A stretch of 41,104 nt of DNA, taken from positions 1 to 41,104 of the forward strand of contig JAGFND010000006.1 of assembly GCA_021409285.1 (NCBI GenBank). Direction: 5' to 3'. This stretch comes from Candidatus Methanoperedens sp. GTDB lineage: Archaea > Halobacteriota > Methanosarcinia > Methanosarcinales > Methanoperedenaceae. How positions within the stretch are numbered: position 1 is the first letter of the stretch; each line of letters opens with the position of its first letter. Position numbers and translations under genes: made by a program. This document shows positions 1-41,104 of the stretch, piece after piece. The notes beneath the pieces were generated by a model. The model saw only the letters and a list, made by a program, of their open reading frames with translations. It was not told the DNA's origin and did no database searches.

Positions 1-2386
1 CATTCCAATTGGCAGGATTTGCCCAGAACATGAAACTTCTGACCTCAAACCATCCTCTTCCATAATCAGTGATATAATTGCCAGAAGTATCCTGGGCAGT
101 CAACTTTATCCTTACATCATACCATCCTGACTTAAGAGGATTTGATGGGTTAAATGAAAGATTAGCAATGCCATTTGAATCTGTTGTCCCACTGGTGTTT
201 GCAGAATTGTTATAAGTATCAAAATCGACTTTTTCCCAGTTCTGACCATATCTTACTTCGTCAACGCTTACCTGTTTTCCGCTCTGCGGGCTGAAACCGC
301 TGTTCATGACCTGAACCCGCATTGAAATATCTGAAGCGGCTATGAAGGTTTTGAAATTCCCTGATTCAGTCAGAGCCGGGGAAGCCCATATGAAATATTG
401 TTTGACATCGAAAAATCCTGTTCCCATAGCCTGGGTTACATTATGATCTGATTTTGTTATATTTGCCCAGAACTTTACCATGTGAAATCCCATATTTGTA
501 TCATTATTATAGAATTTCAGACCTTTTGAACCATCCTGTAACGAAATCACAGACGGATTCTCCATTTTGTCGGTCACTATAGTAGCTGCATCAACCGCGA
601 ATGCTTCGATTATTCCTGCGGAAACAATATTGTTCTCAAGGGTCATTGTTTTTGGGTTGAACGCTTCTATGCGAAGAGTTATATTGTCCCGTGAAGAAAC
701 ACTCATCGCAGGGCTTCCATCGCTGCTCACCGGGAACGCATATAGGAAGATTTCCTGTATTCCGATACTTGTCCCGGTCTCTTCTGTCGTTCCGTTAAGA
801 TTTACGGTCACTCTGGCATTATATATGCCAACAGTTTCCGGGGTGGTAAAATTTATTATGCTTGCATTGGGTGCCCTTGACCTTATCTCGTCCTGAAGCC
901 ATTCCTGGACATTTGCCGTTGAGAAAAATTCTTCAAGACCCATAACCCCCCATGATCCCGTAACATCCTTACCTTCAGAATTCTTAATACTTAAAGTAAA
1001 ATTACTCTTATTACTTCCACCTGTTGATGAGTTTACATTTAGTACCTCTCCAGTTCCAAGATCTGTTCCACTCACCAGTATATATCCCTCCATATTAGGT
1101 GGAAAACCTTCCTGCTCCTTTACCCCTCCACTTATTGGTTTAAGGAATAGATTGTATCCTCTTACGTCAAAGCTGCCGTAACTTTTCAGATTTTGAGCGC
1201 CAATGGTGGCCAGATATTCGATATTATAGGTTCCCCGGTTTACACTTCCTGGAACTGCATAATTATAATAAAAAATAGACTTGTTAGTTTCAAATAGCAT
1301 ATTCAACCGCTTTGAATATCCTCCAGGGCCGCGAATAATTGCAGTTACATTTGCCTGTGTATTGTCATAAATTGCACCAGATGTTGTCTTTACACTTGCG
1401 GTCAGAATTGCAATCTGACCATGTGCAAATGTGTGCTGAGGAGACCAATCTTCTGAGAGTACCTCTCCTGAGACATCGTACGAGTTGATGCTATAGGTGA
1501 TCGAGCCAAGAGATTGGCCGTTTTCCAGGATATGGACATTATATATTCCACTGACATTTGTTATATTGATGACAGAACTGGTTATCCCATTTTCATCCGT
1601 TGATGACGGAGCGATATCAACTATGACTCCAGTACTGTTGCTCACAGTAACGTTGAGATTTTTTCCGGATAATGGACTGTTTGATGAATTTAATATAAGT
1701 AAGGTCAGATTGCGTGAATCCTCTATGCCTGTGAACATTGGCTGTACCATCCTTGCAAGGACAATTTCATTTGATCTGTTTATGAAAAATACGTTATATG
1801 TATCCCCACCAACCCTGATCCTTGAATTTATTACAATGTTACTCACTGTGATTGAACCATCATCAATTGATACAGTGTTGCCTGTTGAAACAGAAAAGTT
1901 GTAAAGGGTACCATTAATGGTTTTGTTCCCAAAACCTGTCTCATTAAGAACCACTGCATAAACTGTACCTGCTGTAAAAGATGCATATGCATATTTTATT
2001 GCATTATTGTCATAAATGATTACATTTACTGATGGCGATGTAACTCCAAAATCAGATGCCGTTGCAGATATCGAATAACTTCCTGTTAGATTGGTAGGAA
2101 TCAAGTTGGAGAATACACCGTCAATATCCGTAGTCATGTTGTATGAATTTATAAGATTTCCACTTGAGTTGCGTAATTGCACGGCCATGGTCGCGCCAGA
2201 CTCCCCTGTACTATCATTAATGAATTTTCCAGATACAGCAATATCTGTTCCGTTTAAATAACGGAAGCCATCTGTTCCGAAATCCTGTATCGTGTAAATT
2301 GCCTCAGATGTGGCTGCAATAGAAACAAAAAACAGTAATCCGATCATTAAATAATTAATTAATTTTCCATATTTACATCTATGCAT
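1..2386 (-). CDS. Large secreted surface protein, N-terminal 795 residues (3' end outside window)
   Basis: The minus-strand frame is open from the ATG at 2386 to the window edge, so only the N-terminal part is present. A GGTGA Shine-Dalgarno lies 4 nt before the ATG. The protein begins with a basic and then hydrophobic signal peptide (about residues 1-29, ending near ATSEA). The rest is beta-rich, Ser/Thr/Asn-rich sequence with many N-glycosylation sequons and repeated Ig-like or carboxypeptidase-regulatory-like modules (segments of the type DxxGxxSxxI and DSNGIANLSF). No catalytic motif is visible. It is probably an envelope or adhesin-like protein resembling the other surface proteins here. 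It is divergent from the FKBP lipoprotein gene. Domain identities are inferred from composition, and the anchor cannot be seen because the C-terminus is missing. Confidence 0.8.
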   Translation of the reverse strand, partial: MHRCKYGKLINYLMIGLLFFVSIAATSEAIYTIQDFGTDGFRYLNGTDIAVSGKFINDSTGESGATMAVQLRNSSGNLINSYNMTTDIDGVFSNLIPTNLTGSYSISATASDFGVTSPSVNVIIYDNNAIKYAYASFTAGTVYAVVLNETGFGNKTINGTLYNFSVSTGNTVSIDDGSITVSNIVINSRIRVGGDTYNVFFINRSNEIVLARMVQPMFTGIEDSRNLTLLILNSSNSPLSGKNLNVTVSNSTGVIVDIAPSSTDENGITSSVINITNVSGIYNVHILENGQSLGSITYSINSYDVSGEVLSEDWSPQHTFAHGQIAILTASVKTTSGAIYDNTQANVTAIIRGPGGYSKRLNMLFETNKSIFYYNYAVPGSVNRGTYNIEYLATIGAQNLKSYGSFDVRGYNLFLKPISGGVKEQEGFPPNMEGYILVSGTDLGTGEVLNVNSSTGGSNKSNFTLSIKNSEGKDVTGSWGVMGLEEFFSTANVQEWLQDEIRSRAPNASIINFTTPETVGIYNARVTVNLNGTTEETGTSIGIQEIFLYAFPVSSDGSPAMSVSSRDNITLRIEAFNPKTMTLENNIVSAGIIEAFAVDAATIVTDKMENPSVISLQDGSKGLKFYNNDTNMGFHMVKFWANITKSDHNVTQAMGTGFFDVKQYFIWASPALTESGNFKTFIAASDISMRVQVMNSGFSPQSGKQVSVDEVRYGQNWEKVDFDTYNNSANTSGTTDSNGIANLSFNPSNPLKSGWYDVRIKLTAQDTSGNYITDYGRGWFEVRSFMFWANPANWN

Positions 2387-2435
2387 AAAGTCACCTTTTA
2401 TTCCATAAAAACCAACCCGGACCGTTTTTTATCAT

Positions 2436-2481
2436 ATCTTATATTTGCCAGCATATATACTTATGCTAATGATAAGCATAA
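2436..2481. promoter_or_regulatory. Divergent promoter region with 7-bp inverted repeat
   Basis: This lies between the divergent surface-protein and FKBP genes. A TATA-like AAATATAAG (minus strand, about 2438-2446) is placed for the surface protein, and ATATATAC (about 2452-2460) for the FKBP gene. Next to the latter is an inverted repeat, TTATGCT at 2461-2467 and AGCATAA at 2475-2481, with a 7-nt spacer. This is the geometry of a dimeric regulator site, but no regulator is known. Confidence 0.35.
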
Positions 2482-2584
2482 TGGTGGCAAATTAAAATAA
2501 CAAATACATTGACTGGAATCATGCCGGGTGAATATCACAAGTTACTTATATTTAATCATCATTTTGAGTAAAAATAGTGATTTT

Positions 2585-3421
2585 ATGAAAAAAATATTAA
2601 TTGTTCTAATGGCTGCACTGATTTTTTTCAGCGGCTGCACAGGTCAAAAAACAGTAAAAACCGGGGATAATATCTCCGTGGATTATATCGGAAGCATTCA
2701 GAATGGAAAAGTTTTCGATACATCTATCGAGAAAATTGCTAAAGAAAATAATATTAGCAAACCAGAATTCAAGCCTCTTCAATTCACTGTTGGAAATGGA
2801 AGTGTCATCAAAGGATTTGATGAGGGGGTAATCGGAATGAAGGTCGGGGAAACAAAGACATTGATCATTTCCCCGGAAAATGGATATGGGCCATACAATC
2901 CTGACCTTGTAAAAGCCTTTCCGATAATACAGGAAGTGCCTGTAAGATTCCCGCGCATGATTGAAGTTCCTGAAGAAGAATTTAATACAACCTTTAGCGG
3001 TGTCCATAAAAAAGGTGATGTCGTTAATATACCCGGGACATCTGTCAGTATGACAATCAAAGACATATCAAAAAACGTCACTTTATCCTACAATTTCCAG
3101 ATAGGAGATATTATTCCATCATCAGGAGCTCCGTGGAATGAAACCGTTATTAAGGTTGATGACAAGAATGTTACTGTTGCTTATAGCGTGAAAAAGAATG
3201 AAACCATACAGTTACAGAACCGTCCATGGACTTCGACAGTTGTGGACATAAATAACGAGAATCTCGTCCTGAGACATAATGCCATACCAGATACCCAAAT
3301 GCCTACAATGTTCGGTATGATAAAGGTGCATTTCAATGAAACATCGATATTGCTGGACCAGAATCACGAACTTGCAGGTAAGACGCTTGTATTCAATGTG
3401 ACCCTGAAGTCGATAAAATAA
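2585..3421 (+). CDS. FKBP-type peptidyl-prolyl cis-trans isomerase, predicted lipoprotein
   Basis: The 278-aa product starts with a lipoprotein signal (MKKILIVLMA, then FFSGC), with the lipobox Cys at residue 18, so it probably acts outside the membrane. The FKBP core follows: VDYIGSIQNGKVFDTS, FTVGNGSVIKGFDEGVIGMKVGE and SPENGYG, and the C-terminal segment has the SlyD-like ending LAGKTLVFNVTLKSI. Long archaeal FKBPs carry an insert-in-flap domain, which fits residues about 110-240 here. The family catalyses prolyl isomerisation in protein folding. I chose the ATG at 2585 rather than an upstream in-frame start at 2528 because only the former leaves a clean signal peptide; its RBS (GTGA) is weak. 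It is next to a large surface protein, so exported substrates are plausible. Confidence 0.87.
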   Translation: MKKILIVLMAALIFFSGCTGQKTVKTGDNISVDYIGSIQNGKVFDTSIEKIAKENNISKPEFKPLQFTVGNGSVIKGFDEGVIGMKVGETKTLIISPENGYGPYNPDLVKAFPIIQEVPVRFPRMIEVPEEEFNTTFSGVHKKGDVVNIPGTSVSMTIKDISKNVTLSYNFQIGDIIPSSGAPWNETVIKVDDKNVTVAYSVKKNETIQLQNRPWTSTVVDINNENLVLRHNAIPDTQMPTMFGMIKVHFNETSILLDQNHELAGKTLVFNVTLKSIK

Positions 3422-3431
3422 GAAAAAAATT

Positions 3432-3493
3432 AATGCCGAAATTTTTGGTACATTCTAGCAAATGCATGTGAAAGTCCATGTTTTTTCGGCATT
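3432..3493. terminator. Inverted repeat in convergent intergenic region, possible bidirectional terminator
   Basis: The arms AATGCCGAAA (3432-3441) and TTTCGGCATT (3484-3493) are exact 10-bp complements around a 42-nt loop, followed by a T run. They lie between the convergent ends of the FKBP gene and carB, where a terminator for either strand would be expected. Confidence 0.4.
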
Positions 3494-3506
3494 TTTGTAA
3501 TCTCCT

Positions 3507-3526
3507 TTTTTATTTCGAAATAAAAA
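3507..3526. repeat. Perfect 20-bp AT-rich palindrome
   Basis: The sequence is a perfect palindrome centred on TTTCGAAA and flanked by T5 and A5 tracts. It sits in the same 214-bp convergent spacer as the hairpin above and could act as a terminator element or protein site. The remaining spacer (about 3548-3598) is an unexplained GC-rich stretch in AT-rich surroundings. Confidence 0.45.
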
Positions 3527-3635
3527 CGGCAGTATAAAAAAGATCAAGGTGGCGCGGTGTGCGACAGCAGCCAGTCGAAGAACGAAACGGGGCAAAAAAT
3601 ATAACAGTTAAAATTATATTATATGCAAAAGATAT

Positions 3636-6600
3636 TTATTGAGTAAGCAAACCTGCGTGGTACTCATTCATTGATTTTAGAGTCATCCTGCCTTTCTTCA
3701 TTGATTCAATTGCGTCAGCTGCAGCCAGTGCCGCCTGTATGGTCGTAATATAAGGGACACCGAAATCGACAGCAGCACGCCTTATCTGGAATCCATCCTT
3801 TACTGTCTGTTTACCTGTGGGTGTATTTATAATGAGATCCAATTCCTTCTTATGTACAAGGTCAACGATATTGGGCGTACCTTCACTTACCTTATTAATA
3901 ATATCCATCTTAATCCCATTATTTGAAAGGAACAGGGCAGTTCCCCGTGTGCCTATCAGATGAAGTCCTGCATCCTGCATCTTTCTTGCCACTTTTATGA
4001 TATCCTTCTTGTCATCATTCCGTACTGACATGAAAACAGTTCCAGAAAGAGGAAGAGTATTATCTGCCGCCCATTCTGCCTTAAAGAACGCTCTTCCAAA
4101 ATCATAATCAATACCCATCACTTCACCAGTACTTTTCATCTCCGGACCAAGAACCGGGTCAGCTCCGGGGAGTTTGTCAAATGGAAGCAGTACTTCCTTT
4201 ACAGAAACATATTCGGGATGAACTTCTTTTGTGAATCCAAGTTCCCTTAATGAGTGTCCTGTCATGACCCTTGCGGCTATCTTCGCAAGCGGCAGCCCGA
4301 TCGCCTTGCTCACAAAAGGGATAGTGCGGCTTGATCTGGGGTTTGCTTCGAGCACATAGACGACACCCCTCTTTGTAGCCATCTGGATATTTATTATCCC
4401 AACCACACGAAGGGCGATTGCGATCTTTTTCACATAATCCCGGACAATATCAAGTATTTCCGGTTTCAGGTACTGTGGCGGAATTACGCATGCTGAATCA
4501 CCAGAATGTATCCCTGCTTCTTCTATGTGTTCCATAATAGCGCCTATCAGGACATCTTTCCCATCACAGATAGCATCTACATCGATCTCAGTTGCGTTAT
4601 CGAGGAAATCGTCGATCAGCACAGGATGTTCATTTGAAACTTTTACAGCCTCTTTCAGGTATCGCTCAAGATCGCGCTCGTCGTAAACGATCTCCATTGC
4701 ACGACCCCCGAGAACGTATGAAGGACGGACCAGTACCGGGTACCCTATCCTCCTGGCTTCGTTAAATGCTTCCTTATAATTAGTAGCACATCCAGCTTCA
4801 GGCTGGAGTATCCCTAATTGTTTCATCATGCTGTTAAAGCGACCCCTATCCTCAGCAATATCCATATCATCCGGAGTTGTTCCCAGGATCACTGTATCCA
4901 GATCCGTCCTGCGTTCAAGTTCATTCTTAAGAGGAATCGCAAGGTTCACTGAGGTCTGTCCCCCGAACTGCACCATAACCCCGTATGGACGCTCCTTCTC
5001 TATCACGTTCATGACATCTTCAAGCGTGAGCGGTTCAAAAAACAGCTTATCAGAAGTATCGTAATCAGTCGAGACCGTTTCAGGATTGTTATTAATAATA
5101 TGCGTCTCTATACCATCCTTGCGCAGTGCCGTAACGGCATGTACGGTACAATAGTCAAATTCAATACCCTGTCCGATCCGGATAGGGCCTGAACCAATGA
5201 TCAGTACTTTCTTATTCTTACTGGGGGCAACCTCACATTGTTCTTCATATGTAGAATAATAATAAGGGGTCGCTGCGGCAAATTCAGCGGCGCAGGTATC
5301 TACCATCTTATAAGTGGGGATGATCCCATGCTGTCTTCGCATGTCATTTATCTCTTCTTTTGTTTTTTTGCACAGGAGCGCGATCCTTTCATCGTTCAAT
5401 CCAAGGCATTTTGCCTTTTTTAAGTTTTCAATTGAAAGTTCGTCTTTTATTGTATCTTCGATATCTATGATATTCCGTATCTTCCGGATAAAGAAAGGAT
5501 CGATATTTGTCAATCCGGAGATCTCATCCTGCCTCATGCCTTTCCTTAGCGCATGATAAATGACAAATAATCGTTCGTGTGTAGCATGTTTCAGGATATC
5601 CAGGATCTCATCATCTCTCCACTCCCTGAAACCAAAATACATATCAACTTCAAGAGAACGCACAGCTTTCAAAAGCGCTTCTTCAATGGTGCGGCCGAAA
5701 GCCATCACTTCACCTGTGCTTTTCATCGCAGTTGTAAGATGCTTGTCTGCTGTCACGAATTTATCGAATGGCCAGCGCGGGATCTTGACAACTGTGTAAT
5801 CTATTGCGGGTTCAAAAGAAGCAGGTGTCTTTTTGGTGATGCTGTTTGTGATCTCATCAAGGGTCATACCTATGGCGATTTTCGCAGTGACCCGTGCTAT
5901 CGGGTAGCCTGTAGCTTTTGATGCAAGAGCAGATGAGCGTGAAACGCGCGGATTCACTTCCACGATCCTCACTTCGTCTTCTCGCACCGCGAACTGGATA
6001 TTGCATCCGCCTTCTATTCCCAGAGCTCTTATTATCTTTATCGAAGCGCTCCTGAGTTTCTGGTGGTCTGCATCCGAAAGCGTCTGAGATGGCGTAACAA
6101 CTATAGATTCACCTGTATGTATCCCCATCGGGTCTATATTTTCCATATTGCATATCACGATGCAGGTATCGTTTCTATCACGCATGACCTCGTATTCGAA
6201 CTCTTTCCAGCCGATTATGCTTTCTTCTATCAATACCTGATGTATACGGGAGCGCTCAAGTCCGTGCTCAGTTATGTCAAGAAGCTCATCACGCGTATAT
6301 GCGATACCTCCGCCTGCTCCACCGAGCGTGTAAGCAGGTCTGATGATGAGCGGCAACCCGAGTTCAGCAATGAGCGCTTCGGCTTCGGGTAATGTATTCA
6401 CGGCTTTTGAGTGCGGCACTTTTTCACCGATACTTATCATTTTTTTCTTGAAAAGGTCCCTGTCCTCTGAATCCTTGATCGCCTGAAGCGGTGTTCCCAG
6501 AAGTTCAACCCCGAATTTTTCAAACACTCCCATTTCAGCCAGCTCGCTTGTTATATTAAGACCGGTCTGGCCGCCAAGACCTGCAATAATGCCATCAGGA

Positions 6601-6845
6601 CGTTCTTTTTCAATTATCTTTGCCACGATCTCAGGTTCCAGAGGCTCGATGTAAATAGCATCAGCCATATCGGTATCGGTCATTATGGTCGCAGGGTTAC
6701 TATTGACAAGTACGACTTCTATACCTTCTTCACGCAGGGAACGGCACGCCTGGCTTCCCGAAAAATCAAACTCAGCAGCCTGACCTATCATGATCGGGCC
6801 TGAGCCTATGAGCAGGACTTTCTTGATATCTGGTCGCTTTGGCAT
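3636..6845 (-). CDS. carB: Carbamoyl-phosphate synthase large subunit
   Basis: CarB makes carbamoyl phosphate from ammonia, bicarbonate and two ATP, for pyrimidine and arginine synthesis. At 1069 aa it is full length for the family. The two homologous ATP-grasp halves each open with a GSGPIxIGQ motif (about residues 13 and 555), followed by the paired ATP-binding sequences (RPAYTLGGAGGG and RPSYVLGGRAM). The last about 130 residues form the MGS-like allosteric domain. The ATG at 6845 is preceded by GAGGT. The small subunit carA is not adjacent: the next gene upstream on this strand is cobD-like, about 95 bp away, so carA must be elsewhere. Confidence 0.97.
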   Translation of the reverse strand: MPKRPDIKKVLLIGSGPIMIGQAAEFDFSGSQACRSLREEGIEVVLVNSNPATIMTDTDMADAIYIEPLEPEIVAKIIEKERPDGIIAGLGGQTGLNITSELAEMGVFEKFGVELLGTPLQAIKDSEDRDLFKKKMISIGEKVPHSKAVNTLPEAEALIAELGLPLIIRPAYTLGGAGGGIAYTRDELLDITEHGLERSRIHQVLIEESIIGWKEFEYEVMRDRNDTCIVICNMENIDPMGIHTGESIVVTPSQTLSDADHQKLRSASIKIIRALGIEGGCNIQFAVREDEVRIVEVNPRVSRSSALASKATGYPIARVTAKIAIGMTLDEITNSITKKTPASFEPAIDYTVVKIPRWPFDKFVTADKHLTTAMKSTGEVMAFGRTIEEALLKAVRSLEVDMYFGFREWRDDEILDILKHATHERLFVIYHALRKGMRQDEISGLTNIDPFFIRKIRNIIDIEDTIKDELSIENLKKAKCLGLNDERIALLCKKTKEEINDMRRQHGIIPTYKMVDTCAAEFAAATPYYYSTYEEQCEVAPSKNKKVLIIGSGPIRIGQGIEFDYCTVHAVTALRKDGIETHIINNNPETVSTDYDTSDKLFFEPLTLEDVMNVIEKERPYGVMVQFGGQTSVNLAIPLKNELERRTDLDTVILGTTPDDMDIAEDRGRFNSMMKQLGILQPEAGCATNYKEAFNEARRIGYPVLVRPSYVLGGRAMEIVYDERDLERYLKEAVKVSNEHPVLIDDFLDNATEIDVDAICDGKDVLIGAIMEHIEEAGIHSGDSACVIPPQYLKPEILDIVRDYVKKIAIALRVVGIINIQMATKRGVVYVLEANPRSSRTIPFVSKAIGLPLAKIAARVMTGHSLRELGFTKEVHPEYVSVKEVLLPFDKLPGADPVLGPEMKSTGEVMGIDYDFGRAFFKAEWAADNTLPLSGTVFMSVRNDDKKDIIKVARKMQDAGLHLIGTRGTALFLSNNGIKMDIINKVSEGTPNIVDLVHKKELDLIINTPTGKQTVKDGFQIRRAAVDFGVPYITTIQAALAAADAIESMKKGRMTLKSMNEYHAGLLTQ

Positions 6846-6940
6846 CTTACCTCGTGTCTTCCTTTTTTCAGCCTAAATGCAAGGACATGTTATTAATTCT
6901 ATCGTGTTGCATTTGGAGTTTAATAAACACGAAATCCATA

Positions 6941-8323
6941 TTACGCCAATATGGGTTCTATTTCAGTATTCCATATCTCTTTTATTTTCCTCTCTTTCAT
7001 AAGGCCTTTTAAAACCTTCTCCGCAATCTGGCCCCGGTGGATAACGTCACATCCCGCACAACTCCAGACCGTCCCGCCGGTGGTTCTCTGTATATATTCG
7101 CCGCCTGTCCTTTCATCTTCGCATGGATAGAACGGACAGAAACAGAATGTGCAATCCTGCCCCTCAAAATGGCAAGGGTAGTACTCGCAATTGATCCTGC
7201 TCCTTGCAGCTGTCCCTCTTTCAAGAGCGCTACCGATTTCTTTTTCAGCTCGTTCTTTTCCCCAGTCGGATATGACGTTTAGAAAGGCTGCGATCAATTT
7301 CCGGTTCTCAGAATGTTTCCTGACGGCAATACGTATATGGTTTCTAAGAGAAAAAGACGTACAGTCACGAATAATTATTCCATGATCAAGCATCCTGTGC
7401 GATAATTCAGATGGATCCATGATGAAATCCCCGATATCGATAAGAATAAAATTCGTGTCACTGGGGTAAGGTTTGAAACCGCGTATCCCTCTCAGTTTTA
7501 AGAAAAGCCAGCTTCGTTCCTTATTTATCAACTTAAGCGAGCGTGAAATATAATCCGGATAATTTCTTAATGCCTCTATTCCGATCGAAATAGCGATTGA
7601 ATTAAGATTCCAGCAAAGACGCACATCATTAAATATCTTGGCAGAATCAGAAGATGTCACAGCAAAACCTATTCGAATACCTGGAATAGAATAGGTTTTT
7701 GTCAGCGAACGCAGGACAAATATGAGATCGTTATCCGCTGCATAATCTGCAATACTCTCCTTTGGATCCGATAGCTCAATGAAAGCTTCATCTACAAAGA
7801 GAAAGGTCTCCGATCCCATGCATTTTTTAGCAAGATCCAGGACTTTCTTGCGTTCTAATAGTTGTCCTGTCGGATTATTCGGATTACAGAGAAAAACAGC
7901 CTTGATACCATCAGATTCTAAATTGACAATATCTTTATATGCAACAGTCTTGATCTCAGCGCCAAATAAGCGGCACTGGAACTCATATTCGCCAAAAGTG
8001 GGATGTGGAATTACCACTTCATCACCCGGTTCAATTAGGGTTTCTGCGAACAGGCGTATCAATTCTGATGATCCGTTACCCGGGATTATGTTATCAGGGA
8101 AAATACCAAGTGAATCTGCTGCTGCTTTTCTAAAATCCAGATATCTGTTATCTGGATAATTTGTAATCGATCTGAAAGCTTCCAAAAATTTTTTCCTTAA
8201 TCCCGGAGGTCCGAGAGGGTTAAGATTGACACTAAAATCAATCAGTTCATCAATTGTTTTTTTTCCACATCTTTCAGCGCTTTCTGCGACTCTGGCGCCA
8301 TGAAAGCACGGAGTAAGTTCCAT
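6941..8323 (-). CDS. cobD: Threonine-phosphate decarboxylase (CobD-like, aminotransferase fold I) with C-terminal Cys-rich domain
   Basis: The 460-aa protein has a PLP-dependent aminotransferase I/II fold: substrate-loop [31 protein letters not shown], and the Schiff-base lysine in [14 protein letters not shown] (about residue 209). The closest families are histidinol-phosphate aminotransferase and CobD. The N-terminal HGA motif and the C-terminal Cys-rich module (about residues 375-460, motifs [29 protein letters not shown]) favour CobD. The Methanosarcina mazei homologue MM2060 has such a tail and is reported to act as both L-threonine kinase and threonine-phosphate decarboxylase in cobamide synthesis. 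The start at ATG 8323 is chosen from homology; a TTG at 8404 gives 27 extra basic residues and is less likely. Confidence 0.85.
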
Positions 8324-8474
8324 GACAGCCCTTCTGAACCTGTTTTTTGGACGCACAAATCCTCTTTTGTTCGAGGATAATATTAAGCTGATGCATATCC
8401 GCAAGGCAGAAGTATTATATATTGTCAGGGATGAAGTGAAATGAACGGATTCAGGAAATTTCCGGAAGCAAGCT

Positions 8475-11066
8475 ATGAAAAATAAATTATATTTGATGAT
8501 TCTATTGATCCTGATATGGGTCTCTATTGTCTCGACTTCGTCAGCGGAGGGAACTTTAGGTCAAAACGTAACTATCACAATCCCGACCGAGGGACAAAAA
8601 TTGAACACATCCAATATAAATGTTATAGGAACTGCTTCAGAAAATGTGACCAGAGTGGAAGTAAGTATTGAAAATGGAAAATGGCAGAGGGCATCTGGAA
8701 CATCGTCGTGGAAAGCAACGATTACCCTTTCAGAGGGTTCAAACACGATTTATATGCGGGCAATTGATAAAGATAAGAACATTATTGGAGAAACTTCATT
8801 AAATGTTACTCTGGATACCACCCTCCCTGTAATTGCATTCACTTCCCCTATAAAGGATGAGATTTTTTTAACTTCTTCAAGAACTGTTACATTGACAGCT
8901 TCTGATAATGACCTGAGCAAAGTGGAAGTGAAACCTGGAAATGGAGACTGGCAGGCTGCATCTTTTGAAACCTCTTGGAACGCACCGGTCACCTTTTCGG
9001 AAGGATCAAACACGATTTATGCACGAGCAATTGATACAGCCGGGAATACTGGCAACACATCAGTAAATGTCACGTTAGATACCATACCCCCAACCATTAA
9101 TATAAAATACCCGGCAGAGGGAGATATTATTATGAATCCTGCTGTTACCATAAATGGAACTGCTTCTGAGGATGTGAGCAAAGTGGAAGTAAAAGTTGGA
9201 AATGGAGATTGGATAAAGGCAACTGGAAAATCCATATGGGGCACACCAATATCACTTTTAGAAGGTCTAAACACGGTTTATGCACGAGCAATTGATACAG
9301 CCGGGAATAGTGATCAAACATCAGTAAATGTTACACTAAATACTAAACTTGTGACCATTACAATCAATAGCGGCGCAGAATATACGAACATGACAGAAGT
9401 AAACTTGAGTCTTACATCACCTGCGAGATGGATGAGCTTCAGCAATGATTATTCAAATTGGACAGACTGGGAACTTTTCACATCAGCGAAATCGTGGACT
9501 CTTGCTTCTGTAGATGATATGAAACTCGTACACTTTAGCGTAAGTAATAGAAATGATATCCAACCAGATCATGGATTACTTTCCGAAGATTCCATTATAT
9601 TAGATACAACCATGCCGGAAGTAACAGCTCTCAAAGTATCCACATCAACACCAGAATTAAACAAACCCGTGGATATGACTGCAAAGGTCAGCGATAAATA
9701 TCTGGACACTTCCAGTGTATTTTTCTTCATTACATCTCCGGATGGTAACAGAAGTAAATGTATGACTGGAATATACACATGCAATTTTATCAATACCTCC
9801 GGCTACGGCAGGTATAATGTCACAATTCTTGCAGGTGATCTTGCAGGTAATACCAACAACACCGAGAAAACCTGGTTCATAACAACAATGAAGCCTTATG
9901 ATAGTGCAATAAGCACAATTCAAAATAACATTACAGAAATAAATGCTATAAAAGAAGTTAATACCACCCTTGAGATTTTTGCCTCCCAGAATATCAACGG
10001 AAACATAAATATAATATTGAGTAATGATATCCCCCCTGAAATCAATCAATCTATCGGTTCAATTCCATTCAAAAAATTCATTGCCATAACCACAAATAAT
10101 CCAGATATTGAAAAAAATCTGAACTGGATGAACATAAAAATATATTATATTGAAGAAGAATTGAAAGCGTCAGGTCTTGATGAAAATTCTCTCAGGATAT
10201 TCTATTTAAATAAGAGTAGAAGTATGTGGGAGACCCCTTCCAGTGGCGTAAATACTACTAACACAGGTAATTTTTCAGGATATGTCTGGGCTAACGTATC
10301 CGGTTTCAGCACATTCGGATTGTCAGGGAGCTATCCCAAACCTTCACAACCTGTCACTTCCGGAGGGGGAAGCTCTTCAGGCGGCGGAGGAGGAGGGGGA
10401 GGAGGAGGGGGGGCTTCGGGTGAAAAATATACAAACATCGAAGTTATTGAAAAATATGACCTCTACATTTTTAAAAATAAAGTTACAGAATATAAATTTA
10501 AGGGCAATAAAAATCCCATTTTGTTTGTGAATATAACAGGTAATGTAAATGCTGGAGAGATCACTACCATTGTTGAAGTGCTAAGAAATACTTCTTATCT
10601 GGTAAAAACTCAAGCACCCGGGTTTGTTTATAAGAATATGAATATCTGGGTCGGAAATTTGGGTTTTTCAACATCATTGAACATAAAGCGAGCAGTCATA
10701 TTATTCAAGGTTGAGAATTCATGGCTTGAGCGTAATAATCTTGCAGGGAATGAGATTACCCTTGCAAAGTGGAATGGCATTGATTGGATCACTCTGGAAA
10801 CATCAAAAATAAAGATGGATAGTACATTCACCTATTTCGAAGCGAACAGCGACAGCTTCTCACCTTTCGCAATTACCGCTTTGAAAGGAACAAACCCGTT
10901 GCTGGCAAATATAACATCAACAGAAAAAGCTCCAGTTCCTATAGAAAAAGTTGAACAACCTGAAAAAAAACCATCTGATTTTCTTATGAACTGGTTTCTC
11001 ATAATCGGCATTTTCTTGATAATTGGTCTGATTGTTGAGATGATTGTCAAAATGAAAAATAAATGA
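8475..11066 (+). CDS. Secreted surface protein with Ig-like repeats and PGF-pre-PGF domain
   Basis: The 863-aa protein starts with a signal peptide (about residues 1-25). Three tandem Ig-like modules of about 88 residues follow (about 27-290), each containing a WxxxxxLxEGxNTIYxRAID motif and ending in VNVTLDT. A beta-rich middle contains [10 protein letters not shown]. An 11-glycine linker (about 628-645) precedes a PGF-pre-PGF domain (about 650-810, ending [15 protein letters not shown]), and one membrane helix at about 838-858 is followed by a short basic tail. Such proteins sit in the archaeal envelope. The Cys-less, sequon-rich extracellular part is consistent with this. It lacks the PGF-CTERM sorting motif that often accompanies this domain. 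The gene is divergent from cobD, with a weak GGAA-type RBS. Confidence 0.87.
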
Positions 11067-11075
11067 ATCGCCAAA

Positions 11076-11084
11076 CTATTTATG
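11076..11084 (+). promoter_or_regulatory. TATA-like box for the slipin-nfeD operon
   Basis: CTATTTATG sits just after the stop of the preceding gene (11066) and about 40 bp before the slipin ATG at 11120. That placement gives a short leader containing the RBS GGGTG, which suggests the slipin-nfeD pair has its own promoter. Confidence 0.4.
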
Positions 11085-11119
11085 TAAGTTCGACGTATAA
11101 AAATTGGGTGCTTTAAATC

Positions 11120-11902
11120 ATGGTAGATTTCATTTCAGTAATAATCGTGCTTTTTTTGGTAGTGGCAATACTTGCACAATCAATAAAAGTTGTAAGAGAA
11201 TATGAACGAGTTGTTATTTTCAGGATGGGGAGATTATTCGGGGCAAAAGGACCTGGAATATTCCTGATCATACCGATAATAGATAGTCTGGTAAAAATTG
11301 ATCTGAGAATTATTACGATCGATGTCCCAAAACAAACGATAATCACAAGAGATAACGTAAGCGTTGATGTGGATGCCGTCATTTATTATCGGGTGGTTGA
11401 TCCCTCGTTTGCGGTCACAAAGGTTGAAAACTTCAAGTTCGCCACAAGTATGCTGGGACAGACAACACTGAGGGATATCCTTGGACAGATAGAGCTTGAC
11501 GACCTTCTCTCAAAGAGAGAAGAATTGAACAAGAAACTCCAGGACGTACTTGATGTGGCAACAGAGCCATGGGGAATAAAGATAACCGCTGTAACTATTC
11601 GTGATGTGGCCCTCCCTGAATCCATGATGAGGGCGATAGCCAAACAGGCAGAGGCTGAAAGGGAGCGAAGATCAAGAATAATACTTGCAGATGGTGAATT
11701 CCAGGCCAGCCAGAAGATGATGGAAGCCGCAGAGATGTACGAGAAGATGCCCGTTGCCATAAAACTCAGGGAGCTTCAGACGCTTGCTGAGATAGCACGT
11801 GAAAAGAATCTGATCGTAGTGACAACAGGCGCACCTGGAGGAAGCGACATTGGTACTGTTGCAGGTATGACAAAGGCATTTAGCAGGGCAGAGAATAAAT
11901 GA
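11120..11902 (+). CDS. Slipin (stomatin/prohibitin, SPFH-band protein)
   Basis: The 260-aa product has an N-terminal membrane helix (about residues 2-22), then the SPFH domain, opening VREYERVVIFRMGR with the signature GPGIFLIIPIIDSLVKIDLR. A helical coiled-coil segment (about residues 175-235, AEAERERRSRIILADGEFQAS) follows. These oligomeric scaffolds organise the membrane. Archaeal slipins partner with NfeD proteases, and the Pyrococcus homologue (PH1511) is the substrate of the adjacent protease PH1510. Here nfeD follows with a 4-bp ATGA overlap, so the pair is translationally coupled. Confidence 0.95.
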   Translation: MVDFISVIIVLFLVVAILAQSIKVVREYERVVIFRMGRLFGAKGPGIFLIIPIIDSLVKIDLRIITIDVPKQTIITRDNVSVDVDAVIYYRVVDPSFAVTKVENFKFATSMLGQTTLRDILGQIELDDLLSKREELNKKLQDVLDVATEPWGIKITAVTIRDVALPESMMRAIAKQAEAERERRSRIILADGEFQASQKMMEAAEMYEKMPVAIKLRELQTLAEIAREKNLIVVTTGAPGGSDIGTVAGMTKAFSRAENK

Positions 11903-13161
11903 AGTTCCTGTCCTTTTTCCTATTTTTTCTGATTTCGATCCGTTTGGCGGGGGGGGAAGTCTTAGTCGTCGAACTTAAAGACACGATAACTCCTGCCAGC
12001 GATGATATAGTTATCGAGGCACTTGAATATGCAAAAAATGAGAATGCAGAGGCCCTGATCATCACGATGAATACTCCCGGAGGAGGGCTCGATGAAACAA
12101 AAAAGATCCTTGAAGCGATCGATGCTTCCCCTGTTCCGGTAATAGGGTATGTGTATCCAAAAGGTGCAACGGCATGGTCTGCGGGAACGATCATTCTTCT
12201 TGCATCAGATATTTCGGCAATGGCGCCAAATACAATAATAGGTTCTGCCCAGCCAGTTGAAATATCATCTGAAGGCATGAAACCGATAAAAGAAGAAAAG
12301 ATAATAAACGCAGTTGTCGCTCTTGCTGAAGAAAAAGCAAGGCAGCATAACAGGAATGTGACCATTGCAGGCGAGTTTATTACCAAAAACCTGAATCTGA
12401 ACGCTGAGCAGGCAAAAGAGGCAAATGTCATTGAGATCGTTTCACCAGACATAGAAGATCTTTTAATTAAGGTAGATGGAATGAAAGTAAAGGACAAAGA
12501 ACTTAAGACAAATGGCATAGGTTTTACATATCACTCGCCTTCTACAAGGCTTTTGATCCTGGATCTGCTATCGAATCCCATCCTTGCTTCTCTCCTTATG
12601 CTTGTGGGAATCTATGCACTTGTTTTTGGGCTTTCAAGCCCCGGTTTTGGTGCTGAGATCTTAGGTGTGATATGTTTAAGTCTGGGCCTCATCGGGCTTG
12701 GTTTCTCAATAAATGTCGCTGCGATCTTCCTGATCATTGTTGGGATGGCTCTGCTTTTGTTCGAGCTCCATATTTCATCCTTCGGGCTTCTTGGTATCGC
12801 GGGGATCGCCTGCGTTGTCGTAGGAAGCATTTTACTTGTTCCCATAGGATATCCAAAAATGTATTCATCTGAATTCCAGTTGACCGTAATTATCAGCCTG
12901 TTTGCCCCTGCTATCGTTTTTGGAGTTTTTCTGGCATTTGCGATCTATAAGATGATGGAAATACGCAAGAAAAAGCCGGTGATAGGTGATATAGTTGGAG
13001 ATTCAGCAAAAACTATCGACATCTTAACACCCGGTGAAACCGGTTATGTGCGATATCAGGGAGAGTACTGGATAGCAAGATCAGATGAAGATATTCCTCC
13101 AAAAACAAAAGTCATAATTACAGGAAAAGAAGGACCCGTGCTTATTGTCAAACGAAATTGA
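11899..13161 (+). CDS. nfeD: NfeD-family membrane serine protease (long form)
   Basis: The 420-aa protein has a signal or first membrane segment (residues 1-19), then a ClpP-like serine protease domain. TPGGGL (about residues 59-64) and AWSAGT (about residues 92-97, likely nucleophile Ser94) are the expected site. A Lys in the KEEKIINAV segment (about 131-139) is the probable dyad partner by comparison with PH1510-N. A multispan membrane region (about 212-350) and a C-terminal OB-fold NfeD domain (LTPGETGYVRYQGEYWIARS) follow. It cleaves membrane proteins such as slipin. It overlaps the slipin gene by 4 bp. Confidence 0.93.
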   Translation: MKFLSFFLFFLISIRLAGGEVLVVELKDTITPASDDIVIEALEYAKNENAEALIITMNTPGGGLDETKKILEAIDASPVPVIGYVYPKGATAWSAGTIILLASDISAMAPNTIIGSAQPVEISSEGMKPIKEEKIINAVVALAEEKARQHNRNVTIAGEFITKNLNLNAEQAKEANVIEIVSPDIEDLLIKVDGMKVKDKELKTNGIGFTYHSPSTRLLILDLLSNPILASLLMLVGIYALVFGLSSPGFGAEILGVICLSLGLIGLGFSINVAAIFLIIVGMALLLFELHISSFGLLGIAGIACVVVGSILLVPIGYPKMYSSEFQLTVIISLFAPAIVFGVFLAFAIYKMMEIRKKKPVIGDIVGDSAKTIDILTPGETGYVRYQGEYWIARSDEDIPPKTKVIITGKEGPVLIVKRN

Positions 13162-13166
13162 AATTC

Positions 13167-14207
13167 TCACGGCAAAACGAAAAGGCCTCTTGACGTTTTT
13201 ATTACTTTTATTTCATTACCTGGTTCAGCGCTCAGGAACTCCGGCCTTTTAAGAACGATGGTTTCATAGGTTTCGGGATCAAGTACCTGTATCGTCTTTC
13301 CCTCATCCGACACCAGGACTGCATTAACAGCATTATCCCTTTTTCCGACATGCCTCATTTCCAGGATGTCATTAAAGTTCTCGATGAATCTTTTTCCGGT
13401 CTCAATATCTATTCCGCTAATATGCTTCCCGCAACTCTGTACCTCTATCACTTTATCATTCGCACAAATGATGTCCCCGCGCACGAATTCCGGAAGCCGG
13501 AGGGCAAATGTGATGCGGTAAAGATCAACTCCATTTTTTTGTCCTACAAGTTTTGGTGATTCCGAGTATTTTCCACCAAAAACATCAATTATTGCTTTGC
13601 ATATCTGTTTTCCAAGTTTTATCAGCCCGACATATAGATCAAGACCTTCATCAAGGCTTTCTGTTTTTGCAATATAAGCAAGCCTGTCGCCTTTTTCCTG
13701 GGATCTCAAAGCCACATCCTGAGCTATTTCCTGACATTTCCTGAGCTCATCTGCTGTAGGTATCCTTTTATCAGCCCTTATCTGCACGAGTCCTTCAAAA
13801 TATCCACCTGATATCCTGCTACAGGTCTCACACGTATCCCAGTGTATCCTTACTTCGATATCTTTCGAATATCCTATGGGTGCTCCTCTGATATCTGCCT
13901 GCGCATCGACATGCACCCGGTATCTTGAATGGTCAAGCTGCTTATGGGATAAATTAAGAACAAGATTTGCTGCTTCTTTATTTTTAAAAAGATTATCGTT
14001 TACGCACTCAATGATCGTTGTTATCTCATTTTCCTTAAGAGACCACTTCCCTCTTTTAAAAACAGCTCCGCATGCAGGGCATATCCGTGCATATGCAATA
14101 TCGGGAGATTCGATCAATATCTTCTTTCCGATAAAACAATCACTGCAAACATTATCATAGAAAATATCGGTTTCTTTCCCACATTTGGGACAGAATAAGT
14201 TACTCAT
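13167..14207 (-). CDS. nmd3: NMD3-family ribosome-associated protein
   Basis: The 346-aa product begins MSNLFCPKCGKET and carries two N-terminal zinc-ribbon CxxC pairs (CPKC and CSDC) and then CPAC. A central segment has CETCSRISGGYFEGLVQIR, and an OB/SH3-like C-terminus ends in a QVLDPETYETI-type strand. NMD3 is the eukaryotic 60S export adaptor. The archaeal homologue has no nucleus to export from, so a role in large-subunit maturation or recycling is inferred. The start at 14207 is chosen because it begins exactly at the zinc ribbon; an upstream start at 14273 would overlap the epimerase. It follows the epimerase stop by 1 nt. Confidence 0.9.
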   Translation of the reverse strand: MSNLFCPKCGKETDIFYDNVCSDCFIGKKILIESPDIAYARICPACGAVFKRGKWSLKENEITTIIECVNDNLFKNKEAANLVLNLSHKQLDHSRYRVHVDAQADIRGAPIGYSKDIEVRIHWDTCETCSRISGGYFEGLVQIRADKRIPTADELRKCQEIAQDVALRSQEKGDRLAYIAKTESLDEGLDLYVGLIKLGKQICKAIIDVFGGKYSESPKLVGQKNGVDLYRITFALRLPEFVRGDIICANDKVIEVQSCGKHISGIDIETGKRFIENFNDILEMRHVGKRDNAVNAVLVSDEGKTIQVLDPETYETIVLKRPEFLSAEPGNEIKVIKTSRGLFVLP

Positions 14208-14208
14208 C

Positions 14209-15144
14209 TTATAATAAACTCCGGGCAGCATCAATAATGCTGTTTCTTGAATCGTAATGGGGTCTCCATCCAAGTGATTCTAATTTCTCAATTGATAGAA
14301 GCATCCTTGGAACGTCTCCTTTCCAGCCCCGGCTTCCTCCAGTATAATTGAATTTCACATTCCCTAAACCCATCTTTTCAGTAATTAATTCACCAATTTC
14401 AGTGGCGTTTATAGTATCATTCGAACCGATATTGAAAATATTTGCCATGTCGTTGCTATTATCGACCGCAAAAAGGATCGCATCCACACAATCCGAAACG
14501 TGCAGATAAGATTTTCTCTGTTGCCCATCTCCCAGTATCTCAAGAGACCGTGGATCCTTCCTGAGCTTGTTGATAAGATCGATTATTATCCCGTGCGTAC
14601 CCCTTGGACCCACGATATTTGCGAATCTGAATATCCACGATTTCATATCAAAAGTATGGCAATATGAGGTTATGAGCGCTTCACAGGCAAGTTTTGAAGC
14701 ACCATACAATGATATGGGTATCAAAGGCCCATAATTTTCCGGCGTGGGGATGACCGTCGCTTCACCATATACAGTTGATGTCGATGTGAATGCGATCTTT
14801 TGACGCATGCTCATCCGCATAGTTTCAAGGACGTTATAAGTAGCAATGATATTCTCGTTAAGGTGGATCTTTGTATTTTCAGCTCCCAGCCGAACATCGG
14901 GATTTGCTGCAAGATGGTAAATCATATCTGCTCCCGCTATTTCCTTTTTTAGATTTTCAAGATCGTGTATATCGAGCTTTACGAACTTGAAATCCCTGTT
15001 TTTCATGTGGGGCTCAATAAATTCCATCCGTCCTGAGCTGAGATTATCTATGACTGTAACTTCATTGCCCCGTGAGAGCAGTTCATCAACCAGATGGCTT
15101 CCTATGAAACCTGCTCCGCCTGTTACTGCGATTTTGTTTTTCAT
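14209..15144 (-). CDS. NAD-dependent epimerase/dehydratase (UDP-sugar 4-epimerase type)
   Basis: The 311-aa product is an extended short-chain dehydrogenase: the Rossmann motif TGGAGFIGSH at the N-terminus, IYHLAANPDVR, TSTSTVYGEA with the catalytic Ser/Thr, the YGASK catalytic Tyr-Lys pair, and RFANIVGPRG. It likely converts a nucleotide sugar such as UDP-glucose to UDP-galactose, though the sugar cannot be read from sequence. It is divergent from a GT2/GT4 pair, which suggests a role in surface polysaccharide or S-layer glycosylation. nmd3 starts 1 nt downstream, an unusual pairing. Confidence 0.92.
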   Translation of the reverse strand: MKNKIAVTGGAGFIGSHLVDELLSRGNEVTVIDNLSSGRMEFIEPHMKNRDFKFVKLDIHDLENLKKEIAGADMIYHLAANPDVRLGAENTKIHLNENIIATYNVLETMRMSMRQKIAFTSTSTVYGEATVIPTPENYGPLIPISLYGASKLACEALITSYCHTFDMKSWIFRFANIVGPRGTHGIIIDLINKLRKDPRSLEILGDGQQRKSYLHVSDCVDAILFAVDNSNDMANIFNIGSNDTINATEIGELITEKMGLGNVKFNYTGGSRGWKGDVPRMLLSIEKLESLGWRPHYDSRNSIIDAARSLL

Positions 15145-15225
15145 TTCTTTTCAACCTGCATTTAATACTATAAATAGTCTATTCCAAACCAAAAATATTT
15201 CAAGTCCAAAGACCTGTGGAATGCA

Positions 15226-16359
15226 ATGAATCTGCCCCTTGTATCAATCATAATCCCCTGCATGAACGAGGAGAAAACAATAGGGATATGCATTCAGAAA
15301 GCATTGAAAACATTAAAAAAGGAAGGTCTGGAAGGAGAAATAATAATACCAGACAATTCCACAGATAATTCAAGAGATATTGCCATAAAAATGGGTGTAA
15401 AAGTTGTAATCCCCCTGAATAAAGGATATGGAAATGCATTTTTAGAAGGATTCAAACATGCCAGAGGGAAATATATTCTTTTGGCTGATGCAGATGACAC
15501 ATATGACCTGAGAGAGATCCCAAAGTTCCTGAAGCCTTTGATGAGGAAAGATGCGGATCTTGTCATGGGCACGAGATTAAAGGGAGAAATCAAAAGGAAT
15601 TCAATGCCATGGCTGCATAGATATATTGGAAATCCCTTGTTAACAAACACTCTCAATGAACTCTTCAAAACACATCTCAGTGATGCTCATTGTGGTATGC
15701 GGGCAATTACAAGGGAAGCATATGATAAACTTGATATGATAAGCGAGGGCATGGAATATGCAAGCGAGATGGTAATTGAAGCAGCAAGGAAAAAGCTGAT
15801 AATAACTGAAGTCCCTGTTACCTATTACGCAAGAATGACACCTTCTAAACTCCATTCATGGGGAGATGGATGGCGCCATCTTAGATTCATGATGTTATAT
15901 AATCCGACACCTTTTCTTTCAATTCCAGGTTTTTTGATACTGGTCCTTGGCATATTTATGACTGCGACATTGTCAATTAGAGGGAATGTGGAAACGACAA
16001 GCTTGCACTCGTTCATTCTGGGTTCGATTCTCCTTTTGATAGGAACTCAGATGATAGCAACCGGGAGCTACATGCAGGTTTATGGGATCGTTCATAACAG
16101 AATAGATAAAACAGCATTTACTGAAAAAATTCTGGACTACCATTCCCTTGAATTTGGACTGATATTTGGCTTATTATTATTCTTTGGAGGTTTGGTATTA
16201 GGGTCAAATGTTATATTGAAATGGATATCTTCTGGATACGGTTCATTATCGGAAGTGGAAAATGCAGTTATTTCTATGACAATAGCAGCCTTAGGTGTCC
16301 AGATAATTTTTTCCACACTCATAATTAGCATATTCATGCTAGAAAAAAAGGATATTTAA
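15226..16359 (+). CDS. Family 2 glycosyltransferase with C-terminal membrane domain
   Basis: The 377-aa protein has an N-terminal GT-A fold: VSIIIPCMNEEKTIG, IIIPDNSTDNS, NKGYGNAFLEG, and the metal-binding ADADDTYD motif (residues about 85-92). Residues about 225-377 hold four membrane helices. This matches the dolichyl-phosphate-sugar synthase-like group that makes lipid-linked sugars for N-glycosylation. The donor and product are unknown. The stop TAA shares its last base with the ATG of the next gene (TAATG), so the two glycosyltransferases are translationally coupled. Confidence 0.93.
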   Translation: MNLPLVSIIIPCMNEEKTIGICIQKALKTLKKEGLEGEIIIPDNSTDNSRDIAIKMGVKVVIPLNKGYGNAFLEGFKHARGKYILLADADDTYDLREIPKFLKPLMRKDADLVMGTRLKGEIKRNSMPWLHRYIGNPLLTNTLNELFKTHLSDAHCGMRAITREAYDKLDMISEGMEYASEMVIEAARKKLIITEVPVTYYARMTPSKLHSWGDGWRHLRFMMLYNPTPFLSIPGFLILVLGIFMTATLSIRGNVETTSLHSFILGSILLLIGTQMIATGSYMQVYGIVHNRIDKTAFTEKILDYHSLEFGLIFGLLLFFGGLVLGSNVILKWISSGYGSLSEVENAVISMTIAALGVQIIFSTLIISIFMLEKKDI

Positions 16360-17495
16360 TGAAAATTGCGTTTGTTTATGATGCTGTTTATCCCTGGATC
16401 AAAGGCGGTGCAGAGAAGAGAATTTATGAACTTGGCAAAAGGCTTGCGGGCAGGGGAAATGAAGTGCATGTTTTCGGCATAAAATGGTGGTGCGGCCCTG
16501 ATATTATTGAAAATGAAGGAATGGTGCTGCATGGCATTTGCAGCTCGATGGAATTATATACTGACGGAAGGCGTTCCATATCCGAAGCTATCATCTTCTC
16601 GGTCAAATTGATGCCTCATCTAATGAAGGAAAGATTTGATGTTATCGATGTGTGCGCTTTCCCATATTTTTCGTGTTTTTCTGCAAGGACCGTATCAATC
16701 CTCAAAAGAACGCCAATGATTATCACCTGGCATGAGGTCTGGGGAGAATACTGGTATGAATATCTGGGATGGAAAGGTTTTTTCGGAAAATTCATCGAAA
16801 AAGTGATTGCAAGACTCCCTGACAGGCACATAGCAGTTTCGGCGCATACTAAAAAGGAACTTGGCGCTCTTGGAGTGAAGAAAAAAAAAATAACTGTTAT
16901 CCCGAACGGCATAGATTTAATGCTAATAAATGATATTCCCGCGAATATAGAAAGATGCGATGTGATATTTGCTGGAAGGCTCATTAAGGAAAAAAATGTA
17001 AATAGATTGATCGAATCCATATGGGATTTAAAAAAACAATTACCAGGAATACAATGCCTGATAATAGGAAATGGACCAGAAAAACAAAATCTGGTCGGTC
17101 TGATTGATAAACTTGATCTGAAGGAAAATGTGAAAATCCAGGATTTTATGGATTACAGGAATTTTGTATCGCTATTGAAGTCTTCCGGTGTTTTTGTCTT
17201 GGCATCAAAAAGGGAAGGTTTTGGGATAGTGTTGCTTGAAGCAATGGCTTCTCTAACTCCGGTAATAGCAGTTGAATCAAGAAGAAGTGCTGCGTCAGAT
17301 ATCGTAAATGGATCTAATGGGATTTTATGTCATATAGATGAAATACAAAAATACATAATATATATATTGACAAACGAAACCTTGAGGAAGGAGATGGTCA
17401 AAAAAGGTTTTGAGTATGTCAGGGAATATGACTGGGAACATATAACAGAGAAATTATCAAGGTTTTATAAAATAATGGGTGTAGCCCATGAATAA
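16359..17495 (+). CDS. Family 4 (GT-B) glycosyltransferase
   Basis: The 378-aa protein has an N-terminal acceptor domain (KGGAEKRIYELGKRLAGRG) and a C-terminal donor-binding domain: VIPNGIDLML, IFAGRLIKEKNVNRLIESI, and the GT4 signature SKREGFGIVLLEAMASLTPVIA, with the EX7E-like glutamates. It probably transfers a sugar in surface or cell-envelope glycan assembly. It is coupled by a 1-base overlap to the upstream GT2 gene and convergent with rpl11. Confidence 0.94.
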   Translation: MKIAFVYDAVYPWIKGGAEKRIYELGKRLAGRGNEVHVFGIKWWCGPDIIENEGMVLHGICSSMELYTDGRRSISEAIIFSVKLMPHLMKERFDVIDVCAFPYFSCFSARTVSILKRTPMIITWHEVWGEYWYEYLGWKGFFGKFIEKVIARLPDRHIAVSAHTKKELGALGVKKKKITVIPNGIDLMLINDIPANIERCDVIFAGRLIKEKNVNRLIESIWDLKKQLPGIQCLIIGNGPEKQNLVGLIDKLDLKENVKIQDFMDYRNFVSLLKSSGVFVLASKREGFGIVLLEAMASLTPVIAVESRRSAASDIVNGSNGILCHIDEIQKYIIYILTNETLRKEMVKKGFEYVREYDWEHITEKLSRFYKIMGVAHE

Positions 17496-17523
17496 AACTA
17501 TCAACACGGTTTCTAAAAAAAAA

Positions 17524-18006
17524 TCAAAACGACTCGGATAGATCCGAATCGAATTTTCCATTATTGATAGCTATAATGGCTTCTTTTGTCTTTAATCCCT
17601 CAAAGGTTACACCCAGAGGAAGACATGAACCGACAACCTCTTTCACTGCATTTTTCAATGACTTTGCAAGAGTGTCGGTCTTTTTCATTCTGGCTATCTT
17701 AATAGCCTGTTTTACGGTAAGATTGCCAATTGTCTGCTCGTTGGGTTTTCCCGCACCTGTTTCTACTCCTATCTCTTTCTTTATTAGAGCGGATGTTGGC
17801 GGGGTTCCTATCTCGATCTTGAATTGTTTCTTATCGTCAACAATTATTTTGACTGGAACCTGCATTCCTTTGAATGCTGCTGTTTGTTTGTTGATCTCAT
17901 CTATAATTGCCTTCACATTGACACCAAGAGGACCAAGTGATGGACCAAGTGGTGGGCCCGGTGTTGCCGCGCCGCCTGCAACTAATGCTTCTAAAACGCT
18001 GACCAT
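17524..18006 (-). CDS. rpl11: 50S ribosomal protein L11
   Basis: The 160-aa protein has the family signatures GPPLGPSLGPLGVNVKAIIDEIN (N-terminal domain), GKPNEQTIGNLTVKQAIKIARMKK and a C-terminal rRNA-binding domain. AAGGAG precedes the ATG. It follows the spt5 gene closely (12 bp). In many archaea rpl11 continues into rpl1, rpl10 and rpl12, but here a convergent glycosyltransferase gene follows, so that part of the operon is separated. Confidence 0.97.
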   Translation of the reverse strand: MVSVLEALVAGGAATPGPPLGPSLGPLGVNVKAIIDEINKQTAAFKGMQVPVKIIVDDKKQFKIEIGTPPTSALIKKEIGVETGAGKPNEQTIGNLTVKQAIKIARMKKTDTLAKSLKNAVKEVVGSCLPLGVTFEGLKTKEAIIAINNGKFDSDLSESF

Positions 18007-18018
18007 TTTTATTTCTCC

Positions 18019-18483
18019 TTATTTTTCTATTTCTTCTCTCTTTAATATCCTCACATTGTCACCGCGAACCGTCACAGGGATAGGTACCATCGCTTCAAAA
18101 AGTTCTACGGTGATCTCTTCATGAGCTTCATCAATTCGTTTTACACGCGCTTTCTCGCCTTTGAATGGACCGGATACGAGTTCCACTATGCTTCCTTCCG
18201 TAATACCTGTGACCGTAAGCTTGGGTGTAAGGAAGTGTTCGATCTCTGTGAAACTGGACTGTCCTTTGACCATTGTACGCGCATGGGGAAGTGTCTGGAT
18301 GACCTGTTCCACAATCTCAGGTCCTGCGGCTTCGACAAGGATATATCCTTTCAGTTCATCAGGTGCCAGGATCGCACGGATATCAAATTGCTCTTTTCTT
18401 GCGACTTTCTCCATAAGGTTGGCCACAGCTCTTTCCTGGTTCACTGTGGTCTTGACCACATATATCGCCCCTTCATCGTTCAT
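18019..18483 (-). CDS. spt5: Transcription elongation factor Spt5/NusG
   Basis: The 154-aa product has a NusG N-terminal domain (IYVVKTTVNQERAVANLMEKVA; LKGYILVEAAG) and a C-terminal KOW domain (VELVSGPFKGEKARVKRIDEAHEEITVEL). Archaeal Spt5 binds the RNA polymerase clamp and with Spt4 promotes processive elongation. The ATG at 18483 overlaps the secE stop as ATGA and has a GGATGG Shine-Dalgarno; an in-frame ATG at 18492 is an alternative. Confidence 0.95.
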   Translation of the reverse strand: MNDEGAIYVVKTTVNQERAVANLMEKVARKEQFDIRAILAPDELKGYILVEAAGPEIVEQVIQTLPHARTMVKGQSSFTEIEHFLTPKLTVTGITEGSIVELVSGPFKGEKARVKRIDEAHEEITVELFEAMVPIPVTVRGDNVRILKREEIEK

Positions 18484-18680
18484 TTGAACCATCCTGGCAT
18501 CACTGATATCAATATATATATAATAAATCCAATAAATCCTATCAATAGTATTCCTGCGCCAGCTACTTTCGCGATCACCCCAAATTCTTCTCTTGTTGGC
18601 TTTCTTGTTAATTTCAATATCCGCACATATTCACCAAGCCTAAGAGGTACATTTCCCGGCAATTCCTTATCTTCTAACAA
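18480..18680 (-). CDS. secE: Protein translocase SecE/Sec61-gamma subunit
   Basis: The 66-aa product has a polar N-terminus with LRLGEYVRILKLTRKPTREEF, the conserved SecE amphipathic helix, and one membrane helix (about residues 42-60). It stabilises SecY in the translocon. The only canonical in-frame start is TTG (18680), because an in-frame TGA lies 9 bp upstream; the longer ATG just upstream is in another frame. A TATA-like TTTTATTA on the minus strand (18700-18712) would place transcription start near the TTG, so it may be leaderless. Confidence 0.9.
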   Translation of the reverse strand: MLEDKELPGNVPLRLGEYVRILKLTRKPTREEFGVIAKVAGAGILLIGFIGFIIYILISVMPGWFK

Positions 18681-18699
18681 TATATTTCACATCCATAAG

Positions 18700-18712
18700 A
18701 GAATAATAAAAG
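18700..18712 (-). promoter_or_regulatory. TATA-like box for secE-spt5-rpl11
   Basis: GCTTTTATTATTC on the minus strand is centred about 26 bp before the secE TTG. This fits an archaeal promoter giving a leaderless transcript; no RBS is seen before that start. Confidence 0.35.
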
Positions 18713-18903
18713 CTATCCTAAAATAATAGCAGCCTTCAATTATACTCAATATAAAAATAGTTTTCGGTCTTACTTTGTAAATATATATCCTATTAGTTCT
18801 TTATAAATTAATGGTATTCGAGAACTGGACTTTTTATATAATTAATAAGAGTTCAATAAACTTGAAATACCTTCATAAACAAAATAATCACTGGAGATTG
18901 AAT

Positions 18904-19110
18904 ATGACGGATAGAAAATACGTAATCGAATCAAGAAGATATTCAGACAAAGATGGAAAAACGACTTTTGACACCTGGGTGACAAGCTCCAATGTAATTG
19001 AAGTCAAACACAACGAACAGTATCTGGTGTTCTTCCCTATAGAAGGAGAACATGCCGGAAAGAAACACTATATACCGTACTCAAATATCCATATCGTGAG
19101 AGAACTTTAA
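18904..19110 (+). CDS. Conserved-looking small protein of unknown function (68 aa)
   Basis: The 68-aa protein begins MTDRKYVIESRRYSDKDG. It has mixed charged and aromatic residues, no membrane segment and no recognisable motif. A good Shine-Dalgarno (GGAG, 18893-18896) lies 7 nt before the ATG at 18904, which is why I chose it over upstream in-frame starts. It lies on the opposite strand in the gap between ftsZ and secE. I do not recognise the family. Confidence 0.7.
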   Translation: MTDRKYVIESRRYSDKDGKTTFDTWVTSSNVIEVKHNEQYLVFFPIEGEHAGKKHYIPYSNIHIVREL

Positions 19111-19155
19111 AAAATATATAACAAATTAGAAAAAAATAAAGTCTTGAATAAGTCA

Positions 19156-20319
19156 CTAACCCCGGTAAGATGTACGGGGTGCATTTTTAACATCCTGCTT
19201 TTCTTTACTGAAGACAGCAGCCTTGGAAATAGTTTCACGTGGGAATGAGTCCTGCGCTCTTGCCATATGTTCCATTGCTTCTCTTAACGGTTTTACGACC
19301 TCTTTTGGTAACTGGGGTGCAGGTATTGGCTGCGGTTTTGGCACACCTGAAAGGAACGGGCATGTGACTCCTGTAAGGACTGCCATCACACGGACTCTTC
19401 CTGACAGTGAAGGATCTACTTTTGCCCCCCAGATAATGCGCTTTGTATTGGGAATCTTTTCCAATATCTGCTCACCTGCTACCGCCACTTCATCAAGTGT
19501 CATGTCCTCGCCCCCCACGATATGGATAAGTACACCGTATGCGTTTGAAATATCAGTAATATCAAGAAGCGGCGTAGATATTGCCTGGGAAACGGATTTC
19601 TCAATACGACTTTCGCCATCGCCTTCCCCGATACCGATCGAGGATATCCCGCCGCGCTCCATGATCGCTCTCAGATCAGCATAATCAAGGTTTATAAGAC
19701 TTGGCTGGGTTATCGTATCTGTCAGGTTCTTAACAAATGAACCAACAAGAGCATTTGCGACAGAAAGCGCTTCCTTCAGCGGCAGATTGCCCGCTATTTC
19801 CCTTAGCTTTGAATTATCGATAACGACTATTGAATCGCAGACAAGAGCAAGGGAGCTTATTGCTTCCCGCGCTTTTTCTCTTCTTGCCATTTCAATTGTA
19901 AAAGGTATGGTTACGCACGCTATTGTGAGGGCACCCACCTCTCTTCCTACGCCTGCGACTACAGGGATCGCACCTGTGCCTGAGCCTCCTCCGAGACCAG
20001 CCACAAGGAAAAGGAGATTTGTCCCTTTCAGTTCTTCCTTTATCTCCGCCAGATTCTCTCTTGCCGCTTCAGCCCCCTTTTCAGGGAATCCTCCACAGCC
20101 GCGCCCTTTGCACAATTTTTCGCCAAGCAGTATAATCTTATCTGCCCGTGTCATCGTGCTTAGATGTGCAGCATCGGTATTGGCAGCAATTATTTTTCCG
20201 CCAGCGAGTTTTTTATCCGCTATCCATGTAGTAATATTACAGCCAGCACCGCCAAGCCCAACAACTGTTACTGATGGTCTTGAAGTCCTGACTTTTTCCA
20301 ATAATTCCTCTCTAGTCAT
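19156..20319 (-). CDS. ftsZ: Cell division protein FtsZ
   Basis: The 387-aa tubulin-like GTPase has VVGLGGAGCNITTW (nucleotide-binding start), NTDAAHL, the tubulin signature as GLGGGSGTGA (about residues 108-117, with Ser where GGGTGTG is usual), and INLDYADLRAIMERGG from the T7 loop region. The C-terminal tail (about residues 335-387) is Pro-rich and variable. GGAGG precedes the ATG, with a TATA box upstream. Ser for Thr is conservative, so function is expected to be retained. Which of the archaeal FtsZ1 or FtsZ2 groups it belongs to is not resolved. Confidence 0.96.
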   Translation of the reverse strand: MTREELLEKVRTSRPSVTVVGLGGAGCNITTWIADKKLAGGKIIAANTDAAHLSTMTRADKIILLGEKLCKGRGCGGFPEKGAEAARENLAEIKEELKGTNLLFLVAGLGGGSGTGAIPVVAGVGREVGALTIACVTIPFTIEMARREKAREAISSLALVCDSIVVIDNSKLREIAGNLPLKEALSVANALVGSFVKNLTDTITQPSLINLDYADLRAIMERGGISSIGIGEGDGESRIEKSVSQAISTPLLDITDISNAYGVLIHIVGGEDMTLDEVAVAGEQILEKIPNTKRIIWGAKVDPSLSGRVRVMAVLTGVTCPFLSGVPKPQPIPAPQLPKEVVKPLREAMEHMARAQDSFPRETISKAAVFSKEKQDVKNAPRTSYRG

Positions 20320-20351
20320 ATTCAGCCTCCGTTATTAACTCAACGTATTAC

Positions 20352-20360
20352 TATTTAAAT
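20352..20360 (-). promoter_or_regulatory. TATA-like box for ftsZ
   Basis: Minus-strand TTTAAATAG preceded by an A-rich BRE-like stretch lies 33-41 bp before the ATG. With start about 25 bp downstream, it gives a leader just long enough to hold the GGAGG RBS. Confidence 0.45.
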
Positions 20361-20394
20361 CTTTTTTTTGATTTATATGAATTTAAAATAAAAT

Positions 20395-21174
20395 CTAAAC
20401 CCAATTTTCCAGGCTTTCTCTATCATCAAGATCCTGGATCATACCATCAAATGCTGCCATGACTGTGATTCCTGTTTCTTCCGTGATGATCTTTGCCTGG
20501 AACTCAGGGGATGCTTTCAATACCTGTAAACCAAAGTGAGTCAAAATAGCAAGTTTTGGCTTGATATCATTTATCAGTTTTTTTGCGGAGGTTATATTCA
20601 AATGGCGGATACTCATATCATTTTTCATTCTTACCACATTGATTATCAGATAATCGATATTCTTATATGCTCCTGAAAGTTTCGGAAAATATTCAGTATC
20701 AGGGATATAACCCAGCCTCTTAGAATTCCATTGATAGATGACACCATAGGTTTCAACAGGATGCATAGTCCTTATAGGGAATTCTATTTCTATATCATTG
20801 AGGGTTGTTTTTAGTCCTTCATTTATCTCAATTATCTCAACAAAAGGGCGGACATATTCAAGTACAACGGGATCTGAATTCAGGCAGTCAGATGGGACGA
20901 TCAATCGTCCATGGGGCTGGAATCCTCCTCCGGTCATTGATTCAATCATAACATTCACATCATTAGAATGATCTATATGCCTGTGAGATAAAACAATCGC
21001 ATCAAGGTCTTTGGGGACCAATTTAAGCCGGTGCACCATCACCAGGGAACCAGGTCCAGGATCCTGCAAGATATTTGCTTCCCCAAGTTTTAACCAGAAA
21101 CCGCCGCTTTTACGAAGCTGGTTAAGAACTACCATCCTTCCTCCCCCTGTTCCAAGAAAAGTGACACTTGACAT
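20395..21174 (-). CDS. MBL-fold metallo-hydrolase
   Basis: The 259-aa protein has the metallo-beta-lactamase fold: FLGTGGGRMVVLNQLRKSGG at the N-terminus, the metal-binding HRHIDHSNDVN (about residues 63-73) with HxHxDH, and later His residues in THFGLQ that may complete the site. The substrate is unknown; RNase Z-like and phosphodiesterase members share this opening. No clear RBS is visible. It is divergent from the gamma-carbonic-anhydrase-like gene, sharing a 96-bp promoter region. Confidence 0.88.
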   Translation of the reverse strand: MSSVTFLGTGGGRMVVLNQLRKSGGFWLKLGEANILQDPGPGSLVMVHRLKLVPKDLDAIVLSHRHIDHSNDVNVMIESMTGGGFQPHGRLIVPSDCLNSDPVVLEYVRPFVEIIEINEGLKTTLNDIEIEFPIRTMHPVETYGVIYQWNSKRLGYIPDTEYFPKLSGAYKNIDYLIINVVRMKNDMSIRHLNITSAKKLINDIKPKLAILTHFGLQVLKASPEFQAKIITEETGITVMAAFDGMIQDLDDRESLENWV

Positions 21175-21270
21175 TATCTATTAACATGTATAACTTATAC
21201 AAAAAAATATCTTATAAATAATCTATTTATGTGATCAAATCCCTCTTATGATTGGAGCAAAAGGGATAAA

Positions 21271-21780
21271 ATGTTTTTTTCATTCGGCGATAAAAGGCCA
21301 TCTATATCGAAAAAAGCCTTTATAGCGGATACTGCATGCATCGTTGGCGATGTTTCAATCGGAGAATGGTCAAGTGTATGGTTCAATTCTGTCATCCGTG
21401 GGGATAAGGGAAGGATAAGTATTGGAAGTGGTTCAAATATCCAGGACAATGCGGTGATACACACAGATGATATCAATGTCGCAATAGGCGACGGGGTTAT
21501 TATCGGGCATGGATGCGTCATGCATGGGCGCCTCATTGGAAATAATGCACTTATCGGAATGAATTCGACGATATTGCATGGGGCACTGATCGGTGAGTTT
21601 GCGATCGTTGGCGCAGGGGCTCTTGTTCCACCTGATTACAATGTCCCGGCAAACAGCGTTGTCATGGGAGTTCCCTGCAAGATCGTAAGGGAAACATCGC
21701 AAGAGGAGATGAATGGAATAAAGAACTCCGCAAAAGAATATGAACAACTTGCAGAAAAATATCATAAAGGGCGATCATGA
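21271..21780 (+). CDS. Gamma-carbonic-anhydrase-like hexapeptide-repeat protein
   Basis: The 169-aa left-handed beta-helix has repeated hexapeptides (VGDVSIGEWSSVWFNSVIRGD, IGSGSNIQDNAVIH). Three zinc-ligand candidates are in order: His in AVIHTD, His in GHGCVMHG and the second His of the same motif. This is the gamma-CA/transferase fold, which in Methanosarcina includes true carbonic anhydrase (Cam). True Cam has an extra N-terminal loop with a catalytic Glu that is not seen here, so this is the CamH-like short form and activity is uncertain. It overlaps mat by 4 bp. Confidence 0.87.
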   Translation: MFFSFGDKRPSISKKAFIADTACIVGDVSIGEWSSVWFNSVIRGDKGRISIGSGSNIQDNAVIHTDDINVAIGDGVIIGHGCVMHGRLIGNNALIGMNSTILHGALIGEFAIVGAGALVPPDYNVPANSVVMGVPCKIVRETSQEEMNGIKNSAKEYEQLAEKYHKGRS

Positions 21781-22976
21781 GAAATATTGAAATTGAAGAG
21801 ATCGGAGCAACTCCGATAGCAGACAGAAAGGTTGAAATGGTTGAAAGAAAAGGGCTTGGACATCCTGATTATATTTGTGATTCCATAATGAATCAGGTAT
21901 CTGTGGAACTCTGCAGGGAATACATTGAGCGTTTCGGTGCTATAATGCATCACAATATCGATAAGGGTATGCTTGTAGCAGGTGAAGTGAAGACAAAATT
22001 CGGCGGCGGTGTGATATTTAAACCAATGCGAATAATTTTCGGGGACAGAGCAACATTTGAAGTTGAAGGTGACAATGTCGATGTGAACAGGATCGCAGTG
22101 GACAGTGCAAAACAATGGATAAAGAGCAATCTCAGGTTCGTAAATCCTGATTCTATTGAATACCAGGTAGAGATCGCAAGCGGTTCTGCTGAACTTACAG
22201 ATATTTTTAAACGAAAAGGAACCATCCTGGGTGCAAACGACACATCGGCAGCCGTTGGATACGCCCCAATGACACCAACAGAGGATCTTGTCCTTGAGAC
22301 TGAAAAGTTCATGAATTCGCAGGATTTCAAGAAAAGATTTCCTGAATCAGGTGAGGATATCAAAGTCATGGGGCTTCGAAAGGACAACAGGATATTTTTA
22401 ACCGTTGCCGATCCCCTGGTCGATATGTTCATCGATTCTGAGGCCGGTTATTTCAGGAAAAAAAGAGAACTTCTTGATGAGATAAAGAATTTTGCAGTTG
22501 AACATATTGATCTTGAGACTTCCGTTTCTTTGAATATGCTTGATAGGGAAGACCGCGGGATGGGAGGGATATATTTGACGGTAACTGGTACTTCGGCTGA
22601 GGATGCGGATTCCGGCCAGGTCGGTCGCGGAAACAGGGTGAATGGGATTATCCCCCTGAACCGGCCTGTAAGCAGTGAAGCGGCGGCTGGAAAAAATCCT
22701 GTCAGCCATGTGGGAAAGATATACAATGTTCTCAGCCACAGGATAGCCAATGAAATCTACCTGAATGTCCCTGACATAAAAGAAGTCTATATATGGCTGC
22801 TAAGCCAGATCGGTGAGCCGATAGATCAGCCAAGAATAGCTGCCGCGCAGGTAATTATGGAGAAAGGGACGATCGAAAGTATTGAAAAAGAAATAAATGA
22901 TGTAATAGACAGGGAGCTTGCGAACATCCAGGAATTCTGCATGAAGCTGGCCTATGGGAAGATACCGGTGTGCTGA
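21777..22976 (+). CDS. mat: S-adenosylmethionine synthetase (archaeal type)
   Basis: At 399 aa it is full length for the archaeal MAT family, which is only distantly similar to bacterial MetK. Signatures are ERKGLGHPDYICDSIMNQVSVE, HHNIDKGMLVAGEV, LEVEGD-type strands and GRGNRVNGIIPLNRPVSSEAAAGKNP. It makes S-adenosylmethionine from methionine and ATP, supplying radical SAM and methylation enzymes such as those in this window. It overlaps the upstream gene as ATGA. Confidence 0.97.
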   Translation: MRNIEIEEIGATPIADRKVEMVERKGLGHPDYICDSIMNQVSVELCREYIERFGAIMHHNIDKGMLVAGEVKTKFGGGVIFKPMRIIFGDRATFEVEGDNVDVNRIAVDSAKQWIKSNLRFVNPDSIEYQVEIASGSAELTDIFKRKGTILGANDTSAAVGYAPMTPTEDLVLETEKFMNSQDFKKRFPESGEDIKVMGLRKDNRIFLTVADPLVDMFIDSEAGYFRKKRELLDEIKNFAVEHIDLETSVSLNMLDREDRGMGGIYLTVTGTSAEDADSGQVGRGNRVNGIIPLNRPVSSEAAAGKNPVSHVGKIYNVLSHRIANEIYLNVPDIKEVYIWLLSQIGEPIDQPRIAAAQVIMEKGTIESIEKEINDVIDRELANIQEFCMKLAYGKIPVC

Positions 22977-23291
22977 TCAGCGATCTTTCATAGCTTTTCT
23001 TTTTTCCGGCAATCGTTTTTCGATCACCTCTGAAAAAGCATCAAAATCTCCTTCCGCGAGCGAATGGACATCTTCTTCTCCTTTCTGGATGAGATTTACC
23101 AGATAATCAAGTTCTTCATCTGTCAATCTATTTGTGCGTTGTGCAAAATCTTCAGGAGATTCTGAGAACCGATGGGAGACAGGCAGTAGAATGAACTTAT
23201 AATCATGCCCCGGTCCAGGGCCTGTTGCGCCCTTAAGTTCAGGTGCAAGTTTATTCAGGATCTGTTTGTCAAGTTCTGATAATTGTCTCAT
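22977..23291 (-). CDS. Small acidic protein of unknown function (104 aa)
   Basis: The 104-aa product is predicted helical and acidic (DEELDYLVNLIQKGEEDVHSLAEGDFDAF), without membrane segment or known motif. It starts 12 bp after the S-layer gene stop on the same strand, so may be co-transcribed, and abuts mat head-to-tail. It has no clear RBS. I do not recognise a family. Confidence 0.65.
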   Translation of the reverse strand: MRQLSELDKQILNKLAPELKGATGPGPGHDYKFILLPVSHRFSESPEDFAQRTNRLTDEELDYLVNLIQKGEEDVHSLAEGDFDAFSEVIEKRLPEKRKAMKDR

Positions 23292-23303
23292 AGCGGGGGC
23301 TTA

Positions 23304-26300
23304 CTAAGGTTTAGTTCTCAAATTCTTGATATGTTCCTGTATTGTTTGTCCAATATCACTCAGTTTACTTTTTACTTGATCAAGGCTGAGTTTATTTTTT
23401 GCAGTCAGGAAATATATCGCAATGATCCCAAATATTGTTAATAATCCGCCTATGAGCAGGTAATTCACAGGGTCTTTCAGGACTTCTATCATTCCTTTCT
23501 GACCCAGAATTTCAACTGAATAATTCCCTGGTTCGTTATCTTTCACATCAGAATAAAGCCTGCTTCCCTTTCTCGTGAAATTTATCTCCTTTATCTCACC
23601 CGGTGCAAGTGTGACGGATCTGTTGTCTACCAGGGTTTCATTGATGAGCAGATTGACAGGCAGTGTGTCTGCTTTTGTTCCAACATTCGTGATGTTTGAT
23701 CTGATTACAATATTGCTTCCTGTGGATGCAACTGCTGGCGTGACATTTATGTCAAGTGCTTTGAATTCTGAGAACAGTTCTTTAATTTCGATTTCTCTTG
23801 CAGCCGTGATATATTTGGTTTTTGACGCTGATATCGTATGAATGCCGGTTGAGTTAAGTGTATAATTCAGAGTACCATTGTTACCACTCTCTCCAATACT
23901 TGAATTATCGAAATTCACACTCGCTGCACTCATCGGTGTGCCATTATATGTGACCTGTATGGTTATTGTATCCAGGCGATTGGCCATGGCCGGAGCATCT
24001 ATGGATAGCCTGTAATCAATATACATCGCTACATCAATACTCTTTGTGGCTTTTTCAAAACCAACTTTTGTCGCTGTAATATTGTATATACCTTTGAATG
24101 TTTTTGGAATAGCATATACGATCTCTCCATTGCTATTTGTTTCACCGATATCCGAGGAGTCAAAAGTGACAGAAGCATTTTCTACATTATTGCCGCCAGC
24201 TGTAATCTTTATTGTTGCATTATCACCGGCGTTAGCATTTGCAGGGGCCTCAATTGCCAATTGGTTCGCGATCATTTCCTGAGTTACTTCAACAAATGGA
24301 TAGAATCTAAGGTCATTTGAATCTGCGGTTCTGAACTTGATGTTTCCCATAACATCACTTACCTGGTTAGGGGAGAGATCTATGGTATTGTCATTCTCCA
24401 TCTGGATTCCGTTGCTTGTTCCTGTAACTTTCATCGCCCCATACAGGTTTCCGCTCTTAACCTCTGTATATATTTCAGATATCTGGAATACACCTTTTAT
24501 GAAGGCGGCATTGACTTCGCGTCCTCTGAATACGCTTTCGAAGTGAACAACCAGGATCGGAAGATCGCTGACTCTGCCGACTTTTTTGGTATATATATAT
24601 TCCTGGCCGCTGGCAAGTACACTCTGATCTATCTCACTGCCGTCCTTGAGCAGGGTAACCCATATCTGGCCTGATCCGGCTCCAATATCCACGGCTGTCA
24701 TTTTCAGTACATAACCTTCTTTTAATGTGAGTGTACCGCCTTCTGTGATCGTGCTCTTATCGTCATTATCTATGAGCACTTTATGGAGCTGGCTGCTGCC
24801 GATAGTACTTATTGTTCTATAATTGGAAGGCTTGCTGCCTGATGAATAACCTGCAAAATATTTCTCAGCCATGAAGCCCATTACTTGATATGATCCCAAC
24901 GAATCATGCGTAAAATTTACTTCCTGGGCGGTTGTGGAATATTTCAACTTGCCGTCCTCGAGAGATGTTCCACTCACATCTCCTCCGTCTATCCAGAGGG
25001 TCTCATTTCCGATATCATCATCGATATTATAATAGAATCCGATGCTGGTGCCTCCGACATCAAGACCGAAATTCATCGGGGTCCATTGGCTGGTCTCATT
25101 ATAGATAGTTCCTCTTACATCGAATGAGCCTGTATTTTCAACGGTCAGGCCAAAGCGCAAAACGCTGCTATTATCTGCAACTTTTATCTTCAGATTTCCC
25201 ATAAGGTCAATTGTGTTGCCTGCAGAAAGGTCTAATGAATCATCATTTTCCATTCTTATCTCATCTGAGCCAACCTTCGTTATTTTCATTATACCATATT
25301 TATCACTGCTTTTTACCTGGTTGTATGATTCTGATATCTGGAATATCCCTTTTATGAAGGCTGCATTTACTTCCCTGCCCCTGAATACTGTATCAAAATG
25401 AACAGCAATTATGGGCAGGTCACTGACCGCCCCTACTTTTTTAGTATAGATGTAAGTATCATTAATGCCGATAACATCCGAATCTACCTCGTTTCCATCT
25501 TTTAGCAGAGTGACCCATATCTGGCCTGAACCGGCACCAATATCCACAGCTGTCATCTTGAGGACATAGCCATCTTTCAATGTGAGTGTCCCGCCTTCTG
25601 TGATTGTGCGCTTGTCTTTATCATCAAAGAGAACTTGATGGAGCTGGCTGCTGCCGATAGTACTTATTACCTTCCCGCCTGAAGGGATGCTGTTTGATGT
25701 ATAGCCGGCGAAATATTTGTCAGCCATGAAGCCAATAACATTATACTTTCCAAAATCAGAATATTCAAAGCTTGCCTCAAATGGAGATGTGCTATAGATC
25801 ATTTCACTTCTTGCTATATTCCTGTCAATATTCATTATCGTCAGGTTTTCAGTGCCAAGATTGTCATTGATATTATAATAGAAGCCAGAAAAACTGTATG
25901 GGTTCCATGTATAGGTTCTGCTCATCCCTTTATTCTCATCCCAGATGCGGTTGCCTGAGGCAAAGTTCCTTGGCCGGACTGTCCAGTTCCAGTATTCTGT
26001 ATCATTAAGATTGTTAGAGATGTTTATAGCAGTAACACTGATGTTATATGTTCCCTGACTTGCAGTGCTGTTTGTATAGACCGAATAAGTACCTGAAGGA
26101 ACTGAACCATTGGCAAATACTTCAACTCCATCGATTTTCCAGGTAATGTTTGTTGTCTGGTCAGCTTTTGCTTTAAAAGTAGCAGGTTTGCCGACTGGAC
26201 TGTCGAAATTGATCGTATCAGGATCCCTGGTTATGGATGGTTTTGGAGGGACACCAAGGACCACTGTGGAAAAGCTGATGACGTTGCCATAAACAATAGA

Positions 26301-27512
26301 TGTGTCTCTATTTGTGGTCACATCATTCCATGATCCGTTAAAATGATACAGACGCACATCATTTCCAGAATATTCAGATGGTAATGATGAATATGATAAT
26401 CCTATTGTAATATTGCCGATAGAAGTAGCTGTAGTATCTATTCGATAAAATGATCCAATTTCCGTGAATAATGGATGCGCTGCTGGAGAACTCACTGTGG
26501 TAACTGTAGTATTCCCGCTTACTGTCACGTTAGAAAAGCTGATCGTTAGATTAGAGAATGTTAATGTTACCTGTCCGGTTGGTGTGTTCGGTGAAGTCGA
26601 ATTAGTTAAGTTTACCCATGTGGAATTTATGTTCCCTGATGTGTCAACGGTATGTGTTGAAATGGTATGACTTGTTCCCGGACTTAATCCGGTGGCATTA
26701 TAAACCGATTCGTTGACCATCGGTTTTAAAACACCGTCTAAATATACGTTCACTCCTGCAAAATCAGTATTGTTTGGTTTGGTCCATGTCCAGGTTATCC
26801 ATGATGTTCCATTTTCCGCCATTGACAAATTTGTAATGCTGTCAGGCGCCGATTGGTCGGGTGCATTTGTCACATTCCATGTCCAGGTTGTAGAAGATGA
26901 ACCATTGGTATTAGAAGCTGTTGCTGTAACTGTATATTGTCCTACTGCAGTAGCGTTACCTGTAAATTCCGCCTTAGTTCCTACGGGCACTGATTCATTA
27001 GTTTGAACTACCGAACCTATTGTCCAGTTTACATTGGATACTTGATCAACTGTAACATTGAATGCCTGCATATTTCCAACAATCGTGTATACTGGTGATG
27101 CTGGATTGGATGATGTAATGTTTGGAGCTATTGCAGTCACCTCAAAAGAACTGCCTTGAACAGGACCCACAATGTAAGTTCCATTCTTAGCAGTAAAATT
27201 ATAATAATGGGTACCAATGGACAATGGTATTGCTGTATAAACATAGATTTTACCATCACTTGTATTAACATCAGAAGAAGTCTTTTCCGTCATAGGATAA
27301 TCAATACCATCAAGTTTAATTCTTACATAATCGGCAATAGTTCCATTAGCAGTATCCATAAAAGTAACATTAAAGTTGAAATTTGTTGTGGTATCGCCGG
27401 ATCTTGGAAAAACCTCTCCATTACTCAAATCAGGTGCAGCCATCGCTATCATTGCCAGGTTCAACACCAGTCCAATAAAAAGTATTCCTTTAATATACCT
27501 CTTTAATACCAT
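23304..27512 (-). CDS. S-layer protein with two tandem Methanosarcina-type S-layer domains
   Basis: The 1402-aa protein has a signal peptide (about 1-26) and N-terminal Ig/fibronectin-like modules (about 27-510, including an FN3-like SITNLSMAENGTSWITWTW). Two tandem S-layer domains of the DUF1608 type follow (about 515-790 and 794-1073), each with GFMAxKYFAGY, TISTIGSSQLH, TLKxGYVLKMTAVDIGAGSGQIWVTLLKDG and VFRGREVNAAFIKG. More Ig-like and CARDB-like modules (about 1080-1330) precede one membrane helix (about 1346-1367) and a 35-aa basic tail. This matches Methanosarcina S-layer proteins, which form the porous outer lattice. The additional N-terminal modules and cytoplasmic tail make it larger than the typical member. 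The RBS is GAGGGGA, with a TATA box about 115 bp upstream. Confidence 0.93.
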   Translation of the reverse strand: MVLKRYIKGILFIGLVLNLAMIAMAAPDLSNGEVFPRSGDTTTNFNFNVTFMDTANGTIADYVRIKLDGIDYPMTEKTSSDVNTSDGKIYVYTAIPLSIGTHYYNFTAKNGTYIVGPVQGSSFEVTAIAPNITSSNPASPVYTIVGNMQAFNVTVDQVSNVNWTIGSVVQTNESVPVGTKAEFTGNATAVGQYTVTATASNTNGSSSTTWTWNVTNAPDQSAPDSITNLSMAENGTSWITWTWTKPNNTDFAGVNVYLDGVLKPMVNESVYNATGLSPGTSHTISTHTVDTSGNINSTWVNLTNSTSPNTPTGQVTLTFSNLTISFSNVTVSGNTTVTTVSSPAAHPLFTEIGSFYRIDTTATSIGNITIGLSYSSLPSEYSGNDVRLYHFNGSWNDVTTNRDTSIVYGNVISFSTVVLGVPPKPSITRDPDTINFDSPVGKPATFKAKADQTTNITWKIDGVEVFANGSVPSGTYSVYTNSTASQGTYNISVTAINISNNLNDTEYWNWTVRPRNFASGNRIWDENKGMSRTYTWNPYSFSGFYYNINDNLGTENLTIMNIDRNIARSEMIYSTSPFEASFEYSDFGKYNVIGFMADKYFAGYTSNSIPSGGKVISTIGSSQLHQVLFDDKDKRTITEGGTLTLKDGYVLKMTAVDIGAGSGQIWVTLLKDGNEVDSDVIGINDTYIYTKKVGAVSDLPIIAVHFDTVFRGREVNAAFIKGIFQISESYNQVKSSDKYGIMKITKVGSDEIRMENDDSLDLSAGNTIDLMGNLKIKVADNSSVLRFGLTVENTGSFDVRGTIYNETSQWTPMNFGLDVGGTSIGFYYNIDDDIGNETLWIDGGDVSGTSLEDGKLKYSTTAQEVNFTHDSLGSYQVMGFMAEKYFAGYSSGSKPSNYRTISTIGSSQLHKVLIDNDDKSTITEGGTLTLKEGYVLKMTAVDIGAGSGQIWVTLLKDGSEIDQSVLASGQEYIYTKKVGRVSDLPILVVHFESVFRGREVNAAFIKGVFQISEIYTEVKSGNLYGAMKVTGTSNGIQMENDNTIDLSPNQVSDVMGNIKFRTADSNDLRFYPFVEVTQEMIANQLAIEAPANANAGDNATIKITAGGNNVENASVTFDSSDIGETNSNGEIVYAIPKTFKGIYNITATKVGFEKATKSIDVAMYIDYRLSIDAPAMANRLDTITIQVTYNGTPMSAASVNFDNSSIGESGNNGTLNYTLNSTGIHTISASKTKYITAAREIEIKELFSEFKALDINVTPAVASTGSNIVIRSNITNVGTKADTLPVNLLINETLVDNRSVTLAPGEIKEINFTRKGSRLYSDVKDNEPGNYSVEILGQKGMIEVLKDPVNYLLIGGLLTIFGIIAIYFLTAKNKLSLDQVKSKLSDIGQTIQEHIKNLRTKP
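24300..25965 (-). repeat. Tandem S-layer domain duplication at DNA level
   Basis: The two S-layer domains encode near-identical blocks. For example, a 30-bp stretch is identical at 24784-24813 and 25637-25666, 853 bp apart, within longer similar segments. This indicates a duplication kept similar by constraint or gene conversion. Confidence 0.7.
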
Positions 27513-27625
27513 ATTTTATTCCCCTCGAGTATCTTATTATCTTCATATATTGCCTGATCACATTATGCTACAATTTTGCTGTATGATAATCTATATTTTC
27601 AGGCTGTTATCTCTAAGAACTCATA

Positions 27626-27636
27626 ATATAAATAAT
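27626..27636 (-). promoter_or_regulatory. TATA-like box for the S-layer gene
   Basis: Minus-strand TATTTATATTA lies about 115 bp before the ATG at 27512. A transcription start near 27605 would give a leader of about 90 nt, unlike the short leaders of most genes here. Long leaders are not unexpected for highly expressed surface proteins. Confidence 0.4.
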
Positions 27637-27704
27637 TTCTGTGACAAAATCCAACCTGCAGCAGTTTATACTATATAAATGAAAAAAGATCAATGGGAGG
27701 ATTC

Positions 27705-27995
27705 TCAGCTCCCGGCGAGCAACTTCTCAAGCATCTCAAACCTGCTTACTGCAAGTTCTTTACTCGCAATTCGCCTGATAATAGCGCGCCCTGTATCGAA
27801 AACAATGATCTTCTCAACAGGAGAGTTTGAAAGTATCAGCATTTCGTTGTCAGGCGTGGCCTGGATATTTTCAAAGTGGTTTTTCAATTCCGCAAGCGCT
27901 TCAGAAGTTATCTTTATTTTTCCAAGTTCAGCCTCTCCGCTGAACAGCTCCTCGTCGGTTTTTGTAAAACAAGGCTCAATAGTGATTATTTTCAT
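27705..27995 (-). CDS. Small unknown protein co-directional with coaBC (96 aa)
   Basis: The 96-aa product begins MKIITIEPCFTKTDEELF and contains SPVEKIIVFDTGRAIIRRIASKELAVSRFEMLEKLL, a helix-rich C-terminus. It starts 3 bp after the coaBC stop on the same strand, so is likely in its operon. I recognise no family and no catalytic motif. Confidence 0.7.
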   Translation of the reverse strand: MKIITIEPCFTKTDEELFSGEAELGKIKITSEALAELKNHFENIQATPDNEMLILSNSPVEKIIVFDTGRAIIRRIASKELAVSRFEMLEKLLAGS

Positions 27996-27998
27996 TTT

Positions 27999-29180
27999 TT
28001 ACCGGAAAATTTTCTCAACCTTATCCATTATTTTGATCGCAATCAGGCGTTTTGGACCGCATATATGCTTCACTTCCTCATCGATAATATAAACATCGTT
28101 ATCCTCTGTACCCATTCCACCTTTAGAAACATCATTGGCCACGACCATGGCAAGATCCGATGCGTCCTTTGAATACTGAGCGCGTTTAATCAATTCATCT
28201 TCCGGGATTCCGGTCTCGGCTTTGAATCCGATTATCCTGAGTTCCGGATATTTAAAATGCGCCAGTTTGATGAGCTTTGGCGCAGGTTCCAGGGTCAGCG
28301 TGACAGCTCTATCTGACCTTATCTTGCTCTTTGCCTGTGTGATCGTAAAATCCGATATTGCTGCAGCGCTTATCAGGAGATCATACACATTTCCAAGTTC
28401 TTCGATCACGGTCTCAGTCATATCCCGGGCGCTTTCCACATAGAATTCGCATATCCCCTGTATGCCAGTGCGGCCCCTGTGGACTAAAGTGACGTCAGCG
28501 CCCCTCCTGAATGCTTCCAGTGCAAGCTCGACTCCGGTTTTCCCGGAAGCACGGTTGGTAAGTATCCTGATAGGATCCAGTGCCTCGGCGGTCGCGCCTC
28601 CGGTTATGAGGATGCGTTTTCCTGAAAGCGTTTTTTTCCCGAGTGCCCTTTCCACTCTGAGGAGTATATCATTCTTACCTGCGATCTTTGCCGCTCCTTC
28701 CTCAATGACCGGATCTACGAACTCAACACCAAGTTCATTTAGTTTTCCAATATTCTCTATGACCATCGGGTTATTGTACATCGATTCATGCATAGCAGGA
28801 ACGATCATTACAGGTATGGTTGAACTGAAGGCGGTTGACGCAAATGTGGTAACAGTGGTATCATCGATCCCGTGTGCGATCTTCCCGATCGTGTTTGCAG
28901 AACATGGCGCTATTAGAAGGATAGAAGCTTTCCCTTTAATCCCGCAGAATTCCACATGCTCGACATTCCCTGTGATCTCAGTAATTACGCGGTTCCCTGT
29001 AGCATACAGCATCGCTTCAGGATGAATGATCTTTGAAGCCGCATGCGTCATCACTGCATGCACACATGCGCCGTGCCTTCTCAATTCTCGCGCAAGTTCA
29101 ATGCACCTGACAGCGGCGATGCTTCCTGTAATACCCAGGACGATGGTTTTTCCCTTAAGGGATTGAATATCGGGATTCAT
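27999..29180 (-). CDS. coaBC: Bifunctional phosphopantothenoylcysteine decarboxylase/phosphopantothenate-cysteine ligase
   Basis: The protein of about 393 aa makes 4'-phosphopantetheine for coenzyme A. The N-terminal CoaC flavoprotein domain (about 1-185) has the GITGSIAA start, active-site His in NVEHVEF, and PAMHESMYNNP (the PXMNXXMW-like motif in variant form). The CoaB domain (about 190-393) has ITGGATAEALDPIRILTNRASGKTG, SAAISDF and FKAET. The start at 29180 (ATG) is preferred to an in-frame GTG one codon upstream; no RBS is clear. The small partner at 27705-27995 follows. Confidence 0.95.
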   Translation of the reverse strand: MNPDIQSLKGKTIVLGITGSIAAVRCIELARELRRHGACVHAVMTHAASKIIHPEAMLYATGNRVITEITGNVEHVEFCGIKGKASILLIAPCSANTIGKIAHGIDDTTVTTFASTAFSSTIPVMIVPAMHESMYNNPMVIENIGKLNELGVEFVDPVIEEGAAKIAGKNDILLRVERALGKKTLSGKRILITGGATAEALDPIRILTNRASGKTGVELALEAFRRGADVTLVHRGRTGIQGICEFYVESARDMTETVIEELGNVYDLLISAAAISDFTITQAKSKIRSDRAVTLTLEPAPKLIKLAHFKYPELRIIGFKAETGIPEDELIKRAQYSKDASDLAMVVANDVSKGGMGTEDNDVYIIDEEVKHICGPKRLIAIKIMDKVEKIFR

Positions 29181-29229
29181 CACTTAATTTACAGTGTAAA
29201 AAGATATGAATGTTTTGATTAAAATCCTT

Positions 29230-29364
29230 CTATTCTTTCGGGAACTCATGTCCGCAGTTAGGGCATAATATCATATGGCATTTCATAAAACGAGGGCACA
29301 TTCTACATCCCTCGTTCTTTTCTTTATTGAATTTTGCTCCGCAAAGAGGGCATTGTGTTTTCAT
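29230..29364 (-). CDS. Cys-rich zinc-ribbon miniprotein downstream of feoB (44 aa)
   Basis: The 44-aa product starts MKTQCPLCGAKFNK and ends CPNCGHEFPKE. Its seven Cys are arranged as CPLC, CRMC, a single C and CPNC, with additional His residues, so it can bind one or two metal sites. Its ATG overlaps the feoB stop by 4 bp (ATGA), showing translational coupling. In bacteria, small FeoC proteins with Cys residues are coupled to FeoB. This protein is not recognisably FeoC, but position and composition suggest a similar accessory role. This is inference. Confidence 0.75.
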   Translation of the reverse strand: MKTQCPLCGAKFNKEKNEGCRMCPRFMKCHMILCPNCGHEFPKE

Positions 29365-31364
29365 AATAGATGGAAGTATCCTATTATATGAGAAGCCAGT
29401 CCCCCGATAATTATCGCCAGCGTGATCGTAAATGCCATTATCCCTCCTGCCCGTCCCCAGCCAAGCTCGCGCCCAAGGACTGCTATCGTAGCCACACACG
29501 GGATATAGATCGTATTAACAAGAGCGTAGACGAAAAGCTGGGCAGGGCTCATGAAAAGAAGCAGGTTTCTTGCACCGCCACCGTATTGGACGATAGCAAG
29601 AGTAACAAGCAGCTGCAATGCGAGTTCCTTACGAAGGATCGCAAATATCAGGGTAAGACCTGCAACTGCAGGAAGACCAAGCCATCCTTCAACAACAGGC
29701 GATAAAGGTGCTGCGAGTTTCCAGAGATATCCTGTCTCATAAAGTCCGCCAAGCACCAGTGAACCAACAACCACTATTGGAAAAGCAACAAAAATGAAAT
29801 CCTTGAATCTTTGCCATGTTTTCTTGAATATATTTGACAGGATGGGTGCCCTGAACGGGAACATCTCCATGACTAGACCTGTTGAGCTTCCGGGCATGAC
29901 CCTGTTAAGCCCGATACCCACAAGGAACACAAGAGCAAGTACAATAATATAGATAGCGATAGCAGGTTTCCATCCAACGAACAATGAGACTGCTCCGAGA
30001 ATTACGGCAGTTCTTGCGCTGCATGGGATAAGTGTGATAAGAGTGCTTGCTATAACTCTCTCACGCATAGTAGTGAGCACTCGTGTCCCAATGATAGCTG
30101 GAACATTGCATCCCGCCCCGGCTACAAGTGGAATTATTGCGCGCCCGTGAAGACCGAATTTATGCATCAGCCTGTCAGTGAGGAACGCTACAGAGTTCAG
30201 ATATCCTGTATCTTCAAGAAAAGCAAGCAGAAAATAGAACGTCAGTACATAAGGGATCCCAACAGCAAGAGCAGCAAGTATCCCTGCGTCAAAGCCCCAA
30301 ACAAAAGTTTTCCCCAGATGCCCGCTGCCAAAAATAGAGAATACCGCACTATCGATAACGGGAGAGACAAATGTTGCCCAGAGATCACTGAAAGCGGATG
30401 AAAGAAAATTACCGCCAAAAAAAAGAAAAGCAAAAATAACTCCAATAATTATTATTAGAAGTGGTATTCCGGTAAATGGGGACGTAGTATATGCCCATAT
30501 TTTGTCAGAACCGATGGATTTCACGTCGCTCTGTACCTGTGAGGCTATGGAACCAGCCAGGCCGTGCCTTTCTCTGGAAATCCTGAGCTGCGTCTTCTCA
30601 CCATGATTCCTTTCTATCTCAGCACTTATTTTTTTCACATCATCAAGGATTAAATTTCCATTAACATGCTTTCTCACAAGTTCTATGAATTCCTGATCAT
30701 CTTCAAGAAGAAGTATTGCCAGTGCTCTATTATTAATGCCAAAATCATAAGGGACAAGCACGTCACGCAATTTTTGTATGCTCGTCTCGATATCGCATCC
30801 GTAGCGTACCTCGTATTTGATCTCAGCTTTTTTCCGTGCAACATTTACTGCTTCCTGTATCAGTTCATCAAGACCTCTACCGGTTGTGGCAATAGTTTTC
30901 ACTACAGGAACACCAAGGAGCGCGGATAATTCCTTCGTATTGATCATAATATTTCTTTTTTCAGCCTCATCGATAAGGTTCAATGCGATAACAATGGGAA
31001 TGCCAAGGTCAATGAACTGAAGCGTCATGAAAAGATTCCTGGCAAGGTTCGTGGCATCAAGGATCATTATCGCAGCATCTGGATCACTGTCAAGAACTCC
31101 TCTGCGGGCAACCCACTGGTCTTCAGAAACAGCCCCAAGAGCATAGCTTCCGGGTAGATCAATGATACCTATCCTCAGATCTTTAAAATTTGTTGCTGCA
31201 ATATTTAGTTCAACTGTTTTTCCTGGATAATTAGCTGTCACGACACCCATTCCGGTCAGCCGGTTAAATATGCTGGATTTTCCTACATTTGGATTTCCGG
31301 CAAGCACAAAAGTGAGATCGGTTTTTCCTTTGAGGTTCTTGAGTGCTCCGTGGCATGAAAGCAT
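29361..31364 (-). CDS. feoB: Ferrous iron transport protein B (GTPase-permease)
   Basis: The 667-aa protein has an N-terminal G-protein domain: G1 GNPNVGKSS (about residues 23-31), G2 NYPGKTVE, G3 DLPGSY, and G4 NLID. The multispan membrane permease follows, with the conserved GxGCNVPAI region and C-terminal core. It imports Fe2+ across the cytoplasmic membrane. The ATG at 31364 has GGTGA 4 nt upstream; an adjacent ATG at 31367 is the alternative. It overlaps the dtxR stop by 1 bp and the miniprotein by 4 bp. Confidence 0.96.
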   Translation of the reverse strand: MLSCHGALKNLKGKTDLTFVLAGNPNVGKSSIFNRLTGMGVVTANYPGKTVELNIAATNFKDLRIGIIDLPGSYALGAVSEDQWVARRGVLDSDPDAAIMILDATNLARNLFMTLQFIDLGIPIVIALNLIDEAEKRNIMINTKELSALLGVPVVKTIATTGRGLDELIQEAVNVARKKAEIKYEVRYGCDIETSIQKLRDVLVPYDFGINNRALAILLLEDDQEFIELVRKHVNGNLILDDVKKISAEIERNHGEKTQLRISRERHGLAGSIASQVQSDVKSIGSDKIWAYTTSPFTGIPLLIIIIGVIFAFLFFGGNFLSSAFSDLWATFVSPVIDSAVFSIFGSGHLGKTFVWGFDAGILAALAVGIPYVLTFYFLLAFLEDTGYLNSVAFLTDRLMHKFGLHGRAIIPLVAGAGCNVPAIIGTRVLTTMRERVIASTLITLIPCSARTAVILGAVSLFVGWKPAIAIYIIVLALVFLVGIGLNRVMPGSSTGLVMEMFPFRAPILSNIFKKTWQRFKDFIFVAFPIVVVGSLVLGGLYETGYLWKLAAPLSPVVEGWLGLPAVAGLTLIFAILRKELALQLLVTLAIVQYGGGARNLLLFMSPAQLFVYALVNTIYIPCVATIAVLGRELGWGRAGGIMAFTITLAIIIGGLASHIIGYFHLL

Positions 31365-32014
31365 CATTTCACCTTGATCTTTGATGCAACCTCTCTTCCA
31401 AGTGCATAACGTGAGCCTGAAACGCATACAATTAGAGGGCCGCCAAAAGGAGCCACTTCCTCAACCCTGACGCAAACATCAGGCATCAATCCAAGGGTAG
31501 CAAGATATTGAAGCATTTTAGGGTCTTCTTCAAACACGCTAACTATGATCCCTTTTTGGGCTGCTTTTAATTCGGAGAGCGGTCTTACTTTCTCGGTGAT
31601 GAGCACTCCATCCTTATCAGGGATGGGATGACCATGAGGGCAGGTCTTTGGGTTCCCAAGACTTTCAGAAATACGTTCCTCCATTTCAGGGCTTATCGCA
31701 TGCTCAAGCCTGCAGGCCTCTTCATGCACCTCGTCCCATTTGAAGCCCAGAATATCAGTGAGCAGCCTCTCAGACAACCTGTGCCTCCGGATGACCTTTT
31801 TGGCAATTGTTTTTCCATGTTCGGTCAGACATATTCCTTTTTCAGAGTGGCTTATAAGGTCTTTGCCAGCGAGTTTTCGTATCATCTCGGAAACTGATGG
31901 CGGAGATAGTTTCAGATGCTCAGCAAGACGCGAAGTGCTGACAGGATGTTTTTCCTGCTGGAGTTTATATATCGATTCAAGGTATTCTTCGATCCTTGGG
32001 GTATCAGCTTCCAT
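31364..32014 (-). CDS. DtxR-family metal-dependent repressor with C-terminal FeoA domain
   Basis: The 216-aa protein has a winged HTH (about 1-65: RIEEYLESIYKL, STSRLAEHLKLSPPSVSEMIRKL), a dimerisation domain with metal-binding candidates (about 70-140: HRLSERLLTD, HEEACRLEHAIS, HPIPD) and a C-terminal FeoA/SH3 domain (about 145-216: PLSELKAAQKGIIVSVFEED, LATLGLMPDVCVRV, PFGGPLIVCVSGSRYALG). The family represses iron or manganese uptake when metal is bound. It sits inside the iron operon, and a palindrome fits its operator. The SD GAGGTAA overlaps the FTR1 stop. Confidence 0.95.
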   Translation of the reverse strand: MEADTPRIEEYLESIYKLQQEKHPVSTSRLAEHLKLSPPSVSEMIRKLAGKDLISHSEKGICLTEHGKTIAKKVIRRHRLSERLLTDILGFKWDEVHEEACRLEHAISPEMEERISESLGNPKTCPHGHPIPDKDGVLITEKVRPLSELKAAQKGIIVSVFEEDPKMLQYLATLGLMPDVCVRVEEVAPFGGPLIVCVSGSRYALGREVASKIKVK

Positions 32015-32017
32015 GTT

Positions 32018-32845
32018 TTACCTCTTCCTGTATGAATTGTACAAAAAAATCCCTGTAATTATCCAGTATCCGGAATATGCAATGACCTCTGTCAGTGAGG
32101 GAGCGCCGCTGTAACCGATAAGTGATTTGAGACTGCTTCCTATCAGACCGTTCTCATGAAGCAATGGATATGTTCCATCAGGATTCTGTGGCGGATTCAG
32201 ATCCCACACATGCTCTATTACAGGAGGGATGATGCCGGCTTCATTCAGTTCATGAACCGCTGTAGCTGTCAGGCCTGCGGAAAAAAGTATTAAGAATATA
32301 CTGGTTATCCTGAAGAATCTGCTTATATCCAGCCTGTAAATACCTTTGAACATGATATATGACAGGAATACCACAAGCATGAGCCCGGCTGCAAATCCAA
32401 AGAGGGTGTCAAGGGGTGATTGGATAGTCAGTGGTCCAAGGAATAGGACTGTCTCAACTCCTTCCCTGAAGACAGCCACAAATGAAAGGGCTGCTATTCC
32501 CATAAGCTGTCCTTTTGAAATTAAAATCTCGATCTGTTCCTGCACTTCGCCTCTGATCTCTTTTGAATTCCGCGCCATCCAGAAGATCATATAAGTAAGA
32601 ACAATGGCAGCGGTGAGTGCTGAAATGCCCTCGAACAACTGTTCCGATGTTCCTTTCAGGTCTCCATATACTGTTTTAAAAACAAAAGCAACTGCTATAC
32701 TGCCGATTATCCCCCCGATTATCCCGATATTGATGTAGCGATTCAGGTCTTTGCGTCCTATTCTTGCAACATACGCTGCGATTATTCCTATGATCAGGGC
32801 AGTTTCAAGTGCTTCCCTGAATGTTATTAATAAGCTTGCTAACAT
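32018..32845 (-). CDS. FTR1-family high-affinity iron permease
   Basis: The 275-aa protein has about seven membrane segments and two REXXE iron-binding motifs, REALE (residues 10-14) and REGVE (127-131), the diagnostic feature of FTR1-type Fe3+ permeases. In yeast FTR1 works with a multicopper oxidase; none is visible here. It begins the operon, followed by dtxR (3 bp), feoB and the Cys-rich miniprotein. An unusually strong RBS, GAGGATG, precedes the ATG. Confidence 0.94.
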   Translation of the reverse strand: MLASLLITFREALETALIIGIIAAYVARIGRKDLNRYINIGIIGGIIGSIAVAFVFKTVYGDLKGTSEQLFEGISALTAAIVLTYMIFWMARNSKEIRGEVQEQIEILISKGQLMGIAALSFVAVFREGVETVLFLGPLTIQSPLDTLFGFAAGLMLVVFLSYIMFKGIYRLDISRFFRITSIFLILFSAGLTATAVHELNEAGIIPPVIEHVWDLNPPQNPDGTYPLLHENGLIGSSLKSLIGYSGAPSLTEVIAYSGYWIITGIFLYNSYRKR

Positions 32846-32861
32846 TATTCATCCTCATTTA

Positions 32862-32875
32862 TTAGGCATGCCTAA
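32862..32875. promoter_or_regulatory. Perfect 14-bp palindromic operator (DtxR-type) for the iron operon
   Basis: TTAGGCATGCCTAA is a perfect palindrome 17-30 bp upstream of the FTR1 ATG. It resembles DtxR/IdeR-type boxes (TTAGGNNNNCCTAA half-site spacing). The TATA box at 32895-32900 (minus) would place transcription start inside it, so bound repressor should block initiation. The cognate regulator is likely the DtxR in this operon, by position. Confidence 0.8.
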
Positions 32876-32894
32876 CAACATAGTTTTGTATCCC

Positions 32895-32900
32895 TATAAA
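32895..32900 (-). promoter_or_regulatory. TATA box of the iron operon
   Basis: Minus-strand TTTATA, within the BRE-like context CCTTTATAGGG, lies about 50 bp before the ATG and about 20-30 bp before the palindromic operator. Confidence 0.65.
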
Positions 32901-33020
32901 GGTTTCGAAAACTGATGAAAACGAAGCGATTATAGTAATCAGGCCTTCACGATCTTTACGTCCAAAAAATGCACAAATGTTTAAATACCATCAATTATAT
33001 TTTAATCCCAGAGGGATATT

Positions 33021-33419
33021 ATCGATCTAAAATCCAATGATTTTGTCAAAGTACTTGCTATAGTGGCAGGTATGGCTTTTATTATGATATCAGTGGCATA
33101 TGGTATTACTTACATACTTGAGTTCAAACCCCCCTATCCTATCCCTCCATATTATATACTTTTGATTTTCTCGATAGGCTTTGTAATTTTTTCAGTTTTC
33201 TTTGAAAAAGAAAGAGATGCAGTATATCCATGGTCGCTTCTGGGCGGAGCCATTGCCTCAGCTATTTTCACATTTATAATCACTGCCGCCATCGGAGGAA
33301 TAATATACATTTCAATAAAAGGCTTCACAGGACTTGGCACCGATACACTGGTATATGCCATCTCGATATGCATCATTCTTAGCATGATACTATTCAATCT
33401 GGCAAGGAACAAACTCTAA
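33021..33419 (+). CDS. Small membrane protein of unknown function with non-canonical start
   Basis: The product (about 132 aa from the ATC at 33021, 118 aa from the GTG at 33063) has four predicted membrane helices, including AFIMISVAYGITYILEF and SLLGGAIASAIFTFIITAA. No ATG/GTG/TTG lies near the Shine-Dalgarno AGAGGG (33010-33015). The reading frame stays open upstream to a TAA at 33003, and ATT (33018) or ATC (33021) are the only properly spaced codons. A TATA-like TTTAAATAC (about 32980-32988) is upstream. The function is unknown; it converges with the PflX-like gene with a 4-bp overlap. Confidence 0.7.
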   Translation: MDLKSNDFVKVLAIVAGMAFIMISVAYGITYILEFKPPYPIPPYYILLIFSIGFVIFSVFFEKERDAVYPWSLLGGAIASAIFTFIITAAIGGIIYISIKGFTGLGTDTLVYAISICIILSMILFNLARNKL

Positions 33420-34450
33420 ATGAGAACGTCCTCAAGCCCCGATTTTTTTATGATCTCAAGAGCCTTCTGGATCTCATCGGGGGTGAGGATCCGGTTTATC
33501 TCCGGAAACTCAGAAACCCGGTATTCGGGACGGTACTGGAACATCAGGTTGAACCTGATCTTCGGGATATTCTCCAATACCCACTCAACGATTGGTCTTG
33601 TACAGCATTCAAGATGCCCCGGAAGCACAAGCTGCCTCAGAAGTATTTCACCGCCTGTATAGGCGATCTTGAAATTCCTCGTTACATTTCTCATATAATC
33701 AGGGATTCTTGAATATTTCTTTGCACAACCATCATTGCCATATCTGAAATCCCCGAGATATACATCGACTGCACCTTCAAGCAGTTTTGCAACTTCTTCA
33801 GAATAATACATATTAGTATTCCATACCACCGGGATATTGACTTTCAGGGCATTCAATATTTTAAGAATCATATGTGTGTGAGGCGTCGGGGTCACAAAAT
33901 TCACATTCTTTGAACCATATGCGCGCCGCACGGAGATAGCATGTGCAAGTTCCTTCGGAAGTATTGGAATGCCGCGCTGTGGAGCTGTCGAGATATCCCA
34001 GTTCTGGCAATAGATACATGAAAAATTACATCCCGTCAAAAATATCGTATGCGATGGCACGAGTTCAGGCTCTTCACCACGGTGCAGGAACTCAGCGGAA
34101 TATCGGGAGACAGCTTCGCATCCGCAGTATCCCGGTTCTTTCTTTTTGCGGTTCGCCCCGCAACGCCGCTCGCAGAAGTGGCAATTCTCAAGTATCTTAT
34201 TTGCTATCTCGATCTTGAGGTCAAGGAGTGACGATGAAGCACGGGGAAGGAGGTCTTTCATGGATTTTATATTCTCATTCTTCTCGCGGAATGATATCAT
34301 GGCTTTATCGTGCTTTTTCCAGAGTTCGGCAGGTGGTAAGTCTTTTTGAAAATCAACATACACGGATTGGGATATCAGGAACTGTGACGGGAGCCTGTCC
34401 CCGGCCACATCAAAATATCTTGTGAGATAGATCGGTTCGGCAGAATCCAT
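33416..34450 (-). CDS. Radical SAM protein, PflX-like (pyruvate formate-lyase-activating enzyme-like)
   Basis: The 344-aa protein has a Cys-rich N-terminal motif (CHFCERRCGANRKKKEPGYCGC, about residues 92-113) and the radical SAM [4Fe-4S] motif in FLTGCNFSCIYCQNWDIS (CxxxCxxC). This is the PflX group (COG1313), whose physiological substrate is unknown. It starts 10 bp after the upstream Tes gene on the same strand, so the two may be one transcription unit. Confidence 0.88.
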   Translation of the reverse strand: MDSAEPIYLTRYFDVAGDRLPSQFLISQSVYVDFQKDLPPAELWKKHDKAMISFREKNENIKSMKDLLPRASSSLLDLKIEIANKILENCHFCERRCGANRKKKEPGYCGCEAVSRYSAEFLHRGEEPELVPSHTIFLTGCNFSCIYCQNWDISTAPQRGIPILPKELAHAISVRRAYGSKNVNFVTPTPHTHMILKILNALKVNIPVVWNTNMYYSEEVAKLLEGAVDVYLGDFRYGNDGCAKKYSRIPDYMRNVTRNFKIAYTGGEILLRQLVLPGHLECCTRPIVEWVLENIPKIRFNLMFQYRPEYRVSEFPEINRILTPDEIQKALEIIKKSGLEDVLI

Positions 34451-34460
34451 AAATAAAGAA

Positions 34461-35960
34461 TTATGACCTTGCTCTAACTTTTAATAGCGGTATCGAGAAC
34501 TTTGCCTCCACTTCAGCCCTGTGTATCGTATTATACGTACAGAACGGAATGATCCTTCCGTCAGGTGTCGCATAATGGACACCGCATCGCTTGATCCTCT
34601 CAAGGTCAATGTTATACAGGTCCATAAAGTGCATGGCTCCTATGAAAAGCGTATGCCGGTGGAATTCTTTTGTGGCTTCACCTGTTCCTTCTTTAAGAAC
34701 ATTAATGAAAAGCTGCTTCACATCGATAGATTTTGGAGCTTTTGATGTATCGACGAACTTTGGAAGTGCGGAAATAAGATTCCCGATCATTTTTATTTTA
34801 CCAATGCCCAGCGATCTGTCGATCCATTTATTGCCGTTTAAAGCCAGTTCATCGATATGTTCAAGAAGTCCCTCAACATCAATAAAACGAGTTATAGGTA
34901 TCATCCTGTCTTTTTCTATATAGATATATGTCCCTGTTCCGCAGTGTGGATGTACTGTGAATTCCACATTCGGTAGACCTTCCTCCACTGCCACGAAATG
35001 AGATATGGGCACCACGAACGGCACCGGATAGAAGTCATTCCCTGTAATCTCTCCCCCGGTCTGTTCTTCTATCAATTTGAAAAGATAAGGAATAGTTATT
35101 CGTTTTTCAAACCTCTCCTTTTTATTCACACGTCCGGTAAAAGATATTGGCTGGAAATTTATTCCTTTTACTGTATCAACATTTTTCACTGCAAACCTGA
35201 TTATATCCCCCACCTGATAGTCATTTACCCCCTTTGCAAGCGTTGGAACAAGTGACACACTATTTAATCCTGATGCCCGGCAGTTCTCTATCGCCTTGAG
35301 TTTTTGATGGAGCGCACTGTATCCCCGTGTGATCCTGTATGGTTCATCTGTAACTCCATCGAACTGCAAATATATCGTATGAAGGCCAGCAGCATTCAGA
35401 TCCTGGCATAATTTAAGACTCTGTGAAAGTTTTATCCCATTTGTCGCCATCTGGATCTGCGTGAAATTGAAATCTTTTGCCATTTTTACTATCTCAACAA
35501 CATCTTCACGCATTGTCGGTTCACCGCCTGCTAACTGGACAGCAGGACATGGCACAGGTCTTTCATTCCTTAGCATATTCATCATTTCCCGGATCTGCGA
35601 AAGCGAAGGTTCATACAAATAGCCGGAAGTAGATGAATTTGCAAAACATACCGGGCAACTCATATTGCATCTATTCGTAACATCGATATTCGCCAGGATC
35701 GTCGTCGTCTTGTGCGAAGGGCATATCCCGCAGGAAAACGGGCAGTTCCCATCAGATTTGACGTTCGGGTTAGATAGACCGATACCATCATGCCAGAAAC
35801 GGTCAAAACGTTCCCATTGCTTTGCGCTCGACCAGTAAATATCATTAAAATATCCATGTTCGCTGCATGTTTTTTCAAGTATTACCTGCCCATTCCTTTC
35901 AATTATTGTTGCATCAATTACAGCAAGACATTCAGGGCACAACGATTTTGTTGTTCTCAT
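34461..35960 (-). CDS. tes: Tetraether lipid synthase Tes homologue (radical SAM)
   Basis: The 499-aa protein opens SLCPECLAVIDATI and KTCSEHGYFNDIYW and has GNCPFSCGICPSHKTTTILANIDVTNRCNMSCPVCFAN, with the radical SAM CxxxCxxC. The C-terminal KRCGVHYATPDGRIIPFCTYN completes the pattern of Cys ligands. This arrangement is that of Methanocaldococcus MJ0619 and Methanosarcina MA_1486 (Tes), which join two archaeol lipids into membrane-spanning GDGT/tetraether lipids by C-C coupling. The family also contains paralogues of other function, so the substrate remains inferred. The ATG at 35960 follows a GGCGGT-like SD. Confidence 0.83.
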   Translation of the reverse strand: MRTTKSLCPECLAVIDATIIERNGQVILEKTCSEHGYFNDIYWSSAKQWERFDRFWHDGIGLSNPNVKSDGNCPFSCGICPSHKTTTILANIDVTNRCNMSCPVCFANSSTSGYLYEPSLSQIREMMNMLRNERPVPCPAVQLAGGEPTMREDVVEIVKMAKDFNFTQIQMATNGIKLSQSLKLCQDLNAAGLHTIYLQFDGVTDEPYRITRGYSALHQKLKAIENCRASGLNSVSLVPTLAKGVNDYQVGDIIRFAVKNVDTVKGINFQPISFTGRVNKKERFEKRITIPYLFKLIEEQTGGEITGNDFYPVPFVVPISHFVAVEEGLPNVEFTVHPHCGTGTYIYIEKDRMIPITRFIDVEGLLEHIDELALNGNKWIDRSLGIGKIKMIGNLISALPKFVDTSKAPKSIDVKQLFINVLKEGTGEATKEFHRHTLFIGAMHFMDLYNIDLERIKRCGVHYATPDGRIIPFCTYNTIHRAEVEAKFSIPLLKVRARS

Positions 35961-36025
35961 AACTAACCGCCACTTATAATCAATTAATTGTCTTGTTCAT
36001 AGATAAATGTATAGATAAGTATATC

Positions 36026-36181
36026 TTACATCTTTATTAGATTCTTAGATTGGCATGAAGGGCAGCTAACCTTTTTTCCCAGAGCACGGAATTTGCTATT
36101 GCAGTCTCCACATTTATATTCAATTGCTACTATTTCATCCGAATCAATTTCAACACTTACAGATGCATCCGCAAAACACAT
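36026..36181 (-). CDS. 51-aa zinc-ribbon protein downstream of nifB
   Basis: The 51-aa product begins MCFADASVSVEIDSDE and ends with a zinc ribbon, CGDC, then CPSC, within the tail KCGDCNSKFRALGKKVSCPSC. GAGGTGAGG is a very strong Shine-Dalgarno 6 nt before the ATG, supporting a real gene. It lies 52 bp downstream of nifB on the same strand and upstream of tes. The role is unknown; it may be an Fe-S or metal-handling helper, but that is only inference. Confidence 0.75.
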   Translation of the reverse strand: MCFADASVSVEIDSDEIVAIEYKCGDCNSKFRALGKKVSCPSCQSKNLIKM

Positions 36182-36233
36182 AAAGTCCTCACCTCAGGGT
36201 ATATAATACTCCATTGTATTATAAATCCTTCCC

Positions 36234-37124
36234 TCAGGCATGGTAATATTCACCAGAGGCATTTTTTTGCACTGGCGATCCACATGGCTCCATTCCCGGA
36301 ATACCAATCGCATCAGCGCGGCACTGCCTGCACAACCTGAACTGGGGCAGGAATTCTTCAGCAATAGTCCTTGCCATTGTGATTTCGTCACATTCTGGCT
36401 GCCTTTCTTTTTCAAATTTATTAAGAGGGATCAGCGGGATGATATTCATCAGCATGGCTCCATTCTTTGCTGATCTTTCTGCAATTTCCTTTATTTGTTC
36501 GAAATTTATTTCCGGAATAAGCACAGTGTTAACTTTGACATTCAATCCGGCTTCGCTGGCTTTCTTTACTCCGAGGAACTGGTTCTCGATCAACAGTTTT
36601 GCTCCTTCAACACCTTTATAAGTTTTATCATGATATCGAACGAAAGAGTATATTTTGGCGCCGACTTCCGGGTCAACCGCATTTATTGTCACGGTGACGC
36701 TTGTGACTCCTGCATTTACAAGTTCATCTACTCTTTCCGCAAGCAAGAGACCATTACTTGCAATGCATTTTATGAGATCAGGATATTTCTCATGCACAAG
36801 GCGCATGGTCTCAAAAGTCTCTTCATTGGCGAGTGATTCCCCGGGTCCTGCGATACCCACTACCTTGAGGTTAGGCATCTCCTTGAAATATTTGTCAACC
36901 CTTACAAGAGCTTCGCGGGGATTCAGGATACTTCCTGCTACACCTGGCCTGTGTTCACATTTATTCAGTTTCCTGATACAGTAGTTGCACTGGATATTGC
37001 ATCGCGGCGCGACGGGCAGGTGTATCCTTGCTGTCGTAAAATGCGCTTTCTCATTATAACACGGATGCGCGCTTATAAGATGCGCGAATTTTGAGCCGAT
37101 ATTGCCCCAGCGTTCCTGTTTCAT
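36234..37124 (-). CDS. nifB: NifB-type radical SAM protein (nitrogenase cofactor biosynthesis family)
   Basis: The 296-aa product contains SAHPCYNEKAHF, the radical SAM CNIQCNYCIRKLNKCEHRPG and the VVGIAGPGESLAN motif, all typical of NifB. NifB fuses two 4Fe-4S clusters with a carbide carbon to make the FeMo-cofactor precursor. The protein lacks the C-terminal NafY/NifX-like domain found in many bacterial NifB, the usual archaeal situation. The ATG at 37124 is chosen because GAGGT precedes it; an upstream start at 37169 has no support. No other nif gene is visible here. Confidence 0.9.
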   Translation of the reverse strand: MKQERWGNIGSKFAHLISAHPCYNEKAHFTTARIHLPVAPRCNIQCNYCIRKLNKCEHRPGVAGSILNPREALVRVDKYFKEMPNLKVVGIAGPGESLANEETFETMRLVHEKYPDLIKCIASNGLLLAERVDELVNAGVTSVTVTINAVDPEVGAKIYSFVRYHDKTYKGVEGAKLLIENQFLGVKKASEAGLNVKVNTVLIPEINFEQIKEIAERSAKNGAMLMNIIPLIPLNKFEKERQPECDEITMARTIAEEFLPQFRLCRQCRADAIGIPGMEPCGSPVQKNASGEYYHA

Positions 37125-37194
37125 GATACCTCTTTTTTTATTCGTATTTTTACGAATTATTGGAAACAATACTATATAGGTATTTTCCCAATTT

Positions 37195-37545
37195 CTATTT
37201 ATACCCTTTTAATATTTGTCCCCATTCATATAAGAATAAAACTAATCCCAAAAGCGCTATTAGTTCAAAAAATTCATACGTTGTATAATCTAACGCGTCT
37301 TTCTCAAGACCTTCAGTTAATTCATGAACTACCATAAAAATTCCACCGATCAAAATAAATATGCTGCTCCTTATCATGCTATTTCTCTGTGAAATCGCAT
37401 CTCGATCTTTCTTTTTTGGGAATTTAAAAATCAGAACTATTTGAATACCAAGATAAACCGCGATCAGGATAAGTATTATAATAATCGATTCAATAATAGT
37501 GTACAGGGTATAATCATCGATTATGCCTCCTAACAGCTTATCCAT
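37195..37545 (-). CDS. Small membrane protein of unknown function (116 aa)
   Basis: The 116-aa product has three predicted membrane helices (IESIIIILILIAVYLGIQIV; SSIFILIGGIFMVVHEL; FFELIALLGLVLFLYEW) with a basic KFPKKKDRD loop between the first two. There is no clear RBS before the ATG at 37545. I do not recognise the family. Confidence 0.65.
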   Translation of the reverse strand: MDKLLGGIIDDYTLYTIIESIIIILILIAVYLGIQIVLIFKFPKKKDRDAISQRNSMIRSSIFILIGGIFMVVHELTEGLEKDALDYTTYEFFELIALLGLVLFLYEWGQILKGYK

Positions 37546-37666
37546 GCGGTAAGGTAATGTTTTATCTATTTATAATAATATCCATGAACTGCCGGGATTT
37601 ATTAATATTGCAGCAGATTTAGGAATTAACTGTGTGATATTGCGAGAGTTAATGATAGCGGCCCCC

Positions 37667-38231
37667 TTATAGGCGCCCCGCGTCGAAGCCCTGGACAGAC
37701 ATTTAAGATTTGAATACTTTCACTTTGCTATTGCTAAACGATTTTATATCTATAAGAATTAGACTTCATATTACAATGGATGGAACAGTTACAAAGAAAG
37801 AGCTTCGCCATGACAGCACACGGTCTCTCTGCTTACAGACCACCTCGTAATCACCCCCAAAGTACCGCGGGAAAATATTGATCGGCGAGGTTGCTTTTTG
37901 TTACAGAGGGTATTATCAGGGGCACATGCGCGGAAATGGGTATCAAAACCATAGATATTGCCGTGAATGTGGACCATGTCCACATATTTTTCCAGTATCC
38001 TCCAAAATATTCCGTTAGTTTCATTGCCAAGAAAATCAAAGGAAGATCAAGAAGGATATTGAGACAAGAATTCCCACATCTTCGGGAATGGTGAAAGGAC
38101 CATCTCTGGGCTCCCAGTTGCTACCACGGCTCTGTCGGGCAGGGCTGGGAAGTGGTAGAGAAATATATTTCCTCGCAGAACTGTACTGCCGGAGAAAAAC
38201 CTTTATAGGCAAAAAACGCTATCAAGCCCTG
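37667..38231 (+). mobile_element. Degenerate IS200/IS605-type insertion sequence
   Basis: This is a tnpA remnant with flanks carrying the same two words in the same order: TTATAGGC (37667-37674 and 38203-38210) and AAGCCCTG (37686-37693 and 38224-38231), 11 and 13 nt apart. A palindromic CCCTGTAC/GTACGGGG segment follows on the right, as expected for the terminal hairpins of this family. The element is not autonomous because its transposase is broken. The true ends are not proven. Confidence 0.55.
37776..38208 (+). pseudogene. tnpA: IS200/IS605-family TnpA (Y1 HUH transposase), frameshifted and interrupted
   Basis: Pieces in three frames align in order to TnpA: KELRHDST near the start, LLTDHLVITPK and YRGKILIGEVA in different frames, then TEGIIRGTCAEMGIKTIDIAVNVDHVHIFFQYPPK with the HUH motif (HVH). 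After EFPHLREW an in-frame TGA interrupts, and the same frame continues as WAPSCYHGSVGQGWEVVEKYISSQ, holding the expected catalytic Tyr. Frameshifts lie near 37829-37848 and 37885-37892. It cannot make a full-length product by normal decoding. Confidence 0.85.
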
Positions 38232-38579
38232 TACCCTTCAAGTACGGGGTATAGTGACTGAAGGCGAAAGGGGTTGTGTGCATCCATTAGAATATCTTTA
38301 ATCAGAATAACAATCGTGGCACAAAAATTGGGGCAAGGATAATATATAAAAAATGATGGGGAGAAGGATTAACTTCTTCGACAGCCAAAGAAACCGAGAT
38401 TTGAGTCTCTTTACGTTATAAACTAACTTGAGTATTATAATTAATTTTCATTATAATCTATAGGAAGCTTTATTTATAAGTTGTTTCATGAAATTAACGT
38501 GAGAAGGTGGTAATAGGTAATAAAAATTTTATTTGCCTTTCAGATATAAAAATTTTAAACCAAATCTTAAAAAGTCCGA
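38209..38579 (+). other. Non-coding stretch: IS right flank and promoter for the downstream genes
   Basis: There is no gene here. The left 100 bp hold the IS remnant's right flank. Further right are a hairpin-capable AGAAG/CTTCT pair (about 38362-38379), AT-rich direct repeats of ATTATAAT, and a TATA-like TTTATTTATAAG (38469-38480) that probably serves the secreted-protein gene. Nothing else was identified. Confidence 0.4.
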
Positions 38580-38623
38580 GATGCCGGGGGGCTTGCCCGC
38601 AAGGGTGGTGTGGTGAAGGCATC
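38580..38623 (+). promoter_or_regulatory. Possible RBS-sequestering RNA hairpin upstream of the 27-aa ORF
   Basis: GATGCC (38580-38585) pairs with GGCATC (38618-38623), which ends directly before the ATG at 38624. The enclosed part includes a GGG-CTTG-CCC stem-loop (38589-38598) with a CUUG-type tetraloop. The putative Shine-Dalgarno GGTGAAGG (38612-38619) partly lies in the right arm, so a folded form could mask it. The function is inferred. Confidence 0.4.
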
Positions 38624-38707
38624 ATGAGTGCTGAAGAGCAGAAGAATCCAAGGTCGCTTAAGGTGAACTTTGCTGAAAAGCGAATACTTGGAAAAAAGGA
38701 GGAATAA
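38624..38707 (+). CDS. Possible 27-aa leader peptide or small protein
   Basis: The 27-aa product is MSAEEQKNPRSLKVNFAEKR followed by ILGKKEE. It is charged, hydrophilic and carries no motif. It has a Shine-Dalgarno (GGTGAAGG) and ends 2 bp before the ATG of the secreted-protein gene, so coupling is plausible. An in-frame GTG upstream (38507) would make 66 aa. I am not sure it is translated. Confidence 0.4.
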   Translation: MSAEEQKNPRSLKVNFAEKRILGKKEE

Positions 38708-38709
38708 AA

Positions 38710-39372
38710 ATGAAAAAATATAACAAAATAGTTAAAATTGCCGGCGTGTTAGCAGTAATGTTATTGACTACTGCGATTGCTCTGGCAGATAAGCCCATAA
38801 AGGTTGATTCAGTGGGAACCGAGGTTTCATGGCAAAACAGTGGAGCAACTACTATTCAATCTGGCACACTCGTGGGGTCCGATGGAGTCATTCTCACAGT
38901 CGGTTTCGACAAATGGGGGTATAACTATCAGGGACATATGTTCAGTGGAGGGTATTGCGACGCCTATCGAAACGCAGCATGGTGCCAAGCTTATAAAGAT
39001 GACGAGCTAATAATGAAATGGAACGATGCATGGCTAGCAAATACAGACGCTGACGGAGATAAACTGTTAGATCGCCACTATGGCTATACCTCATACATAG
39101 GCTCAGGTGCATGGTTGACGAACCATCAAAAAGGTTCTTATGTTGGTGGTGACGGTCAGACCTGCAACTGGGAGTATTCTGTGAAGATTATAGCTGCTCC
39201 GACTGATGCTACTAAAACGAATGGCATATGGTACGCAGCTGATGGAACCGAGATCGGTGCAGATATCTGGGGGGAGTTTGCCATAACCCAGGAAGTTAAT
39301 AACGATCCTTGTGCCGGTTATCATGGTAATCAGTACAACAGCCCCTACAACTCAGGTCTGGGCGGTTGGTAA
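38710..39372 (+). CDS. Secreted protein of unknown function (220 aa)
   Basis: The 220-aa product has a signal peptide (about 1-26, ending TAIALA) and a mature part rich in Trp, Tyr and Gly. MKWNDAWLANTDADGDKLLDRHYGYTSYIGSGAWLTNHQKG includes a DxDxDG calcium-binding-like loop. The central motif resembles a broadly distributed secreted family of unknown function. AGGAGGAATAAAA precedes the ATG, a near-perfect RBS. It sits between two mobile elements. There is no evidence of enzymatic residues. Confidence 0.85.
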   Translation: MKKYNKIVKIAGVLAVMLLTTAIALADKPIKVDSVGTEVSWQNSGATTIQSGTLVGSDGVILTVGFDKWGYNYQGHMFSGGYCDAYRNAAWCQAYKDDELIMKWNDAWLANTDADGDKLLDRHYGYTSYIGSGAWLTNHQKGSYVGGDGQTCNWEYSVKIIAAPTDATKTNGIWYAADGTEIGADIWGEFAITQEVNNDPCAGYHGNQYNSPYNSGLGGW

Positions 39373-39434
39373 TTTTCTATCAAGTATTTTGTAAATAGGA
39401 TCAATCACATCATAAAAGGGGTGCGATTTATCCA

Positions 39435-39444
39435 TTTTTTTTTT
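39435..39444 (+). terminator. T10 run after the secreted-protein gene
   Basis: A run of ten T's lies 62 bp after the stop codon. Archaeal termination commonly uses T-rich tracts, so it may terminate transcription upstream of the intron. Confidence 0.45.
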
Positions 39445-39518
39445 CGCCATATCTTTGTCAAACTTCAAAGCATCCACTATGTGCTAAATTTAATGTAGTT
39501 ATCTTTAATACTTATTCT

Positions 39519-40341
39519 GTGCCCCTTCTATTATATTGGACGTCAGAACAGCTAAAAAACGACAAAAAACCAAATGCACACACTCTGATGCCCCGGATTT
39601 CCAATCCGGCTGGTTTGTGACTTCGTGCCTTGAAACGATAGAAAGAAAGTCTAACAAACAGGACATCTGAAAAAGACACTCCTTGGGGTGCCATGTCCAA
39701 AGGGTTAAAATCCCACCTTCCGGGTCTGTCCCCGGATGAAGAGAAGGGAAGAGCGGTACAGTGATGTACTGTTTGGAGTTCCCGTGTCGGCAACCACAGC
39801 CCTGAACACCAGTGAACCAATATTGGCCTTAATGCGATGCGACGTTCCAGTCACATGCGGAAGCTTGGACAGAGCAGTGAACATTGGGGTGCTATGGCAG
39901 GGATGGCGGCGAAGGCTTTCTATCGTGACCAAGGGAGGTCTTGCAGCGTCCTCCCCGAAGCTGGATTAACACCCTACACGTTTCCGGGTCACTGAATCTA
40001 ACTGAAGGGATACAGGTAACAGAGGCATAACCTTATGGGAAAACCAAAGTGATGCGTTGCAAGAAGTCGGAAGAACCCATAGTAACGATGAAGGCAGAGC
40101 CAATGAGACAGAGAACCTGCATCGAAGGATGCAGGGGGCGACTCTGTCAAGGGAAAACTTTGCAGAGCAAAGGGGTTCCAGTCTGGATAGAGTTGAGGTG
40201 AACAGCATGATAACACCGATCAGATCAAAAGAAGAGGCCAGAACGGTAAGGATAGCTGAAATGGCAATAAAACGCTCTCTGGTGACAGTATATGAAGATA
40301 GTGGAACAACTGCTGCAAGCCGAAACCGATGGAGACAGTAA
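39519..40341 (+). ncRNA. Group II intron RNA, domains I-III region
   Basis: Several exact short stems support a folded RNA: CCGGATT/AATCCGG (39593-39609), TCCGGG/CCCGGA (39719-39736), GGTACA-GTGA-TGTACT with a GNRA tetraloop (39755-39770) and CCTGCATC-GAAG-GATGCAGG (40116-40135). The region is full of stops and precedes the maturase. I did not assign individual domains, EBS sites or the 5' splice site with certainty. Confidence 0.6.
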
Positions 40342-40689
40342 ATGAAGAAATGGAATCAGCAATACCATGACAAATTCAAGGCATTTGCCCTGATACATAA
40401 AGTATGGGATCAAAAGAACCTTGAGATATCATGGAAAAGTGTAAAATCGAACAAAGGAAGTGCAGGAATCGACAACATAACCATAGAGCAATTCGAACGG
40501 AATTTATCACAGAATTTAGCCGAAATACAGAGACTGCTCAAAGAAAAACGCTATTTACCAAGCCCGGTCTTAAGAGTGTTGATCCCGAAGGACAACGGGA
40601 AGATGAGGAAACTTGGGATTCCTACGGTGAGAGACAGAGTAGTCCAGCAAGCCTTGAAGAACGTCAGAGTGTGTAAGAACCAAATTTAA
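40342..40689 (+). pseudogene. ltrA: Group II intron reverse transcriptase/maturase, N-terminal fragment
   Basis: A 115-codon frame encodes the N-terminal RT segment: SNKGSAGIDNITIEQF, then RVLIPKDNGKMRKLGIPTVRDRVVQQAL, the RT0-RT2 region of LtrA-type proteins. Homology stops at ALKN (about residue 107), after which unrelated codons lead to a stop. Full-length homologues run to about 400-600 aa with active-site YADD and maturase domains, all absent here. The truncation coincides with the start of IS-like sequence. A GGAGAC RBS precedes the ATG. Confidence 0.82.
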
Positions 40690-41104
40690 ATCCAGCCCAC
40701 AAACCCAAAAATCGATCAATTCTGGTTAATAGATTCATAAACAAAGCTTTTTCATATTGTTCCACTAAATCAAATTTAATTTTTTTCTGTTCCTCTTAAA
40801 TTTTGACCAATTAATCAGAAAAAAACATCAAATAGGGGATTGAACTTGTCTATTATTCACAAATTCCATTAATTTGTCCACTCCAAGAATATTAATTACC
40901 CTTCGCATATTATATGCAATCATAGTAAAACCCATCTCTCCCCCCACTTTCCTCAAACCTTTCAATAATAAATAACCCTGGTTGAATCCCCTTTTAATAG
41001 TACCGAATGGATGCTCACACATGCAATTCCTTTTTTTGATAACATTCTTTTTATCGTTAACTCTTTTCCTCATGTCATCAAGAATCTCTTCATCTTCATG
41101 TTCC
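40670..41104 (-). mobile_element. IS1182-like insertion sequence, 3' end of transposase
   Basis: This sequence follows the breakpoint in the intron RT and contains the transposase C-terminus on the minus strand. About 150 bp of AT-rich non-coding sequence (40690-40827) lies between the breakpoint and the transposase stop, with no further gene. The terminal inverted repeat was not resolved, and the other end lies outside the window. Confidence 0.6.
40828..41104 (-). CDS. IS1182-like DDE transposase, C-terminal part (5' end outside window)
   Basis: The frame is open to the window edge. The 91 residues visible include VNDKKNVIKKRN, CEHPFGTIKRGFNQGYLLLKG, and EMGFTMIAYNMRRVINILG, a conserved C-terminal signature of IS1182-type transposases with the terminal Glu of the DDE triad (CEHPFGTIK). 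An in-frame ATG at 41073 could mark a short form, but coding sequence continues upstream of it. Confidence 0.8.
   Translation of the reverse strand, partial: EHEDEEILDDMRKRVNDKKNVIKKRNCMCEHPFGTIKRGFNQGYLLLKGLRKVGGEMGFTMIAYNMRRVINILGVDKLMEFVNNRQVQSPI

Follow-up and report, generated by a model that had tools for sequence, protein, structure and literature searches.

A seven-cysteine, 44-residue protein encoded behind feoB in Candidatus Methanoperedens sp. and its FeoB-linked relatives in archaea and bacteria

The iron operon and its upstream region

The window, which is the whole 41,104-nucleotide stretch of Candidatus Methanoperedens sp. DNA that was analysed, carries a minus-strand gene cluster in which FTR1 and dtxR-feoA are followed by feoB and a gene for a 44-aa protein (Table 1). 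The DtxR-FeoA fusion matches Fe_dep_repr_C (116.4 bits), FeoA (73.8 bits) and Fe_dep_repress (64.7 bits), all above their cut-offs. FTR1 and dtxR-feoA are separated by 3 nt, and both later junctions are ATGA overlaps. The sequence and the N-termini of relatives place the likely feoB start at ATG 31367 (MMLSCHG), as against the listed ORF start at 31427, and from this start feoB overlaps the dtxR-feoA stop. At the other junction, the small-gene ATG (29364-29362) and the feoB stop (29361-29363) partly coincide, and the overlap reported in the initial annotation is thereby confirmed. The same annotation had placed the small gene last in an iron operon. The iron operon stands, since feoB, the DtxR-FeoA fusion and FTR1 lie upstream on the same strand, but the last position is likely rather than proven, as coaBC starts 46 nt downstream of the small gene on this strand. 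A coaBC gene was matched at just two of the 80 loci of relatives, in one of them on the opposite strand, and was rejected as a member of the unit because this neighbourhood is not conserved.

Table 1. Positions of the operon genes and associated sequence features in the window
Feature	Position	Strand	Basis
FTR1-family iron permease, first gene of the operon	32018..32845	-	PF03239, 165.8 bits (cut-off 25.3)
DtxR-family repressor fused to FeoA domain	31364..32014	-	Three Pfam matches over cut-off
feoB	29361..31367	-	TIGR00437, 436.9 bits (cut-off 315.65)
44-aa seven-Cys protein (CPLC, CRMC, C, CPNC)	29230..29364	-	Sequence and 60-member family alignment A2
ATGA overlap of small-gene start and feoB stop	29361..29364	-	Sequence
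Palindrome TTAGGCATGCCTAA, candidate DtxR operator	32862..32875		16 nt before FTR1; TTAGGN4CCTAA
CTTTATAGG, TATA-box-like	32893..32901	-	Just upstream of the palindrome; similar sequence upstream in relatives

The palindrome TTAGGN4CCTAA occurs as a single site within the 41 kb of the window. FTR1 precedes dtxR-feoA in 16 Methanoperedens loci, and in 16/16 of these the motif is found 15-40 nt before FTR1, at a chance expectation of about 1.4e-4 per 120 nt. Of 39 Methanosarcinaceae loci, 32 have it too, often with two copies in tandem a short way upstream of feoB; in seven Asgard loci it precedes dtxR-feoA. The motif resembles known DtxR/IdeR boxes and is presumably a DtxR-type operator, while CTTTATAGG may be an archaeal TATA-box. 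As the operon starts behind a palindrome that is conserved in all sixteen relatives, metal-responsive control of its expression is likely.

A conserved element (GGCAAAAGCCG ... TTTCCTCCTATATCCCGTCAACGAT ... CGGCTTTTGCC) with an 11-bp stem, which is absent from the window genome, is located shortly behind the small gene in other genomes (L107:4130-4270, with counterparts in L111, L117, L121, L161, L240, L019, L026 and L027). It lies on the strand of the operon, persists at loci with a decayed small gene, and occurs in exactly one copy per genome in 9/11 Methanoperedens genomes searched, nine of which had been preselected for having the element at the locus. The element has no Rfam match over cut-off and its stem shows no compensatory changes; it may represent a small RNA or a 3′ UTR element belonging to the iron operon. 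Rfam matched nothing in the window and PADLOC gave no match. A 1402-aa ORF (23304-27512, minus strand) shows, on inspection by eye, a signal-like stretch at the N-terminus, repeated segments and a hydrophobic segment at the C-terminus, and has the look of a surface protein of the S-layer type.

The small gene and its association with FeoB subtypes

The 44 codons of the small gene occupy the complement of positions 29233-29364, followed by a stop codon at 29230-29232. The initial annotation had given a 44-aa frame with seven Cys and named no strand; translation of the complement recovers this frame, with its Cys in the order CPLC, CRMC, C and CPNC, and the plus strand over the same positions is interrupted by a stop. 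The protein shares 59-86% identity with those same-family relatives that align over the full length. The mean pN/pS for the gene is 0.19 (171 pairs, 19 sequences), with synonymous sites near saturation, and since the protein is conserved while these sites have nearly saturated, the small gene is a real gene under purifying selection. The shortness of the ORF and its repeated loss within one family would fit a chance or spurious reading frame, but this is practically ruled out by the pN/pS value, by conservation across phyla and by the presence of the gene in 69 of the 185 genomes of the order. All seven Cys are retained in 57/60 members of alignment A2, and the seven-Cys pattern is found in 66/69 carriers of the order. 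The window protein has both the Cys pattern and the position beside feoB that define this seven-Cys, FeoB-linked family.

Conservation beside feoB in related genomes, which had been proposed as a check, was found: in all 69 carriers (E 0.001) the small gene is located directly behind feoB or a feoB remnant, and in 58 of them the overlap with feoB is exactly four bases. FeoB was identified upstream at 68 loci by the first search, while L066 carries a C-terminal FeoB remnant; at L061, FeoB is reduced to an N-terminal piece. The 44 Methanosarcinaceae genomes with the small gene include all those among the 185 that have the matching FeoB subtype (42/42), and the two carriers without it have feoB remnants, with the small protein of L066 having lost one conserved Cys. 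At other FeoB loci of the order, hand-picked from its FeoB list, the small gene is alongside in 0/20. The small protein is thus tied to particular FeoB subtypes and not to FeoB generally.

Within the family of the window genome, FeoB is present in 31 of 34 genomes and the small gene in 25, such that 6/31 FeoB-bearing genomes are without it. The gene was lost by deletion with a frame change in G042, a four-residue stub remains in G060, and nothing recognisable follows an intact feoB in G041, G055 and G062; G073, of another genus, likewise has FeoB without the small gene. Furthermore, an in-frame internal deletion in G047 leaves a remnant with four Cys, and the small protein of G059 lacks the first Cys. 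The missing conservation or frameshifts that the initial annotation had named as evidence against its proposal were hence found in part, in the form of these absences, remnants and one in-frame deletion, with the gene otherwise conserved beside feoB. Given the six FeoB-bearing genomes that lack it, the small gene is dispensable, and FeoB works, or survives, without its product.

FeoB proteins of Methanoperedens open with a short SCH(G/S) motif ahead of the G domain (in the window, in the 31367 region), those of Methanosarcinaceae with CC motifs, and most FeoB paralogues without the small gene have no such Cys. The N-terminal motif is retained in genomes that have lost the small gene.

A model of the window protein built from 60 sequences (pLDDT 72.2, pTM 0.45) comprises two hairpins, each with a CPxC turn, with strands predicted at moderate confidence at residues 2-4, 11-13, 31-33 and 40-42 and no helix. 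Cys 20, 23 and 29 (C-x2-C-x5-C) fall in the irregular middle of the model. This arrangement of two CPxC hairpins about a middle with three Cys points to one four-Cys metal site and three further thiolates, in so far as a model of this quality can be relied upon. A tail-bearing Methanosarcina member gave a poor model (pLDDT 61), with a low-confidence helix at residues 44-53. Foldseek returned no match against the PDB at E < 0.001, and a PDB sequence search with the window protein returned generic zinc proteins only, at E 0.053 or worse. A comparison of the A2 profile with the PDB brought up tandem C2H2 zinc fingers at E-values as low as 3e-10, the top chain being a designed zinc-finger protein. 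This chain matches in five places, and kinship with C2H2 zinc fingers was rejected, the scores being read as shared CPxCG composition.

Relationship to known families and distribution among archaea and bacteria

As a small protein encoded directly downstream of feoB, the window protein resembles FeoC (PF09012). FeoC is a winged helix, a fold that does not appear in the moderate-confidence window model of four short strands and no helix. It is also absent among the ten Pfam families that match the window protein at E 0.01, and FeoC membership was rejected on this ground, which bears out the initial remark that the protein is not obviously a FeoC homologue. The portion of PMC8749426 drawn upon describes a cluster of four Cys in E. 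coli FeoC, whereas the seven Cys of the window protein stand in another spacing. The same portion describes the PF12669 proteins as small, Cys-rich and encoded downstream of feoB, sometimes as the C-terminal part of FeoB, with a Cx3-5Cx2-3Cx6-8C motif. Membership of PF12669 was rejected, as there is no match at E 0.01 and no hydrophobic segment can be seen by eye in the 44 residues. For the poly-Cys tail of E. coli FeoB, cytosolic thiols have been proposed to receive metal from the membrane part (PMC10647171, in part). That tail is part of FeoB, whereas here the thiols are on a separate protein. At least two Cys in the last 30 residues of FeoB were found in 0/94 FeoBs with the small gene and 0/27 without, and a C-terminal poly-Cys was therefore rejected as a distinguishing trait.

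Zinc-ribbon and rubredoxin-like mini-proteins (LysW, HVO_2753 and Zn_ribbon_4) have in common with the window protein two CPxC knuckles, placed by its predicted strands on beta hairpins, as well as weak profile and fold similarity, but the central C-x2-C-x5-C is additional to the window protein. Among the best 25 of 35 Pfam families compared, the highest score of the window protein is 20.6 bits against a cut-off of 30.3, and the best NCBIfam score is 16.6 against 53.2, so that no model of either collection covers it at cut-off within this comparison. Other family members reach an E-value of 1.4e-7 with UPF0547 and may pass the cut-off. No description of the seven-Cys, FeoB-linked family was found in the open-licence papers searched, and it is not among the families, FeoC and PF12669, that the part of PMC8749426 drawn upon describes downstream of feoB.

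A wider scan with one genome per species yielded 156 relatives, of which 80 were kept, 26 of them from the order of the window genome. FeoB adjoins 76/80, and 50 of the 54 from outside the order. The FeoB-side relatives come from Asgard archaea, Thermoproteota and numerous bacterial phyla. Archaeal cases include Baldrarchaeota, Odinarchaeota, Hermodarchaeota, Helarchaeota and Desulfurococcales, while bacterial cases come, among others, from Nitrospirae, Dehalococcoidia, Caldisericota, Omnitrophota, Saganbacteria, WOR-1, Zixibacteria, Firestonebacteria, Lentisphaerae, Deltaproteobacteria, Acidobacteria and a Petroclostridium; most of these genomes are metagenome assemblies, and single cases may therefore be misbinned. 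The initial proposal of an archaeal counterpart of FeoC thus holds for a small, Cys-rich protein coupled to FeoB, but not for a restriction to archaea. A targeted scan found a relative in only 1/118 genomes from the phylum of a Nitrospirae genome, which makes the family patchy, and in 9/74 from that of a Saganbacteria genome. For the phylum of a Baldrarchaeota genome the count was 27/148, part of them belonging to a sister family only, and for the phylum of the window genome 62/392, where the weak matches are at least partly unrelated zinc ribbons.

Relatives away from FeoB are found in the Jordarchaeum-type loci L122/L251, L252, L253 and L217, and in L163 and L181 (beside Fur), L172 and L249 (a 47-bit relative); that of L172 may belong to the sister family. 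In L163 and L181, from two Halanaerobiales (L163:3034-3708, L181:3527-4201), the small gene is flanked by a Fur-family regulator (128 bits) on one side and, on the other, by a regulator that by eye is Crp/Fnr-like. The sister family is found in Asgard archaea (L255:3995-4186, L256:4016-4180, L201-L203, L219-L224, L226, L227, L230 and L231), away from FeoB. Its pattern, CPKCGFxFDxSYxRxFACxGCPS...CGYxKCPKCGHEFP, has the same order of seven Cys, and scores are about 28-43 bits. In both 8-kb loci (L255 and L256), the sister gene is head to head with a gene for a Cys-bearing protein of about 200 aa.

Two versions of the protein accompany two gene orders. With FeoA upstream only, as DtxR-FeoA, the protein ends three to eight residues past the last knuckle (28/28 loci), and with FeoA downstream only it carries a tail of at least 16 residues (79/80 loci; L248 is the exception), a pattern that amounts to few independent events in loci sampled through the small gene itself. 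FeoA is found on both sides at one locus. The FeoA-downstream kind forms one branch (support 100) in a quick LG+G4 FeoB tree with long branches and rows thinned by hand to 82, while the FeoA-upstream kind is interspersed among FeoBs without the small gene. As the latter were drawn only from the order of the window genome, the clean FeoA-downstream branch is partly a sampling effect. The tails have a median net charge of +5. When the most favourable 11-residue segment of each was taken, 18 of 38 distinct tails exceeded shuffles at p 0.1; their amphipathicity is not clearly above that of shuffles. The window protein has no basic C-terminal tail. In acidobacterium L182, the small protein runs on into a FeoA domain (41.3 bits, cut-off 23).

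Proposed role and alternative explanations

Because relatives occupy this position in many archaea and bacteria, the small protein probably assists the iron channel, and we favour, with some confidence, the view that it is a dedicated cytosolic accessory of a FeoB transporter under metal control, comparable to FeoC in role but of unrelated descent. One metal, either zinc or iron, would be bound by the two CPxC knuckles in the manner of zinc ribbons and rubredoxins. The central C-x2-C-x5-C would form an open site of three thiolates, at which Fe(II) leaving the FeoB pore is either taken up or reported on. Together with FeoA, the small protein would then tune the FeoB G domain or pass the iron on, and in the FeoA-downstream subfamily the basic C-terminal tail may hold it at the membrane. 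The predicted open three-thiolate site near an iron channel suggests Fe(II) capture or sensing, and we likewise infer that the protein may have the metal- or redox-sensing role first ascribed to it.

The strict coupling to particular FeoB subtypes would also fit a purely structural zinc ribbon that stabilises FeoB or helps it to assemble but neither transfers nor senses metal. A pair of CPxC knuckles is typical of structural zinc sites, and protection of FeoB from proteolysis has been reported for FeoC (PMC8749426, in part). A zinc ribbon needs four Cys, yet seven are kept in nearly all members of the alignment, and this explanation appears rather doubtful. The frequent adjacency of DtxR-FeoA, and of Fur in the two Halanaerobiales, could instead point to a zinc-ribbon co-regulator that partners the DtxR-FeoA regulator and acts on transcription, not on the transporter. 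This is unlikely, as Methanosarcina-type loci have FeoA downstream without a DtxR domain, the fusion partner in L182 is FeoA, and the reading-frame overlap is with feoB. It is similarly improbable that Mn(II) or some other metal, and not Fe(II), is the cargo of the system, with the small protein as its accessory: the best NCBIfam match of DtxR-FeoA is the MntR model NF047407, far under cut-off (164.4 vs 350 bits), but FTR1 heads the operon and FeoB exceeds its equivalog cut-off.

Beyond the FeoB accessory role favoured here, we tentatively raise the possibility that the family constitutes an unnamed, widespread class of FeoB accessories, common to Asgard archaea, methanogens, anaerobic methane oxidisers and many bacteria. 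Its members would be cytosolic iron acceptors in which a fixed metal site is paired with an open three-thiolate site. They would collect Fe(II) where it exits the FeoB pore and hand it on or report it to FeoA, and the two versions of the family would correspond to the two gene orders and to different lineages of FeoB.

Even in E. coli, the reception of Fe(II) once it has passed FeoB and the tasks of the small FeoB partners are open questions; the roles of FeoA and FeoC are described as unsettled in the parts of PMC8749426 and PMC10647171 drawn upon. A non-homologous partner that recurs with certain FeoB subtypes, and is once fused to FeoA, provides a defined target in culturable Methanosarcina. 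Methanogen genomes without FeoA have been said to call for alternative iron sensing and FeoB regulation (PMC8351635, in part), and the small protein would bear on this gap.
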